Translations under genes and position numbers: made by a program
The notes under the pieces: model-generated
The model's input: the letters and a program-made list of their open reading frames with translations, nothing else
Databases searched by the model: none
What the model was told of the DNA's origin: nothing
Assembly: GCA_005884665.1 (NCBI GenBank)
Contig: VBAT01000010.1
Coordinates: 538,662 to 602,661 of the forward strand
Length of the DNA stretch: 64,000 bases
Reading direction: 5' to 3'
Origin: Bacteroidota bacterium
GTDB lineage: Bacteria; Bacteroidota; Bacteroidia; Chitinophagales; Chitinophagaceae
In this document: piece after piece, positions 1-64,000 of the stretch
Numbering within the stretch: position 1 is the stretch's first letter
Layout of the letters: each line of letters starts with the position of its first letter

Positions 1-748
1 CGATCACCCGGCAGCCTGCACCTTTCAATGAAGCGGCAGAACCTTTACCCACATCGCCATAACCGCCCACGACAGCCACTTTGCCTGCCAACATCACATC
101 GGTAGCCCGGCGGATAGCGTCTACCAGGCTTTCTTTACAACCGTATTTATTATCAAACTTGGATTTGGTAACTGAATCATTCACATTGATAGAAGGCATC
201 GGGAGAGTGCCTTTCGCTACTCTCTCATACAAACGGTGAACACCGGTAGTAGTTTCTTCCGAAATACCTTTTACATGTTGTACCAGTTCGGGGTAAGTAT
301 CAAGCACCATATTTGTCAGGTCGCCGCCATCGTCGAGGATCATATTCAGCGGGCGATCCTTACCACCGAAGAATAATGTTTGTTCAATACACCAGTCTGC
401 TTCTTCCACAGTCTGTCCTTTCCAGGCAAACACGCCAACACCGGTAGCTGCGATGGCAGCAGCTGCATGGTCCTGCGTGGAGAAAATATTGCAGGAACTC
501 CATTTTACTTCAGCGCCAAGGGCGGTCAAAGTCTCTATCAGTACAGCGGTCTGAATAGTCATGTGTAAACATCCTGCTACTCTTGCGCCTTTCAACGGTT
601 GAGAAGGCCCATATTCTTTACGAATGCTCATCAGGCCCGGCATTTCAGCCTCAGCCAGACGGATTTCTTTGCGACCCCATTCTGCCAGCGATATGTCGGC
701 CACTTTATAAGGCAAGGAGAAATCAATGGATTTAGTTGCGGTTGACAT
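1..748 (-). CDS. ahcY: Adenosylhomocysteinase, C-terminal part outside window
   Basis: Minus-strand translation from 748: [40 protein letters not shown]...[42 protein letters not shown]..., running off the window start. Confidence 0.95.
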
Positions 749-909
749 GTTTGTAGTTTTTTTAAGCGGCAAAGGTAAGTTTTACCCCTGTACAAGCCTA
801 ATCGGCTGAGAGGTTTGTGAATAATATTTGCTGCTGCGGGCTTCGACATTGAAGGTCAGCAAGACCACAAACCGGGCAATCATCCTAACTTTGAAAAAAA
901 GGATAATTT

Positions 910-1209
910 ATGTACGCCTACGATACCGTATCGGGCGCCGTGGAAGACTTGAAGAAACGCGGCTATAATATGGATTTTAACCTGCGGGATAACTGTCTTA
1001 TCTGCCACGATGATGTATTCAACGTGGACGATTTCGAGATCGTGGAGTATTATCGGTTCGAAGGCGATTCGGATCCCGCTGATGAAGCTGTAGTATATGC
1101 GATCGAAGGTAAAAAAGGACAGAAAGGAGTGCTGGTGAACGGGTATGGTCCATCATCAGATCAAATGAGTTCGGAAATGGCGAAGAAGCTACATATGCAT
1201 AAAGACTAG
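910..1209 (+). CDS. Conserved hypothetical protein (small Bacteroidota family, 99 aa)
   Basis: Complete ORF MYAYDTVSGAVEDLKKRGYNMDFNLRDNCLICHDD... Confidence 0.7.
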   Translation: MYAYDTVSGAVEDLKKRGYNMDFNLRDNCLICHDDVFNVDDFEIVEYYRFEGDSDPADEAVVYAIEGKKGQKGVLVNGYGPSSDQMSSEMAKKLHMHKD

Positions 1210-1253
1210 ATCCGGACAATGAAACCGAATTGCAAAAAAACGAAATACGAAAT

Positions 1254-1691
1254 ATGAGACATCGTTTATTACTGTTGGTGTTTTGCTTACCGCTGATGCT
1301 GTCAGCCCAGAAAAAGGATTCATTAAAACTAGTGTGCCCTCTAAACGATGCTGTTGAGCCACCTGCTGAAAAGCAGCCCTATAGCCTGGGCGTAACAGAA
1401 GTCAAGATAGTTCTCACCAGTGCGACTGACACATCTGTGAAAGCCTGCACAGCCGGAACGGTGACCAATGTTATGAAGGATGATGACGGTACCTGGATGC
1501 TAATGCTAAATTCGAAAGATTATTATTTCTTGTATTCTGGTATCACCAGGACTTCTGCAAGAAGAGGAATGAGAGTGCAGGCGGGTGATGCGATCGGCTA
1601 CCTCAAGCCAGGCGGGAAAATCGAATTCCAACTTTACGATTTTGAAACACCGCTCGACCCGAAGAAGTATGTTAAATGCCTAAAGCAGTAA
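1254..1691 (+). CDS. Secreted M23/LytM-like fold protein, probably catalytically degenerate
   Basis: Signal peptide MRHRLLLLVFCLPLMLSAQ; beta-rich VRAGDAIGYL-like core but no HxH motif; ORF extension to 1230 lies in a short heptad repeat. Confidence 0.55.
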   Translation: MRHRLLLLVFCLPLMLSAQKKDSLKLVCPLNDAVEPPAEKQPYSLGVTEVKIVLTSATDTSVKACTAGTVTNVMKDDDGTWMLMLNSKDYYFLYSGITRTSARRGMRVQAGDAIGYLKPGGKIEFQLYDFETPLDPKKYVKCLKQ

Positions 1692-1799
1692 GATGCCAGA
1701 TACTGGATGCTAGATACTGGATGCTAGATACTGGATGCCAGATACTGGATGCATCCTACATAACAACAGCATCCTGTATCTAGCATCTGGCATCCATCC
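1692..1799. repeat. Heptad snapback array (GATRCTR n / YAGYATC n)
   Basis: gatgcca gatactg gatgcta gatactg gatgcta gatactg gatgcca gatactg gatgcat cctacat aacaaca gcatcct gtatcta gcatctg gcatcca: one 7-nt register throughout. Confidence 0.9.
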
Positions 1800-1833
1800 A
1801 ACGTTCATTAGTCCCTGCTGACTCACGCACAAT

Positions 1834-2322
1834 TCATAGTTTCTTTTCCAAAACATAATCATCCATAATAAACCCACTCCCAATGTCAAGCTTTATCATT
1901 TCCCTTTCAACAAATCCCAGTTTTTCATAGAAGGCTTTTGCTTTATTGTTGCGGTTTACCTGCAGTTCAAGAGTAGTTGCGCCCTGCTTCCTGATTTCGC
2001 TGATCACATGATCGATCATAAACTTCCCGGTGCCTTTTCCCTGCTGCGAAACAAGAACATAGATCTTATGCAGTTTCCAGGCCCGAGGTTTTAATTCCTG
2101 ATAACAGGCAAAACCAACCGGTTCTTCTCCTTCGTATACAAAAATGAACTGAGAACCATCCTCCATTTGTTTTTTTAATGACGCTTCGCTGTACATCAGG
2201 TCGAGCATATAGTCAATCTGCGACTGGGAAAGTATCTGCGCATAGGTCTGTGGCCATACCTGGAAAGTCAGGCGGCGAATAAGTGGAATGTCTTCAACGG
2301 TTGCTTTCTGGATAGTAAGCAA
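1834..2322 (-). CDS. GNAT family N-acetyltransferase
   Basis: 162 aa; GNAT motif A-like VSQQGKGTGKFMIDHVI and C-terminal NNKAKAFYEKLGF. Confidence 0.85.
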   Translation of the reverse strand: MLTIQKATVEDIPLIRRLTFQVWPQTYAQILSQSQIDYMLDLMYSEASLKKQMEDGSQFIFVYEGEEPVGFACYQELKPRAWKLHKIYVLVSQQGKGTGKFMIDHVISEIRKQGATTLELQVNRNNKAKAFYEKLGFVEREMIKLDIGSGFIMDDYVLEKKL

Positions 2323-2372
2323 AGAGTTAATGTTTTTGAGATTCTTTTAGAAAGAAATCCGAAACCAGAAAA

Positions 2373-3605
2373 CTAGGCTCCTATTTTTTTCTTCAGGTTC
2401 GCATCAATAGCATCTAAAAATTCTTCGGTATACAGGTAATCCTTCAAATGTTCTACCTTAGGTTTTATTGTGATCGCTAGATCTTTGGTCATTTTACCCT
2501 GTTCTACAGTTTCTATACAGACTGCTTCCAGTGTATTGGCAAAATCGATCAATTCCTGGTTATTGTCGAGCTTGCCTCTGAATGCCAGCCCTCTTGTCCA
2601 TGCAAAGATCGAAGCGATTGGGTTGGTAGAGGTGGGATTGCCTTTCTGGTATTCACGGTAATGACGGGTTACGGTACCATGAGCAGCTTCTGCTTCCATG
2701 GTTTTGCCATCAGGCGTAACTAAAACAGATGTCATCAGGCCCAACGATCCAAATCCCTGCGCAACTGTATCACTTTGCACATCTCCGTCATAGTTCTTGC
2801 AGGCCCAGACAAAATTGCCATTCCATTTTAATGCGCTCGCTACCATATCATCGATCAGGCGGTGTTCATACACAATGCCCGCGGCGTCAAACTGGGTCTT
2901 GAATTCATTTTTATAGATATCTTCAAAAATGTCCTTGAAGCGGCCGTCGTATTTCTTAAGGATTGTGTTTTTCGTAGAAAGATATAGAGGCCATTTTTTG
3001 CTAAGCGCCATGTTGAAACAACTTCTTGCAAAACCTTTAATGCTTTCATCCGTATTGTACATGCTAAGTGCAACGCCGTCACCCTTGAAATTAAAAACTT
3101 CAAAGGTCTGAGGTACACCCCCTCCTTCGGGAGTGAAGGTCATTGTCAATTTTCCTTTGCCTTTTATTACGGTGTCAGTAGCCCTGTACTGATCACCAAA
3201 TGCATGCCTTCCGACGATGATCGGTGCAGTCCAGTTGGTCACCAACCGAGGGATGTTTTTTATGACAATTGGTTCGCGGAATACGGTACCGTCGAGAATG
3301 TTACGGATTGTTCCGTTCGGGCTCTTCCACATACTTGACAGGTTGAATTCTTTCACCCTTGCTTCATCGGGAGTGATCGTCGCACATTTGATGCCCACTC
3401 CATATTGTTTGATGGCATTTGCAGCATCAATAGTCACCTGGTCTTTTGTCTGGTCCCTGTACTCGAGGCCAAGGTCGAAATATTTAATATCGAGATCCAG
3501 GTAGGGGAGTATGAGTTTGTTTTTGATAAACTTCCAGATAATGCGGGTCATCTCATCGCCATCCAGTTCCACCACGGGGTTTGCAACTTTGATCTTTTGA
3601 GCCAT
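2373..3605 (-). CDS. icd: NADP-dependent isocitrate dehydrogenase (eukaryote-like type)
   Basis: [46 protein letters not shown]...[19 protein letters not shown]. Confidence 0.95.
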
Positions 3606-3889
3606 ACAAAACAGATGTTTAGGTTAAAATTTGAAGTTGGCAAAACTACAATTTTAATAAATAGCCAATTCACCGGTTTTTCCTCCTCCTGCACGAAAAC
3701 ATAGTTAATAGCCCGGAAAAAGATCAGCGAGCACAATATTGCTCGCTTTCCCGGCTGTGCTGAATTTGTGAGTCCCGGATGGCTATTTCTAAAAAAACGG
3801 CACAATGTCTGCCGTAAAGCAGTGGTTTTCTCCTACCCCTTGATCTGAGTCAATTATTTGTTGTAACTTTTTATCTGATTTATAGTAGC

Positions 3890-4528
3890 ATGGAAACAGC
3901 AAGACCATTTTTGACCTACCTGAGAAAGTTTGTTAATCTCACCGACGATGAGTTTACCCGCTGCATTATGCCCATAAGTAAAATAAGGCGGTTTGGAAAA
4001 AAAGAGTTTCTTACGAGAGCCGGTGAAGTCGAAGATCATTTCAACTTTATCATCAAAGGACTGGTGCGCAAGTATTACAAGAAGAACAGTCATGAGATCA
4101 ATACGCAGATATCGATGGAAGGTCATATCATCCTGAGCCAGGAATCCTTCCATAGTCGCACTCCTTCGGAATACTTTGTTGAAACGATCGAGCCTTCGAT
4201 ATTTATCTCCATCCAGTATGATGACCTGGAGCAGTTATATAGCCAGTCAAAGAAAATGGAACATTTGGGAAGGCTGGTAATTACGCATACCATGATGCTT
4301 AAAGACCGCTGGCAGATGCAGATGGTAAAGATGACGCCCAGGGAAAGATTCCTGAATTTTGTAATGAAGAACCCCGACCTGTTGCAGCGTGTTCCCCAAA
4401 AATATCTCGCTTCTTATCTCAACATCAAACCGGAAACCTTTAGTCGTTTTAAACACCTGCTTCGAAGCCACTCCCGGAGTATTCATCCACCGAAACCCGG
4501 CAACAGTCATTCGCTTTCTGCTGCCTAA
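3890..4528 (+). CDS. Crp/Fnr-type cyclic-nucleotide-binding-domain regulator
   Basis: 212 aa; FLTRAGEVEDHFNFIIKGLVRKYY (cNMP fold), C-terminal HTH-like RVPQKYLASYLNIKPETFSRFKHLLR. Confidence 0.75.
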   Translation: METARPFLTYLRKFVNLTDDEFTRCIMPISKIRRFGKKEFLTRAGEVEDHFNFIIKGLVRKYYKKNSHEINTQISMEGHIILSQESFHSRTPSEYFVETIEPSIFISIQYDDLEQLYSQSKKMEHLGRLVITHTMMLKDRWQMQMVKMTPRERFLNFVMKNPDLLQRVPQKYLASYLNIKPETFSRFKHLLRSHSRSIHPPKPGNSHSLSAA

Positions 4529-4559
4529 TGAGAGGTTTGCAGCTGAATAAGATCATACA

Positions 4560-4937
4560 TCAGGATGACCAGGTATCCAGCAGTAGCAACAAAGAAACGG
4601 CGATCAATATTATTCCTCCAATGACAGAACTTCGCGCAGTAAATGCTCTTGTCGCTGTCCGGCTGAATGCGATAGGGTAAACTGCATAGATTACACATTT
4701 TACAAGCATAATCCATCCCGCTAGGGTAAGTATAAGTGAAGAGCGCAGTTCCCAGCGACTATGAAACGTTACGATCACGATGGCAATCGGCAATGTATAA
4801 ATAACAACTAAAAAGCCTCCATATGTTTTGGATCGCAGCCATTTAAAAAAATCCACCCAGGGCCCAGGCTGCAGCAAATGCGAGAGGCCTACCAGCAGGA
4901 AGACAAAACCGAATATTCTTTCTAACAATAATTGCAT
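4560..4937 (-). CDS. Small integral membrane protein (DoxX-like size and topology)
   Basis: 125 aa with about 4 hydrophobic helices. Confidence 0.5.
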   Translation of the reverse strand: MQLLLERIFGFVFLLVGLSHLLQPGPWVDFFKWLRSKTYGGFLVVIYTLPIAIVIVTFHSRWELRSSLILTLAGWIMLVKCVIYAVYPIAFSRTATRAFTARSSVIGGIILIAVSLLLLLDTWSS

Positions 4938-4939
4938 CT

Positions 4940-5404
4940 TCAGAGGTTGACAATAAAAACAGGAATCTTTAACTCATGCCTCACCGTGTTAATTGTTTCG
5001 CCGTAGAGAATGTCCTTGATGCCGGCATGGCCGTGCGCCCCGATAACAAGCATATCGGCTTCTCCTTTTTTTACCAGCCTTACAATTTCCTTGGCCCGTT
5101 CACCAAAGCCCATTAGCGGTTCGGCTTGTATCCCTCTTTCCTTTAGTTGCTCGGTATAAAAAATCAAGTGCTCCTTATCTTTCTCTGTTTCCAAATCGTC
5201 ACTTTCATTTTGATAAATCCTTGCAGGCACGCTTTCCACGACATGAATAAGTATATAGGATGTATCGCTGGTACCCTGGCCCAGTGCATGCGACAACAAT
5301 TTTTGATCGTTCTGGCTAAAATCCAAAGCCACTGCGATCCGGTTATAGGATGGAAGCGATAAGGTCTGGAGTGAAACGGCCTCAGGATGAAGCTGGATAG
5401 GAAT
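4940..5404 (-). CDS. UspA-type universal stress domain, apparently the detached C-terminal part of an Nramp-UspA fusion
   Basis: ...YNRIAVALDFSQNDQKLLSHAL...GEADMLVIGAHGHAGIKDILYGETINTVRHELKIPVFIVNL; in a different frame from the upstream Nramp. Confidence 0.7.
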   Translation of the reverse strand: MPIQLHPEAVSLQTLSLPSYNRIAVALDFSQNDQKLLSHALGQGTSDTSYILIHVVESVPARIYQNESDDLETEKDKEHLIFYTEQLKERGIQAEPLMGFGERAKEIVRLVKKGEADMLVIGAHGHAGIKDILYGETINTVRHELKIPVFIVNL

Positions 5405-6840
5405 ATGCTTGCGGCGCCTGTCGCAATTATCAGTAAGGCAACAAAGGCAAGACCGGCGACAATGATCACAATTTTCCAAAAAGTATTATTCGACGTAGCG
5501 AAATAGTCGGCAGCCTGGCCGGTTACCATGTTCAGGTTGAGATATACGAGTATTGCAGTGATCACCCATGCCGTTACCTGGACCAGTGGCCTGATGGCAA
5601 AACTGCCCATGGTCTTCTTGTCGCTTACAAAATGTATAAGCGGGATAACTGCAAAGCCCAGTTGCAGGCTCAATATCACCTGGCTTAGGATGAGCAGGCT
5701 GTCTATATCTTTTTCGCCATTGACAAGTATGACAATAACCGCCGGTATGATAGCGATCAATCGTGTTATCAGGCGACGCACCCATGGATTGATGCGCAGG
5801 CGGAGATATCCTTCCATTACGATCTGCCCGGCCAGGGTGCCCGTTACAGTTGAACTCTGTCCCGAGCAGATAAGAGCCACGGCAAATAATACCGGCGCCA
5901 CCTTGGTACCTAATAACTGGTCCAGTAAATGGTGCGCTGTTTTTATTTCAGCCACATCGGTTCTCCCGGTTTTAAAAAAAACGGTGGCTGCAAGAACAAG
6001 TATTGCGGCATTCACAAAGAAAGCAAGGTTCAGTGCCACAGCGCTATCTATAATATTTAAGCGGATCGCTTTTTTTATACCCTGCTTAGTCCGTCTGATC
6101 TTCCGGGTCTGCACGAGCGCCGAATGCAGGTAAAGATTATGTGGCATCACCGTCGCGCCTATGATCCCGATGGCTATGTATAAAGCGGTATCGTTAGGTA
6201 TGTGCGGAACAAACCCCGTGACCACTTCACCCATGTCAGGTTTGGCTAGAACGATTTCAACCAGGAACGAAAGGCCGATGATAAATACGAGACCGATGAT
6301 AAATGCCTCCATTTTTCTCATTCCGAGTTTCTGAAGAAACAGCAGCAGGAATGTATCGAGTACCGTGATCAATACACCCCATATTAAAGGAATGCCTGTC
6401 AAAAGCTGTAAACCAATTGCCATACCCAGCACTTCGGCAAGGTCACAGGCGGCGATGGCGATTTCAGCCAGCACATACAGTGCGAAGTTGATCGGTGCAG
6501 GATATGTTTCCCGGTTAGCTTGCGCAAGGTCCCTTCTTCTAACGATCCCCAGTCTTGCCGACAGGCTTTGCAGCAGCAGTGCCATCAGGTTGCTCATTAA
6601 CAGTACCCAGATCAGGGTATAGCCAAACTGGCTTCCACCGGCAAGGTCTGTAGCCCAGTTGCCAGGATCCATATACCCTACGCTAACGAGATAGGCAGGG
6701 CCGAAAAAAGAAAGTATTCTTCTCCAGACAGGCCTGTGGGCCGAAGTAGTATCAATCGTCTCATGTACCTCGCTCAATGATTTATCATCATGGATTCTAT
6801 TCATCATATTTTGCAAAAATGTTTTTCGAAAGTTGTTCAC
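5164..6840 (-). CDS. mntH: Nramp family divalent metal transporter (MntH-like), C-terminus frameshifted near 5390-5405; real start may be about 6807
   Basis: FFGPAYLVSVGYMDPGNWATDLAGGSQFGYTLIWVLLMSNLMA...GATVMPHNLYLHSALVQTR. Confidence 0.9.
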   Translation of the reverse strand: MNNFRKTFLQNMMNRIHDDKSLSEVHETIDTTSAHRPVWRRILSFFGPAYLVSVGYMDPGNWATDLAGGSQFGYTLIWVLLMSNLMALLLQSLSARLGIVRRRDLAQANRETYPAPINFALYVLAEIAIAACDLAEVLGMAIGLQLLTGIPLIWGVLITVLDTFLLLFLQKLGMRKMEAFIIGLVFIIGLSFLVEIVLAKPDMGEVVTGFVPHIPNDTALYIAIGIIGATVMPHNLYLHSALVQTRKIRRTKQGIKKAIRLNIIDSAVALNLAFFVNAAILVLAATVFFKTGRTDVAEIKTAHHLLDQLLGTKVAPVLFAVALICSGQSSTVTGTLAGQIVMEGYLRLRINPWVRRLITRLIAIIPAVIVILVNGEKDIDSLLILSQVILSLQLGFAVIPLIHFVSDKKTMGSFAIRPLVQVTAWVITAILVYLNLNMVTGQAADYFATSNNTFWKIVIIVAGLAFVALLIIATGAASIFLSSFILRPFHSRPYRFHPITGSQWLWILARTIKNCCRMHWARVPAIHPIYLFMSWKACLQGFIKMKVTIWKQRKIRST

Positions 6841-7462
6841 TGATGTTGATCGGGGACTGCTGCCTGATCTTTATTTCAAGTGAGTTGTCAAAATTGAATT
6901 TCCTCTTCACTTCAAGCCGGGTGCCGATCCCGATCTTTTTATGACCCAATAATTCCAGCATTTCATTCGATTGATCGCTGACATGGCTTACAACTGCCGG
7001 CTTGTTAAGCGGCAAGTCCTGCAAACAGACCTGGCGGCTTGTTTCGATACGGCCGTGCATATCGGGAATGGGATCTCCGTGCGGGTCAAAGCGGGGAAAA
7101 CCAAGAAACTCATCCAGTTTATCAATTAGTTTTTTGCTGCTGACATGCTCCAGGTCTTCAGCCACTGCATGCACCTCCTCCCAGCTGAATTTTAATTTCT
7201 CCGCAAGGAAGTACTCCCATAAACGATGACGCCGGATGATTCCCAGCGCTACTTTTTTTCCATCGGGACTAAGCCGGAAGCCGTGATAAGCCTGGTAGTG
7301 TACCAGCTTTTTGGTCTTTAACTTTTTCATCATGTCGGTGATGGAAGCAGGCTTGGTCTTCAATTCTGCGGCCAGTTCATTGGTCGTGACTGTTCCATCA
7401 GTATGCTGAAGGTGAAAAATCGCCTTGATATAGTTTTCTTCACTCGTGGAATAGTTCAACAT
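6797..7462 (-). CDS. DtxR/MntR family metal-dependent transcriptional repressor
   Basis: MLNYSTSEENYIKAIFHLQHTDGTVTTNELAAELKTKPASITDMMKKLKTKKLVHYQAYHGFRLSPDGKKVAL; start of mntH overlaps its 3' end. Confidence 0.9.
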   Translation of the reverse strand: MLNYSTSEENYIKAIFHLQHTDGTVTTNELAAELKTKPASITDMMKKLKTKKLVHYQAYHGFRLSPDGKKVALGIIRRHRLWEYFLAEKLKFSWEEVHAVAEDLEHVSSKKLIDKLDEFLGFPRFDPHGDPIPDMHGRIETSRQVCLQDLPLNKPAVVSHVSDQSNEMLELLGHKKIGIGTRLEVKRKFNFDNSLEIKIRQQSPINISEQLSKNIFAKYDE

Positions 7463-7464
7463 GA

Positions 7465-7492
7465 CTAAAAATATTTTTAGACAAACCTAAAA
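7465..7492. promoter_or_regulatory. Candidate MntR/DtxR-type operator upstream of the repressor-mntH operon
   Basis: Perfect palindrome CTAAAAATATTTTTAG (7465-7480) overlapping TTTTAGACAAACCTAAAA, which resembles DtxR-family TTAGGnnnnCCTAA boxes. Confidence 0.6.
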
Positions 7493-7521
7493 AATATTTT
7501 TGAAGACTCCAAATTAAACCC

Positions 7522-7628
7522 GATACTGGATGCTAGTTGCCAGATACTGGAAGATTGGCGCCACGAACAGGATTCTGGTCGATATAGGTCAGCATCCAGT
7601 AGCCAGCATCCAGAATCCCGCATCCAGT
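7522..7628. repeat. Heptad snapback array
   Basis: gatactg gatgcta gttgcca gatactg gaagatt ... gcatcca gtagcca gcatcca gaatccc gcatcca; all in one 7-nt register. Confidence 0.85.
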
Positions 7629-7675
7629 TGTATTCTTTCCTCAGAATGAATTAATTTGCCGCCAATTTCCAATAC

Positions 7676-8656
7676 ATGAACCGTTTCAGGGATTTAGGCC
7701 TATTGATCGTTAGTTTAATTGTACTGGCTGGTTGCAATGGCAAGAAAAAACCGTCACTTTCGGGGGAGGACCCCGTAGAAATAAATGATTTTATTGAATT
7801 TTTTCCCGTCCGGAAAGCCCCTTACCAGTTTGGGGACACGACCTTAAACAGAAAGGAAAACGATTCTACTGTTATCAGTGCAAAAGTCTTTACGCAGTTT
7901 ATTCCCGATTCCCTGATCAATCGCAGCTTTGGAAAAGGAGCAAAGGTCAAAATATATCCACTTGGAAGACTGAAATCGCCGGAATCGGATAATTTTTTAT
8001 TTGTGAAAATGGTCGCGGGGGAAAAACGAATGGCTTTTGTGTTTGCTTTTGACAAGAAAGACCAATTGAAAGACGGATTGCAACTTCTGCGCTATGGCCA
8101 GTACACGAATGCGCAGCAAACCCTGAATATTGATAAAAGTTATACCATCACTAAGACCATAACCCGCAGAAACGCCGACGGCACGATCAGCGATGGAAAA
8201 GATGTGTATAGCCTGGACAAAGAGACCGGCAAATTCATGCTGATCATGACTGATGCGCTGGATGATAAGGTCACTGAAATAATTAACCCTATTGCGGATG
8301 GTGTGAAGAAAAATAAGGTTTCAGCGGATTACACTTCTTCTAAAATGAACCTGGTTTCTATTCGTGACGGAAGAAAACCCGATCGCCTGAGCTTTTTTGT
8401 TCACATAGATAAAAACGACGGTGCCTGTACCGGTGAATTAAAAGGAGAGGCCATCTTTAAATCAGCAACGGTTGCCGAATACCGCGAAGGCGGCGACCCC
8501 TGTGTATTACGGTTTACGTTCAGCGCCTCCAGCGTTATCTTAAAAGAATTAGAAGGTTGCGGTTCTCATCGCGGTCTTCGCTGTTCTTTTGATGGATCTT
8601 TTCCAAGAAAGAAAGAACCAAAGCCAGCTAAGAAAACAACAGCGAAAACCAAATAA
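7676..8656 (+). CDS. Hypothetical lipoprotein
   Basis: 326 aa; lipobox LIVLAGC near N-terminus, Lys-rich C-terminus. Confidence 0.7.
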   Translation: MNRFRDLGLLIVSLIVLAGCNGKKKPSLSGEDPVEINDFIEFFPVRKAPYQFGDTTLNRKENDSTVISAKVFTQFIPDSLINRSFGKGAKVKIYPLGRLKSPESDNFLFVKMVAGEKRMAFVFAFDKKDQLKDGLQLLRYGQYTNAQQTLNIDKSYTITKTITRRNADGTISDGKDVYSLDKETGKFMLIMTDALDDKVTEIINPIADGVKKNKVSADYTSSKMNLVSIRDGRKPDRLSFFVHIDKNDGACTGELKGEAIFKSATVAEYREGGDPCVLRFTFSASSVILKELEGCGSHRGLRCSFDGSFPRKKEPKPAKKTTAKTK

Positions 8657-8893
8657 TTAGGCAATGTCACATTTTGATTCCCGCAATCCCGCAGCTATGC
8701 GGGACGACGACGCAACGACCTTATTATGACGGCACATACGTTGCGTCTTTGTCCGGCCAATTGGCGGTATTGCGTGAGATTTATTTTCAAATAAAGGCAT
8801 GTTCAATAATTAATAATATGATTCTTACTGATCATCAGGTTGCCCCGGTTACTTTTTTTCGTTTATTTTGCGATTGTGTAAAAACGACACTTC

Positions 8894-10497
8894 ATGAACT
8901 TTACTAATTTCTCTGTTCCCTATCCGATAGAACAACGTTATTCAAGAAAGGTGGCTTATTTCTCGATGGAGTTTGCGGTTCATCAGCCCTTGAAGATTTA
9001 CAGTGGGGGTTTGGGTTTCCTGGCCGGTTCACATTTGAGAAGCGCATACGAGCTTCGCCAGAACATGGTCGGCATCGGTATCCTGTGGAAGTTTGGATAT
9101 TATGACCAGCAACGCAACCAGGACCAGACATTGGCTGTGACCTGGAGCGAAAAGCAATATAGTTTCCTGGAAGATACAGGCATTAAATTCCAGATAAACG
9201 TACATGAACATCCTGTCTGGGTCAAGGTTTATTATCTCAATCCCGAGACTTTTAAGACTGCGCCTTTATTTCTTCTCAGTACGGACGTAGCGGAGAATGA
9301 TTATGTTTCGCAAACGATCACTCACCGTTTGTATGATGCCAATGTGGCCACCAAGGTAGCCCAGTTCATTTTGCTGGGAGTTGGCGGCGCCAAACTAATG
9401 GATGAAATTGGCTTCAATCCCGAACGCTATCACCTGAACGAAGCGCATGGGCTGTCAGCTGCATTTTATTTATACAACAAGTACGACCGCAACATTGAAG
9501 AAGTTACAAAACGACTGGTGTTTACAACTCACACACCGGAAGAAGCGGGTAATGAAAAGCATGATATTTACCTGTGCCATAAAATGAGCTATTTCTGCGG
9601 TCTGACCGTTGACGAAGTAAAGAAGCTCACCGGGAATAATGACGACGCATTCAACCATTCATTGGCAGCTTTGCGTTTTGCGCACATAGCCAACGGCGTA
9701 TCGCAGCTACATGGTGAAGTATCAAGGGCCATGTGGAGCAAGTATGATAAGATTTGCCCGATCATCTCTATTACCAATGCCCAAAACTGGTGGTATTGGG
9801 CCGACAAGCAGCTATATCGCTTTATGGAATCGGATAATGACTATGGTATTGATGACCGGAAAAAATATCTCAAGAAAAGAGCCTTTGATCTCGTGGCCGA
9901 CCAGACGGGTAAACTCTTCAAGCCAACCATTTTCACCATTGTATGGGCCAGGCGTTTCGCGGGTTACAAAAGGGCGAACCTACTCACAACAGATGAAGAC
10001 AGGTTTGATAAATTAATGAATGGCATAAAATACCCGGTGCAGATCATTTGGGCCGGGAAACCCTACCCGGTCGATCATCCCGCTATCAGCGAATTCAATC
10101 AACTTGTGCAACTCAGCAAGAGATATAAAAACATGGCCGTGGTAACGGGTTATGAACTTACTTGCCAAGGGAAGCTTCCGGTACAAGTGGGATGACTGCT
10201 GCCATGAATGGGGCCGTTAATTTTTCCACCGATGATGGCTGGATACCAGAGTTCATCAATCATGGTTACAATGGCTTCGTGGTGCCTAAAGCGGATTATG
10301 CCAACATGGGAGTACATGAGCAGGACCAGTATGACCTTAACAAGTTGTACGAGATTTTGGAAAAGGAGATACTGCCTCTTTATTACGACAATCACAATAC
10401 CTGGAGACAGGTCATGAAGAATGGCATGCAGGACGTACGCTTTACATTTGATAGCAACAGGATGGCCTACGAGTACTACGAACAATTATACAAATGA
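8894..10497 (+). pseudogene. Alpha-glucan family phosphorylase, split by a frameshifting internal deletion near 10150-10165
   Basis: ORF 8894-10195 (VAYFSMEFAVHQPLKIYSGGLGFLAGSHLRSAYEL...) ends ...VVTGYELT; downstream frame resumes PREASGTSGMTAAMNGAVNFSTDDGWIPEF to 10497. Confidence 0.75.
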
Positions 10498-10603
10498 CGC
10501 GGTTCATGTATTGAATAGATTGCTTCAGTTTTTAAAGATTCAGGGTTCAGTTCTCATTCAAATCTGCATTCTATAGAATGGTTGACTGCTTCCAGGCAGG
10601 AAA

Positions 10604-10692
10604 GATGCCAGATGCTGTCATTGAGAGGAGCGAAGCGACGACGCAACTGGATGCTGATCGCTTCACAATGGTATGACGAGTATCCAGTATCT
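10604..10692. repeat. Heptad array with nested REP-like element
   Basis: gatgcca gatgctg followed by tcattgagaggagcgaagcgacgacgcaac, ending tatccagtatct. Confidence 0.65.
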
Positions 10693-10766
10693 ATTTAACA
10701 TTCAACACCTGACTGCCGGTCACCGGCGGCGACGGCTCGCAGGCAGGTTTAAAATAATCGATCGTC

Positions 10767-11195
10767 ATGTTGCCAGAAGAACCCAGTTTATTCGAGCTCC
10801 GGTTTACTGAAGAAGGAAAGAAATTCATTCGGAAGTTTGCTGCTATCAGCTATATTATCATGGTGCTGGTGATCATTCAATCCACGGTAATTATTTATTG
10901 GCAAGTGAAGATGATCATCCAGCGATTTTCATCAGGATATTACGCAGGATATAAAATGGGTGCCTATGATGAAATTTATCCTTACCTGTCAATATTCATA
11001 TCGCTGCTCGGCATTATTTCGAACATATATTATACCAGGTTCCCACGACAGTTGTTCCAGAGTATAAAAACCAACGATGAGGCTGGTGCCAACCAGTCCT
11101 TCAGAACTCTACTCAACGGAGCAGTAATTTATTTGATCTATTTATTAATTATCGCTTTAATATTCGGCTGGCATTTTATTGCGCAGGCGATATAG
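10767..11195 (+). CDS. Integral membrane protein, unknown function
   Basis: 142 aa with 3 hydrophobic segments. Confidence 0.6.
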   Translation: MLPEEPSLFELRFTEEGKKFIRKFAAISYIIMVLVIIQSTVIIYWQVKMIIQRFSSGYYAGYKMGAYDEIYPYLSIFISLLGIISNIYYTRFPRQLFQSIKTNDEAGANQSFRTLLNGAVIYLIYLLIIALIFGWHFIAQAI

Positions 11196-11306
11196 TTGCG
11201 TAGGGCCATTCCGGCTAAATTGCAGTTAGAATGCAGATTTATTATGATAGTTGATATTCACGGATCATAATTCATCCTGACATTATGATGATCTGCGTTC
11301 TCACTT

Positions 11307-12527
11307 TCAGCTAAACTCCCGTAACAATTGCTCCTTATCTTTTTTAAGCGAATAAAAGCCCGTCAACTTATTGATCACTGCTTCCACGATCGCGTCGGGA
11401 CAGGAGGCACCGCTGGTTATAAGAATATTTAGAGGTTCTTTGGCAGGCAGGTAATTGCTGGTCAGGATTTCCTGCTTCGTATGAAAATCATAGTGGAGTA
11501 TATCCTTCTGCGAAATTATTTTTTCTTCATTGCTGATAAAATAAGTGGGAAGTTTCCCCTCGCAAAGCTCAACCAGGTGAGAAGTATTGGACGAATTATA
11601 GCCGCCGACAACGATAGCCAGGTCAGCTTTTGTTTCAAGCATGCCAGTCACTGCGCTCTGGTTGTCATTAGTAGCATAACACAGCGTATCCCGGGTGTCT
11701 GCAAAATGCTCACGGATAGTTTCGCTGCCATATTTTTCAATCATTACTTCCCGGAGAAAATCCGCAATGCCCTGTGTATCGCTGGCCAGCATCGTGGTTT
11801 GATTGACCACGCCAATTCGCTGGAGATCTTTTTCTATCTTAAAACCATCCGAATATTGCCCCTCGAATTCATCGTAAAACAGGAACGGCAGTTTTTCGCC
11901 TTTTATGTATTTAGCCAGTTCTATTGCCTGTTGCATATCTTTTACTACCACGGCAGGGGCATGTGCAGCGGCGCGGGAAAACGTAGCCCTTGTTTCCTCA
12001 TGCTTTGGTTTACCATGAATAATAATTGTATAATCATTTTTGGCAATGAGCTCGCTGCGATTCCAAACTTTTTCTACAAACGGGCAGGTGGTATTATATT
12101 TCTCGACTGGAATGCCGATCGTACTCAATTTTTTTTCGATCGCGGGTGTGGTCCCAAAAGCGGGAATGATAACAACATCATCAGCTTTCAGTTCTTCAAA
12201 GGAAATAAGTTCACGGCCGTACGTATCCTGTAGGAACCGGACCCCGTGAGATTGAAGATCCGCGTTAACCTGTGGATTGTGGATCATTTCGCTCAATAGA
12301 AAGATCCGTTTGCCGGGATTTTCTTCGACGGTCCTGAATGCGATCTCGATAGCATTCTCCACTCCATAACAAAAACCGAAATGACGGGCCAGGAAGATGC
12401 GAATGGGACCAAAGTCAAGCAGGGTAGGCGTAAAATCCTTTTTCATCTTGTCCATTTCCTTCCGCTTTTTTTTAATAGCGGCAATAAGCGGACTGCGATA
12501 GATTATTGGGACCTCAAAACTTTTCAT
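11307..12527 (-). CDS. ispH: 4-hydroxy-3-methylbut-2-enyl diphosphate reductase
   Basis: IFLARHFGFCYGVENAIEIAF...SEMIHNPQVN...TTCPFVEKVWNR...TSGASCPDAIVEAVI; start chosen as MKSFEVPIIYRSP rather than the ORF start at 12602. Confidence 0.93.
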   Translation of the reverse strand: MKSFEVPIIYRSPLIAAIKKKRKEMDKMKKDFTPTLLDFGPIRIFLARHFGFCYGVENAIEIAFRTVEENPGKRIFLLSEMIHNPQVNADLQSHGVRFLQDTYGRELISFEELKADDVVIIPAFGTTPAIEKKLSTIGIPVEKYNTTCPFVEKVWNRSELIAKNDYTIIIHGKPKHEETRATFSRAAAHAPAVVVKDMQQAIELAKYIKGEKLPFLFYDEFEGQYSDGFKIEKDLQRIGVVNQTTMLASDTQGIADFLREVMIEKYGSETIREHFADTRDTLCYATNDNQSAVTGMLETKADLAIVVGGYNSSNTSHLVELCEGKLPTYFISNEEKIISQKDILHYDFHTKQEILTSNYLPAKEPLNILITSGASCPDAIVEAVINKLTGFYSLKKDKEQLLREFS

Positions 12528-12616
12528 TCGCTGCAAATTTAACTTTAGTTGACTTAATATTGTACTAGATACTGATCCCGATACCGGATCGGACGCTAAC
12601 ATTCACGGAAATACTA

Positions 12617-13897
12617 ATGAACAAGGCTTTTCAGACAGTTGATTGGGCGCTTGCGAGCAATATTTATGAAGTAAACATCAGGCAGTATACGCCTGACGGC
12701 ACATTTAGCGCTTTCCAAAAAGAATTGCCCCGCCTGCAACAGTTGGGTATCCGCACCATCTGGTTCATGCCCATCACCCCCATATCCGTATTGAACAGGA
12801 AAGGCACTCTCGGCAGTTACTATGCCTGTTCGGATTATACGAGCGTCAACCCCGAGTTTGGCACCCTGGATGATTTTAAAAACCTTGTCAGGAAAGCCCA
12901 GCAGCTTGGCATGAAAGTGATGATAGACTGGGTAGCTAATCATACGGGCTGGGACCATGTATGGACGAAGACGCATCCCGAATTTTTTTCGATGGATGAC
13001 AAAGGCAGTTTCCGGCCGCCTTTTCCCGACTGGGAAGATGTGATCCATCTCAACTATGAGAACAGGAGCCTTTGGACTGCAATGATAGATGCCATGAAGT
13101 TCTGGATAGAGGAATGCGATCTGGACGGGTATCGCTGCGATATGGCGCATCTCGTTCCGCTTGCATTCTGGATTGAAGCAAGAACGGAGTTGGATAAAAT
13201 GAAGCCGTTGTTCTGGCTTGGAGAGATGGAGGACCCCAGGTACCACGAAGTCTTTGATGCCTCCTATTCCTGGGAGTTATTGCATACGATGGAAAGATAT
13301 TGGCGAAAAGAAGCCAATATGAGCAATATTGATAACGTATTTTTCAAATACAGTTCACTATATCCCAGGGGCGCTATCAAACTCCTGTTCACCAGCAACC
13401 ACGATGAAAATTCGCACAGTGGGAGTGAGTATGAGCGGATGGGTGATGCTGCACAGGCCTTCGCCGTGCTTTGCATTACCTGGGAGGGATTGCCTTTAAT
13501 TTATAGCGGGCAGGAACTACCACTGGTGAATAAACGTCTTCTTTTTTTTGAGCGGGACCCGATTCCCTGGACCGCCGAACATAAGCTGGACGATTTTTAT
13601 AAAATACTGTTGAATCTTCGTTCAACTAACCCGGCGCTTCGCGCTGCGGATGATAACGTACGGACATACCGTCTTGAAACTACAGACAATGCGGATGTTT
13701 TTGCCTTCCTGCGAAAGAACGGTCAACGGGAAGTGCTTGTCATCCTTAACCTTTCCGGAGTTAAACGGCAATTCAAAATAATCGGTAAGGTGGTTTCTGG
13801 TAAATTCAGGAATGTTTTTTCCGGCTCTACGGAGGAAATCATGGCAGATACGCAGTTTGTAATGGAACCCTGGAGGTATCTTGTCTATGAAAAATAG
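12617..13897 (+). CDS. GH13 alpha-amylase family protein
   Basis: IYEVNIRQYTPDGTFSAFQKELPRLQQLGIRTIWFMPITPIS...VMIDWVANHTGWDH...DGYRCDMAHLVP...TSNHDENSHSG. Confidence 0.93.
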   Translation: MNKAFQTVDWALASNIYEVNIRQYTPDGTFSAFQKELPRLQQLGIRTIWFMPITPISVLNRKGTLGSYYACSDYTSVNPEFGTLDDFKNLVRKAQQLGMKVMIDWVANHTGWDHVWTKTHPEFFSMDDKGSFRPPFPDWEDVIHLNYENRSLWTAMIDAMKFWIEECDLDGYRCDMAHLVPLAFWIEARTELDKMKPLFWLGEMEDPRYHEVFDASYSWELLHTMERYWRKEANMSNIDNVFFKYSSLYPRGAIKLLFTSNHDENSHSGSEYERMGDAAQAFAVLCITWEGLPLIYSGQELPLVNKRLLFFERDPIPWTAEHKLDDFYKILLNLRSTNPALRAADDNVRTYRLETTDNADVFAFLRKNGQREVLVILNLSGVKRQFKIIGKVVSGKFRNVFSGSTEEIMADTQFVMEPWRYLVYEK

Positions 13898-13918
13898 TTG
13901 GCCAGGATGCAGGAAGCC

Positions 13919-13992
13919 GTCATTGCGAACGCCGCGAGGACACCGATGCTGCTAGCGCTCCCTCTCCCGTCATTGCGAGCGAAGCGAAGCAA
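13919..13992. repeat. Two REP-like elements (GTCATTGCGAGCGAAGCGAAGCAAG)
   Basis: gtcattgcgaacgccgcgagg and gtcattgcgagcgaagcgaagcaag. Confidence 0.85.
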
Positions 13993-14011
13993 GTTGGAGG
14001 GTGGGGCCAAT

Positions 14012-14040
14012 AAAAAAGGCCCCACGAAGGGACCTTTTGA
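14012..14040 (-). terminator. Rho-independent terminator of the degP-like gene
   Basis: Minus strand: AAAGGTCCCTTCGTGGGGCCTTTTTTATT. Confidence 0.65.
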
Positions 14041-14059
14041 AATTTATTATCTGGATTAA

Positions 14060-15559
14060 TTATTCATCATCAAGACTTAATGGATAGGTATAAGTGCCAT
14101 CAGACCCGGGATAAACTCCCTGTACCTGCACGGTTCCTTCCAACGATGCCAGCAAGCGACCCAATTCCTGTACATTTTTTACTTCCTGCCCATCAACGCT
14201 AAGGATAATAAAACCATCCTGCATGCGTGTGCGGCCGAGCGGGCTGTCCTTCTTGATATTTTTTACTACGATACCACCTTCTACGTCTAATTCTTTAGCT
14301 TTTTTTGCATCCAGTGTAGAAAGCTCAGCGCCCAATGCTTCTCCAACACCACTGCTCGCGATCTCGTCGTAGGTGCCAGTCTTCGTACTTAACGTGGCAT
14401 TGGTTGTAAAATCCTTTCCATCGCGACGATAAGAAATTTTTACTTTATCGCCTGCATTATAAGAAGCGATTGTGCCCTGTAATTCAGTCCATGAATTGAT
14501 ATTAATATCATTGATGCTGGTGATCACATCACCTTTTTTCAGGCCGATATTGGCAGCAGCTCCGTCTTTTGCAACGGCACCGATATAAGCGCCATCACCT
14601 GCATCGATCTTTCCGGGATCTGCGGATATACCGAGATAAGGTCTTTTTACGTCACCGAATTTGATGAGGTCATTTACAATTTTCTTTACCAGGTTTACCG
14701 GGATCGCAAAAGAATAACCTGCATACGTTCCGCTGGGAGCAAGAATGGCTGAGTTGATACCTATCAGTTGTCCATCGGTAGTGATCAGGCCGCCACCGCT
14801 GTTTCCCTGGTTCACAGCTGCATCGGTCTGGATAAAGGATTCAATAGGTGTCTGGCTTTGACGGCCATTGATACCGATCGATCTCCCTTTAGCACTAATG
14901 ATACCGGCTGTTACGGTTGTTTCCAGCGAAAGCGGGTAACCTACTGCTAAAACCCATTGACCGAGTTTCAGGTTATCTGAGTTGCCATAGAGCAGGTAAG
15001 GAAGATTAGTTCCTTCGATCTTCAATACAGCAATATCGCTGCTTGGATCTCTGCCTATAACTTTTGCTTTGTACACTTTTTTGTTATGAAGCGTTACCGT
15101 GATTTCATCGGCAATGCCAGTTCCACCATCGGAGATTACGTGATTATTAGTGACGATATAACCATCATCGCTGATGATAACGCCGCTACCCGATGCTCTT
15201 TGTTCGGGTTGGACCTGGGGTCCGAAATTCTGGAACATATCATTGAACCAGTCATCGATTGAGCCGTTCCGATTGCGGCCACCACCGATATTATTGCTTA
15301 CTCTCTTAGCAGGGATTTTTGTTTTGATATGCACTACTGCGGGAACAGCAGTTGCCGCAGCTTTTGTAAAGTCAATAGCATCTGCAGGCGCTCCTGCCAC
15401 ATTGTCCCCCATGTAACGTGCATAATTTGCAGGAAGACTGCCATTCGTTGATTGAACGCCGGCAATTTTCTGGGTAGTAAATTTATTGAAGATCCCCACA
15501 CTGCCAACTGCGGAAGCTGCGCTGACTGCAACCACCATCAAGATTTGTTTAAATTTCAT
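14060..15559 (-). CDS. degP: DegP/HtrA-like periplasmic serine protease with PDZ domains
   Basis: GSGVIISDDGYIVTNNHVIS...SSDIAVLKIEG...AVNQGNSGGGLITTDGQLIGINSAI. Confidence 0.93.
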   Translation of the reverse strand: MKFKQILMVVAVSAASAVGSVGIFNKFTTQKIAGVQSTNGSLPANYARYMGDNVAGAPADAIDFTKAAATAVPAVVHIKTKIPAKRVSNNIGGGRNRNGSIDDWFNDMFQNFGPQVQPEQRASGSGVIISDDGYIVTNNHVISDGGTGIADEITVTLHNKKVYKAKVIGRDPSSDIAVLKIEGTNLPYLLYGNSDNLKLGQWVLAVGYPLSLETTVTAGIISAKGRSIGINGRQSQTPIESFIQTDAAVNQGNSGGGLITTDGQLIGINSAILAPSGTYAGYSFAIPVNLVKKIVNDLIKFGDVKRPYLGISADPGKIDAGDGAYIGAVAKDGAAANIGLKKGDVITSINDININSWTELQGTIASYNAGDKVKISYRRDGKDFTTNATLSTKTGTYDEIASSGVGEALGAELSTLDAKKAKELDVEGGIVVKNIKKDSPLGRTRMQDGFIILSVDGQEVKNVQELGRLLASLEGTVQVQGVYPGSDGTYTYPLSLDDE

Positions 15560-15755
15560 AGTAGTATTTTCCTTTTTTATTTTTTTGAAGAAGATTTGGC
15601 AAAGCTTGTTGTCAAAATTTATGCCTTTGCTTTACAAAATAACGAAGTATAAATCCGACAGAAGCCCCGTTCATTCAGTTTAACATATCATTTACTAAGC
15701 CTTTCGTAGTTCTTCACAAATTTATTAATAAATCGTAAAACTTAGAACCCGTTCT

Positions 15756-16754
15756 TCACAAGTTTGTCAGAAATTTCAAAGTATCTATGCCATCTGCATA
15801 ATCGGACAGGCCGGGAGACTGCGATTTTCCGAAGGCAATATGGCCTACTCCTGTTATGCATTGTATATCGGAATTTTTTTTCAGCCGCTCATTGAGCTGC
15901 CTGGGATCGTCGTAATATTCATAATTAAGCCGGCCGATAGGAGAGAATGGAGAAGCATCTTCCACCAGCAACAGGGAAGCATTACTCATATAAAACTTCT
16001 TGTTCAGTATCTGGATGGCAAGGTTGTAATCATAATTATTCATGTATTTGGAATGGTCAGCCAGGTAGTTATATTTATCAAAAGCTCTGAGGAGCGGAAT
16101 AAAATCATAGCCGGTCGGCACGAATATCTTGGACACATTACGACAGCCCAACCCAAAATAGAGATACACATCGTCGGCTAGTTTTACCAGCTCTTCCCTG
16201 GTTTCCTTCCCGGTTAAAACGGCCACAGAAGTCCTGTTGCGACGGATGATATGCGGGTATTTTTTGAAATAGTATTCAAAATAACCGGCTGTATTATTAC
16301 TCCCGGTGGCGATATAGGCATCACAATTCTTCAGCCGTTCAGCGAATTGGATCAGCTCCGTAGGCCCAGGTTCCCATTCCTGGATTTTTTTCACAAGATG
16401 CCGGATAAGCGTATCGTCTTTGGAAGAAGGCTTGATAATGGCGTTATGCCCAGAAATAAAAACACATAGCAGGTCGTGAAAACCTACCAGCGGGATATTA
16501 CCGGCCATGACGATCCCAACCTTTTTCGGATGAGAGTTTGTAGGAGGAATCTCATAGGCAGATGACCAGTTTTGAAGAATATCTTTTTGTAAAAAAGCCC
16601 TGGCTATATTGTCGGCAGCACGGCCAATAAACTCTGGAATAAACCAGGAATTCTCCTGGCTGGCCTTTGTTTTAGCTTCTTCCCATTCTCTATCCCCGGA
16701 TAGCATGTAGGCTCCAAGCCTTGACAATAGATCAATTCGTTGGCTCAAAATCAT
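15756..16754 (-). CDS. Acyl-CoA reductase (LuxC-like)
   Basis: KVGIVMAGNIPLVGFHDLLCVFISGHNAIIKPSSKDD...RNRTSVAVLTGKE. Confidence 0.8.
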   Translation of the reverse strand: MILSQRIDLLSRLGAYMLSGDREWEEAKTKASQENSWFIPEFIGRAADNIARAFLQKDILQNWSSAYEIPPTNSHPKKVGIVMAGNIPLVGFHDLLCVFISGHNAIIKPSSKDDTLIRHLVKKIQEWEPGPTELIQFAERLKNCDAYIATGSNNTAGYFEYYFKKYPHIIRRNRTSVAVLTGKETREELVKLADDVYLYFGLGCRNVSKIFVPTGYDFIPLLRAFDKYNYLADHSKYMNNYDYNLAIQILNKKFYMSNASLLLVEDASPFSPIGRLNYEYYDDPRQLNERLKKNSDIQCITGVGHIAFGKSQSPGLSDYADGIDTLKFLTNL

Positions 16755-16821
16755 TTGCAGGATTATTTTTTTGCGATAACTTAGCCACAAAAATAACCTC
16801 AACTACTTTAACCCCGGTATT

Positions 16822-17169
16822 ATGGCTATTAAGATAACTGAAGAATGTATCAATTGTGGCGCGTGTGAACCAGAATGCCCCAATAACGCTATCTATGAAG
16901 GTGGCGTGGAATGGGCGGTTTCCGATGGTACGTCTGTAAAAGGGTCATTTACCCTGCTTGATGGAACGGTCGTGGATGCAGATCAAAAGAATCCACCGGT
17001 CGCTAACGATATTTATTACATCACTCCTAATAAATGTACCGAATGCCAGGGTTTCCATGAAGAGCCTCAATGCGCGGCGGTATGCCCGGTAGATTGTTGC
17101 GTTCCCGACGAAATGTATCGTGAAACGGTTGAGGAATTATTAGCTAAAAAAGAAAAATTGCATATTTAA
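16822..17169 (+). CDS. 4Fe-4S dicluster ferredoxin
   Basis: [24 protein letters not shown]...[22 protein letters not shown]. Confidence 0.92.
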
Positions 17170-17306
17170 GACAATTGCCTTTTTTATGCACATTTCAAGG
17201 TGCAAAAAAGCGGCATGGTTTTTTCAAATTTGTATTTAACTTAGAGTATTACAATTCAGCAGCGATTGCTGCTCATCTTTGGCGGGTGATATTTCCCGTC
17301 GTAAAA

Positions 17307-17346
17307 AGGTGAAGGAGAAACAGCCTTCACCTTTCTTATTTGCGAG
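17307..17346 (+). terminator. Orphan intrinsic terminator in a long intergenic region
   Basis: AAGGTGAAGGagaaacaGCCTTCACCTTTCTTATTT with no ORF directly upstream on +. Confidence 0.6.
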
Positions 17347-17631
17347 ACAACAAATGATGAATTGAAATTGAAAGACTTTGCCGACGCGACCTTCTTTGAC
17401 ACAAAAATTCCAAATAACAAGAACCATGAATAACTTGAAAGGTTAAAATCTCAATTCAAATCATTCCAGGTAGCTTTTCATGATTTGGGTTTTATTTGGT
17501 TCCTGGTTCTTTTCTTTTGAAAACACGGAAATTCCCTTTTCTCGCTGCGTCTTTCACAATATTTAGCATTTGAAATTTCCTGCTAAGCGGATTTTGCTCA
17601 ATATTTGCGATGCAAAACCACAAATCAATAC

Positions 17632-18612
17632 ATGAAAAAAACCATAGCCCTGGTAACCGGCGGTTTTTCGGGCGAGGCGGTGATATCCTATAAAAGCGCA
17701 ACAACGATCGGAAATAACCTCGACAGGGAAAAGTTTGATGTTTATAAGATCGATATTAATCCTAATGGCTGGTTTTATGAATGTGATGGAAAAAAAATCG
17801 CTGTCGATAAGAATGATTTTTCCATTCAGCCAAAGGATAAAAAAATAAATTTCGATGCTGTATTCATTGGCATGCACGGCACACCCGGTGAAGATGGTAA
17901 ACTGCAGGGATATTTCGATACATTGAATATTCCTTACACCGGTTGCGATGCCGCGACTTCTGCCATTACTTTTAATAAACGGTATACCGTCGCCATAGCT
18001 AAAATGGCCGGTATTAATGTAGCCAATTCGATTCATCTGTTCAGTCATTTACCGGTTCCGGCAACGCAACTACTCGAACAATTAAAGCTTCCCGTGTTTG
18101 TCAAACCAAATAACGGTGGATCCAGCATTGGAATGAGTAAGGTAACTGCTCCCGGCGACCTGGAAGCGGCAATTGCCAAAGCATTTAAGGAAGATGACCA
18201 GGTGCTGATAGAAGAAATGATCCAGGGCAGAGAATTTACTGTCGGTGTATTCAAAACAAAAGGTAACATCATTGTATTACCTTTAACCGAAGTAAAAGCC
18301 CATGACGACAAGGACTTTTTTGACTTCGAGGCGAAATACCAGGGGAAATCTTCCGAGACTACACCCGCTGAGATTGATGAACCCGTTGCGGATAAGATAA
18401 GAGAAGCTGCCAGGAAGATATATGGGGTATTCAATTGCAGAGGAGTCGTCAGGATTGATTTTATTTACAATAAAGAGGCCGGCAAACCATTTATGCTGGA
18501 GGTTAACAGCATTCCCGGTCAAAGTGAAGCCAGTATTATTCCACAGCAGGTAAAAGCCATGGGATGGAGCTTAAAAGAGTTTTATACCAAATTGCTGGAA
18601 GAATGTTTTTAA
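17632..18612 (+). CDS. ddl: D-alanine--D-alanine ligase
   Basis: MKKTIALVTGGFSGEAVISYKSA...IGMHGTPGEDGKLQGYFDTLNIPYTGCD...VKPNNGGSSIGMSKV...FMLEVNSIPGQSEASI. Confidence 0.94.
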   Translation: MKKTIALVTGGFSGEAVISYKSATTIGNNLDREKFDVYKIDINPNGWFYECDGKKIAVDKNDFSIQPKDKKINFDAVFIGMHGTPGEDGKLQGYFDTLNIPYTGCDAATSAITFNKRYTVAIAKMAGINVANSIHLFSHLPVPATQLLEQLKLPVFVKPNNGGSSIGMSKVTAPGDLEAAIAKAFKEDDQVLIEEMIQGREFTVGVFKTKGNIIVLPLTEVKAHDDKDFFDFEAKYQGKSSETTPAEIDEPVADKIREAARKIYGVFNCRGVVRIDFIYNKEAGKPFMLEVNSIPGQSEASIIPQQVKAMGWSLKEFYTKLLEECF

Positions 18613-18637
18613 AGCCTAACCTGCAACAATAACGAAT

Positions 18638-19465
18638 ATGTTCAGTTTCATTACACATCGACCGCTATGGCTCAACATCCTGACAGGGCTGTTGCTGGCT
18701 TTGATCGTTTTCCTGATTTTCATTCTTTCGCTTAACTGGCTTACACATCACAACGAGTCGAAAACAGTGCCTGCTGTCGTCGGCAAATCATTTACAGAAG
18801 CGCAGTCTATCCTGGATAAAAATGGTTTTGCCATGGAGGTACAGGATTCTATTTATGTCGACACAGCCAAACCGTTGAGCGTATTGAAACAGGTACCCGA
18901 AGATGGCGAAATAATAAAGATCAACAGGACAGTGTATGTAGTTATAAACAGGGCGGTTCCTCCATTGGTCGAGATCCCGGTCGCAAGGGGCTTTAGTTTT
19001 CGTACCATGGTGATGGAACTGACCAACCGCGGCCTGAAAATTGGCGATACGACCTATAAACCGAGCTTTGACCGCGATGCAGTGCTGGAAATGCGGTACG
19101 ATGGCCAGCTTATTACTTCGGGTATGAAAATACCTATGGGTAGTTCAATAGACATGGTATTGGGATCGGGCGTAGGAAATGAAAAATTCGTGGTGCCGAC
19201 CCTTGTAGGCATGACTTTTTGCGAAGCAAAAGAACTGATCGAATCGCATGGCCTTGCAATCGGTTCCATTATTATCCTGGGTGCCCCAATTAAAGATACA
19301 TGCGGTGCTTATATCTATCAACAGAAGCCTGTTAAGTATGATGCTGACGGAAAATTCCAGTATATCCGCACGGGTCAGACAATTGATGTGTTTCTGCAAC
19401 TTGAAAAACCCGTAATCGACAGCGTTGCTGTACCTTTGCAGCAGCCAGATCAAGAAGAACGTTAG
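18638..19465 (+). CDS. PASTA domain-containing membrane protein
   Basis: N-terminal TM then repeated VPAVVGKSFTEAQSILDKNGF / VPTLVGMTFCEAKELIESHGLAIG. Confidence 0.85.
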   Translation: MFSFITHRPLWLNILTGLLLALIVFLIFILSLNWLTHHNESKTVPAVVGKSFTEAQSILDKNGFAMEVQDSIYVDTAKPLSVLKQVPEDGEIIKINRTVYVVINRAVPPLVEIPVARGFSFRTMVMELTNRGLKIGDTTYKPSFDRDAVLEMRYDGQLITSGMKIPMGSSIDMVLGSGVGNEKFVVPTLVGMTFCEAKELIESHGLAIGSIIILGAPIKDTCGAYIYQQKPVKYDADGKFQYIRTGQTIDVFLQLEKPVIDSVAVPLQQPDQEER

Positions 19466-19468
19466 ACT

Positions 19469-19783
19469 ATGCAAAACATTTCAGTTGATGAAGTAAAACG
19501 CCGTCTCGATGCCGGTGAGAAGATCAATCTCATAGATGTGCGTGAACCACAGGAAAACGCGGAGTTCAATATCGGCGGTCAATTGGTCCCACTCGGCTAT
19601 ATACAAACCATGCAGGTAGATGATATCGAAAACCTGAAAGACGAAGAAGTAATACTCTATTGCCGGAGCGGCAACCGGAGCGGCCAGGCTTGTTTGATCC
19701 TGGATACTCTTGGATTTACGAATACAAAAAACCTCGCAGGAGGAATGCTGGCCTGGCAGGAAAAGTTTGGAGCAAGTCGATAG
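19469..19783 (+). CDS. Rhodanese-like domain protein
   Basis: INLIDVREPQENAEFNIGGQLVPLG...VILYCRSGNRSGQACLIL...NLAGGMLAW. Confidence 0.92.
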   Translation: MQNISVDEVKRRLDAGEKINLIDVREPQENAEFNIGGQLVPLGYIQTMQVDDIENLKDEEVILYCRSGNRSGQACLILDTLGFTNTKNLAGGMLAWQEKFGASR

Positions 19784-19829
19784 CCGCTAGTCATGAATCC
19801 GAGTACTGAGCCACAATTCCCCATTTACA

Positions 19830-19854
19830 GTCATTGCTAGCGAAGCGAAGCAAC
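19830..19854. repeat. REP-like element
   Basis: gtcattgctagcgaagcgaagcaac. Confidence 0.75.
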
Positions 19855-19879
19855 ACCATTCACGACTGGCACTGATTGC

Positions 19880-22018
19880 TCACAATTTCAGATTTAGCCC
19901 CACCACAAAATTTACCCCTGCCATAGGAAAATAATAGTTTTCCGTAACAGTTTCCCCTCCTGTGATGTAACTGTAAGTATAGCCATTCGGCTCATATTTC
20001 GCATTGAAGAGATTGTACACCTGGCCCGTTAGATTTATTTCCTTAAAGAACTTTGGCTTTAAGGTATAGATGATCCTCAGGTCCTGCGTATAAAATGGAT
20101 CGAGTTTGCGTGATTCGTTTTGTGTATTGTCCAGGTATTCCCTGCCAACATATTTGCTCAACAAACTCAATTCGAGATGGCGACAGGGGATGAAATTGAT
20201 TGTCGCGGCTCCAACAATGTTTGGCGAAAATGCAATGTCGGTGCTGGCATAAGTGTTCAATTTTTGCCCGCCCTGGTCGTAATCATCAATGTACTCATTG
20301 AAGTCGATTACTTTATTCCGGCTTAACGCAAGATTGGCCGATAGATTGATCCATGAATTAATTCCAGCTGCTCCCTGCAGTTCGATACCCATGCGATAGC
20401 TTTTGGGAATATTCGTTCTCGTGTAAGCGCCAACATCATTGATCTTGCCCGTCAGCACCAGTTGATCTTTGTAATGCATATAATAAAGTGTAGCGGACCA
20501 GCAGGTCAATTTATGGGTTCGTTCAATTCCCAATTCTATATCATTTAACTGTTCTCTTGCCGGCTGCTGGTGGATACCGGCTTCAAAATCATCCCGGTTA
20601 GGTTCCTTGTTGGCCATGCTGTACGACAAATAACCTCTCCATCCATGCTTTACATATGTGATGCCTGCTTTTGGATTAAAGAAATCATAGTTGTTGTTTA
20701 TGATCAGGGTGGGATTATCCCGGAAGCCATTAATATCGTGTTTCACATGCCGGTACTGCAGGTCATAGAAATAATACCAGTTAGCCGCAAATGATCTTTG
20801 CTCTCTGAGGTAAATATTGAAATCGGTTTTTAACGCATCGAGATCATACCAGCGATAGGTAGGAGTGGGCAGCCCATTCGATGCCCAGATCAGTTCGCCG
20901 AAGTGATTACCGACGTACCTGTTGTATCCTCCGCCAAGAACGAACTGGGTCTTTGCATTCCTGTACTGCAGCGAAAAAACATTTCCGTAAAAATCATTAT
21001 CCAGCCACAACTGGCGGACAAAATCTGAATTGCCGGGTAATGATAATCCATAGCCTGCATAGGCCTCGTCTGCTTTGTATTGTTCGTAATAGCCTCTTCC
21101 TTTCACCAGGAAAAAAGCTGTATTGAACGAAAGGCTCTTGTTGATTTGATGGTCGAAGAATAATTGGTAATGATCCTGCCAGTAATTGTCGGTCTCATTA
21201 TTATATGGATCTCCCGGTTTTTCGGTGCCTGCATAGTTAACCGTTCGCCTGCCTGCTATAAGATCAGCCTCGGATATTCCATACCAGGCCTGGTAAGTTT
21301 TTTCTTTACCGGAAAAAATATTTAAACGTAGTGATGTTTTATCTGCCAGGTAAGCCGTCGAAAAATAAAAGGATTTGAGATCAGATTTCGCCCTGTCAAT
21401 AAATCCATCGCTGCTAATACGCGAGAGGCGCAGATCGGCGGTGAAATGATCTCCCAGCAAACCGGTCCCGGCCTTTACCGTATTCTTCCATGCATTAAAC
21501 GAGCCGTAGCTGTTGTTGATCTCGGCATATGATTCTTTATTGACCTCATTTGTGCTGAAATTAATGCTGCCCCCGAATGCACCGGCGCCGTTGGACGAAG
21601 TGCCGACACCCCGCTGGATCTGTATACTGCCAACAGAAGAAGCAAAATCCGGGAGATCGACGAAAAAAGTTCCCTGGCTCTCGGCATCGTTATAAGGAAT
21701 GCCATTTAGGGTGACATTGATCCTTGTCGCATCTGTTCCGCGAATACGGATACCGGTATAGCCGACACCATTTCCCGCATCCGAGTTGACAACCACGGAT
21801 GGAGTCTGGTTCAGGAGGAAGGGAAGATCCTGCCCGAGATTCAATTTGCTGATCTCTTTTTTGGACAAATTGGTTTTCGTGAACGGCGCATTTTCAGCCG
21901 CACGAACTGCCCGTACCTCAACTGGACTTAATACGTAAAAACTGTCTTTGGCTTCTTCCTGGCCCAAAGCTGTTATACAGGCGGACAGGTAGAAACAGGC
22001 GATTGCAATCCTCTTCAT
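19880..22018 (-). CDS. TonB-dependent receptor, candidate thiamine/thiamine-precursor transporter
   Basis: Plug TPSVVVNSDAGNGVGYTGIRIRGTDATRINVTLNGIPYNDAES, C-terminal beta-barrel; preceded by TPP riboswitch; start chosen at MKRIAIACFYLS. Confidence 0.88.
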   Translation of the reverse strand: MKRIAIACFYLSACITALGQEEAKDSFYVLSPVEVRAVRAAENAPFTKTNLSKKEISKLNLGQDLPFLLNQTPSVVVNSDAGNGVGYTGIRIRGTDATRINVTLNGIPYNDAESQGTFFVDLPDFASSVGSIQIQRGVGTSSNGAGAFGGSINFSTNEVNKESYAEINNSYGSFNAWKNTVKAGTGLLGDHFTADLRLSRISSDGFIDRAKSDLKSFYFSTAYLADKTSLRLNIFSGKEKTYQAWYGISEADLIAGRRTVNYAGTEKPGDPYNNETDNYWQDHYQLFFDHQINKSLSFNTAFFLVKGRGYYEQYKADEAYAGYGLSLPGNSDFVRQLWLDNDFYGNVFSLQYRNAKTQFVLGGGYNRYVGNHFGELIWASNGLPTPTYRWYDLDALKTDFNIYLREQRSFAANWYYFYDLQYRHVKHDINGFRDNPTLIINNNYDFFNPKAGITYVKHGWRGYLSYSMANKEPNRDDFEAGIHQQPAREQLNDIELGIERTHKLTCWSATLYYMHYKDQLVLTGKINDVGAYTRTNIPKSYRMGIELQGAAGINSWINLSANLALSRNKVIDFNEYIDDYDQGGQKLNTYASTDIAFSPNIVGAATINFIPCRHLELSLLSKYVGREYLDNTQNESRKLDPFYTQDLRIIYTLKPKFFKEINLTGQVYNLFNAKYEPNGYTYSYITGGETVTENYYFPMAGVNFVVGLNLKL

Positions 22019-22119
22019 TTTTTTAGTTTTAATGTTACACCGGCCAGGAATCAATTGGATTGACCCTGTATTCGGCGATAAAAAATGAGAGGGAAATGCT
22101 GTTGTAGAAAGGATGAACT

Positions 22120-22234
22120 ACTCCTTCCCTGCGCAGGCATTACCCTGATCAGGTTTTCGGGTATGATCTCAGATTGATGCGCTGAGCAAGACGAAGCGCA
22201 CTTCGCCAGGCTCAGGGCTCAAACACCCCGGGAA
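22120..22234 (-). ncRNA. TPP riboswitch (THI element)
   Basis: Minus strand GGGGTGTTTGAGCCCTGAGCC...CTGAGATCATACCCGAAAACCTGATCAGGGTAATGCCTGCGCAGGGAAGG matches core CUGAGA / ACCUGAUC-GGGUAAUGC. Confidence 0.93.
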
Positions 22235-22373
22235 CACTGAAGCTCCGACCTTGTCGGAGTTATTTTAAGAACTTTGTTCCGCCTGGACGGCGGGAACGAG
22301 CAAATTTAGGGTAAAATAATTTTTTAAGGAGTGTAACTTTCCTACGCTGCTTTTCGTACCACAACAAAACCAT

Positions 22374-23096
22374 TTGTTTATGAAGAAATTCCTATTGTCG
22401 TTATTGTTAGCTGCTTCAGTTTATAACCTGTTGGCTCAGAAAACAATCAATGATCCGAATGCAGAAAAAAGGAACGTGGGCAGTTTTCACGGCGTTAACG
22501 TGGGAACAGGTATCAAGCTAATGCTGAGCGAAGGCGCAACCGAAGATGTGGTTGTGAGTGCTGACAAAACAGAATACCGGGACAAGATCATAACCAGGGT
22601 TGAAAATGGCATACTTAAGATCTACTACGACAATAAAATAGGTGCAATTAATAGCCGGAAGGAAAAAAAGGAATTAAAAGCCTATGTTTCTTATAAAAAT
22701 ATTGATCGCCTGGATGCAAACACAGGAGCCGAAGTGCAGATCGAAGGCACGTTGAAATCAGCCTCGTTAAAAATGTCAGTGAATACCGGGGCGATAGTAA
22801 AAGGAGATATAAATGTGGATGATCTTGAAGTGGATCAGAATACCGGGGCTATCGTGACATTTTCAGGCGATGCAGGCAAGTTAGATGTGCATGGCGATAC
22901 CGGTGCGATGTTCAAAGGCACCGACCTGAAGACAAACAACTGCAACGTATCGGCCAGTACAGGTGCAGGCGTGTATATCACCGTTCAGAAAGAATTGTAT
23001 GTAAAAGCCAATACAGGCGGTTTTGTAAGATATAAAGGAGAGGCTGGTATAAGAGATATTAAAACAAATACCGGCGGGTCAGTCACCAGGTTATAA
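22374..23096 (+). CDS. DUF2807 (GIN-type) beta-helix secreted protein, paralog 1 (NTGA repeats)
   Basis: NVGSFHGVNVGTGIKLMLSEG...; repeated NTGA motif every ~20 aa. Confidence 0.85.
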   Translation: MFMKKFLLSLLLAASVYNLLAQKTINDPNAEKRNVGSFHGVNVGTGIKLMLSEGATEDVVVSADKTEYRDKIITRVENGILKIYYDNKIGAINSRKEKKELKAYVSYKNIDRLDANTGAEVQIEGTLKSASLKMSVNTGAIVKGDINVDDLEVDQNTGAIVTFSGDAGKLDVHGDTGAMFKGTDLKTNNCNVSASTGAGVYITVQKELYVKANTGGFVRYKGEAGIRDIKTNTGGSVTRL

Positions 23097-23149
23097 CAAG
23101 ATTCAACACCTGCCTTTGTGGCACGCAGGCAGGTTCAACCTTTAAATTA

Positions 23150-23866
23150 ATGGTTATGAAAAAATTCATCTTCTTATTATCCCTTGCGACCATGGTGATG
23201 ACAGTAGCAGCTCAAAAAGTGGTCAAAGATGCCAATGTCGAAAAAAGAAATGTAAGTGGTTATCATGCGATATCCATTTCCGGAGGCATTGATCTTTATT
23301 TATCGCAGGGCAATGAATCGGTGGCTGTAAGTGCATCCGAAATAAAATACCGCGATAGAATTAAAACAGAAGTAAAGAATGGGGTGCTGACCATATGGTT
23401 TGACCATAACGGCGTGAATTGGGGCCATGATGACCGTAGGATGAAAGCCTATGTTTCCTTTAAAGAGCTGGACAAACTGACTGCCAGCGGCGGTTCGGAT
23501 ATAGATGTGGATGGAGCTATTAAAGTGAATAGGCTGAGCGTTGATATATCGGGTGGTTCTGACTTTGAAGGAAAAGTGGAGATCAGTGAATTGAAAGTAG
23601 AAGCCAGTGGCGGTAGCGATACAAAGATATCAGGTGCGGTGAAGAGCCTGGATATTGTTGCAAGTGGCGGCAGTGATTTTAAAGGATATGATTTGACCGC
23701 CGAGGTATGCAAGCTGGATGCCAGCGGAGGTAGCGATGTTTATATTACGGTCAGTAAGGAATTGAGTGCTGAAGCAAGCGGGGGCAGCGACGTATTTTAT
23801 AAAGGTAATGGAACAGTCCGCGATCTGAAATCAAGTGGTTCTTCAAGCATTAAGAAAACAAGTTGA
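23150..23866 (+). CDS. DUF2807 (GIN-type) protein, paralog 2 (SGGSD repeats)
   Basis: NVSGYHAISISGGIDLYLSQG...; repeated SGGSD motif. Confidence 0.85.
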   Translation: MVMKKFIFLLSLATMVMTVAAQKVVKDANVEKRNVSGYHAISISGGIDLYLSQGNESVAVSASEIKYRDRIKTEVKNGVLTIWFDHNGVNWGHDDRRMKAYVSFKELDKLTASGGSDIDVDGAIKVNRLSVDISGGSDFEGKVEISELKVEASGGSDTKISGAVKSLDIVASGGSDFKGYDLTAEVCKLDASGGSDVYITVSKELSAEASGGSDVFYKGNGTVRDLKSSGSSSIKKTS

Positions 23867-24600
23867 AACGGTTAAAAAATTTATACATGAAAAAGATAAT
23901 TGTAATAGTAGCCGCTGTGTTATTCGTCTCCAGCATGAGAGCACAGCAAACAATGAGTGACCCGAATGTACAGGTAAGAGAAGCAAAGGATTTCCATGCC
24001 ATACATGTCGGTAGTGCATTTGATGTCTATCTCTCCCAGGGAACTGAGGAGAAAGTCGCGGTCAGTGCGGCCAGTGAAAAGGATCTTGCCTATATAACTG
24101 TTGAAGTAAGGAATGGCGTATTGGAAGTAAGTTGGGATAAGAAAGGCAAATGGACCAGGGGCAATAAAAAGCTGAAAGCCTGGATCTCGTTTAAAAAGAT
24201 TGATGAACTCATTGCCGGCGGTGCTTGCGATGTGGATATTGCCGGCACATTAAAAGCGGATGATCTGAAAATAGAGCTCTCAGGCGCTAGCGATCTCTCT
24301 GGCAAGATTGAAGTAATTAAAAAACTGACGATGGATCTGAGTGGAGCATCCGATGCCAAATTGAGCGGGCTGGCTACAGAAATGAAGATCGATGCCAGTG
24401 GCGCCAGTTCTTTTAAAGGATTTGATTTTACAGTTGATTACTGTAATGCCGAAGCTTCCGGGGCCAGTGACATCAAGATCACGGTGAACAAGGAGCTTTC
24501 CGCCAATGCCAGCGGCGCCAGTGATGTCAATTATAAAGGAGGAGGCGTAATTCGAGATATCAAGACCAGCGGGGCGAGCAGTGTATCCCGTTCTTCATAA
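23863..24600 (+). CDS. DUF2807 (GIN-type) protein, paralog 3 (SGASD repeats)
   Basis: EAKDFHAIHVGSAFDVYLSQG...; repeated SGASD motif; mature start probably 23887. Confidence 0.85.
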   Translation: MKRLKNLYMKKIIVIVAAVLFVSSMRAQQTMSDPNVQVREAKDFHAIHVGSAFDVYLSQGTEEKVAVSAASEKDLAYITVEVRNGVLEVSWDKKGKWTRGNKKLKAWISFKKIDELIAGGACDVDIAGTLKADDLKIELSGASDLSGKIEVIKKLTMDLSGASDAKLSGLATEMKIDASGASSFKGFDFTVDYCNAEASGASDIKITVNKELSANASGASDVNYKGGGVIRDIKTSGASSVSRSS

Positions 24601-24627
24601 GTCATATACATAGGGTTAATATAGAAC

Positions 24628-24664
24628 AGCAAAAAGCTCCTTCGGTTTGGGAGCTTTTTTCATT
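24628..24664 (+). terminator. Rho-independent terminator after the DUF2807 genes
   Basis: AAAAAGCTCCttcggttTGGGAGCTTTTTTCATTTT. Confidence 0.8.
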
Positions 24665-24789
24665 TTAGCTGCCAATTAAGTAGCAATTTTTGCTGTGATC
24701 GCCAGATAAAATATGTGAAATAAAACTACTGCATCTTGAATATATAGTTTGGCAGGTAAGCGTCTTAGCTATATATTTGCAACCCACAT

Positions 24790-24861
24790 CGCGAAGTAGA
24801 GCAGCGGTAGCTCGACGGGCTCATAACCCGTAGGTCGGGAGTTCGATCCTCCCCTTCGCAA
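24790..24861 (+). tRNA. tRNA-fMet (CAT), initiator
   Basis: 72-nt cloverleaf CGCGAAG..CTCATAA..CTTCGCA-A; C1 x A72 mismatch and three G-C pairs next to the anticodon loop. Confidence 0.93.
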
Positions 24862-25345
24862 CAAGAAAAACTCGTCAAACCGACGAGTTTTTTATTTTAT
24901 CAGCGGGCTCATATCCGCCGGTTGGCGGATGGGAGTTCCCTGCCTGCGTGACGCAGTCAGGCAGGGATCCTCCCCTTCGCAACAAGAAAAACTCGTCAAA
25001 CCGACGAGTTTTTTATTTTGACAGCGGGTTCATATCCGCCGGTTGGCGGATGGGAGTTCCCAGCCTGCGTGACGCAGTCAGGCAGGGATCCTCCCCTTCG
25101 CAACAAGAAAAACTCGTCAAACCGACGAGTTTTTTATTTTATCAACGGGTTCATATCCGTCGGTTGGCGGACGGGAGTTCCCCGCCTGCGTGACGCAGTC
25201 AGGCAGGGATCCTCCCCTTCGCAACAAGAAAAACTCGTCAAACCGACGAGTTTTTTATTTTATCAACGGGTTCATATCCGTCGGTTGGCGGACGGGAGTT
25301 CCCTGCCTGCGTGATGCAGTCAGGCAGGGATCCTCCCGTTCGCAA
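24862..25345 (+). repeat. Four 121-bp tandem repeats derived from the tRNA-fMet 3' part plus its terminator
   Basis: gcaacaag at 24858, 24979, 25100 and 25221 and gcaataag at 25342 (spacing exactly 121); each unit has aaaaactcgtcaaaccgacgagtttttt, cgggYtcatatccg..., and ggatcctccccttcgca. Confidence 0.95.
24865..24900 (+). terminator. Intrinsic terminator after tRNA, copied in the tandem units
   Basis: aaaaACTCGTCaaacCGACGAGTttttTatttt. Confidence 0.85.
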
Positions 25346-25538
25346 TAAGAAAACTTGTCAACCAGGCAGGTTTTTTTCATTTTGATAGAGGGAAGTAACA
25401 CCTTGAAAATAAAACCTATGACGGCCTGATCAGAGCCCCAGTCTTATTTTCAGCCGGTTCTATAGCGTCCAGTCCGCGTCATCAGCTATTTAGCTTCGGA
25501 CAATCTCGCTCACCTGTCTTACCTTTGCGACCCGCAAA

Positions 25539-26405
25539 ATGAAAGCAGGCTTTGTCAACATATTTGGAAGACCTAACGCAGGTAAAAGCACGTTACTCAA
25601 CGCATTGATGGGAGAAAAGATGGCGATCGTGTCACCCAAGGTGCAAACGACACGTCACCGGATCAAAGCAATCCTGACTGAAAAGGACTACCAGGTTGTT
25701 TTTTCAGATACACCCGGGATCATCGAACCCAAATACCGGCTTCACGAAAAAATGATGGACGCCGTAAAAAGCGCGTTGGAAGATGCTGACGTAGCGCTGT
25801 TGATCGTGGATGTAAATGAGAACTGGAGTGAAGCTGATGAAATCTTCGGAGCACTAAAGTTGAAGGTTCCGGCGATTGTTGTCATTAATAAGATCGACAG
25901 GGCCGGCCAGGAAAAAATAAAAGAGGCAGTTGCTTTTTTTGAAAGCAAATCCTATTGCAAAAAATTGCTCACCATTTCAGCAAGCAGCGGCATCAACATC
26001 AGGCAATTCCTGAAACCGATACTTGAGCTATTGCCCGAAGCCGAGCCATTTTATCCGGGGGACGATATCAGCGACTTGCCCACTAAGTTTTTTGTAGGTG
26101 AACTTGTACGCGAAAAGATCTATGAATTGCTTTCCGATGAGCTTCCTTATCAAACCGCGGTGCTGGTACGGGAGTTCAAGGAAAAATCAACCCTGGTGAA
26201 GATTGTTGCCGACATCATTGTGCAGCGTGAAACGCAAAAGGCCATATTGCTGGGAGAGAAAGGCAGTATGATAAAGAAGATTGGCACCGAGGCGCGAAAA
26301 GAGATTGAAAAATTTCTGCAGCAAAAAGTTTTCCTGGAGCTGTTTGTAAAAGTCAAACCGAAGTGGAGGGAGAATGAGATGCAGTTGAAGGAGTATGGAT
26401 ACTAG
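25539..26405 (+). CDS. era: GTPase Era
   Basis: MKAGFVNIFGRPNAGKSTLLNALMGEKMAIVSPKVQTTRHRIKAILTEKDYQVVFSDTPG; C-terminal KH domain. Confidence 0.96.
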   Translation: MKAGFVNIFGRPNAGKSTLLNALMGEKMAIVSPKVQTTRHRIKAILTEKDYQVVFSDTPGIIEPKYRLHEKMMDAVKSALEDADVALLIVDVNENWSEADEIFGALKLKVPAIVVINKIDRAGQEKIKEAVAFFESKSYCKKLLTISASSGINIRQFLKPILELLPEAEPFYPGDDISDLPTKFFVGELVREKIYELLSDELPYQTAVLVREFKEKSTLVKIVADIIVQRETQKAILLGEKGSMIKKIGTEARKEIEKFLQQKVFLELFVKVKPKWRENEMQLKEYGY

Positions 26406-26469
26406 ATGCCGGATGCCGTCGTTGCGGGAATGGAGCACTCGCTCTGTTTCTCCGCTCTGCGAAACCGCC

Positions 26470-26535
26470 GGATGATGAATTTAGAATTATGAATGATGAG
26501 TAGGAATATCGCCATTGCGAGCGAAGCGAAACACG
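26470..26535. repeat. GAATTAT-type heptads followed by REP-like element
   Basis: gatgatgaatttagaattatgaatgatgagtagg then gccattgcgagcgaagcgaaacacg. Confidence 0.7.
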
Positions 26536-26697
26536 TAGGTACTGCCTACGTTCGCAACTGGATTTGCCCCAGAGGGGCATAATATCGTTAGCTCAAAATG
26601 GATGAATTTCCAGGCGCTCCGTAGGTGCGCAATATCGGTGAGCAGAATGAATTATAGCCTGCCTACCGGCAGGGCAGGCGAAGCAAAAAAATTAAAA

Positions 26698-28011
26698 ATG
26701 TCATTTACATTAGCAATAGTAGGACGCCCGAATGTGGGAAAGAGCACATTGTTCAACCGCTTGCTGGAACAACGCAAGGCCATCGTCGATGACGTAAGCG
26801 GAGTGACCAGGGACCGGCAATATGGAGTCGCCGACTGGAACGGGAAAACATTCAATGTCATCGATACAGGTGGTTTTGTCGCAAGAAGTTCCGATGTGTT
26901 CGAAAAGGAGATTGCCAAACAGGTATTGATCGCCGTGGATGAAGCGGATGCTTTAATCTTCATGGTAGATGCACACACTGGGATGACCGATCTGGATGAT
27001 TCGATGGCCGGGGTCTTGCGCCGCAGCACCAAACCCGTTTTTTTAACGGTCAATAAAGTGGACAATCATGAGCGCATGCTGGAGGCGAACGAATTTTACA
27101 GCCTTGGGTTTGATCATGTATTTTTTATTGCCTCTGCCAGCGGAAGTGGCACCGGTGAGTTGCTGGATGCCGTTAGCGAACTGATCAAGGAAGATTCATC
27201 AGAAGAAATAGAGGAAAAAAATGCCTTACCCAAGTTCGCGATCATCGGTCAACCCAACGTAGGTAAATCTTCCCTGCTGAATGCATTGGTCGGCGAGGAA
27301 AGAACTATCGTCAGCGATATCCCCGGGACAACAAGAGATACCATTCATACTCATTATAAATTATTTCAGAAAGAATTTGTGTTGATAGATACAGCAGGGA
27401 TACGTCGTAAGACCAAGGTGCACGAGGATCTCGAGTTCTATTCTGTCATCCGGGCCATTCGTGCCATGGATGAAGCCGATATCTGCCTTTTGTTGATCGA
27501 TGCTGCCAAGGGTATCTCGGCCCAGGACCTCAACATTTTTAGTCTCGCTGCGCGAAAAGGAAAAGGAATCGTGTTGCTCGTGAACAAATGGGACCTGGTT
27601 GAAAAATCCACCAACACGGCAAAAGATTATGAGAAGCAGTTAAAGGAACGGATAGCTCCATTTACCGATGTTCCCATTCTTTTCATTTCTGCCAAGGACA
27701 AGACCCGCATCTTCAAAGCCATCGAAACGGCACTGGATGTATATGACAGCCGTCATCGCAAAATACCTACCTCCGAGTTGAATGACGTGATGCTAAAAGC
27801 GGTCGAAGCCTATCATGCGCCAGTGGTAAGAGGGCATCCTATTAAAATAAAATATGTGACACAACTACCGACGGTCGTGCCTTCCTTTGCTTTTTTCTGC
27901 AATTTCCCCGATGATATCAAACAGCCGTATAAGAATTACCTGGAAAACCAGTTACGGCAGCATTTCAATTTAAGCGGAGTGCCGGTAAGATTGTTCTTTA
28001 GGAAAAAATGA
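26698..28011 (+). CDS. der: GTPase Der (EngA)
   Basis: Two G domains: IVGRPNVGKSTLFNRLLEQRKAIVDDVSGVTRDRQY and IIGQPNVGKSSLLNALVGEERTIVSDIPGTTRDTI. Confidence 0.96.
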   Translation: MSFTLAIVGRPNVGKSTLFNRLLEQRKAIVDDVSGVTRDRQYGVADWNGKTFNVIDTGGFVARSSDVFEKEIAKQVLIAVDEADALIFMVDAHTGMTDLDDSMAGVLRRSTKPVFLTVNKVDNHERMLEANEFYSLGFDHVFFIASASGSGTGELLDAVSELIKEDSSEEIEEKNALPKFAIIGQPNVGKSSLLNALVGEERTIVSDIPGTTRDTIHTHYKLFQKEFVLIDTAGIRRKTKVHEDLEFYSVIRAIRAMDEADICLLLIDAAKGISAQDLNIFSLAARKGKGIVLLVNKWDLVEKSTNTAKDYEKQLKERIAPFTDVPILFISAKDKTRIFKAIETALDVYDSRHRKIPTSELNDVMLKAVEAYHAPVVRGHPIKIKYVTQLPTVVPSFAFFCNFPDDIKQPYKNYLENQLRQHFNLSGVPVRLFFRKK

Positions 28012-28197
28012 TGCTAGCGCAGCGACCTCGCTGTTAGAAAAACTACGATTCCACGGTAACAAAACGCCGGTCCACGTTTTTTTACACAAATCAACATAGC
28101 CACGCTCTTTGTTCAGACAGAAAGTTTAAATTACATAGCAATCCATTGCTCTCTGCAAAACCTTTTCGGATCCTGCCCTGCCACTAAATCTGCCTGA

Positions 28198-30483
28198 ATG
28201 AAAAGGTTTGTACTCTGCTTTTTTTTATTTGCTTTTTGTTGTGCTAGCCATGGCATGCCGAGAACCTGGATCGGCGGCGGTACGGGCAATTGGAGCGTTG
28301 GCGCAAACTGGTCGCCCAATGGAGTACCTACAACGAGTGATGATTTGACAATAAGTAATAGCGCCACAATCACAATCGACGCACCTCCCTTACTTTCTTC
28401 GTTGCTTATTACAGGAAATGCCACAGTAAAATTTACCGTGACCAATTCAACCATAACTCCCTTAACCAGGATTTTTACCCCGACAAGTACAACCTCAACG
28501 ACAAAAGGTTTTCAATTGGATTTAGGATCAACATTAACGTTTGAAACAAATATTTCAAACACTGGTTCAGTCAATATGACTCTTCGTTTTGGGGCGGGGG
28601 TATTTGGACTGATAAATGGCACATTAATATTTAACGGCTCGCTTGCTGGAACAGGTAATCCGCTGACAACGATCGACCTTAACACTACTAGCAATGTCCA
28701 GGTAAATGGTACAATACAATTTGATTATGCGAGCGACAATATTACTGGTGCAACTACAGCAAACCTGTTCTTCAATTCCGGGTCAGTGATGGAAATTCTC
28801 AAAAACGGCGGATCATTTCCTGCAGCAACCTGGAACTCCAACTCGCTGGCCAAAGTGGAAAATATCTTTGGTACGAATGGGCCGGTATTTCTTGGTACAG
28901 CCTATGGCAACCTGGAATGGGACTGTGCGAGTCAAACTTTTGTTGCGTCTTTAACTACCAATGTCTCCTTTAATAACGTGAGTTTCATTTCTACCAATGG
29001 AGCTGCTTTCAGTGTAACGACTGGGGCCTCTGTCGACAATCATACGATGACGATCAATGGCAATCTGACCATTCAATCCAGCGCGTATGTTAATTTGGTC
29101 GGCAACAGCTCCCCGGCTGGCAGTTCTGGAAAAATTTCATTAAAAGGCAATTTAGATCTTCAAACAGGAGGTACGCTCATAACAAATGGAGCTGCAGGAA
29201 CCACAAGTCAATTGGAGTTAAGCGGCTCCTCAAATCAAAACATAACTGCCAACGGTATATTCTCAGGAGTTAGAATGGAAGTTATCATGAATGGGGTCAG
29301 TGCTACTTTGTTGACGCAAGTAATACTTCCAGGCGATTTTAATGCTACCAACGCCAATCTCCAATTGGTGAATGGAAAGATCAAAGCAACAGGAAGCTCA
29401 AAGCTTATCATGTTAGCTACCTCCAGTGTGTCAGGCGGATCAACCAATAGCTTTGTAGAAGGACCGATGCAAAAAAGAGGCAACACTGATTTCGTATTTC
29501 CGCTGGGCATCGGCGGTATATACGCACCGCTGGGAATGTATAATGGTTCCGGAGCTGCTCCTACTGATGCTTTTACTGCAGAATATAAGAGAGCCAACCC
29601 ACAAAGCATTTACGGCCCAAACGTTCAAGCCACTATGAATCATGTAAGCTATGTCGAATACTGGACTCTATCACGAAATCTAGGCACGGCATCGAAGTTG
29701 ATTTCTCTGGATGTTCATCCTCTCAGCTTTTGCAAGGCGCTTGCCAGTACTTATGTTAGCCAGTGGAATGGCTCATTATGGACGAAGCTGAACACGGGCA
29801 TAACAGATGGACCGCATCCCGTCGGGCTTTATCAAACAGGAACAATTCAAACTCTTTCGGCAGTTTCAAACTTTGCATCGCCCGATACCGCTTTTACATT
29901 GATCACTGATCTGAATGAAACTGCCAATCCTTTGCCCGTTACACTTATCACCTTTGACGCACATAAACTATCCGCTACCAAATCTTCCGTTGACTGGGAA
30001 CTTGCCTCCGTCTGTTCGCCCGCTGCAAAGTTTGAAGTTCAACGAACAGAGACAGCCACTGGATTTGTTACTATAGGCGCCATTCCTGGAACCACCACTG
30101 GCAAATCATACAACTTTATTGATAACGATTTGAAAAACGGCATCAACTATTACCGTTTAAAGATCACCGGCGAGGACGGACAGATCAGTTATAGCAGAAC
30201 TATAGCCATAATGAATGGAGTAAATACAGTCTTGCTCACTTCAATGATACCTACTGTTGTAAATCACTCCGCATCATTAACTGTTTCCTCATCAGCCCGG
30301 GAGAAAATAACCATCGTGGTCACGGATATGCAGGGAAGGGTAGTGCAACAAAACAGTTACAATATTGACAACGGAAATTCAACGATCGAAATAAGATTTG
30401 ACCGGCTGGTAGCAGGTATTTATCAACTAACGGGAACGACTTCGTCCGGCAGGCTTAACACGATCCGGTTCATGAAACAGTGA
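28198..30483 (+). CDS. Large secreted protein with T9SS C-terminal sorting domain, paralog A (761 aa)
   Basis: N-term TWIGGGTGNWSVGANWSPNGVPTTSDDLTI; C-term ITIVVTDMQGRVVQQNSYNIDNGNSTIEIRFDRLVAGIYQLTGTTSSGRLNTIRFMKQ. Confidence 0.85.
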   Translation: MKRFVLCFFLFAFCCASHGMPRTWIGGGTGNWSVGANWSPNGVPTTSDDLTISNSATITIDAPPLLSSLLITGNATVKFTVTNSTITPLTRIFTPTSTTSTTKGFQLDLGSTLTFETNISNTGSVNMTLRFGAGVFGLINGTLIFNGSLAGTGNPLTTIDLNTTSNVQVNGTIQFDYASDNITGATTANLFFNSGSVMEILKNGGSFPAATWNSNSLAKVENIFGTNGPVFLGTAYGNLEWDCASQTFVASLTTNVSFNNVSFISTNGAAFSVTTGASVDNHTMTINGNLTIQSSAYVNLVGNSSPAGSSGKISLKGNLDLQTGGTLITNGAAGTTSQLELSGSSNQNITANGIFSGVRMEVIMNGVSATLLTQVILPGDFNATNANLQLVNGKIKATGSSKLIMLATSSVSGGSTNSFVEGPMQKRGNTDFVFPLGIGGIYAPLGMYNGSGAAPTDAFTAEYKRANPQSIYGPNVQATMNHVSYVEYWTLSRNLGTASKLISLDVHPLSFCKALASTYVSQWNGSLWTKLNTGITDGPHPVGLYQTGTIQTLSAVSNFASPDTAFTLITDLNETANPLPVTLITFDAHKLSATKSSVDWELASVCSPAAKFEVQRTETATGFVTIGAIPGTTTGKSYNFIDNDLKNGINYYRLKITGEDGQISYSRTIAIMNGVNTVLLTSMIPTVVNHSASLTVSSSAREKITIVVTDMQGRVVQQNSYNIDNGNSTIEIRFDRLVAGIYQLTGTTSSGRLNTIRFMKQ

Positions 30484-30609
30484 TTTATGAAGTAAAAAAA
30501 TATATGTCTTTTTTGGACAAAGTCCGGATTTTATTATCTTATATTCGTTTTACAATTCAACCTGCTGTAAGACCTTTTCAAAATCCAAAGTCCACCAAAC
30601 TTTATTTTT

Positions 30610-32895
30610 ATGAAAAGGTTTCTACCCATCTCCCTTATCATCTTAATTTCTATTGCCGCGAAGGCCCAAACAAATACCTGGACCGGAGATCTCCTGGGTA
30701 ACTGGGGTAATGCCAGCAAATGGAGCCTTGGGCATGTTCCGACTTCAGGTGAAGATGTAATCATCAACAGCAACAGCAGTATTAATGTGAACTCTTTTGC
30801 AGGGGGCGTGAACGCTATCCGGTCTTTAAAGATCACGGGTGGTGTTTCTGTTAAGCTTACCTGCTCAGTGAACGGCACACGTTACCTGCGAATGTCCAGC
30901 ACTTCCACCTCTTCAAAGGGTTTACAGGTCGATGCCGGTAATACGTTGATATTTGATGCGACCAATACTACAGGTACAGGATTCTGGATATGTGACCTAA
31001 CTGGAGCAGCAGGTGTTACCGGTTTAGTTGATGGTACTTTACAATTTGAAGGTAGTGGCACTGCCTCGGGTGGCGCCAGTCTGAATGTATATACAGGTGC
31101 TTCTAACAATGCCAGTCTCGTTGTAAGTGGTACCGGGAAGATCATTCATATGATCGATACAGGTGATGACAATGGGGGAACGGGATCCTATCTTACTATG
31201 CAATCGGGTTCAATTTATGAACAACACGAAGATGGAGGAGCCGTACCGTTTGGCAACTGGAATATGGGATCTACTGTTAAACTGGTTACAAGCGGAGGGA
31301 CGCCACCATTTTTTGCAGGAAACAGTTACGGTAATGTTGAGATCAACTGTACCGGTCTTACAAGTCCGTTGGCTTTTAATGAAGACATTAGCGTTAACAA
31401 TCTTACGCTTACCAGCAGCGGTGGCAGCTCTGTAGTGGTAAAGACGGCCAGTGGAACTATTCCTTTTACTCTCACCATCAATGGTAACCTCTCTGTTTCG
31501 TCTTCAACCACTCTTGAATTGTCTGTAGTTTCATCTGGCGATGCAGGTGGTAATATCCTGTTAAAGGGACATGTGATGAATAACGGAACCATCAAATCGG
31601 TAAGTGAAAGTGGAAACTTCGAATTCGGAGGCAGTTTCAACCAGGAAATTTCCGGGACGGGTGCCTGGTTTGGAAATGCTCTTACACTCGTAATAAACAA
31701 TACTGCAGGAGTCAAACTATTATCACCGTTAACCCTTAAGACCGGTCTACAGTTCGTCCTTGGAAATATCAAAACCGATGCGATCAACATTCTTACAATG
31801 GCCGGAGGGTGGTCAGGTGCTTCTCCAGCGAGTTTTGTCGACGGGCCTATGCGGAAGGTATCTACCGGCACTTGGATCACATTCCCTGTTGGGAAAGGCA
31901 CTATTTATGCGCCTATTGGCTATTATCATGTTTTAAACCATCAACTAACCGATACATTCCGTGCAGAGTATTTCCGGGCTAATCCCCAAGCCGTTTTCGG
32001 AAGCAATTACGATGTCGCGGGTAACCCCGAAGTGATCCATCATATCAGTAACGTGGAATACTGGAGCCTGACAAGTAATGTCACTTCCGGCACTTTCCTT
32101 GTCAATAGTATCGAGCCCCATATTGGGTTAAACAGTTTTTGCCAGGACATCAGTAATACTTTTACCGCCAGGTTCGATCCCACTACCAACAAGTGGAAAA
32201 ATGCAGGCACAATTGCAAGAAATGTTGAAAGCGCGGGACCACCGTTTGCCACCGGTTACCTTCAAAGCCAATATGCAGAAGGAGGCATATTTACATTGGC
32301 AACAAGCAGTATCAATAATATATTGGGCGTATCACAATCAACTTTACCTATACACCTGATCACATTTGACGCCACAAAGATCAATTCATCTTCTGCGTTG
32401 GTAAACTGGCAACTGGCTGATCTCAGTTCAGCAGCAGAGAAGTTTGAAGTGCAAAGATCCGGCAACGACAGGAATTTTGTTACAATCGGAACGCTTTCGG
32501 GGAAAGACAATGATCGTTTTTATGACTATACCGATAATGAGCTAAAAACGGGTGTCAACCTATATCGTGTGCGGATGACAGATAAGGATGGAAAAATAAC
32601 GTATACACGGATCGCTGCGGTAATAAATGAAGTGAAAGGGTTCCTGGTTACGTCGCTGATGCCGACAATCGTGACGCAATCGACACGGCTGGTAGTGGCT
32701 TCCTCCGACAAGCAAAGAATAGATATCATTGTGACGGATATGCAAGGCAGGGTTATGTTGCGACGCAGCTTCAGCATTGTGGCTGGGAACACAAATATTG
32801 ATTTGTCGATGGAAAAATTGCAGTCAGGCGCTTATGCGTTGACTGCGGTATCTGAGGAAGGGCGGATGAGTACGATACGATTTATAAAGCAATGA
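30610..32895 (+). CDS. Large secreted protein with T9SS C-terminal sorting domain, paralog B (761 aa)
   Basis: N-term TNTWTGDLLGNWGNASKWSLGHVPTSGEDVII; C-term IDIIVTDMQGRVMLRRSFSIVAGNTNIDLSMEKLQSGAYALTAVSEEGRMSTIRFIKQ. Confidence 0.85.
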   Translation: MKRFLPISLIILISIAAKAQTNTWTGDLLGNWGNASKWSLGHVPTSGEDVIINSNSSINVNSFAGGVNAIRSLKITGGVSVKLTCSVNGTRYLRMSSTSTSSKGLQVDAGNTLIFDATNTTGTGFWICDLTGAAGVTGLVDGTLQFEGSGTASGGASLNVYTGASNNASLVVSGTGKIIHMIDTGDDNGGTGSYLTMQSGSIYEQHEDGGAVPFGNWNMGSTVKLVTSGGTPPFFAGNSYGNVEINCTGLTSPLAFNEDISVNNLTLTSSGGSSVVVKTASGTIPFTLTINGNLSVSSSTTLELSVVSSGDAGGNILLKGHVMNNGTIKSVSESGNFEFGGSFNQEISGTGAWFGNALTLVINNTAGVKLLSPLTLKTGLQFVLGNIKTDAINILTMAGGWSGASPASFVDGPMRKVSTGTWITFPVGKGTIYAPIGYYHVLNHQLTDTFRAEYFRANPQAVFGSNYDVAGNPEVIHHISNVEYWSLTSNVTSGTFLVNSIEPHIGLNSFCQDISNTFTARFDPTTNKWKNAGTIARNVESAGPPFATGYLQSQYAEGGIFTLATSSINNILGVSQSTLPIHLITFDATKINSSSALVNWQLADLSSAAEKFEVQRSGNDRNFVTIGTLSGKDNDRFYDYTDNELKTGVNLYRVRMTDKDGKITYTRIAAVINEVKGFLVTSLMPTIVTQSTRLVVASSDKQRIDIIVTDMQGRVMLRRSFSIVAGNTNIDLSMEKLQSGAYALTAVSEEGRMSTIRFIKQ

Positions 32896-32899
32896 TGCT

Positions 32900-32963
32900 G
32901 GTTAATTGGTTGATTAGTTAATTGGTGCTTTCATTTGGATCTACTGATTAACTAATTAACCTA
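32900..32963. repeat. Octad (8-nt) snapback array
   Basis: ggttaatt ggttgatt agttaatt ggtgcttt catttgga tctactga ttaactaa ttaaccta. Confidence 0.75.
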
Positions 32964-35198
32964 TCAGAATCCGAACTTCTTAATGATGCCCAGCACCTGT
33001 TTTTTGAATTGTTTCAATTCTTCCTGCTGCTGGTTGATAAATGCGTTGTCTTTTAGTTTACCGATCACTTTTTCCATTTCTTTTTCATTATCGTAAACCA
33101 TTTTCCTGAATTCATTCTGGTAGTCCTTGGCCCTGGATTCATAAATATTCCTGGTCATCCATTCTTTCGTGGCAATAGCTTCGCGCAGTAACTGGTGAAA
33201 AACCTTCCTGGTGAATTTTTCCGGCTTCAGTTTTTTTATTTCCAGCAACGAAGCAAAAGCGTGTTGGCGCTTGAGCTCTCCATACCGGTCGCTATACTCT
33301 TTATAAAAAGCATGCACCTCGTCCCAGCCATCCAGTTTGCCGGAATGAATATTCCGTATCAATGTTTTTACAGCTTTCTCCGGGATCAGCTGGCCGCCGA
33401 TATTCATCCATTTGCTTCTCCGACTCTCGGTGGATCGCAATGACGTGCTTCGGAGAGGTTGGCCCAGCGCAGATGCTAAATCTGCAAAGGATGAAATATC
33501 TTCTTGCAGGATGAATCGCACCATTTGCGAAGTACCGTAGTAAGTGATCAGTTCTTTGAATAAGCGGTAAGCCCTGGGAAGTTTTACCAGTTGTATTTTT
33601 CGATCGCAGTTTTCCATCCCGGTTCCCCATATTTCGGCATTGTCGGGTATAAGGTCTTGTTCCAGGAGCTTTTCACCGTGACGAATGGCGGCATCTCCCG
33701 AAAACTGGTTGCCTTCCCTGGCGGAAAATGTTTCGCCTGCTGCTTTTTTCAAAACAACCAGTGAATCGAACATTTCATTCACCGTATCCGGTGCAAGCCA
33801 GTCATATTCGAATTCTATCGACTTATCGGTTCTCTTGTCCCGGGTGGAATATTTTCCGGCATTGCGGGCCAACGCATACATGTTGTACATGAACCAATAA
33901 CCCGGCATCACCACCAGTTGGTTCTTGCCAACATCATTATTCACCAGCGAAAAGGGAATGGGGATATTCAGTTCATAAGGAAAATCGCCTTTTGCAATGA
34001 TCGTGAAGGATGCAAATTTTGAATTGTGTTTGAGGCTTACGCATAGACCCGGCCAGAAGCCACGTCCGGCTACTATTTCACCGTCCGGTCCTCTTGAGTT
34101 ATGATTAGAGCCAATTGTTGCGCCGGCTGCCATGTTACTCTGACCCATTACAGCAGCTGCGCATAAAAATGAATTGTTGTGATGTTGTTCATGCGCCGGG
34201 AAAATAAGTGAGTTCAATACCTCGCAGCATGAGATGGTTGAGTTGTCGCCTAAAAAAGAGTTGATCAACCGGGCTCCGTATTTTAATTGTGAGTTGTCAC
34301 CAAGTATAAAGCGCACCGCCTTTACACCGTAGAATATCCGGCACCCCTGCCCAATGATACCATTAACAAGTTCGCAGCCTTCACCGATCTGTGTTTTGGC
34401 TTCCGGGGATGAATTAATGGTAAGGTTCTTCAATTTATTGGCGCCCTTGATATAGGCATCGCTACCGATCCACGCATCCTTGATGATGCTGGTGTTTTTG
34501 ATCACCGTCCGGTCACCCACTTTTCCATAATAACCCCTGCGCCTGTCAAATTTTTTTTCTGTAAATGCCTTGAACTTTTCCATCAACACCTCATCAGCCC
34601 GGTATTTTGTCCAGAGCCAGGCATCACCTGCCTGCATGCCATTGAATGGAAGAATACTGCGACCGGCATTTTCATTACATAGTTCAAGCCAGATACGGAC
34701 GGCTTCAGCTTCACCTTTCTTAATAATGCCATTCCCGAATTTCGAATGATCGGTGGTAGCCAGTTCATCCACGTTGGCTACGATCACATCATTGCCGATG
34801 ATATAATGACTCATGAAATTGACATTGTCAATGGCGACATTGTCTCCGAAATCACAGCTTACGATAATGCTGTTATAAAGACCTACGGGAAGACGGAGAT
34901 TATTGAACTCGAGGAAATAAGCTTCCAGCTTGCCAATGCGAATGAGGCCGAAGAACTTACAATCTTTGATCAGATCGGCATCGAATATGCTATTAACAAA
35001 AACATTTTTCCAGTTATCCGAAGTGTTGCCATTGGCAATTAGCTGTTTGATCTCGACAGCAGTCAATTGACGGAACTTATTCGGTGAACGAAACTGCAGG
35101 TCACGCAAATAATATTCATCTTTTCCTTTAGGGAGAAATTCCGGTTTTACAAAATTGTAGCCAAGAGAGGAGATTGGTTCTTTGTTGATTTTATTCAT
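32964..35198 (-). CDS. DUF4954 family protein (left-handed beta-helix / acyltransferase-like hexapeptide region)
   Basis: 744 aa; NTSIIKDAWIGSDAYIKGANKLKNLTINSSPEAKTQIGEGCELVNGIIGQGCRIFYGVKAVRFILGDNSQLKYGARLINSFLGDNSTISCCEVLNSLIFPAHEQHHNNSF. Confidence 0.8.
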   Translation of the reverse strand: MNKINKEPISSLGYNFVKPEFLPKGKDEYYLRDLQFRSPNKFRQLTAVEIKQLIANGNTSDNWKNVFVNSIFDADLIKDCKFFGLIRIGKLEAYFLEFNNLRLPVGLYNSIIVSCDFGDNVAIDNVNFMSHYIIGNDVIVANVDELATTDHSKFGNGIIKKGEAEAVRIWLELCNENAGRSILPFNGMQAGDAWLWTKYRADEVLMEKFKAFTEKKFDRRRGYYGKVGDRTVIKNTSIIKDAWIGSDAYIKGANKLKNLTINSSPEAKTQIGEGCELVNGIIGQGCRIFYGVKAVRFILGDNSQLKYGARLINSFLGDNSTISCCEVLNSLIFPAHEQHHNNSFLCAAAVMGQSNMAAGATIGSNHNSRGPDGEIVAGRGFWPGLCVSLKHNSKFASFTIIAKGDFPYELNIPIPFSLVNNDVGKNQLVVMPGYWFMYNMYALARNAGKYSTRDKRTDKSIEFEYDWLAPDTVNEMFDSLVVLKKAAGETFSAREGNQFSGDAAIRHGEKLLEQDLIPDNAEIWGTGMENCDRKIQLVKLPRAYRLFKELITYYGTSQMVRFILQEDISSFADLASALGQPLRSTSLRSTESRRSKWMNIGGQLIPEKAVKTLIRNIHSGKLDGWDEVHAFYKEYSDRYGELKRQHAFASLLEIKKLKPEKFTRKVFHQLLREAIATKEWMTRNIYESRAKDYQNEFRKMVYDNEKEMEKVIGKLKDNAFINQQQEELKQFKKQVLGIIKKFGF
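33412..33445. repeat. REP-like element embedded in frame in the DUF4954 CDS
   Basis: Minus strand CGTCATTGCGATCCACCGAGAGTCGGAGAAGCAA, cf. 48652-48688 tcattgcgatcccgctgaaaagcgggagaagcaa. Confidence 0.75.
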
Positions 35199-35203
35199 TC
35201 CTG

Positions 35204-35325
35204 GAATGTAGAATTAAGAATTATGAATTATGAATGTTATCCAGTGGGATGTTGCCCTTGCGTCTGTAGAATTTATCTTTGGCAGCAACAATTCATAATT
35301 CATCACTCATCATTCATAATTTTAT
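35204..35325. repeat. GAATTAT heptad snapback array
   Basis: gaatgta gaattaa gaattat gaattat gaatgtt ... attcata attcatc actcatc attcata attttat. Confidence 0.85.
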
Positions 35326-37160
35326 TCAACTGTTACAGATTTTGCGAGGTTTCTCGGCTTATCTACGTCGAGTCCTTTTGCGATCCCGATATAATAGGCC
35401 AGCAATTGCAGGGGTACCACGCTCAACATGGGTGCAACTATTTCATCTGCCTCCGGCACGATCATCACGTCGTCTGAAAGGCTTTGTGAAAAAGTATCTC
35501 CTTCACTAATCACGGAGATCACTTTACCTTTTCTCGCCTTTATCTCCTGCATATTACTTACGATCTTTTCGTGGTAGGCGTCTTTGGTAGCGATGAAAAC
35601 GACGGGTAATGTTTCATCAACGAGTGCTATCGGGCCATGTTTCATTTCAGCAGCAGGATAACCTTCAGCGTGTATATAAGAGATCTCTTTTAGTTTTAGT
35701 GCGCCTTCGAGGGCAACTGGAAAATTATAGCCGCGGCCGAGGTAGAGAAAATCCTGTGCGTCTTTATATTTTTCAGCCAGTGCTTTTATTTTATCGCAGT
35801 TCTTTAAGATCCATGCGACTTTTTCCGGCACTTCTTCCAATTGGTTCAACAAATGCATGTAGCGGTCATTGGAGACCGTGCCCTTGATATAAGCGATCTT
35901 TAAAGCGATCATGGTCAATACGGCCAATTGGCCTGTGAATGCCTTGGTAGATGCGACACCGATCTCCGGTCCGGCATGCGTGTAAGCACCTCCGTGTGAA
36001 AGGCGGGCAATAGAAGAACCCACAACGTTCACAACACCCAGGATTATCGCTCCTTTTGCCTTTGCCGTTTCAATGGCAACAATGGTATCGGCTGTTTCGC
36101 CGCTTTGAGAAATTGCAATAATAACATCGTTTTTGCTGATAACCGGGTTACGGTAACGGAATTCCGATGCATATTCCACTTCCACGTTGAGGCGGCACAG
36201 CTCTTCGATAACGTATTCTGCTACCAGGCCGGCATGCCAACTGGTACCGCACGCAAGAATCACGATGCGATTGGCTTTTACGATCTGCTCGGCATATTGC
36301 TGGATACCACTCATGGTTATCGTTCCGGCCGTTGCGTCCAGTCTTCCCCGGAGACAATCATAAATGGTTTGCGGCTGTTCGAATATTTCTTTCAGCATGA
36401 AATGATCGTACCCGCCTTTTTCTATTGCTGCTAGCTCAATGTCGAGTTTCTGCACATACGGCGTGATCTTCTCATTGCCGAGGTTTTTCAGGATCAGTTC
36501 ATCGGGTCGTACGATAGCCAGTTCGTAGTCGTTTACATACACTACTTCCTTGGTATACTCGAGCATGGGAGAAGCGTCGGAGCCAAGGAAATGTTCATCC
36601 TTCCCGATACCGATAACCAGCGGGCTTCCTTTGCGGGCAGCCACGATCGTATTTGGGTCGTCTGAATCAATGAGCAGGATAACATAGGCCCCAACAACTC
36701 TTTTGAGAGCTACTCTTACGGCTTCTTCGAGAGAACAATTATTGTTGGTTTTGATCTCTTCGATAAAATTCAACAACACTTCAGTATCTGTATCACTGTG
36801 GAATTTGTAGCCTTTATTGATCAGCTCGTTTTTCAGCTGGGAATAATTTTCGATGATACCGTTATGGATCATGGCGAGCTTGCCGCTTGCGGACTGGTGG
36901 GGATGGGCATTACGGTCGCTGGGTTCACCATGTGTTGCCCATCGTGTATGACCGATGCCGACATGTGCATGAAGGTCTTTACCGACAATCGCATCTTCCA
37001 GTTCAGCGACCTTGCCTTTTTTCTTGTAAACTTTTACGCCGGTGCTGTTTTGCAATGCCACTCCGGTACTGTCATAACCGCGGTATTCCAGCCTTTTTAA
37101 GCCTTTGATGATAATGGGATACGCTTCCCGGGGTCCGGTATATCCGACGATTCCACACAT
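35322..37160 (-). CDS. glmS: Glutamine--fructose-6-phosphate aminotransferase (isomerizing)
   Basis: MCGIVGYTGPREAYPIIIKGLKRLEYRGYDSTGVAL...KPRNLAKSVTVE. Confidence 0.97.
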   Translation of the reverse strand: MCGIVGYTGPREAYPIIIKGLKRLEYRGYDSTGVALQNSTGVKVYKKKGKVAELEDAIVGKDLHAHVGIGHTRWATHGEPSDRNAHPHQSASGKLAMIHNGIIENYSQLKNELINKGYKFHSDTDTEVLLNFIEEIKTNNNCSLEEAVRVALKRVVGAYVILLIDSDDPNTIVAARKGSPLVIGIGKDEHFLGSDASPMLEYTKEVVYVNDYELAIVRPDELILKNLGNEKITPYVQKLDIELAAIEKGGYDHFMLKEIFEQPQTIYDCLRGRLDATAGTITMSGIQQYAEQIVKANRIVILACGTSWHAGLVAEYVIEELCRLNVEVEYASEFRYRNPVISKNDVIIAISQSGETADTIVAIETAKAKGAIILGVVNVVGSSIARLSHGGAYTHAGPEIGVASTKAFTGQLAVLTMIALKIAYIKGTVSNDRYMHLLNQLEEVPEKVAWILKNCDKIKALAEKYKDAQDFLYLGRGYNFPVALEGALKLKEISYIHAEGYPAAEMKHGPIALVDETLPVVFIATKDAYHEKIVSNMQEIKARKGKVISVISEGDTFSQSLSDDVMIVPEADEIVAPMLSVVPLQLLAYYIGIAKGLDVDKPRNLAKSVTVE

Positions 37161-37259
37161 GGGGTTTATTTTTAATAGTGCGGTAAAGATATAAATTTCA
37201 AAACATGCAAACGATTGTTGGACTGCATTTAATTCTGCGAAGGTTGTTGAAAGAAATTC

Positions 37260-37413
37260 GATGCTGGATGCTGGCGGCTGATACTGGATGGCGGATGCTA
37301 GATTGGGTTAGATCGTTTTTGAATGTCAGCATCCAGCATCTAGCATCCGATACCTGTTGACTCAGGACTCTCAACTCTGTACCCGGAACTATCGTCTGAC
37401 GGCTATCGACTAT
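37260..37413. repeat. Long heptad array (GATGCTG / CAGCATC passing into GACTATC-type heptads)
   Basis: gatgctg gatgctg ... gatactg gatggcg gatgcta ... gcatcca gcatcta gcatccg atacctg ttgactc aggactc tcaactc tgtaccc ggaacta tcgtctg acggcta tcgacta. Confidence 0.85.
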
Positions 37414-37997
37414 CTTACTGGCACCAGCTTGGTCACTTCCCCTGAAGGCACCTTGCTTTTGAAATAAGCATCCAGCTTTTTGTCTACAATGGTTACTTTA
37501 TAGTATTGCTGTTCGTTTTCTTTCATTTTTTCTATGTTGTCAAAATATTCATTAAGGTCAGATTTTCTTATTTCCTCGTCATCGGAAGAAAGGGAATATA
37601 ATTCCAGCGTTCCATCTTTTTTTTCCACTTTAAATACGGCATAAAGTCCCTGCGGCATCAATAAACTGAGATACCTGCTTTGGCCGTAGATCACGGAGTA
37701 GCGCAGTGAGTCACCCAGCGAAAATACTTTTATGCCATCTGTGCTTTCCCAGGTAATGCGGTTGCTTTCAATCGTCGCGAATTCTTTCTCAGCCTTGGTC
37801 GAGTCTTTCCTGTCAGGCATTCGCGCTTCGGACATTACTTCATATTTCCCAAGCCATTCTTTAGGCAGTGAAGTTTCTGTTTTGCCCGGCACATTGGTTG
37901 ATAAGATCATCGTGCAGGAAGAAAAAACAAGAATGGCCCCTAAGCCGGTCAGCGAGATCCGCCACGTTTCTGAAAGATATATTCGTCGTAATGCCAT
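37410..37997 (-). CDS. Hypothetical lipoprotein
   Basis: 195 aa with LGAILVFSSC lipobox-like N-terminus. Confidence 0.65.
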   Translation of the reverse strand: MALRRIYLSETWRISLTGLGAILVFSSCTMILSTNVPGKTETSLPKEWLGKYEVMSEARMPDRKDSTKAEKEFATIESNRITWESTDGIKVFSLGDSLRYSVIYGQSRYLSLLMPQGLYAVFKVEKKDGTLELYSLSSDDEEIRKSDLNEYFDNIEKMKENEQQYYKVTIVDKKLDAYFKSKVPSGEVTKLVPVR

Positions 37998-38036
37998 CTG
38001 GTTTACCCAATTTACGATTAGATAATCAAAATCTCA

Positions 38037-39455
38037 TCAAAGCAGGGTGCCGCTAAGTAGCAGGAATGCCACTGAAAAATAAATGACAAGACCTGTTACA
38101 TCCACCAGAGTGGCAACAAACGGCGCCGAACTGACGGCGGGATCGGCTCCCAGTTTTTTCAACAACATTGGCAGCATGCTGCCTGACAGAGTTCCCCACA
38201 ATACAACTCCCAGTAATGTGACACCAACGGTGACGCCCAGCGCCATCCAGTGTTCCCCATAGACCTCGGGCATTATCGAATGCCAGACCGCAATCCGGAA
38301 AAAACCGATCAATCCGAGCACGGCTCCCAGGAGTAACCCCGAAATGATCTCCCTTCGCATCACTTTCCACCAGTCTTTCAGAGTGATCTCACCGACAGCC
38401 ATTGCCTGGATGATAAGTGTAGACGCCTGTGAGCCGCTGTTACCGCCACTTGAGATGATCAGGGGGACAAACAATACCAGCACTACTGCTTTGGCGATCT
38501 CGGCCTCAAAATATTTCATGGCAGTAGCCGTAAGCATTTCGCCGAGGAACAGCACGACCAGCCAGGTTATTCGTTTTTTAAACAGACGTAGGATCGGCAT
38601 CTCGAGATAGGGCTGATCCAATGCCTCGGTACCCCCCATCTTTTGCATGTCTTCGCTGAACTCTTCACTTGCTACCCAAAGCATATCATCGATGGTGACA
38701 ATACCCAGGAGCTTATTGCTTTTACTGACTACGGGTAGGGCATCGCGGTTGTTCATTTTAAATATTTCGGCAGCCGATTCCTGATCGTCATCCGGGTGGA
38801 GGCAAACCACCCTATCATCCATCAATTCTGAAACTTTTTTATCCGGGGCGCTCAGGATAAAATCGCGGATCCGGATATCGTCCAGCAATTCCCCGTTTTT
38901 GTTGATCACGTAGATCACATTGATGGTCTCACTGTCCTTTCCATGTTTGCGGATCGTTGCAAATACTTCTTCGATCGTATTGTCTGGATAAACGTAAACA
39001 TAGTCAGGCGTCATGAGGCGGCCGATACTGTTTTCGGGATAGCCAAGCAGGGATAATGTTATCTTTCTTTCTTCGGGGTCGAGCAGCTTGATAAGTTCCC
39101 GTACTACATTACTGGGCAGTTCTTCCAGGAAGTCGGTTCGATCATCAGGCGGTAATTCATTAAGAAGCGTAGCAACGATATTAGGCGGCAGGTTCTTGAT
39201 GATCCGCTTTTGGTGGGAAAGCTCGATGATCTTAAATACACTGGCGGCCCGGTGCAAAGACATATTCGCGACGATGCTGGTTTCATAATCCGGGTATTCA
39301 TAGATCAGGTCAGCCACATCACTTATATTCTGGTGATTCAGGAAATCACGGATATGCAGTTTGTCTTCTGACGCAATTACCGCTTCAAACTGCTCTTTTA
39401 ATGATTTGGGTTGATCTTCAAAAGAAGTAGGCATGGGCAAAATTACGGCAGACAA
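38037..39455 (-). CDS. mgtE: Magnesium transporter MgtE
   Basis: MgtE_N, two CBS domains, TM region VLFVPLIISSGGNSGSQASTLIIQAMAVGEI. Confidence 0.95.
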   Translation of the reverse strand: MSAVILPMPTSFEDQPKSLKEQFEAVIASEDKLHIRDFLNHQNISDVADLIYEYPDYETSIVANMSLHRAASVFKIIELSHQKRIIKNLPPNIVATLLNELPPDDRTDFLEELPSNVVRELIKLLDPEERKITLSLLGYPENSIGRLMTPDYVYVYPDNTIEEVFATIRKHGKDSETINVIYVINKNGELLDDIRIRDFILSAPDKKVSELMDDRVVCLHPDDDQESAAEIFKMNNRDALPVVSKSNKLLGIVTIDDMLWVASEEFSEDMQKMGGTEALDQPYLEMPILRLFKKRITWLVVLFLGEMLTATAMKYFEAEIAKAVVLVLFVPLIISSGGNSGSQASTLIIQAMAVGEITLKDWWKVMRREIISGLLLGAVLGLIGFFRIAVWHSIMPEVYGEHWMALGVTVGVTLLGVVLWGTLSGSMLPMLLKKLGADPAVSSAPFVATLVDVTGLVIYFSVAFLLLSGTLL

Positions 39456-39494
39456 AATTAGCGGGGCGGTTAATACGAGGTTATTAGATGAATA

Positions 39495-39577
39495 AATCCG
39501 ATTTTAGAAACCTGAAACCCGAAAAATGCGCACTGTCCTAATTTCGAATTTCTCATATTCGCACTTCGGATTTAACC
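39495..39577. repeat. AAYCYGA-type heptad snapback array
   Basis: aatccga ttttaga aacctga aacccga aaaatgc gcactgt cctaatt tcgaatt tctcata ttcgcac ttcggat ttaacc. Confidence 0.7.
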
Positions 39578-39588
39578 TTTAGCGTCCC

Positions 39589-39975
39589 ATGCAACTTCTT
39601 TCATCACTTTATATCGACTCTTCTGCAGATATGGGTCGCGGCGTTTTTACTTCTGAGAATATCGAGGAAGGAACAATCGTTGAGACGTCTCCCGTTATCG
39701 TAATGACTGCCGAGGAAAGAAAACTGCTGGATCAAACATTGTTATACAATTACATTTTTGAGTGGGGCGATAAAAAGGACCAGTGTTGTATGGCGATGGG
39801 CTATGTGCCGGTATATAATCACTCTTATAAGTCCAATTGCGAATACGAGATGGATTTTAAAAATAGCTGTATCATTATAAAAACAGTCCGTTTTATTAAG
39901 GCAGGGGAAGAACTTTTTATCAATTACAATGGCGAGTGGAACGACAATAAGAAATTGTGGTTTGATGCGAAATAA
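39589..39975 (+). CDS. SET domain-containing protein
   Basis: 128 aa; SSADMGRGVFTSENIEEGTIVETSPVIV...YNHSYKSNCEYE...IKAGEELFINYNGEW. Confidence 0.85.
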   Translation: MQLLSSLYIDSSADMGRGVFTSENIEEGTIVETSPVIVMTAEERKLLDQTLLYNYIFEWGDKKDQCCMAMGYVPVYNHSYKSNCEYEMDFKNSCIIIKTVRFIKAGEELFINYNGEWNDNKKLWFDAK

Positions 39976-40017
39976 TTGAGGCCTTAAATAACTCGTCTTC
40001 ATGACAAGGCAGGCATA

Positions 40018-40048
40018 AAAAAAATCCCACCGATGGGCGGGAAAGAAT
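40018..40048 (-). terminator. Intrinsic terminator of the CHRD gene
   Basis: Minus strand CCCGCCCATCGGTGGGATTTTTTTTATG. Confidence 0.7.
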
Positions 40049-40066
40049 TTTATATATCAGTGATTA

Positions 40067-40555
40067 TTACTGGAATTTTATTTGAGCCCGGATTTCACCA
40101 CCAGGATATGTTTTGGTATGAATATTCAGGTAGTACATTCCATTTAGCAGGTTTTCTTCTTTAAATACTACGCCGTCTATCAGCAAAGAACCCGAATAAC
40201 TACCTCCACGGAATGGAAATACGGCTTCATTCTTTGTGGTCAGTATGTTCTGGAGAATCCCGGTTGAATAACCGGTGGGTGCGGTACCGTGAATATGCAT
40301 GCCCACGATCGTATCAGCCAGTCCCTGCCAGGTTACTTTATAGGAAAGTGTCTTGGAATTTTTGGCATAATACACATCCAGTGTTCCCGTGGCTGAAGAA
40401 GCGGTAGGAGGAGCCTCATTGGAGCCCGTCATGGGAATGCCGGACTTCATATATTCCAGGTATTTTTTCTTTTCCGCGTCTTTTTCGCAGGACACGAAGC
40501 CTATCGCGATAGCCAATGTAAGAACAGAAAGTACAGTCAGTTTGAGCAGTTGCAT
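40067..40555 (-). CDS. CHRD domain-containing lipoprotein
   Basis: MTGSNEAPPTASSATGTLDVYYAKNSKTLSYKVTWQGLADTIVGMHIHGTAPTGYS...YYLNIHTKTYPGGEIRAQI. Confidence 0.88.
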   Translation of the reverse strand: MQLLKLTVLSVLTLAIAIGFVSCEKDAEKKKYLEYMKSGIPMTGSNEAPPTASSATGTLDVYYAKNSKTLSYKVTWQGLADTIVGMHIHGTAPTGYSTGILQNILTTKNEAVFPFRGGSYSGSLLIDGVVFKEENLLNGMYYLNIHTKTYPGGEIRAQIKFQ

Positions 40556-40622
40556 GGTTGCGAGATTTGAAGTAAAAATAGGGTTTTTTTTGTTTGATCA
40601 ATCGAGAGGTTACTATTTCCTC

Positions 40623-40699
40623 GATGCTGGATGCTAGATGCTGGAAGCATGGTCGATAGCAGCTGCATCCAGTACCCAGCAACCAATATCCAGCATCCA
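40623..40699. repeat. Heptad snapback array
   Basis: gatgctg gatgcta gatgctg gaagcat ggtcgat agcagct gcatcca gtaccca gcaacca atatcca gcatcca, single register. Confidence 0.88.
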
Positions 40700-40803
40700 A
40701 CCGCTTCGCCCCACTGCACCGGTGATCCAATATCTTCCCTTAGCCAAAACATAGCATCCAAGGATGATAATTTTCTGTAATTTTTCAGTCACAAAACCGA
40801 TTT

Positions 40804-42066
40804 ATGACCGAACCAACAGTTTCGCTTCCTGCCACAAGGAACCGCGTACAGTCCATTGACATTTTACGGGGGATCGTGATGGTGATCATGGCGCTGGACC
40901 ATGTCAGGGATTTTTTTTTCAAGGCAGATGTTTCAGGCGGGGGCGCTTCTGTCGCGATGGATCCCACGAACCTGGCGACCACCACACCGCTCCTTTTTTT
41001 CACTCGTTGGATCACTCATTTCTGCGCGCCGACATTTGTTTTTTTAGCGGGCACCTCCATTTTTTTGATGGGTACGAACAAAACCAAAACCGAGCTCAGC
41101 GCTTTCCTTGTAAAGCGAGGGTTTTGGTTAATACTTGTAGAAGTCATTATTATTACTTTCGGTTGGACCTACAACTTCTCTTTTAACCTGATGATTCTCC
41201 AGGTCATCTGGGCAATAGGCATCAGCATGGTTTTCTTTGGATTGCTTGTCAGGCTGCCATATTGGTTGATTTTTGCTCTTGGAATCATCATTGTCTTTGG
41301 ACATAACATTTTAGATGCCCCCGATATAAAAAAACAATTGGCGGGCTCATTTATCCCCGACCTGCTGTACTATTCGCAGTTCTCTATTTACCCTCAGGAT
41401 AAAATGGCCGGCAGTCATCATATAATTATCGTCTATGCTTTCATTCCATGGTTGGGAGTAATGATGCTGGGTTATTGTTTCGGCAGGCTATATGCAAAAA
41501 CGGTCAACCCGTCATGGAGAAAAAAGATCCTGCTACTGTTGGGCTCTGTACTTATTCTTTTGTTTATTGCAATCAGGTTGCTCAAGGGATACGGAGATCC
41601 TTTTCCTATGTCAGTGGAAGATCCGGTAAAATCGCCTTCACTGCACTTGCATGGCTTCATTTATTCATTGCTGTCATTTCTGAACGTCAATAAATATCCT
41701 CCATCTCTTGCTTTCCTTTGCATGACTATCGGTACTGCTATGTTGGTACTGGCGTTGCTTGAAAATGTGCAGAACAGGATAACAAGCTTTTTCCGGGTCT
41801 ACGGCAGGGTACCTATGTTTTATTATATCCTGCATTTTTATATTATTCACACCGTTGCAGTCGCCGTTTTCTTTGCGCAGGGTTTTACAACAAAGGACAT
41901 TTCTCAACCGGGCAATCCATTCTTTTTTAAGCCTGAAGGGTTTGGATTTGGTTTACTGGGCGTATATCTTGTCTGGCTTTTTGTTTTTCTTGTTTTATAC
42001 CCGCTTTGCAAGATATATGACAGGTACAAGAGTACTCATCAGAATTGGTGGCTGAAGTATTTATAA
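40804..42066 (+). CDS. DUF1624 / heparan-alpha-glucosaminide N-acetyltransferase-like membrane protein
   Basis: RVQSIDILRGIVMVIMALDHVRDFF...FTRWITHFCAPTFVFLAGTSIFL, multi-TM. Confidence 0.8.
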   Translation: MTEPTVSLPATRNRVQSIDILRGIVMVIMALDHVRDFFFKADVSGGGASVAMDPTNLATTTPLLFFTRWITHFCAPTFVFLAGTSIFLMGTNKTKTELSAFLVKRGFWLILVEVIIITFGWTYNFSFNLMILQVIWAIGISMVFFGLLVRLPYWLIFALGIIIVFGHNILDAPDIKKQLAGSFIPDLLYYSQFSIYPQDKMAGSHHIIIVYAFIPWLGVMMLGYCFGRLYAKTVNPSWRKKILLLLGSVLILLFIAIRLLKGYGDPFPMSVEDPVKSPSLHLHGFIYSLLSFLNVNKYPPSLAFLCMTIGTAMLVLALLENVQNRITSFFRVYGRVPMFYYILHFYIIHTVAVAVFFAQGFTTKDISQPGNPFFFKPEGFGFGLLGVYLVWLFVFLVLYPLCKIYDRYKSTHQNWWLKYL

Positions 42067-42070
42067 ATAT

Positions 42071-42291
42071 GTTGAATGTTGAATTTTAAATTTTGAATTG
42101 GAAGTAGTTCATTTAGCATTTAAAATCTGAAATTATTCTGATTTTTATATCGGGATATAGTAGTTCTTTCAGCAGTTAAACTTCGGAATCAGTTTGTTTA
42201 TAGTTCAGGTGCTGGGATGTTAACTATTGGATGTTTTGACTGTTTCTTTGCAGAGGTGCCGCGCATTCAACATTCATCATTTAACATTCAA
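42071..42291. repeat. GTTGAAT heptad inverted arrays filling the intergenic spacer
   Basis: Left gttgaat gttgaat tttaaat tttgaat; right cattcaa cattcat catttaa cattcaa. Confidence 0.8.
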
Positions 42292-42297
42292 AATAAC

Positions 42298-44940
42298 TCA
42301 CTTCAATTTGCTTTTTATCTCCTGTAGTTTCAACAGCGCTTCAACGGGCGTCAGGCGATTGATATCCATCCCTTCCAGCAATTTTCTTATTTCATCAAAT
42401 GTTTCGCTATGCGCATCAAATATGGATAGCTGCATCTGCGGCAACGAAAGCTGTTTGATTTTCCTGTTAAATTCGCCCATTGACTCCTGGCCCCGGTCTC
42501 GCGATTCATGGCTCACTTCTTCGACATGCTTAGTCTCTAGTTGCCTAAGAATATCATTCGCTCGCTCGATCAGCGAAGGTGGCATTCCTGCCATCTTTGC
42601 CACATGAATACCAAAACTGTGAGTACTTCCGCCTCTCGCCAGCTTTCTTAAGAAAATGATCTTGTTACCGATTTCCTTATTCGTGATATGATAGTTCTTT
42701 ACCCGCTCAAATTTTTCTTCGAGCTCATTTAACTCATGGTAGTGAGTAGCAAATAAAGTTTTTGGCTGGTGGGACGACTGGTGCAGGTATTCGGCAATGC
42801 TCCAGGCAATGGAAATACCATCGTACGTGGAGGTGCCGCGGCCGATTTCATCGAGAAGGATTAGACTGCGGGATGTAATATTATTAATGATGCTTGCCGT
42901 TTCATTCATCTCTACCATGAATGTCGATTCACCGCCGCTGAGATTATCCGAAGCCCCGACGCGGGTAAATATTTTATCGGTGAGGGATATCCGGGCTTCA
43001 CTGGCCGGCACAAAACTACCGGTATGAGCCATTAGGGTGATGAGGGCCGTCTGTCGTAGTAGGGCGCTTTTACCGCTCATGTTTGGTCCGGTCAGGATAA
43101 TGATCTGCTGCCCGCTTTTATTCAACTCAAGGTTGTTACTTATAAAAGGCTCACCCACCGGAAGATTTCTTTCAATGACCGGGTGACGACCGTCTTTGAT
43201 GACTATCTCATCACCATCGTGCAATTCAGGCTTCTTATATTGGTAATGCAGCGCATTGTTGGCAAAACAACTAATACAATCCAGGACGGCCAGCACGTTT
43301 CCATTGTTTTGAACAGGAGCGAGGTAGTCGAACAGTTCGTTTATCAACGATTCGTACAATTGCAATTCAAGCTGCAGGATCTTTTCTTCAGCACCGGTAA
43401 TTTTTTCTTCGTATTCCTTTAATTCAGGTGTGATATATCTTTCTGCATTGGCCAATGTCTGCTTCCGCATCCAGGAGTCCGGTACTTTGTTCTTATGGGA
43501 GTTAGTGACTTCCAGGTAGTAGCCGAATACATTATTGAACCCGATCTTCAGCGAGGAGATGCCCGTGATCTCCGCTTCTTTTTGCTGCAACTGGGCCAGG
43601 TATTCCTTCCCACTATGCGCTATTTTCCTGAGTTGGTCAAGCTCGTCATTTACACGAGCGTTGATCATTCCTCCCTTTATCGCCAATGCCGGTGGGTTAT
43701 CTACGATCTCTTTGAAAATTTTTTCGGCAATATAAGGGCAGGGATTCAATGCATCACCCAGTCTTTTTAAATATTCATTGGATGAAGCCAGGCAAACCTG
43801 TTTGATGATCTCAACCTGTTTCAGTCCCCGTGCCAGATGCAATACTTCACGAGGATTGATTTTTTTAAGCGGTATTTTGGAAACCAGTCTTTCGATATCC
43901 CCGCATTGTTTGATCGACTGCGAAATTTTATTGCGCAGATCGGTTTCTTTTATAAAAAATTCAACCAGTTCCAGGCGCTCATTGATCTTACTTATTTCTT
44001 TCAGTGGAAAAACGATCCATCGTTTCAATAACCGCGCACCCATCGGGGACACCGTGTTATCAAGTACGTTCAGCAATGTGTGATTTCCTTCGGAATTCCC
44101 GCTTACCAGTTCAAGATTCCTGATGGTAAACCGGTCCATCCACAAAAAATCTTCACGGTCGATCCTTTGTAATGAAGCAATATGCTGGAGATTGGGGTGC
44201 TCGGTGTCTCTCAGGTAATAAATTACCGCCCCTGCGGCAGTCAGCCCATTCTTCAGGTCCTCTACGCCAAACCCTTTCAACGAGTGGGTTTGAAAATGCT
44301 TTAACAATGTATCACTGGCATAGGAAGGATCAAATATCCATTCATCAAGAGCATAGGTGTACACCTTGCTGCCAAAATATTCTTTAAACAGTTTTTGTTT
44401 ATGCCGCTGGAATATGATCTCGACAGGTTTGAAACTTTGCAATAATTTATCTGCGTATTCGCGATCACCCTCGGCCACCAGGAATTCCCCGGTGGAGATA
44501 TCGAGGAAAGCAAGACCGTATTGATCGTTTTCTGCAAAATGAACTGCTGCAAGGAAATTATTACTGTGATGCTCGAGTAATTTGTCGTTGACCGTAGTTC
44601 CAGGTGTCACCATATCTGTAACACCTCTTTTTACGATTCCCTTGGCCAGTTTCGGATCTTCCAACTGGTCGCAGATTGCTACTCGATGGCCGGCCTTTAC
44701 CAGTTTGTGCAAATAGGTGTCGAGTGCATGATGAGGAAAGCCCGCCAGGTCGGATGAAGCTGCTGCGCCATTATTCCTTTTGGTCAGGGTAATGCCCAGC
44801 ACCTGTGAGGCTATGACTGCGTCCTGCCCGAAAGTCTCATAAAAATCGCCTACTCGAAACAGTCAAATCGCATCAGGATATTTTTTCTTGATTGCCCCAT
44901 GCTGCTGCATTAGTGGAGTCTCTGTGATCGCTTTAGCCAT
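42298..44940 (-). pseudogene. mutS: DNA mismatch repair protein MutS with in-frame TGA at codon 26 (44863-44865)
   Basis: [57 protein letters not shown]...TGPNMSGKSALLRQTALI...LLDEIGRGTSTYDG. Confidence 0.88.
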
Positions 44941-45150
44941 GGCGACAAAAATAAGGAAGCCAAAACAATGCCCCTTGAGAATCTTCCCCCAAATATTTGT
45001 GGTTTAATCACCATTTTAGCGGGTAACAGTGATTTTTTTTGGTGTATCCGCAGCGATCTGGTTTATCCGTTATTGGTTAATTGGTGAATCCGTGGCATCC
45101 TTATATTTTTTTGCTAGTATTTTCTGCCGGAATAAACTAATTTTAAAGGC

Positions 45151-46788
45151 ATGCATCGTTTATTGAAAAAACTACTGCTTCCCGGCTTTTTTCTATTTTC
45201 CTGTTTTATTTGTTCAGCCCAACCTTTTACTTCTTCCAATCTTCCCATAATAAACATAAACACCAACGGCCAGGTAATTGTCGATGATCCCAAGATCACT
45301 GCGGACATGGGCATCATTTACAACGGCCCGGGTATTCGCAACAATACAACCGATCCTTTCAATCACTATAATGGTAAGATAGGAATCGAGATCAGGGGTC
45401 AGTCGTCCCAGATGTTCCCGATGAAATCATACAGTATTGAGCTAAGAGACAATTTGGGCAATTCACAGGATAAGGTCTTGTTTGGCCTGCCCAAGGAAAG
45501 CGATTGGGTTTTATATGCTCCTTATACCGATAAGACGCTGATGCGAAATTTTCTTGCCTATGCCATGAGCCGGGAAATGGGGCATTGGGCGGCCAATTGT
45601 GTTTTTGTGGAGGTCGTAGTGAATGGTGACTATAAAGGCATCTATGTATTTATGGAAAAAATCAAGCGGGGAAGTGGCCGGGTCAATATTTCGAAGATAA
45701 ACACAACAGATATCAGTGGGGATGCCGTTACTGGCGGATATATTTTTAGCCTCGATAAAGAACCCGATGGCTGGTTTTCATCTTATCCTGTTCCTAATTC
45801 AACCAGTTCAGCCAAAAGACAATTTTCGTATGTCTATCCAAAACTGGAAAATATTGTTCAACAGCAAAAGGATTACATCAAAAGCTATGTAGATAGTTTT
45901 GAAACCGCATTGGCAAGCCCGCAATTCCAGGATCCTGTGAGCGGCGTCCGAAGATTCGCGGATATTCCTTCCTTCATCGATTACTTCATCGTCAATGAAG
46001 TAAGCCGTAATGTAGACGGTTATCGCCTCAGTTCATTTTTTTATAAAGACCGTAACAGTAAGAATTCAAAAATATTCGCCGGCCCGGTATGGGACTATGA
46101 TCTTGCATTCCGCAACGCCGATTATTGTGACGGAAGCAAAACTACTGGCTGGGCCTACCAGTTTAATTATGTGTGTCCGGGTGATGGAGCGGGACTAGTG
46201 CCTTTCTGGTGGAATAATTTTATGGCCGATACAGCATTCAAAAGTAACCTGCGTTGCCGCTGGAAGCAATTGCGACAAACGATACTAAGCGAAACACATT
46301 TGAACTCGTTAATTGATTCTGTATTTAACTTAGTCAATGAGGCCCGGACACGCCATTTTCAACGCTGGCCTGTATTGGGTGTATATGTCTGGCCCAACGC
46401 ACAACCTATCCCAGCTAGCTATGAAGGCGAGATAAGCGCATTGAAAACATGGATCGCGGCAAGATTGCAATGGATAGATTATTATATTCCGAATACGGGC
46501 ACCTGTAGTGATCTTATCGCTGCTTCGCCCTCATCAGTTAGTGTTTCATTTGTTCCCAATCCTTTTTCCGGTAATGGTTCTGTTGGTATCCAGTCGCCTT
46601 CTTCACAAGAGATCAGCATGAATGTATTTGATGTGTTGGGAAGAAAGGTCTATGAAGCGAAATATAATCTTATATCGGGTACCAATACTTTTCATTTACC
46701 TTCTGCGGCCTGGATGAGCGGGGTTTATTTTTTCAGTTTCCAAACTTCATCCGGCGAAAGAATTGTTCAAAAAGCGATGAAGCAGTGA
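45151..46788 (+). CDS. CotH kinase family protein with T9SS sorting domain
   Basis: IGIEIRGQSSQMFPMKSYSIELRDNLGN...SDWVLYAPYTDKTLMRNFLAYAMSREMG...; C-term MNVFDVLGRKVYEAKYNLISGTNTFHLPSAAWMSGVYFFSF. Confidence 0.88.
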   Translation: MHRLLKKLLLPGFFLFSCFICSAQPFTSSNLPIININTNGQVIVDDPKITADMGIIYNGPGIRNNTTDPFNHYNGKIGIEIRGQSSQMFPMKSYSIELRDNLGNSQDKVLFGLPKESDWVLYAPYTDKTLMRNFLAYAMSREMGHWAANCVFVEVVVNGDYKGIYVFMEKIKRGSGRVNISKINTTDISGDAVTGGYIFSLDKEPDGWFSSYPVPNSTSSAKRQFSYVYPKLENIVQQQKDYIKSYVDSFETALASPQFQDPVSGVRRFADIPSFIDYFIVNEVSRNVDGYRLSSFFYKDRNSKNSKIFAGPVWDYDLAFRNADYCDGSKTTGWAYQFNYVCPGDGAGLVPFWWNNFMADTAFKSNLRCRWKQLRQTILSETHLNSLIDSVFNLVNEARTRHFQRWPVLGVYVWPNAQPIPASYEGEISALKTWIAARLQWIDYYIPNTGTCSDLIAASPSSVSVSFVPNPFSGNGSVGIQSPSSQEISMNVFDVLGRKVYEAKYNLISGTNTFHLPSAAWMSGVYFFSFQTSSGERIVQKAMKQ

Positions 46789-46844
46789 TCGTTTGCCGAT
46801 GCTTGGATTGAGCAGGCGAGATTGGTTCATTCAAAGCCATCACT

Positions 46845-47981
46845 ATGATAAAATTTATCAAACGTTTTTTCCTTGTTCTGTTTGTTATCATCTTTCTCTT
46901 CAGCGCTTATGCTGTCATTTCAGGCAAGACCTACCTTTTTAAAGCAGTCTGGTACAATTTTGCCGGCATCGATGATTACAAGATCTTCAGCAATGACACT
47001 GTAAATATTTCTTTGCCGCAACCCTGGCCGGTGTCGGTGAATTTTAATAAGACCAATCCGCCGGATGAATTGGATAAAATCCTGAAAAGATTAAACACTG
47101 TAGCTGTTGTCGTGATAAAGAACGACTCTTTGTTTTATGAAAAATATTCGGGCAGGTACAGCGATTCTTCCTGGTCCAATTCTTTTTCAATGGCAAAAAG
47201 TATAACCAGCCTGCTCGTCGGCGCGGCTATCAAAGAAGGTAAAATAAAATCAGTTGATGAACCGGTGGGTAATTATTTAGCTGAATTCAGGCAAGGGCTG
47301 GCTGCCAACCTGAAAATAAAAAATCTGCTTACCATGAGCAGCGGGAGTGATTGGGATGAAGCCTATGCAAACCCATTGTCTATAACTACCGAAGCCTATT
47401 ATGGCAGTAATATCTATAAAACGGCCACCCGTGTAAAGATCGTGAAGGAGCCAGGTAGTCTTCATGATTATAAATCCGGAGATACTGAACTACTTGGTTT
47501 GATCGTGGAAAAAGCAACCGGTAAATCTTTAAGCCAGTATGCCAGCGAGAAGCTTTGGCAGCCATTAGGTGCCGAACATCCTGCATTATGGAGTACCGAC
47601 AAAAAGAATGGAATTGAAAAGGCATATTGTTGTTTTAATTCCAATGCCCGTGATTTTGCCAGGATCGGTCAATTGATGCTCGACAGCGGCCGTTGGAAGG
47701 GCAATCCCGTCATCGATATGGATTATTACAGGCAATCGGTCACGCCCTGCAATATCCCCGATGATTCCGGTATGCCGTGTACATATTATGGATACCAATG
47801 GTGGATCAGCCCGGCTGATTCGCATATTTTTTATGCACGTGGGATCCTGGGACAATACATCATTGTTATTCCTTCAAAAAAGATTGTGATCGTCAGATTG
47901 GGTCATAAACGCTCTGACCTTCGCGTGAATGGATTAGGGGAGGAAGTAAACAGTTTAATTACCTGGGGTTTGACCCTCTGA
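46845..47981 (+). CDS. Serine hydrolase (beta-lactamase class C / PBP-like)
   Basis: FSMAKSITSLLVGAAIKEGKI (SxxK), YKSGDTELLG (Y-x-S/G). Confidence 0.9.
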   Translation: MIKFIKRFFLVLFVIIFLFSAYAVISGKTYLFKAVWYNFAGIDDYKIFSNDTVNISLPQPWPVSVNFNKTNPPDELDKILKRLNTVAVVVIKNDSLFYEKYSGRYSDSSWSNSFSMAKSITSLLVGAAIKEGKIKSVDEPVGNYLAEFRQGLAANLKIKNLLTMSSGSDWDEAYANPLSITTEAYYGSNIYKTATRVKIVKEPGSLHDYKSGDTELLGLIVEKATGKSLSQYASEKLWQPLGAEHPALWSTDKKNGIEKAYCCFNSNARDFARIGQLMLDSGRWKGNPVIDMDYYRQSVTPCNIPDDSGMPCTYYGYQWWISPADSHIFYARGILGQYIIVIPSKKIVIVRLGHKRSDLRVNGLGEEVNSLITWGLTL

Positions 47982-47996
47982 TATTACCTTTGCGCC

Positions 47997-48533
47997 ATGC
48001 GAAAACTGAGCATGGAAGAGCTGGGCCGCAAGTCAGTGGAGGAATTCCGGCGGTCTGAAAAAATTCCTATCATCGTTGTGCTGGAAAACATCCGCAGCGC
48101 CTACAATGTGGGCAGTGTGTTCCGAACAGCCGATGCATTTTTGATTGAAGCCATCTATATTACCGGTTATTCTGCCAAACCGCCTCACAAGGAAATAAAG
48201 AAAACAGCCCTGGGAGCGGAGGAAACGGTAGATTGGAAATATTTTAGAACTGCCGGTGAAGCTGTGGAAGAACTGAGAAGTAAAAAATACAGGGTGTTGG
48301 CCGTGGAGCAGGCTGAAGACAGCAAGCCATTGCAGGAGGTCGGTTTTACTGAAGGTGAAAAACTGGCCGTGATCTTTGGGAATGAAGTAACCGGGGTTGA
48401 ACAATCCACCATTCATATCAGCGATGGCTGCATTGAAATCCCACAGTTGGGTATGAAGCACTCCCTGAATATTGCTACGGCGGCGGGGGTTGTTTTATGG
48501 GAGCTGGTAAGGACAATGATGAATGTTAAATGA
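47997..48533 (+). CDS. TrmH family RNA methyltransferase (SpoU)
   Basis: IVVLENIRSAYNVGSVFRTADAFLIEAIYITGYSAKPPHKEIKKTALGAEETVDW...IFGNEVTGVEQ. Confidence 0.9.
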   Translation: MRKLSMEELGRKSVEEFRRSEKIPIIVVLENIRSAYNVGSVFRTADAFLIEAIYITGYSAKPPHKEIKKTALGAEETVDWKYFRTAGEAVEELRSKKYRVLAVEQAEDSKPLQEVGFTEGEKLAVIFGNEVTGVEQSTIHISDGCIEIPQLGMKHSLNIATAAGVVLWELVRTMMNVK

Positions 48534-48557
48534 AGTTCGACGCTAAGACTTTGAATT

Positions 48558-48611
48558 GTCATTGCGAGCGGAGCGAAGCAATTGAATGATGAATTTTGAA
48601 TAGTCACTATG
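48558..48611. repeat. REP-like element plus GAATTTT heptads
   Basis: gtcattgcgagcggagcgaagcaatt then gaatgat gaatttt gaatagt cactatg. Confidence 0.75.
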
Positions 48612-48651
48612 ACTGCACCTTACGAGGCAACGAATGTAGCTAGCCCTCCCT

Positions 48652-48688
48652 ATCATTGCGATCCCGCTGAAAAGCGGGAGAAGCAACC
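48652..48688. repeat. REP-like element variant
   Basis: tcattgcgatcccgctgaaaagcgggagaagcaacc. Confidence 0.75.
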
Positions 48689-48754
48689 AGGAGAGGGAGA
48701 TGGGAGGAAGAGGCCAAAGAAGGAAGCAATCGAATGTCAAATGTTGAATGTCCG

Positions 48755-49717
48755 ATGAGTAAAGTCAAAAGCTATTTAAGCCTAATAAAATTTTCGCATA
48801 CAATTTTCGCGATGCCTTTTGCGATGATCGGGTTTTTCCTTGCTGGCCAGACCTTTTTACGGGATCTGTCGGAAGGAAACTATGAATTTAAGATATGGTT
48901 TACCAATGGTCATCCGCATCGCCTGAATTGGATATTTCTTTTCAAGTTCACGCTGGTTATCCTGTGCATGGTTTTTGCGCGCAGCGCTGCCATGGCTTTT
49001 AATCGTTATCTCGATCGCAGCTTCGATGCTCAAAATCCCAGGACAGCCATCAGGGAAATACCTGCGGGTATCATTCGAGCCAACAGCGTTCTGCTTTTTA
49101 CGATTATCAATTGCCTCTTGTTTGTTGCCTGCACTTTTTTTATAAACTGGCTTTGTTTCCTCCTGTCGCCAGTTGCTTTGCTGGTTGTACTGGGATACAG
49201 TTACACCAAAAGATTCACGCCGCTTTGCCATCTTATATTGGGACTTGGTTTGTCACTTGCGCCCATCGGAGCTTACCTGGCTATTAGCGGAAGATTTGCC
49301 TTCTTGCCAATACTTTTTTCTCTAGCGGTTTTCTTTTGGGTCAGCGGTTTTGATATCATCTATGCGTTACAGGATGAAGAGTTCGACAGGTCACAGAAAT
49401 TATATTCCATCCCGGCTTCACTCGGAAAAGCTAAAGCTTTACGTGTATCGGAACTATTGCATGCATGCAGCGCAGCGGCGATAATAACTGCGGGCATTTA
49501 TGGATATTTTGGCTGGTTGTACTGGGCCGGGGTAGTGCTATTCATCGGCATGTTAATTTATCAGCACTCAATCGTAAAACCCAATGATCTGAAAAGGGTC
49601 AACCTGGCTTTTATGACCGCCAATGGCATCGCTTCCGTTGTCTTCTCTATTTTCGTAATTGCCGATATCTTCATAAATCCTCAATTCATAACTCATAATT
49701 CATATTTCCAACTCTAA
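48755..49717 (+). CDS. UbiA-family prenyltransferase (4-hydroxybenzoate polyprenyltransferase-like)
   Basis: KSYLSLIKFSHTIFAMPFAMIGFFLA...NRYLDRSFDAQNPRTAIREIPAG...GYSYTKRFTPLCHLILGLGLSLAPIGAYLAI. Confidence 0.92.
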   Translation: MSKVKSYLSLIKFSHTIFAMPFAMIGFFLAGQTFLRDLSEGNYEFKIWFTNGHPHRLNWIFLFKFTLVILCMVFARSAAMAFNRYLDRSFDAQNPRTAIREIPAGIIRANSVLLFTIINCLLFVACTFFINWLCFLLSPVALLVVLGYSYTKRFTPLCHLILGLGLSLAPIGAYLAISGRFAFLPILFSLAVFFWVSGFDIIYALQDEEFDRSQKLYSIPASLGKAKALRVSELLHACSAAAIITAGIYGYFGWLYWAGVVLFIGMLIYQHSIVKPNDLKRVNLAFMTANGIASVVFSIFVIADIFINPQFITHNSYFQL

Positions 49718-49748
49718 CCGGTGATCTGTAAACTTTAAAATTTCTTTC

Positions 49749-50162
49749 TTGTCCCGCATACTTTCCATAGACTATGGTTTAAAACGCACCGGCATCGCCG
49801 TAACGGACCCTTTGCAGATCATCGCAACCGGATTGACTACAGTCGAATCGAAGCAATTGATCCCGTTTTTAAAAGATTATTTCAGCAAGGAAACTGTAGA
49901 ACTGATCATCATTGGTGAACCAAAGAATATGGATGATTCCGATACACATGCCACTCCACTGGTTGAAAAGTGTATTAAAGAATTGCAAAAAATTTTTCCA
50001 GCTATCCCCATCAAAAAAGTAGATGAGCGGTTCACTTCTAAAATGGCTTCACAGGCTATGATTGATATGGGCCTGAAGAAAAAGCAACGCAGAAATAAGG
50101 CATTGGTCGATGAGATCGCTGCTACGATCTTATTGCAGGAGTACTTAAGAGCACAGGGGTGA
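49749..50162 (+). CDS. ruvX: Putative pre-16S rRNA nuclease / Holliday junction resolvase (YqgF), TTG start
   Basis: RILSIDYGLKRTGIAVTDPLQIIATGLTTVE...IIGEPKNMDDSDT...VDERFTSKMASQAM. Confidence 0.93.
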   Translation: MSRILSIDYGLKRTGIAVTDPLQIIATGLTTVESKQLIPFLKDYFSKETVELIIIGEPKNMDDSDTHATPLVEKCIKELQKIFPAIPIKKVDERFTSKMASQAMIDMGLKKKQRRNKALVDEIAATILLQEYLRAQG

Positions 50163-50238
50163 CACGTTTAAAGGTTAATGGTTGAATGGTTAATAAGTTA
50201 GGAAGAGTTAAATTTGCTGTTACTTTAAACTTAGAAAT

Positions 50239-50823
50239 TTGATTTTACCTATCGTCGCCTATGGCCACCCGGTATTGAGAAAGGTCGCCCAGGACATCAT
50301 GCCAGACTACCCGGGGATCGAAAAACTGATCGCTGATATGTGGGAAACCATGTACAACAGCAATGGTGTAGGCCTTGCGGCCCCCCAGGTGAATAAAGAC
50401 ATCCGTTTATTTGTAATAGATACCGAACAGATATTCCGCAATCTGAAGGAAGATGAGGAAGAACACTATTTTCCAGATACACCTGGTTTAAAAGCGGTCT
50501 TTATCAACGCTCATATTATCGAAGAGGAAGGAGAAGAATGGGCCTACAATGAGGGCTGCCTGAGTATTCCCAAGATAAGAGAGGATATTTATCGGGTGGA
50601 AACAGTCACGCTTCAATACCGTGACGAGCACTTCGAGTCACATACCAGAACCTTTACCGGCATTACCGCGAGAGTGATACTGCATGAACACGATCATATC
50701 GAAGGCAAGCTGTTCATCGACTATCTTCCTCCACTAAAAAGGAAACTGATGAAAGGGAAGCTGGCAGATATATCGAAGGGAAAAGTGAACGTGGACTACA
50801 AGATGTTGTTCCCGGAGAAATAA
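50239..50823 (+). CDS. def: Peptide deformylase, TTG start
   Basis: GVGLAAPQVNKDIRLFVID...EGCLSIPKIREDIYR...VILHEHDHIEGKLFIDYL. Confidence 0.96.
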   Translation: MILPIVAYGHPVLRKVAQDIMPDYPGIEKLIADMWETMYNSNGVGLAAPQVNKDIRLFVIDTEQIFRNLKEDEEEHYFPDTPGLKAVFINAHIIEEEGEEWAYNEGCLSIPKIREDIYRVETVTLQYRDEHFESHTRTFTGITARVILHEHDHIEGKLFIDYLPPLKRKLMKGKLADISKGKVNVDYKMLFPEK

Positions 50824-50830
50824 TGCAAGG

Positions 50831-50930
50831 GATGCTGGATGATCGATGCTAGATGCAACGGTGTCGTTATCGACTAGTCAATACCTAGCATCCAGTATCC
50901 GGTATCCAGCATCCCCGCATCCGATGCCAG
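50831..50930. repeat. Heptad snapback array
   Basis: gatgctg gatgatc gatgcta gatgcaa cggtgtc gttatcg actagtc aatacct agcatcc agtatcc ggtatcc agcatcc. Confidence 0.88.
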
Positions 50931-50964
50931 AAACAGGCAGAAAAAAAATAGCGGATGGAAACCG

Positions 50965-51906
50965 ATGAATAAATTTTTATCTTTTACTCTTTCTTTTTTT
51001 ATTTCTACTTTTTGTCATGCGCAGGAAGATTCATTAGACAATGAACGCCTGGCGAAAATGATCAGCCTTTCGGAAGTGATCGTCCGGAATGATATTGATG
51101 TGCCTAAATTTATTGAACGAGTTAAGAATGATACCACTTTTTATAAGGCCTTCCGCAATCTCCACGTTTTAAACTTTACTTCGCTTAACGATATCCGTCT
51201 GCTGGATAAAAAAGGAAAACAGAAAGCCAGCCTGCAAAGCAAAACAAAACAACGCCGGGCCAATGGTTGCCGTACCATGGAAGTGCTCAACGAAACCACC
51301 GAAGGTGATTTTTATGATGAACGCCATAACTACAATTATTATACTGCCGAACTATATGCGGGTTTGTTTTTTACCAACGGTAAAGTATGCGGAGAGACAA
51401 ATATTGTGAAGGGAGTGCGGTTCGACGCGAAAGACAAAAAAGGCATTGCTAAGAATAAAGAGCAGTTGAAGATGTTGTTCTTCAACCCCGGTAAAAAAAT
51501 ACCTGGCATCCCTTTTATTGGTAATAAGATAAACATTTTTGACCCGGATGTGGCGGAGCTATATGATTTTTCCATCGACCAGCAGGACTACGAGGGACAG
51601 TCCTGTTATGTATTTTCGATAAAAGCAAAGGAAGATCTCGCGGCTGCTGACAAAGACCGGATCGTTATTGACAATATGGTCACCTGGTTCAATGCCAAAA
51701 CAATGGAAGTAATGGCCCGCAACTATGATATGAGTTACCGCGCCGGTGTCTATGATTTTTCGGTGCACATGGAAGTACAACTGATGAAATTCGGCGAATA
51801 CCTGGTACCCAGACTGCTTCGATATACTGGCGACTGGGATGTCATTTTTAAAAAAAGGGAAAGAGGGGTGTTCACCGCTACTCTTTTCGATTTCGCCCAG
51901 CAGTAA
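50965..51906 (+). CDS. Secreted hypothetical protein
   Basis: 313 aa with signal peptide MNKFLSFTLSFFISTFCHAQ. Confidence 0.65.
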   Translation: MNKFLSFTLSFFISTFCHAQEDSLDNERLAKMISLSEVIVRNDIDVPKFIERVKNDTTFYKAFRNLHVLNFTSLNDIRLLDKKGKQKASLQSKTKQRRANGCRTMEVLNETTEGDFYDERHNYNYYTAELYAGLFFTNGKVCGETNIVKGVRFDAKDKKGIAKNKEQLKMLFFNPGKKIPGIPFIGNKINIFDPDVAELYDFSIDQQDYEGQSCYVFSIKAKEDLAAADKDRIVIDNMVTWFNAKTMEVMARNYDMSYRAGVYDFSVHMEVQLMKFGEYLVPRLLRYTGDWDVIFKKRERGVFTATLFDFAQQ

Positions 51907-51934
51907 AATCGGCCAAATACTACTTCCCAGACGA

Positions 51935-52984
51935 CTATCGACTGGCCGTATACTTTCTCCACTTTTCGATCACCTGCTTAATATCTTCCGGCAGTTCAGT
52001 ATCGAAAAAAACTTCTTTTCCTGTTTCGGGATGTGTAAAACCAAGCGTCTTTGCGTGCAGGGCCTGACGCGGACAGATAGCAAAACAATTTTCGACAAAT
52101 TGTTTGTATTTAGCATAAACGGTTCCTTTTACGATCTTATCGCCGCCGTAAAAATCATCATTGAATAAAGGATGGCCGATATACTTCATATGCACTCTTA
52201 TCTGGTGGGTGCGGCCGGTTTCCAACACGCATTCCACCAATGTTACATATCCAAAGCGCTCCAAAACTCTATAATGCGTGATCGCTTCCTTGCCATGTTC
52301 ACCTTCGGGATAAGCTTCAAATAGTTTTCGCAGTCGCATATGACGTCCCACGTGTGCGATAATAGTTCCTTCGTCGTTTTGCAGTTCGCCCCATACAAGG
52401 GCTACATATTGTCGTCGGATCGTGTGATCAAAAAATTGTTTGGCCAGCAGGCGCATGGCCGTATCAGTTTTGGCGATCACCAGCAGGCCGCTGGTGTTTT
52501 TATCTATCCGGTGAACCAACCCGAATCGGGGGAGGCTTTCTTCTTTAAACTGTGGGTCCAGCTCTTTCAGGTGCCAGGCTATGCCATTTAGCAATGTGCC
52601 GGAATAATTGCCGCTGCCAGGATGCACCACCATTCCGGCGGGTTTGTTGATCAGCATGAGTGAATTGTCCTCGTAGACAATATTCAGGGGGATTTTCTCG
52701 GGAATGATCTCCATTTCCTCCGGGCTCATGTCCGAATACACAATAATCTCATCCAACGCCTTTACTTTGTAGTTAGGCCGCACATCCTTACCGTTGACCA
52801 GCACCATGCCTGCATTAATGGATTGCTGAAGTTTGTTCCGCGTAGCGCCTTCGATCCTGTTCATCAGGAATTTGTCGATGCGTAAAGGTTCCTGTCCCTT
52901 ATCGGTTTTAAAGCTGAACCTTTCGTACAGATCGTCGTTGTTATCCTGGGTATTGGGATTATCTTCTTGTACTTCTTTTGGCAT
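51935..52984 (-). CDS. rluD: RluD-like 23S rRNA pseudouridine synthase
   Basis: S4 domain then IVYEDNSLMLINKPAGMVVHPGSGNYSGTLLNGI...RFGLVHRIDKNTSGLLVIAKT; start MPKEVQEDN; longer ORF to 53110 would overlap lipB. Confidence 0.93.
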   Translation of the reverse strand: MPKEVQEDNPNTQDNNDDLYERFSFKTDKGQEPLRIDKFLMNRIEGATRNKLQQSINAGMVLVNGKDVRPNYKVKALDEIIVYSDMSPEEMEIIPEKIPLNIVYEDNSLMLINKPAGMVVHPGSGNYSGTLLNGIAWHLKELDPQFKEESLPRFGLVHRIDKNTSGLLVIAKTDTAMRLLAKQFFDHTIRRQYVALVWGELQNDEGTIIAHVGRHMRLRKLFEAYPEGEHGKEAITHYRVLERFGYVTLVECVLETGRTHQIRVHMKYIGHPLFNDDFYGGDKIVKGTVYAKYKQFVENCFAICPRQALHAKTLGFTHPETGKEVFFDTELPEDIKQVIEKWRKYTASR

Positions 52985-53035
52985 AACCCCAAAGGTAATG
53001 GTTGGAGCTTTGTCATTACTTTTGCAAATTGATTT

Positions 53036-53818
53036 ATGCATAAACAAACCGTCATATTCCAAGACCTGGGTATAATAGATTATAAAACAGCCTGGGACTA
53101 CCAGGAGCAATTATTGCAGGAGAATGTGCGCAGAAAATCGCTGGTCTTTAACCAAACCGCCGAAGAAGTGCGGGCTCCGGACTCCGGAATATCGACTTCG
53201 CTTGGCTCCGCTCGCAATGACGCCGACTATCGACTATCGACTGAGCACCATCTTCTCTTCGTAGAACATTCTCCTGTTTATACTCTCGGGAAGAGCGGCA
53301 ATATTGAAAACGTGTTGATCAATGAAGAAATGCGTTCGGCTAAAGGGATAGAGTTCTTTCGGACCAATCGAGGTGGCGATATCACTTTTCATGGCCCGCA
53401 ACAGATCGTTGGCTATCCCATTTTAGATCTTGAAAAATTCGAGACCGATATCGGCAAATACCTTCGTCGTATTGAGGAAGTGAGTATTCTAACACTGGCC
53501 GGGTACGGAATTGAAGCCGGCCGTTCAAGTGGTGAAACCGGCGTCTGGATAGATGCTGGTATACCAGGAAAAGAAAGAAAGATCTGTGCAATCGGTGTGC
53601 GCAGCAGCCGGTGGATCACGATGCATGGGTTTGCGCTAAATGTGAATACCGATCTTAGTCATTTCAATTTCATCATTCCCTGTGGTATTCAAAACAAACA
53701 GGTGACCTCGATAGAGAAAGAGCTGGGACACAAGGTGGATTTTGACGAAGCAAAGAAAAAAGTGAAGAGGAATTTTGAGAAAGTGTTTGACGTGGAATTG
53801 GTAGATGCTACGCGGTAA
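53036..53818 (+). CDS. lipB: Octanoyltransferase LipB with repeat-derived insertion
   Basis: HHLLFVEHSPVYTLGKSGNIENVL...FFRTNRGGDITFHGPQQIVGYPILDL...GVWIDAGIPGKERKICAIGVRSSRWITMHGFALNVNTDLSHFN; insertion at 53170-53241. Confidence 0.93.
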   Translation: MHKQTVIFQDLGIIDYKTAWDYQEQLLQENVRRKSLVFNQTAEEVRAPDSGISTSLGSARNDADYRLSTEHHLLFVEHSPVYTLGKSGNIENVLINEEMRSAKGIEFFRTNRGGDITFHGPQQIVGYPILDLEKFETDIGKYLRRIEEVSILTLAGYGIEAGRSSGETGVWIDAGIPGKERKICAIGVRSSRWITMHGFALNVNTDLSHFNFIIPCGIQNKQVTSIEKELGHKVDFDEAKKKVKRNFEKVFDVELVDATR

Positions 53819-53834
53819 AGTTTTTAGTATCAAT

Positions 53835-53864
53835 GTTATGCTTAGTGTCGACACTAACCATAAC
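53835..53864. terminator. Perfect 30-nt palindromic hairpin between convergent genes
   Basis: GTTATGcTTAGTGTCGACACTAAcCATAAC; probable bidirectional terminator. Confidence 0.55.
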
Positions 53865-53866
53865 AT

Positions 53867-54589
53867 TCAAAATTCCTTCGGCAGAAAAAATTTGTTCTTC
53901 TCTTTCAGCGTTCCATCTTCATACAACTCGAACTTAAACCAGCCTGAACGATAAAAATCTGTTTTATCCAGTTTAAATGTTCTCTCCTTGATATCTTTTA
54001 ATTCGAACAGGAACTTATCATCAGATGTAAAAAATTTGATGCTGTATTTTTTATCTTCATCTTCTGGCAAACTGATCTTAATATAACCGTCATGATTATT
54101 GGTATATACAAATTTGGAAGGCACCCATCCTTCCACCTTCGGCCTGTTGCTGGTAAGCGCTGAACCACGGGAAGTGCTGTCACCGGGGATCAACGGAATG
54201 ATCGCAGATGGTTTATCTGGCCTGCCAGCCATTGTTTTTCCAGTTGTGGCCGTATCCCACACCGGTCTTTTTGTGCTACTGAAAATAAACATGCCTTTGT
54301 CACGCAATATGTAAAGCCGGTAAAACATATGATCGTTCTCTGCCTTGTTATCAGCATAACCATTCTGCGGATTGTGGGGATCGGGAACAGTAGCAATTGT
54401 TTTGAAATTCTTAAGGCTGTCGGGAGAGCGTTGTATGCTTATTTGGCGGATATCACTAAATGTGTTGACCCAATCTACGATCACACGGTTGAACCCAACA
54501 TTCTTCACGGAAAATTTCGGGAGAGTATCCTGTGCCTGCAGGGAGATGCAGGCGATAAGAGCAGATAAGACCAGTAATAGTTTGTTCAT
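53867..54589 (-). CDS. Secreted hypothetical protein
   Basis: 240 aa, signal peptide MNKLLLVLSALIACISLQAQ, FnIII-like N-terminal segment. Confidence 0.6.
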   Translation of the reverse strand: MNKLLLVLSALIACISLQAQDTLPKFSVKNVGFNRVIVDWVNTFSDIRQISIQRSPDSLKNFKTIATVPDPHNPQNGYADNKAENDHMFYRLYILRDKGMFIFSSTKRPVWDTATTGKTMAGRPDKPSAIIPLIPGDSTSRGSALTSNRPKVEGWVPSKFVYTNNHDGYIKISLPEDEDKKYSIKFFTSDDKFLFELKDIKERTFKLDKTDFYRSGWFKFELYEDGTLKEKNKFFLPKEF

Positions 54590-54663
54590 ATTAAGATATG
54601 GATCAAGTTCCGGATCGCTTCGATTTCGAATGGCTCAAAGATAGTGCAAGCAGCCAGTAAATC

Positions 54664-55542
54664 TCAATAAATTAACTTTCCTTTTCCCAATGAACTATTC
54701 CCCTGTAATCCCCCGCTATGAACCAATAGTAAATTACTTCCTGGTGGAAAAAAGCCGTCCCGAATCATATCGGAAACCGCGAAGAAGAGTTTCCCTGTAT
54801 ATACGAAATCCGATGGAATGTTTGTACTGCTAAAGAATTCATTCATAAACTGGATCAGCACGTCAGTATATTTTGCATATCCGCCAAAATGATAATCGTG
54901 AACGATCTGCCAGTCCTTTTTTTCCTCATTCAGTAACTGCTGAACTTGTTTTTCTCCTTCGAGGTTATTTTTCAGTACACTTATACCAATAACCTTTTGT
55001 TCCGGCAATACGGCGTTAACAAGTCCCGCCATCATAGTTCCCGTGCCCACAGCACAGCAGCAATGAGTAAATCCGGGTTGACAATAGTCTAATATACCGG
55101 CTGCACCTTTCGCGCCTTTCTTTCCATATCCGCCTTCGTTGATAAAATAGCATTGTTCGTGGTCCAGCACCGCGGGAATTATTTTTTCGCCGTAATCTGT
55201 ACGGTTGGTAAAATGCAATTCCATTCCATATTCCTGTGCTTTCAGCAAACTGGCAGAAAGAACAGCAGGCGTTTCACCCCGGATAATACCTGCCGATGAA
55301 AAACCTTCGCAGGCGCAGGCAGCTGCGGTTGCAACAATATGATTCGACCAGGCGCCACCAAAAGTGACTATCTTTTTTTTATGTTGTTGCCTAGCATCCT
55401 CTAAATAATATTTCAGCTTGAACCATTTGTTGCCGGAGATCACCGGATGAATCCTATCCAGGCGTAAAACTGATACCCGGATATTATTTTTTTCAAACAA
55501 ATGAACGGGATCTTCAGTAATGGATTCAAAAGATAATTGCAT
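54664..55542 (-). CDS. PLP-dependent ACC deaminase / D-cysteine desulfhydrase family protein
   Basis: NIRVSVLRLDRIHPVISGNKWFKLKYYLEDA...TFGGAWSNHIVATAAACACEGF...CCAVGTGTMMAGLV. Confidence 0.88.
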   Translation of the reverse strand: MQLSFESITEDPVHLFEKNNIRVSVLRLDRIHPVISGNKWFKLKYYLEDARQQHKKKIVTFGGAWSNHIVATAAACACEGFSSAGIIRGETPAVLSASLLKAQEYGMELHFTNRTDYGEKIIPAVLDHEQCYFINEGGYGKKGAKGAAGILDYCQPGFTHCCCAVGTGTMMAGLVNAVLPEQKVIGISVLKNNLEGEKQVQQLLNEEKKDWQIVHDYHFGGYAKYTDVLIQFMNEFFSSTNIPSDFVYTGKLFFAVSDMIRDGFFPPGSNLLLVHSGGLQGNSSLGKGKLIY

Positions 55543-55604
55543 GAAAAATAGATAAGCTGCTTGGCGATTTTAAGCTATTTTCGTGCGTCAAATTTATAAC
55601 TATT

Positions 55605-56501
55605 ATGGAGCCTACACTGGTAATACTGGCGGCCGGCATGGCCTCACGTTACGGAAGTATGAAACAGATCCAGGGATTCGGGCCTGGCGGGGAAACGATC
55701 ATGGATTATTCTATTTATGATGCTATCCGGGCAGGATTTGGGAAAGTGGCTTTTATCATACGCCGGGAGTTTGCCGATAACTTTAAAAGCATATTCGAAC
55801 CGAAACTAAAAGGGAAGATTGCTACAGATTATGTTTTCCAGGAAATGGACATGTTTACCGATGGCGCTTCTATCCCGGCTGACAGAAAGAAGCCCTGGGG
55901 TACGGCTCATGCAGTTCTCTGTGCCATGGATTGTGTAAAGGAGCCCTTTGCTGTTATCAATGCCGACGATTTTTATGGAATGCAGGCCTTTACCGATTCA
56001 GCAGATTTCCTGATCAATGATTGCACAGAAACGAACAATGCGATCATCGGGTATGATCTTTTGAAAACCCTGTCCGCGTACGGAACTGTAAACCGGGGGG
56101 TATGTACCCTGGATAAGATCGGTAATCTTGCCGGGATCACCGAACGTATTAATATTTCTGAAAAAGACGGGAAGGTTGTTTGCGAGGACAACATGGAGCC
56201 ACGTGAATTGCCCCGCGATACCAGCGTTTCCATGAACTTCTGGTGTTTTCATCCTGCATTTTTCGGTTATACGCAAAAAGTGTTCAGGGAATTCTTACAG
56301 AATAATATCAACGATCCAAAAGCCGAATTCTTTATTCCAATCGTAGCCGATCGTTTTATTAGAGATGGAGGCACTATCGAGGTAATTCCTACCACTGCCG
56401 AATGGTTTGGAGTTACGTACAAAGAAGATGCCCCTGCAGTGGAGAAAAGTTTAAGAGAATTGATCAACAAAGGGGAATATCCCGAGCGGCTCTGGTCGTA
56501 A
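55605..56501 (+). CDS. Nucleotidyltransferase (sugar-phosphate nucleotidylyltransferase-like)
   Basis: LVILAAGMASRYGSMKQIQGFGPGGETIMDYSIYDAIRAGFGKVAFII. Confidence 0.88.
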   Translation: MEPTLVILAAGMASRYGSMKQIQGFGPGGETIMDYSIYDAIRAGFGKVAFIIRREFADNFKSIFEPKLKGKIATDYVFQEMDMFTDGASIPADRKKPWGTAHAVLCAMDCVKEPFAVINADDFYGMQAFTDSADFLINDCTETNNAIIGYDLLKTLSAYGTVNRGVCTLDKIGNLAGITERINISEKDGKVVCEDNMEPRELPRDTSVSMNFWCFHPAFFGYTQKVFREFLQNNINDPKAEFFIPIVADRFIRDGGTIEVIPTTAEWFGVTYKEDAPAVEKSLRELINKGEYPERLWS

Positions 56502-56514
56502 TCAGAGTTATATA

Positions 56515-56555
56515 AATGAAAAAGCCATTCGTTGTAGCGAATGGCTTTTTTTATA
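56515..56555. terminator. Bidirectional intrinsic terminator
   Basis: AAAAAGCCATTCGttgtagCGAATGGCTTTTTTT. Confidence 0.88.
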
Positions 56556-56569
56556 ATGATGTATACAAT

Positions 56570-57700
56570 TTAGTCTCCTTTTACCATGTAAATATAATCC
56601 TGGATCTTTTTTACCTGTTGTACTTTATCAAGACCGCTGATCGTGGATTTGGAAGAAACCTTGAGACCTTCATAATATTTATTTTTCTTCAACTCTTCGA
56701 TCGCTTTATAAATATACTTTGATTGAATCGCAAACACAGCTCCTTCGGCATCGGTTTCGCGGGCACTGAGAATACCGATTACTTCTCCATTGCGATTGAA
56801 TACCGGGCCACCGCTATTGCCCGGGTTGGCAGGAACAGTGATCTGGCAGCTTAATGTATCGCCTTTGAATCCTGAATTGGCACTCATATACCCTTCGCCA
56901 TAAACGTAAACAACTTCTTCACGCGGAAAGCCGAGTGTAAAGACCGGTTCGGCAATATCGGAAGTGTTCTTACTGATGCCATAAGGAAGTGAAGCGGCAG
57001 TTTTGAACTGTGGATCATCAATTTTTATGATAGCTACATCTCTCACCGGGTCAAGCCTCACAACAAATGCATTGAATTGTTCGCCTTTAGTATTAAATAC
57101 CCTGATATGTTCTGATTTTTTTACAACATGCGCATTAGTGATCATGAAACCCCTGCCATTGATAAGGAAACCTGTTGCGGCAGTCTTTGGAACAAAAGCC
57201 GGCGCATCTGCTTTTTTCTCTACATTATTTTTTACGTTATTAAGATCTTTCTGGATCTTATTCGTTGCTACTTCCTGGGCTAACACTTTTCTGTCCAACA
57301 TTTTAAGTTTATCGTCGGAAGGTTGGGGTGATATGGACCATACCAGTGTAGAAATGGAAATTGCGGTGATGCCAGCGATAGAGGCGGCGATAGCAGCCAC
57401 TTTCCTGTAACGCTTCCAGAGATAAACCACTTTCGCCTTACCCTTCAACTGATCTGAATTGATCTTACCCTGTTCAGCGAGATCAGTATGTACTTCGTTC
57501 AATGCCGTTCTAAACTTCTGCCACTCACCAAAACGGTTCATCTGCTGCAAAAACAGGGTATGCTCCACCACCAACTGATCGATTTCAGAATTGGTTTTGC
57601 GAAGATTCTCAAAATGCAGCCTTTCATCCGGGTTCATTTCACCACGGATATAACGTTCAACAGCATCCAGGATCATTATGTCGTTCTTTTCATTCATCAC
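56570..57700 (-). CDS. Membrane-anchored trypsin-like serine protease with anti-sigma-like cytoplasmic N-terminus
   Basis: N-term ILDAVERYIRGEMNPDERLHFENLRKTNSEIDQLV; TM VAAIAASIAGITAISISTLVW; TGFLINGRGFMITNAHVVK...RDVAIIKIDD...PGNSGGPVFNRNGEVIGIL. Confidence 0.85.
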   Translation of the reverse strand: MMNEKNDIMILDAVERYIRGEMNPDERLHFENLRKTNSEIDQLVVEHTLFLQQMNRFGEWQKFRTALNEVHTDLAEQGKINSDQLKGKAKVVYLWKRYRKVAAIAASIAGITAISISTLVWSISPQPSDDKLKMLDRKVLAQEVATNKIQKDLNNVKNNVEKKADAPAFVPKTAATGFLINGRGFMITNAHVVKKSEHIRVFNTKGEQFNAFVVRLDPVRDVAIIKIDDPQFKTAASLPYGISKNTSDIAEPVFTLGFPREEVVYVYGEGYMSANSGFKGDTLSCQITVPANPGNSGGPVFNRNGEVIGILSARETDAEGAVFAIQSKYIYKAIEELKKNKYYEGLKVSSKSTISGLDKVQQVKKIQDYIYMVKGD

Positions 57701-58262
57701 TGTCTCCGTTTTTATAGTGAGTAAAAAATATTTTCTTTAACCGCACCAGGCATTTGTATTTCTGGTTCTTGGCGTTCTCAGCATTCGTATATCCAAACTG
57801 GAATGCGATTTCCTGCATATTTCTTTTTTGCAGGTAGTAGGCTTCGAGCAAACTTTTACAGGGTTCTCCCAGGCTGTCGATGGCTTTTTCCATCATCCCA
57901 AACTCCCTGTTCCTTTTTTCATGCCCTTCCATATCCTCATCTACAGGCACTACGGTCTCAATATTGGCAATTTCCATAAACCGGTTAGCCTGCTGCAGTC
58001 TTTTCAGCCATAAACGCCGGCAAACCGAATAAACGTAGGTTTTGATCTGGCAATTCAGCTCAAAACTGCCTGAACGAGCCTTTTCATAAAGAACTATCAT
58101 TGCCTCCTGGAAGATGTCTTTTGCGTCATCCGTCGAGCCGTTGTTGTTGATTATCAGGCTCTGAACCATATTATAGTTCTCCTTATAGATCGTCTCTACG
58201 GCTTTTCTTTCGTTTCGTGCCAGTCCCAATAGCAAAGCTTTCTCGTTGCCTTCTTGTTTCAC
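57690..58262 (-). CDS. RNA polymerase sigma-70 factor, ECF type
   Basis: KDIFQEAMIVLYEKARSGSFELNCQIKTYVYSVCRRLWLKRLQ...LLEAYYLQKRNMQEIAFQFGYTNAENAKNQKYKCLVRLK. Confidence 0.9.
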   Translation of the reverse strand: MKQEGNEKALLLGLARNERKAVETIYKENYNMVQSLIINNNGSTDDAKDIFQEAMIVLYEKARSGSFELNCQIKTYVYSVCRRLWLKRLQQANRFMEIANIETVVPVDEDMEGHEKRNREFGMMEKAIDSLGEPCKSLLEAYYLQKRNMQEIAFQFGYTNAENAKNQKYKCLVRLKKIFFTHYKNGDSDE

Positions 58263-58400
58263 TCTTCCGGTATTTAATACATTTTTTTAAAAATAGTAAC
58301 CCTCAGCCATCTGGAAAAAAAAGTTTAAAGATTGGGGTTACCTTTTTCCCATTCGGGTATAAACCAGCGAAATATTTCACAAAACTCAAAAAATCACAAA

Positions 58401-58601
58401 ATGAAAAAGCTTTTCGTCGTGTTAGCAGTTGCCAGTTTAGGCTTCGCTGCTTGTAACAATTCTACTTCTTCTGAAGAACAAAAAAGAATTGACGACAGCA
58501 TCGCACAGAAGCACACCCAGGATTCTCTGGACGCTCTGAAGCCGATGACTGATACAACAATTATGAAGGATACTCTTCATGTTGATACTACTAAGCACTA
58601 A
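58401..58601 (+). CDS. Small lipoprotein
   Basis: MKKLFVVLAVASLGFAACNNSTSSEEQKRIDDSIAQ, lipobox FAAC. Confidence 0.75.
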   Translation: MKKLFVVLAVASLGFAACNNSTSSEEQKRIDDSIAQKHTQDSLDALKPMTDTTIMKDTLHVDTTKH

Positions 58602-58666
58602 TCTACCAGGTTTTTGATTGCCTGGAGAGCATATAAGCTTTTGATGGCAAGCAATCGTTAAAGGAA

Positions 58667-58698
58667 CTATCCCGATCTTTTTCGGGATAGTTTTTTTT
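58667..58698 (+). terminator. Rho-independent terminator
   Basis: ACTATCCCGAtctttTTCGGGATAGTTTTTTTT. Confidence 0.88.
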
Positions 58699-58802
58699 AG
58701 GCCAGCCTCATCCCCGAACCCCTCTCCGAAAGAGAGAGGCGATGGCGACACCCTTCACAGAAAATCGTGGGTTGCGAACTACTGTCGTCAGATCCCGCTT
58801 TA

Positions 58803-58838
58803 TCATCCATCATCCAGCATCTCGTATCTAGCATCCAG
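58803..58838. repeat. Short heptad array (CATCCAG n)
   Basis: catccat catccag catctcg tatctag catccag. Confidence 0.75.
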
Positions 58839-58917
58839 TGGCTGTTTTTCAGGGAAATCAGCCCAATCCGTGCTACCTTTGCGCCCAAATCGCTACAATA
58901 ATTAAATACATAAGCCG

Positions 58918-60576
58918 GTGACCACATTTGACGAATTAGGAATTGAAGAAGGACTGTTACATTCTATCCAGGCCCTGGGATTTACCCAGCCTACCGCCAT
59001 TCAGGAAAAAGCTATTCCCGTTCTCTTGCAGGGAACGAAAGATTTCATAGGGTTGGCTCAAACAGGCACGGGTAAAACCGCGGCGTTTGGACTACCGCTT
59101 CTCCAGCTTATCAATAAAGCCGATCGCTTTCCGCAGGCATTGATCATTTGCCCAACGAGAGAATTGTGCCTGCAAATCGCCAAGGACCTGGGTTCATTTA
59201 AAAACAAAAAAGAAAATGTGGCGGTGACCGCAGTATACGGTGGTACTTCGATCACCATGCAGATCAGAGAGCTGAAAAGAGGTACTCATATCGTGGTGGC
59301 CACTCCCGGCCGACTGATCGATCTTATCGAAAGAAAGGCCATTGACCTCACACGCATCCATTACGTGGTGCTGGATGAAGCCGATGAAATGCTCAACATG
59401 GGATTCAAGGATGATATTGAATTTATTTTAAAGAATACACCCGAAAGACAAAGCACCTGGTTGTTCAGCGCCACCATGCCTGCCGAAATAAGACAGGTAA
59501 GCAAACGGTATATGAAGCAGCCCTTTGAAATCACCATCGGGAAAGTGAACGCCGGAGCTTCTACTATCGATCATCAATATTATATTACCCAGCAGGTAAA
59601 CCGGTATGAAACTCTTAAACGCATCATCGATTTTAATCCCGGCCTGTACGGAATAATATTTACCAGAACAAAAGCCAACGCGCAGGAAATAACTGAATCC
59701 CTGATCCGGGAAGGATATGATATCGATGCTTTACATGGCGATCTTAACCAGCAGCAACGGGACAAAGTAATGAGCCGATTCCGGGAAAAGAATCTCCAGT
59801 TATTGATTGCTACCGATGTGGCAGCAAGGGGCATCGATGTACAGGGTATCACGCATGTTATTAATTACGAACTGCCTGACGATATGGAAGTGTATACACA
59901 CAGGAGTGGAAGAACGGGGAGGGCTGGAAAAAGTGGCGTTTCCATTTCTATCATCACGCCAAGAGAAGTTTTTCGCCTGAGGCAGATAGAACGACTGATC
60001 ATTAACCGTTTTCATAAGCTGGATATTCCGACTGGCAAAGATGTTTGCCGGAAACAATTCTTCCATTTTATCGACAAAATGCTGCTGGCCGATATCAGTC
60101 ACGGAGAATATGAAACATACCTGCCTGTATTGAGAGAAAAGTTTGCGTCTGTTGAAAAAGAAGAAATATTACAACGCGTGGCTGCACTGGAGTTTGACCG
60201 CTTCCTGAAATATTATGAGAATGCAGCTGATTTCAATCTCCGGGAAGAAAAAAGGACAGAGCGCACCCAGAAATCAGTACATAAAGATACCCAGGGCAGA
60301 ACCTTTGGAGGTCGTACTAGCGGGGCAAACGGAAATTACCAACGATTGTTTGTAAATCTTGGAACAAAAGATGGCTTTTATAAAGCCAGTTTCCTTCAAT
60401 TTATACTGGATATGAGTGAACTGAAAAAGGAGGTACTGGGTCGTATTGATATGAAGGAAATGAACAGCTGGATCGAAATTGAACCGGGTGCTGCAAAGAA
60501 AATGATGAAATCAATTGACGGAAAGAATTTCAAGGGCCGGAAAATAAGGATGAACCCTGCTGAGCGCGGTAGTTAA
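58918..60576 (+). CDS. DEAD-box RNA helicase with DbpA-like C-terminal RNA-binding domain, GTG start
   Basis: FTQPTAIQEKAIPVLL...AQTGTGKTAAFGLPLL...VVLDEADEMLNMGF...SATMP...HRSGRTGRAGKSG. Confidence 0.95.
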   Translation: MTTFDELGIEEGLLHSIQALGFTQPTAIQEKAIPVLLQGTKDFIGLAQTGTGKTAAFGLPLLQLINKADRFPQALIICPTRELCLQIAKDLGSFKNKKENVAVTAVYGGTSITMQIRELKRGTHIVVATPGRLIDLIERKAIDLTRIHYVVLDEADEMLNMGFKDDIEFILKNTPERQSTWLFSATMPAEIRQVSKRYMKQPFEITIGKVNAGASTIDHQYYITQQVNRYETLKRIIDFNPGLYGIIFTRTKANAQEITESLIREGYDIDALHGDLNQQQRDKVMSRFREKNLQLLIATDVAARGIDVQGITHVINYELPDDMEVYTHRSGRTGRAGKSGVSISIITPREVFRLRQIERLIINRFHKLDIPTGKDVCRKQFFHFIDKMLLADISHGEYETYLPVLREKFASVEKEEILQRVAALEFDRFLKYYENAADFNLREEKRTERTQKSVHKDTQGRTFGGRTSGANGNYQRLFVNLGTKDGFYKASFLQFILDMSELKKEVLGRIDMKEMNSWIEIEPGAAKKMMKSIDGKNFKGRKIRMNPAERGS

Positions 60577-60601
60577 AAATAATAGCAGTAAAAATTGTTT
60601 G

Positions 60602-60632
60602 ATATAACCGTTCGGGTTATATTTGTTTTATG
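60602..60632 (+). terminator. Rho-independent terminator after helicase
   Basis: ATATAACCgttcGGGTTATATTTGTTTT. Confidence 0.75.
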
Positions 60633-60860
60633 ACAATCACAAAGACATACTTTAGCTTTTACTTTTATTACTTCTTTTTTGGAAAGAAGCCGGGTATGCT
60701 TTTGTTGAAAACAAAATAGAGTAACTAAAATCAACATAAAGAGTCCCGGCCAAAAGCCGGGATTCGTGTTTTACGGCCTCCCCACCCCTCCGAAGGAGGG
60801 GCTTTGGAATCCGGAAAGCTAGAAGGTCGTTTAAACTTGTGATGAAGATAAAATCATGAC

Positions 60861-61787
60861 ATGAAAGATTATTCAAAACAGTTCGAGTCAGTTGGAGGCG
60901 ACATAGGTGCGGGTTCTAAGACCCCTCCTTGGGGGGTAGGGGGGCCGGGGGGGCCGGGACGAGCGGGTATCGCCATACAAGGCTATCAAGGCAGCTTTCA
61001 TCAGGTTGCGGCTCAATTGTTCTATGGTAAAAATGTACAGGTGATTCCCTGCGATACATTCAGGGAAGTAGTGAAGCTGGCAGAAAATAAAAAAGAAAGC
61101 GGGGGTGGTATAATGGCGATCGAAAATTCGATTGCAGGAAGCATACTGGCGAACTATAACCTGTTACAAAAATCAAACCTGAAGATCATTGGTGAAATTT
61201 ACCTGCAAATAAGACAAAACCTGTTGGTCAATCCCGGGGTAAAGTTGGCAGATATACGCGAAGTACATTCACATACGATGGCATTACAGCAATGTTATGG
61301 TTTTTTAGATAAACACAAATGGAAGCTGGTCGAGACAGAAGACACGGCCCTGAGTGCAAAACATATTCATCAGCACAAAAGCAAACATATTGCCGCCATC
61401 GCAAGCAGGCTTGCTGCTGAATTATATGAGTTGGACGTCCTGGCCCCCAATATTCAAACTTTGAAGAATAATTATACCCGTTTCCTCGTAGTGCAGCGGC
61501 AGGATATGGCACGACCGGTGAATGATGCCAACAAGGCTTCGGTGAATTTTCATACCGACCATTCGCGCGGCAGCCTGGCAAAAGTGCTGATGAAAATCGC
61601 CGAAGGCGGAATTAATTTAAGCAAACTACAAAGCTTTCCCATTCCCGGAAGCGATTTTAAATACAGCTTTCATGCGGATATGGAATTCGATAGTATTGGG
61701 CAGTTTGAAAAAGTGATGGAAGTAATAAGACCACTGACGGAAGAAATCAAAATTTATGGTGTCTATAAAAGAGGAGTGTGGAAATAA
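60861..61787 (+). CDS. pheA: Prephenate dehydratase with repeat-derived N-terminal extension
   Basis: IAIQGYQGSFHQVAAQLFYGKNVQVIPCDTFREVVKLAENK...GIMAIENSIAGSILANYNLL...TRFLVVQRQ; N-terminus contains SKTPPWGVGGPGGPGRAG. Confidence 0.92.
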   Translation: MKDYSKQFESVGGDIGAGSKTPPWGVGGPGGPGRAGIAIQGYQGSFHQVAAQLFYGKNVQVIPCDTFREVVKLAENKKESGGGIMAIENSIAGSILANYNLLQKSNLKIIGEIYLQIRQNLLVNPGVKLADIREVHSHTMALQQCYGFLDKHKWKLVETEDTALSAKHIHQHKSKHIAAIASRLAAELYELDVLAPNIQTLKNNYTRFLVVQRQDMARPVNDANKASVNFHTDHSRGSLAKVLMKIAEGGINLSKLQSFPIPGSDFKYSFHADMEFDSIGQFEKVMEVIRPLTEEIKIYGVYKRGVWK

Positions 61788-61805
61788 TGAATAAATGACT
61801 TATCA

Positions 61806-63305
61806 ATGAAGCCAGTAACAGCCATATTGTTTTTCCTTCTCACCATCCCCGGTTTGTGCCAGCAACAACCGGCAGAAAAGCCACGGACCATCATTACGAC
61901 AGACGGGGAGATCGATGATGTCGATTCATTTATAAGAATGTTGTTGTATTCAAATGAATTTACGATCGAGGGTTTGGTCTATAGCAGTTCGATGTGGCAT
62001 TACAAAGGAGATGACAGGGGAACCAAGTTTATTTCCGAAATGGAAATGACAAAAAGAATGTATGGCGAAAAAACAAGCTTGCGCTGGCCGGGCACTTCCT
62101 GGATGAGCGATCTGATAAATGCTTATGAAAAAGTATATCCTAAACTAAGCACGCATGCTAAAGGTTTTCCAACGGCGGCTTATTTGCGAACTCTTGTCAA
62201 GGTGGGTAATATAGATTTTGAAGGTGAAATGGATCACGATACAGAAGGTTCAGATTTTATAAAAAAGAAACTGCTGGATAATACCAGGTCGCCCATTTAT
62301 TTACAGGTCTGGGGTGGAACTAATACCATTGCGAGAGCATTGAAGTCTATCGAAGATCAATATAAAAATACCGGCGAATGGCAAAGGATCTATAAAAAAG
62401 TATGCGACAAAGCAATTATTTATGCTATCCTCGACCAGGACGCCACCTACAGAAATTATATTTCAATACACTGGAAAGATGTCAGGATTTATTATAACGC
62501 CAGCCAGTTCTGGTGCCTGGCATATGGATGGAAAAGAGCGATGGATAAAAGTTTATATCCATTGTTCGAGGGAAAATTTATGAGCGCGAACATTATTAAT
62601 AACCACGGCCCATTGACAAAAATGTATTACAGTTATGGCGACGGTCAAAAGCAGGCGGGAGACAGCGAGCATGTACATGGTGATATCACCCGGATAAAAA
62701 ACGGGCAATGGGGAAGCTTTGATCAATACGATTTTATTTCAGAAGGAGATTCACCTGCCTTCCTTCATTTGATCAATGTGGGATTAGACAATCTTCAGCA
62801 TCCCGAATATGGCGGGTGGGGAGGACGATTAAAACAATCAAAGGCTAATCCGAATCGCTGGGAAGATGGACAGGAAACCGCCGATTACAATCCTATAACT
62901 AATAAAATGGATGCAGCCTATGCGCAGGTGCGATGGCTGGAAGCTATTCAAATGGATTTTGCTGCCCGCGCCGACTGGTGCGTCAAAGATTTCAGGCAGG
63001 CCAATCATGCACCGAAAGTACTGGTAAAGAAAGAGAATTTATTTGTGGCACCGGGGCAGACGATAGATATCGAGGCTATTGCAACCGATCCTGATGGAGA
63101 CAACGTGAATTTTTCTTTCTGGCAATATGTAGAAGCCGGAAGCTCGAGGGAAAAAGTAAATATCAAGGCCATCAGCGGAAAAGCCACGGTGACGATTCCT
63201 TCCTCGGTGAAAAGAGGTGACACCATTCATATCATTGTCGAGGCAATAGATAATGGAGTGCCGGCATTGACAAGGTACCAGCGAATAATACTGACAGTTA
63301 AATAA
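61806..63305 (+). CDS. DUF1593-family nucleoside-hydrolase-like secreted protein
   Basis: PRTIITTDGEIDDVDSFIRMLLYSNEFTIEGLVYSSSMWHY...PIYLQVWGGTNTIARAL. Confidence 0.85.
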   Translation: MKPVTAILFFLLTIPGLCQQQPAEKPRTIITTDGEIDDVDSFIRMLLYSNEFTIEGLVYSSSMWHYKGDDRGTKFISEMEMTKRMYGEKTSLRWPGTSWMSDLINAYEKVYPKLSTHAKGFPTAAYLRTLVKVGNIDFEGEMDHDTEGSDFIKKKLLDNTRSPIYLQVWGGTNTIARALKSIEDQYKNTGEWQRIYKKVCDKAIIYAILDQDATYRNYISIHWKDVRIYYNASQFWCLAYGWKRAMDKSLYPLFEGKFMSANIINNHGPLTKMYYSYGDGQKQAGDSEHVHGDITRIKNGQWGSFDQYDFISEGDSPAFLHLINVGLDNLQHPEYGGWGGRLKQSKANPNRWEDGQETADYNPITNKMDAAYAQVRWLEAIQMDFAARADWCVKDFRQANHAPKVLVKKENLFVAPGQTIDIEAIATDPDGDNVNFSFWQYVEAGSSREKVNIKAISGKATVTIPSSVKRGDTIHIIVEAIDNGVPALTRYQRIILTVK

Positions 63306-63344
63306 ACATACTAAAGGAAAAAACGACAGAATAAACAAGAGATC

Positions 63345-64000
63345 ATGATTCAGACAGCGAAAAGACTAGAAGGCATAGGCGAATATTATTTCTCACAGAA
63401 ACTGCGGGAGATCGACGAATTGAACAGGCAGGGAAAAAATATTATCAATCTGGGGATCGGTAGTCCTGATCAGCCGCCGCATCCCGAGGTGATCAAAACG
63501 TTGCAGGAGGAAAGTGCAAAGCCAAATGTGCATGCTTACCAGTCATACAAAGGATCTCCTGTTTTGAGAAAAGCAGTTAGCGACTGGTACAAAAAATGGT
63601 ATGATGTGCAACTGGACGCAGATGCTGAAGTATTACCACTGATCGGGAGCAAGGAAGGTATCATGCACATATGCATGACTTATCTTGATAAAGGGGATGA
63701 AGTGTTAGTGCCTGATCCCGGCTATCCGACTTATCGAAGCGCAGTGAAACTGGCCGGGGGCAAATGCGTGGATTATAAATTGAAAGAGAGTCATCGCTAC
63801 GAACCGGATTTTGACAAGCTGGAAAAAAGAAAATTGAAGAAAGTGAAACTGATGTTTGTCAACTATCCGCAGATGCCGACAGGACAGTTGCCTTCAAAAG
63901 AATTATTTGAAAAGATCGTTGCGTTTGGACGGAAACACAAGATATTGATCATTCATGATAACCCTTATAGTTTTATTTTGAATGAAAACCCCATGAGCCT
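63345..64000 (+). CDS. Class I/II aminotransferase, partial (runs off window)
   Basis: MIQTAKRLEGIGEYYFSQKLREIDELNRQGKNIINLGIGSPDQPPHPEVI...DPGYPTYRSAV...ILIIHDNPYS. Confidence 0.92.
   Translation, partial: MIQTAKRLEGIGEYYFSQKLREIDELNRQGKNIINLGIGSPDQPPHPEVIKTLQEESAKPNVHAYQSYKGSPVLRKAVSDWYKKWYDVQLDADAEVLPLIGSKEGIMHICMTYLDKGDEVLVPDPGYPTYRSAVKLAGGKCVDYKLKESHRYEPDFDKLEKRKLKKVKLMFVNYPQMPTGQLPSKELFEKIVAFGRKHKILIIHDNPYSFILNENPMS

Follow-up and report, generated by a model that had tools for sequence, protein, structure and literature searches.

The stretch of DNA analysed here (the window, G000:C32:538662-602661, 64,000 nucleotides of a 5.7-Mb draft genome in 124 contigs, from an uncultured Bacteroidota bacterium of the Chitinophagaceae) contains, directly behind a stop codon, a spacer built of consecutive heptanucleotides that begin as one degenerate word and end as its reverse complement. 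The question raised by this locus is whether such an array has a job in the cell or is the trace of the way in which it was made.

The array at 1692 and its counterparts in the window

The array begins on the first base 3' of the TAA stop codon of an open reading frame at 1230-1691, in a spacer between convergent genes. Its purine-rich 5' arm (1692-1753, plus strand) consists of nine GATRCTR-type heptads, GATGCCA GATACTG GATGCTA GATACTG GATGCTA GATACTG GATGCCA GATACTG GATGCAT, and is followed by a loop or junction of about 14 nt (1754-1767) and by a pyrimidine-rich 3' arm of four reverse-complement heptads (1768-1794, minus strand), so the first-pass annotation was right to read heptamers turning into their own reverse complement. 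The array has a TRF score of 108, its best inverted arms are 85% complementary across 27 nt, and the 142-nt spacer has a predicted fold of -52 kcal/mol. Two other genomes, G002 and G004, hold different heptad words in the same spacer.

Recurrence of this architecture within the window, also claimed in the first pass, was borne out at 7522, 35204, 37260, 40623, 42072 and 50831. It failed at 39495, where no lag-7 array exceeds the threshold, and at 58803, where the supposed snapback is a single C-rich arm (58802-58838, minus strand) with no facing partner. GATRCTR hairpins occupy 7522-7628 and 40623-40700, both in divergent spacers, as well as 37260-37348 and 50829-50915, while the hairpin at 35204-35321 is built on another word, GAATTAT / ATAATTC, and the feature at 42072-42291 has TTGAATG-type arms (42072-42099 and 42264-42291) at both ends of a convergent spacer. 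An Rfam search matched only a tRNA and a TPP riboswitch, the latter on the minus strand at 22108-22240 (RF00059). The tRNA gene (24790-24861) runs into a tandem repeat of 4.3 copies (24845-25361), whose 121-nt unit starts within the tRNA 3' end and includes a terminator-like hairpin.

Period, vocabulary and polarity

Lag statistics were computed on 127 kb of predicted intergenic DNA against dinucleotide shuffles, the comparison that the first-pass annotation had proposed, and the excess that it anticipated is present. Identity at lag 7 is 0.2795 compared with 0.2632 in shuffled sequence (z 13.6), with further excesses at lag 14 (z 8.8) and lag 21 (z 8.3). High-scoring arrays number 43 at lag 7 and 19 at lag 8, with 0-2 at every other lag except the multiples 14 and 21, and about none in shuffled controls; the heptamers are thus accompanied by a second class, of octamer (lag-8) arrays. 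The pattern GATRCTRGATRCTRGATRC, three successive GATRCTR words, has 87 matches genome-wide and the reversed control pattern none. Sister species carry arrays with the same word in their independent assemblies, and the arrays are therefore not an assembly artefact. The statistics of array position given below cover about 0.77-1.18 Mb of the genome. The octamer arrays, such as TTAACCAA/TTGGTTAA at C32:663140-663255 and others on C6, form similar G-first hairpins and are almost confined to codirectional spacers (13/14, convergent none).

The step is 7 or 8 nt whatever the word, and dozens of unrelated words occur within one genome, among them the heptamers GATRCTR, CATTCAA, AATTATG, AATTCGA, GACTATC and GTGAGTC as well as octamers of the kind of TTAACCAA. 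In the source genome GATRCTR is dominant, and it is strong in G003; the arrays found in G006 each use a word of their own. Heptad arrays are spread Bacteroidota-wide. The GATRCTR word itself occurs in 18 of the 104 genera of the family, reaching hundreds of copies in some (G313, G238), with none in most others, and where it recurs in distant genera it keeps the same conserved and variable positions. Its matches are nearly one-stranded in some other genera (19:1 in G065, 1:8 in G195, and also in G270), in contrast with the symmetric hairpins of the source genome. A dispersed element, GTCATTGCGAG-N-CGAAGCAA, sits within heptad arrays of any word, with copies in the window at about 13918, 13968 and 48557 (plus strand) and 33440 (minus strand) and more elsewhere in the genome. 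Both of its flanks carry the same word in the same orientation, a 5-mer being directly common to the two in 15 of 19 copies (shuffled 9.2 ± 2.1, p 0.008); a literature search on this nested element returned unrelated papers only.

Within long arrays, neighbouring units are the most similar, as in slippage of simple sequence repeats: adjacent units have an identity of 0.767, which drops to 0.60 for units six apart, compared with a flat value of about 0.67 when the units are shuffled. As similarity declines with unit distance, the units were copied serially, and the decay makes it hard to see a constant motif under selection as the sole cause. Words may also morph stepwise and in frame along one array, as in ATTGCCT ATTGACC ATTCACT ACTCACC.

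The two arms of GATRC hairpins have a word family in common, and the order of its variants is not mirrored. Exact snapback copying was rejected as a general rule, the arms of GATRC hairpins matching no better at variable positions than shuffled units do (45.0 compared with 50.5 ± 3.1; mean p 0.43 across 15 hairpins). Some hairpins of sister species have arms that are 97-100% identical, so that fold-back copying is possible. The loops show no conservation, and their length varies between 1 and 146 nt. The 7-nt phase is kept through the loop at 1692 (offset 0), as the first pass, for which this was the chief argument, had noted, but its extension to the arrays in general did not hold: the offsets modulo 7 between left GATRC and right GYATC in 33 hairpins were 0 in 11, 5 in seven, 6 in five, 1 in five, 4 in two, 2 in two and 3 in one. 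The excess at offset 0 is mild (11 compared with 4.7 expected, p 0.005), and two thirds of the hairpins are out of phase.

The orientation of the arms is much more regular. The purine-rich arm comes first, on the 5' side, in 61 of 71 lag-7 hairpins, with 29:2 in the GATRC family and 32:8 among other words, whereas in the same genome neither the long-loop (17:12) nor the short-loop (49:34) hairpins that lack periodicity are significantly biased. Since one word family is common to all GATRC hairpins, their polarity is not fully independent evidence. Counted as G versus C, the G-first arrangement prevails by 36:6 in codirectional, 24:6 in convergent and 13:5 in divergent spacers, the last not significant alone; the direction is the same in all three spacer types, and the polarity is therefore independent of transcription. 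In other genera, a small held-out set gave 7:1 purine-first, the lone exception being a long direct array with no real hairpin.

Insertion into spacers and possible functions

Judged from comparison of orthologous sequences, the arrays are young insertions, recently gained. Among 117 orthologous spacer pairs an array is present only here in 23, only in the relative in seven, and in both in two. The spacer at C32:295241 measures 129 nt here and 4 nt in G003, and that of the 50829-50915 hairpin (window 50824) 141 nt here and 5 nt in G006, where the flanking genes are separated by those 5 nt alone. For the 7522 hairpin (spacer at window 7463) the lengths are 213 nt here and 105-109 nt in four sister species, with the flank on the promoter side conserved, and for the 37260 hairpin 249 nt here and 161 nt in G001, which is array-free. 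In the other direction, one G003 array is missing from the orthologous spacer of the source genome. Empty sites indicate clean gain, with no consistent target-site duplication seen by eye at the few sites available, and words have been replaced completely between sister species within the same spacer. Gene order in G001 differs from that of the source genome around C32:480000.

Within spacers the arrays favour gene ends. Those facing a stop codon start within 9 nt of it in 15 of 32 cases, compared with 3 of 36 for those facing a start codon (p 7e-4), and heptad periodicity reaches back into the last 14 nt or so of the gene (0.37, compared with 0.24 further upstream). At window 26406 the conserved C-terminal codons GGATACTAG continue directly into GATGCC heptads. 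Such periodicity within the gene is consistent with the gene end seeding the array. The placement behind stop codons is also what would be expected if the arrays were functional RNA structures, acting as bidirectional terminators or 3'-end stabilisers, as are the stable predicted folds, such as that at 1692, and the enrichment per spacer in convergent (6/56) relative to codirectional (14/302) positions. In divergent spacers, however, arrays are no less frequent (8/70) than in convergent ones, and an operon would be split where an array enters the 4-5 nt between two genes. A U-tract (at least six T in 10 nt) follows the stem in 3 of 18 cases, compared with 37 of 96 short-loop hairpins, and behind the array at C32:485560 lies a distinct hairpin that resembles a classical terminator, AGGGCTC..GAGCCTTTTTT. 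On the missing U-tract, the reading as canonical intrinsic terminators was rejected. Stems in codirectional spacers contain 69 G-U and 55 A-C pairs, with no significant preference for G-U; as the two are about equally frequent, there is no visible sign that the transcript keeps its pairing, and selection on RNA pairing was rejected. We consider a role as RNA structure unlikely.

If the arrays were instead ordinary heptamer microsatellites, the inverted pairing would be secondary and without meaning. Heptamers are the commonest intergenic tandem repeats of prokaryotes, and the survey that established this found no clear clue to their function (PMC6344855). The snapback form, evident at 1692 and at other sites, is likewise not general, since only about half of the lag-7 arrays of this genome (43/79) possess a stem scoring at least 11. 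The same score is reached at only 11 of 120 random positions, though, and the strong purine-first bias is absent from other hairpins, which makes this explanation distinctly improbable.

REP and REPIN elements have a fixed sequence and conserved ends, and their cognate RAYT transposase gene is flanked by copies of them. The arrays resemble them in being dispersed intergenic palindromes, and a family of mobile palindromes that depends on a trans-acting transposase, whether REP/RAYT-like or a MITE, would fit this dispersal as well as the insertion polymorphism and the patchy presence of one word among genera. The fixed sequence and the RAYT linkage of REPs were not found here. Array length, word order and loop all vary, leaving no copyable unit; each locus has its own arms, loop and ends, with no conserved termini seen, and many different words coexist within one genome. 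The flanks of RAYT-like Y1 transposase loci in G000, G003 and G005 are array-free but for one low-complexity TTTTTTA stretch. The RAYT/REP assignment was rejected, as there is neither a cognate Y1 gene flanked by array copies nor a fixed palindrome with GTAG/CGTC ends, and we regard a mobile family of any of these kinds as very unlikely. The G005 Y1 genes (at L191 and L189) are flanked by ordinary palindromes, such as GTGGTTAGTCACAGACTAACCAT, which are probably their cognate REPs.

A DNA- or RNA-binding protein that reads a heptad-spaced core, kept by selection, would suit the neighbours of GATGCTG, in which G (.90), A (.80), T (.85) and C (.84) are retained while position 4 is kept at only.59 and position 7 at 66%, the changes being mostly G to A, but it sits badly with a unit identity that falls with distance rather than remaining flat, with complete word turnover between sister species in the same spacer and with dozens of unrelated words per genome, and we give it very little weight. 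Nothing found requires the heptad-reading protein or RNA suggested in the first pass; growth by slippage or template switching, suggested alongside it, fits the similarity of neighbouring units, the gain by insertion and the near-identical arms of some hairpins.

How the arrays may be made

The arrays are inserted, serially copied and purine-first, with no phase lock and neither terminator nor RNA-pairing signatures. We suggest, with a confidence somewhat short of even, that they are products of DNA synthesis, that is, repair filler laid down by error-prone slippage in 7-nt steps at facing 3' ends, and not dedicated regulatory elements. The process would start where a spacer that tolerates insertion is interrupted, in many cases immediately behind a stop codon; there, error-prone slippage would lengthen a 3' end by 7 nt at a time, less often 8, each unit templated by the preceding one and the slipping strand being preferentially purine-rich. 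The facing 3' ends across the gap would both gain the same purine-rich word; alternatively, one end might fold back and copy itself. Joining of the extended ends would then produce a purine-first inverted pair whose loop is an unrelated junction. Facing-end extension followed by joining would account for purine-first arms on both strands and for arms that use one word, each in its own order; the phase would be free, the loops would be unrelated, no fixed unit would be inserted, and similarity would decay along the array.

Conjectural in this scheme are the break or gap, the polymerase that extends the ends and the step that joins them. Ku-dependent joining was considered as required machinery and rejected, since G003 has many arrays but lacks Ku, and the presence of Ku does not track that of arrays. 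Simple local slippage falls short as an explanation because distant genera have one and the same degenerate word. Templating from existing arrays or a common sequence preference would account for the dominance of GATRCTR in some genomes; either of them, or horizontal spread, may lie behind its recurrence across genera.

End healing of the telomere type leaves head-to-head telomere repeats at fusions. By analogy, Bacteroidota might heal breaks in spacers with a telomere-like enzyme that adds purine-rich words of 7 or 8 nt to both 3' ends ahead of joining, the template perhaps being existing arrays or an RNA and the head-to-head arrays being the scars. The likeness would lie in the geometry, since extension of facing 3' ends yields inverted, G-first arrays whose arms use one word but are otherwise independent. 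Unlike telomere healing, many words occur per genome and neither a telomerase-like enzyme nor a template was found, and we think this version very unlikely; if true, it would also explain the prokaryote-wide excess of heptamers.

STRR sequences of heterocystous cyanobacteria are tandem heptamers in intergenic DNA and, to our knowledge, have not been described as purine-first inverted pairs. The first-pass annotation took STRR as the closest analogue. The closest known case is instead that of the heptamer arrays built on GGGAATC / GGGGA(C/T)T in Xanthomonas and Nostoc, of unknown function (Rehm et al., 2015, PMC4692102), and specifically the convergent GGGAATC pairs of Xanthomonas, with their partly degenerate word and rapid turnover. 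That study gives 70-75 convergent (inverted) pairs per Xanthomonas genome, with positions 1-4 and 6 conserved. Both sets are dispersed intergenic heptads with conserved and variable positions, lie near the upstream open reading frame and form inverted pairs (here with the G-rich strand first), and in both the long arrays are not common to sister species (PMC4692102). Xanthomonas and Nostoc each use one G-quadruplex-capable word per organism, whereas here there are many words per genome, an octamer class and a Bacteroidota host; the dominant GATRCTR has no GGG, and so lacks the G-tracts of a quadruplex.

The TAACTGA repeats that occur in Beggiatoaceae as well as in some Bacteroidetes and Cyanobacteria (MacGregor, 2015, PMC4679880) are similarly intergenic heptamers, patchy across phyla, in spacers longer than those of relatives. 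They differ in comprising one word, nearly always direct and mostly just upstream of start codons, with one inverted case only in the main genome (PMC4679880). The idea of slippage set by a polymerase footprint is discussed in both studies (PMC4679880; PMC4692102).

Heptamer arrays without an assigned function have thus already been published, and the Bacteroidota case is of the same kind with a varied vocabulary. Its Bacteroidota-wide spread and its polarity sharpen the question of where heptamers come from, and the fixed step of 7 or 8 nt, the serial copying, the frequent gain and the transcription-blind polarity constrain their cause and make the choice between selection and mutation testable. 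The geometry of the arrays points to a mode of making rather than to a job.

Follow-up and report, generated by a model that had tools for sequence, protein, structure and literature searches.

The window analysed here, a stretch of 64,000 nucleotides from a genome of the Chitinophagaceae, contains a single tRNA found by ARAGORN, a Met(CAT) tRNA that is recognised as the initiator by its 5' C and its CTCATAA loop (Table 1). Behind it stands a tandem array whose period is exactly 121 bp (TRF: 4.3 copies, 95% matches, score 922). A previous sequence-only reading had described four exact 121-bp units at this place, each composed of a tRNA 3' portion and a terminator hairpin, with five terminators in a row. 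TRF and the unit alignment bear this out: the units stand in register from 24904 to 25387, and five hairpins can be read, of which the terminator scan itself lists four. The end lies nearer 25387 than the 25345 given before. Units 1-3 are 94-98% identical to each other. The copy number of four was read from a draft assembly (672-kb contig), and since substitutions distinguish the units, a pure assembly duplication or artefact is an unlikely source of the array.

Table 1. Features of the tRNA-fMet locus and its array (positions in the window).
Feature	Position	Strand	Basis and remarks
Promoter-like site TTGGCA-17-TATATT, upstream of tRNA-fMet	24749-24777	+	consensus scan only
Intact initiator tRNA-Met(CAT)	24790-24862	+	ARAGORN; RF00005, 64.2 bits
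Terminator A (again after units 1-3)	24865-24893	+	terminator scan, unit alignment
Unit 1: pseudo-tRNA 3' half and terminator A	24904-25024	+	TRF, unit alignment
Unit 2	25025-25145	+	TRF, unit alignment
Unit 3	25146-25266	+	TRF, unit alignment
Unit 4: pseudo-tRNA 3' half and terminator B	25267-25387	+	unit alignment; empty-site comparison
Terminator B, in unit 4	25347-25377	+	terminator scan
Palindrome P1 in unit 1; also 25034-25051, 25155-25172, 25276-25293	24913-24930	+	fMet-associated GIY-YIG elements in other species have it at this position
Palindrome P2 in unit 1; also 25060-25086, 25181-25207, 25302-25328	24939-24965	+	inserted at T-loop GTTC|GATCC
Copy of the tRNA-fMet 3' end in unit 1, every 121 bp	24966-24983	+	tail-copy search
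era GTPase ORF, flanking gene	25539-26405	+	marks the orthologous locus in relatives

Promoters of Bacteroidota often deviate from a consensus such as the one used for the promoter-like site. The terminator directly behind the tRNA (terminator A) recurs at the end of units 1-3; unit 4 ends with a deviating hairpin (terminator B, 16-17 of 37 positions identical to terminator A), which is probably the original terminator of the locus. The whole locus reads tRNA-(terminator A-pseudo-tRNA)x4-terminator B. Three tandem paralogous secreted proteins of about 240 aa are encoded just upstream of tRNA-fMet (22374-24600), and similar coding sequence seems to be present near the fMet gene of some relatives (e.g., L012, L023). 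A GC-rich palindrome (cctgccta..ggcagggcagg, 26656-26680) lies close to the 5' end of a Der-like GTPase ORF, where it is translated as SLPTGRAG; it is similar to dispersed palindromes that have been inserted into reading frames. At 1692-1752, 7590-7628 and 40665-40700 there are short arrays that repeat every 14 bp (GATGCCAGATACTG, CAGCATCCAGTAGC, GCATCCAATACCCA).

The units are more than simple tRNA tails. A tRNA 3' half is present in each of them, but with two inserted palindromes, P1 and P2, which had been overlooked. Aligned to tRNA-fMet, each unit sets in at the anticodon stem, with its 5' strand, and the CAT anticodon is preserved (CGGGCTCAT in unit 1, CGGGTTCAT in units 2-4). P1 (ATCCGCCGGTTGGCGGAT) substitutes for the 3' strand of the anticodon arm, the unit then runs on with GGGAGTTC, P2 (CCTGCCTGCGTGACGCAGTCAGGCAGG) splits the T-loop between GTTC and GATCC, and the pseudo-tRNA closes with the exact 3' end of tRNA-fMet (GATCCTCCCCTTCGCAAC), with two substitutions in unit 4.

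Replication slippage might account for such an array: a tRNA 3' half and its terminator would have been duplicated, the dispersed palindromes P1 and P2 would have entered it by chance and amplification of the 121-bp unit would have followed, all without a nuclease element. Slippage and unequal crossing-over typically leave tandem structures of graded divergence, and P1-like palindromes do exist elsewhere in the genome (e.g., at C53:880 and C110:95212). We nevertheless regard this scenario as unlikely. Outside of tRNA copies both palindromes are very rare in this genome: exact P1-type palindromes have only two further sites, and P2 (up to three mismatches, whole genome) is confined to the fMet array and to a second array after a tRNA-Met on contig C51, where it interrupts the T-loop at the same point. 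P1, moreover, lies exactly where it lies in fMet elements with a GIY-YIG gene in other species and in the orthologous locus of a congener. Finally, similar tails stand behind 13 of the 41 real tRNA genes (within 700 bp downstream), and upstream of the 41 genes none were found except matches among the copies of one array.

Several of these tails accompany nuclease genes. Ten GIY-YIG matches were found in the genome, of which five are small ORFs that come immediately after a tRNA gene (Ala-GGC, Arg-TCT, Leu-TAA, Glu-TTC and Ser-GCT). Behind each of the five ORFs follows a second, altered and mostly palindrome-marked partial copy of the same tRNA; in the Ala, Arg and Leu elements the stop codon of the ORF lies inside the D-arm of this copy, and a second terminator is present. 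Tail arrays lacking an ORF follow Lys-CTT, Lys-TTT, Met, Val-TAC, Cys and fMet. Three ARAGORN calls of "tRNA-Gly(ACC)" on one contig (L062, G000:C15:93466-93879) are Val-TAC pseudo-tRNAs with a replaced anticodon arm, and automatic annotation will list such pseudo-tRNAs as false tRNAs; a "tRNA-SeC" at L285 is a similar case. The arrays behind the two tRNA-Lys genes (CTT, L058; TTT, L060) are of a different kind, with units of about 170 bp and copies of the tRNA 3' end in both direct and inverted orientation, and carry no palindrome in the anticodon arm.

The presence of ORF-less arrays at other tRNAs and in other genomes implies that the array of the window is one of a recurring class. In particular, 83 bp are repeated 3.3 times after Val and 137 bp 5.4 times with a Ser-like tail in one genome (G096), 107 bp 2.2 times after Thr in a second (G056), and 63 bp 2.4 times after Met in a third (G066). 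Whole elements including the ORF are likewise found in tandem, among others at tRNA-Ala (G028, L155), Met (G034, L152) and Arg (G014, L165). Pseudo-tRNAs of Val, Ser, Thr, Glu and Arg in other places carry a palindrome at the position of P2; P2 itself was not seen among the fMet elements examined in other species. A phylum-wide search for the exact P1 signature, which is too strict even for the units of the window, matched only 2 of 148 genomes, so that the fMet form is sporadic.

The initiator tRNA locus was compared among relatives, as the sequence-only reading had proposed. In a genome of the same genus (G006), the fMet gene again lies upstream of era, and behind it come a terminator, an ORF for an 82-aa GIY-YIG protein, a pseudo-tRNA with P1 (GGCTCATATCCGCCGGATGGCGGACGGGAG) at a position identical to that in the window units, and a second terminator. 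This element measures about 300 bp, with the pseudo-tRNA near its end. In another congener (G002) the site is empty and the same flanks are joined without an insert; the sequence behind the pseudo-tRNA of the occupied site corresponds to the sequence behind the tRNA of the empty one. Occupied and empty alleles at one site are expected of a free-standing GIY-YIG homing endonuclease element. Together with tail copies at 5 of the 28 fMet loci with room for them within a family, they indicate that the trait is a sporadic insertion. Between 24863 and 25538 of the window no GIY-YIG ORF was found, so that the array can be at most a non-autonomous derivative of a GIY-YIG element, whose descent we trace through the shared P1-bearing pseudo-tRNA and the shared locus.

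Small GIY-YIG genes of this kind accompany tRNAs of many isotypes throughout Bacteroidota. An unseeded survey of 61 relatives, covering the surroundings of their small GIY-YIG ORFs, yielded 111 distinct ORFs, 60 of which have a tRNA on the same strand within 300 bp (about 0.4% expected). Where the tRNA is upstream, a tail copy follows the ORF in 36 of 48 cases. Mirrored elements, which begin with the palindrome-marked pseudo-tRNA and end with the intact tRNA, are also found (L172, L127, L124, L157), and in these the nuclease ORF often reads into a tRNA-like 5' part. The proteins contain a GIY-YIG domain (PF01541, E 1e-13 to 1e-17 in the ORF-bearing relatives) and little beyond it, with no obvious DNA-binding domain, and the catalytic Y, YxG, R, H and E are conserved at 96-100% (110 rows). 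They resemble UPF0213 GIY-YIG proteins (PDB 1ywl, 1zg2), SLX1 and the catalytic domain of I-TevI in the sequence of the nuclease domain. However, none of the 14 ordinary UPF0213-type ORFs (NPxW motif) of the surveyed genomes adjoins a tRNA. The protein of the occupied fMet site in G006 matched genomes of Chitinophagaceae, Sphingobacteriaceae, Cyclobacteriaceae, Marinifilaceae, Saprospiraceae and others, as well as Cloacimonadota. Niastella caeni and Longitalea luteola are among the carriers of fMet-type elements. Of the 76 loci away from contig ends in this second survey, 58 are tRNA-linked, 49 of these to Met(CAT), a proportion biased toward Met by the single fMet-type protein used as seed. 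A phage or viral origin of the nucleases was rejected, as no relatives were present in the phage collection and none were confirmed in IMG/VR.

Because of the bias toward Met, the nuclease tree was restricted to the unseeded set (60 sequences). It comprises few columns and many open forks, and we use its clustering and not its branching order. On this tree the tRNA isotype requires 26 changes compared to 46 under shuffling (none of 500 shuffles as low), whereas the host genome requires 46 compared to 48 (61 of 500, not significant). The nuclease lineages follow the isotype of their target tRNA across hosts, and not the host genome. The pseudo-tRNAs resemble the tRNA next to them: in 17 of 23 fMet elements their 3' end does not differ from that of the local tRNA, and tail identity averages 0.95 to the local tRNA versus 0.63 to tRNAs of other species. 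This indicates that the copies arise locally or are homogenised by recombination.

A palindrome with a stem of at least 6 occurs in the examined stretch of 84% of 75 pseudo-tRNAs, compared to 8.5% of base shuffles and 13% of the parent tRNAs. In Met-type elements the inner two pairs of P1 covary (CC..GG, TT..AA, CT..AG, TC..GA; 10 double-change cells, reached in none of 500 shuffles), a pattern compatible with an RNA hairpin as well as with a dyad-symmetric DNA site. The 3' arm of P1 was also considered, from the fold, as a mimic of the missing acceptor strand; this was dropped, since it fails for elongator-type variants.

The arrays may alternatively be maintained for a functional RNA: transcripts that start at the tRNA promoter would run through the units and be processed into structured RNAs of about 120 nt, similar to RtT, a sponge, a decoy or a processing signal. 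The units fold better than shuffled sequences (z -3.6 to -7.3), the arms of P1 covary between species, and the Val pseudo-tRNAs still fold as tRNAs. However, the palindromes alone suffice to cause the excess in folding, and a site acting at the DNA level predicts their conservation equally well. Every unit is preceded by a terminator, and the arrays are polymorphic within a family, as the fMet loci demonstrate. We therefore consider a functional RNA quite improbable, even though RtT of E. coli, which has a similar layout, is an annotated RNA.

The parallel to the rtT repeats of E. coli tyrT, drawn in the sequence-only reading, holds for the layout but does not extend to membership in the RNA family. 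Behind tyrV of MG1655, RtT comprises 3.1 units of 178 bp, each beginning with the 3' end of tRNA-Tyr. A unit also contains AAGGTTCGA, behind it an insertion of about 65 nt and then the tail, so that the T-loop appears to be split as in the window. In this region (NC_000913, 1285500-1288000, L335) the units look like 3' halves of tRNA-Tyr with the structured insertion in the T-loop, in the place of P2; an RtT copy is present between tyrT and tyrV as well. The two systems share tandem units behind a tRNA gene, each with a tRNA 3' end. They differ in unit length, in the lack of P1 and P2 in RtT and in the lack of a GIY-YIG relative at the E. coli locus. The RtT covariance model (RF00391) gave no match in 24000-26000 of the window at E<=1, nor in L001 at the gathering threshold, and four matches in the E. 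coli control. We interpret the resemblance as shared anatomy, and judging from the sequences the split T-loop is no evidence of common descent. An Rfam search of the locus found only the tRNA; a hit to the snoRNA ceN81 (22.8 bits against a cut-off of 50) was discarded as a chance match.

The 3' ends of tRNA genes are classic att sites, and a duplicated tail looks like an attL/attR pair. The array could in principle be the scar of classical integrative elements that were inserted at the tRNA 3' end by a tyrosine recombinase and lost later. This is highly improbable: the ORF-bearing versions hold only the GIY-YIG gene within about 300 bp, and the repeat includes sequence of the D-arm or anticodon arm and internal palindromes, well beyond a 3'-end core. 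No integrase gene was found between the tail copies; the array of the window has no room for an ORF, and the ORF-bearing forms examined contain only the GIY-YIG gene.

An interpretation as a "recombination scar" had been proposed before and comes close, but the comparative data point to the relic of a tRNA-associated GIY-YIG element. The array of the window is in our view probably the ORF-less, tandemly amplified remnant of an isotype-specific, tRNA-associated element resembling homing endonucleases. In the intact element the host tRNA is followed by terminator A, an ORF of about 80-95 aa for the GIY-YIG protein, a pseudo-tRNA and terminator B, the pseudo-tRNA being a copy of the same tRNA with a short palindrome in the anticodon arm, the T-loop or both. 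This layout, the palindromes, the adjacency to tRNAs, the isotype fidelity, the local identity of the tails, the occupied and empty sites and the tandem forms with and without ORF are seen in the sequences; the course of events set out next is a proposal. The nuclease would cut the gene of its single tRNA isotype in genomes or alleles without the element, and repair from the element-bearing copy would install the element and keep one intact tRNA. The palindrome-bearing copy would no longer be a target, its altered arm protecting it. Nuclease cuts may then multiply, or unequal recombination with the tRNA tails as repeats may do so, the segment of terminator A, ORF (if present) and pseudo-tRNA. 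In the fMet block of this genome, the ORF may have been lost, P2 gained and four copies reached, possibly in this order. The confinement of terminator B to unit 4 is predicted by the order tRNA-(terminator A-pseudo-tRNA)n-terminator B, and the terminator pattern of the window is the expected leftover of a tandem duplication of [terminator A-(ORF)-pseudo-tRNA] with loss of the ORF. The model does not account for the escape of the intact tRNA beside the nuclease gene from cutting. Further points against it are the lack of a nuclease ORF in the array of the window, the proteins' lack of an obvious DNA-binding domain, the absence of P2 from the fMet elements examined in other species and the sporadic occurrence of the fMet form.

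Comparable elements are known from other systems. Fungal mitochondrial mORF elements (Allomyces atp6; Glomus atp6, atp9, cox2 and nad3) consist of a homing-endonuclease ORF (GIY-YIG in atp9) inserted at a gene together with a duplicated 3' part of it; the host gene stays functional and its displaced end lies downstream (PMC3630166). The combination of a nuclease ORF, a duplicated 3' part and a functional host gene is shared. However, the mORFs target protein genes and import a foreign C-terminus, whereas here the target is a bacterial tRNA gene, the tail is that of the local tRNA and the pseudo copy is marked by a palindrome. SegB of phages T4 and T6 is a free-standing GIY-YIG endonuclease beside tRNA genes and a shown driver of tandem segmental amplification by recombination (PMC13096335). 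It is similar to the present nucleases in both its free-standing form and its location, but is borne by phages, and a palindrome-marked pseudo-tRNA is not reported for it. In comparison with intron-encoded systems, there is no intron here and the anticodon arm is altered in the pseudo copy only.

The open-access literature searched contained no description of tRNA-linked GIY-YIG elements in Bacteroidota, only these analogues, and the elements, small in size and widespread in the phylum, appear to be undescribed. It is possible, and we suggest this only tentatively from the sequence comparisons, that they represent a phylum-wide, undescribed class of mobile elements, in which single isotype-faithful GIY-YIG nucleases home into tRNA genes, keep one tRNA intact and mark the other copy by replacing its anticodon arm with a co-varying palindrome, and which also spawn ORF-less, MITE-like tandem arrays of pseudo-tRNAs, possibly mobilised in trans. 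If so, many tRNA genes of Bacteroidota would house a minimal mobile element, a bacterial counterpart of the fungal mORFs and phage SegB, which would account for clusters of small GIY-YIG proteins and for odd pseudo-tRNAs annotated as tRNA-Gly(ACC) or tRNA-SeC. It would likewise provide a route to the tandem amplification of tRNA loci and a lead on the origin of RtT-like arrays. The isotype fidelity of the nucleases puts target recognition by a domain of about 80 aa within direct experimental reach.
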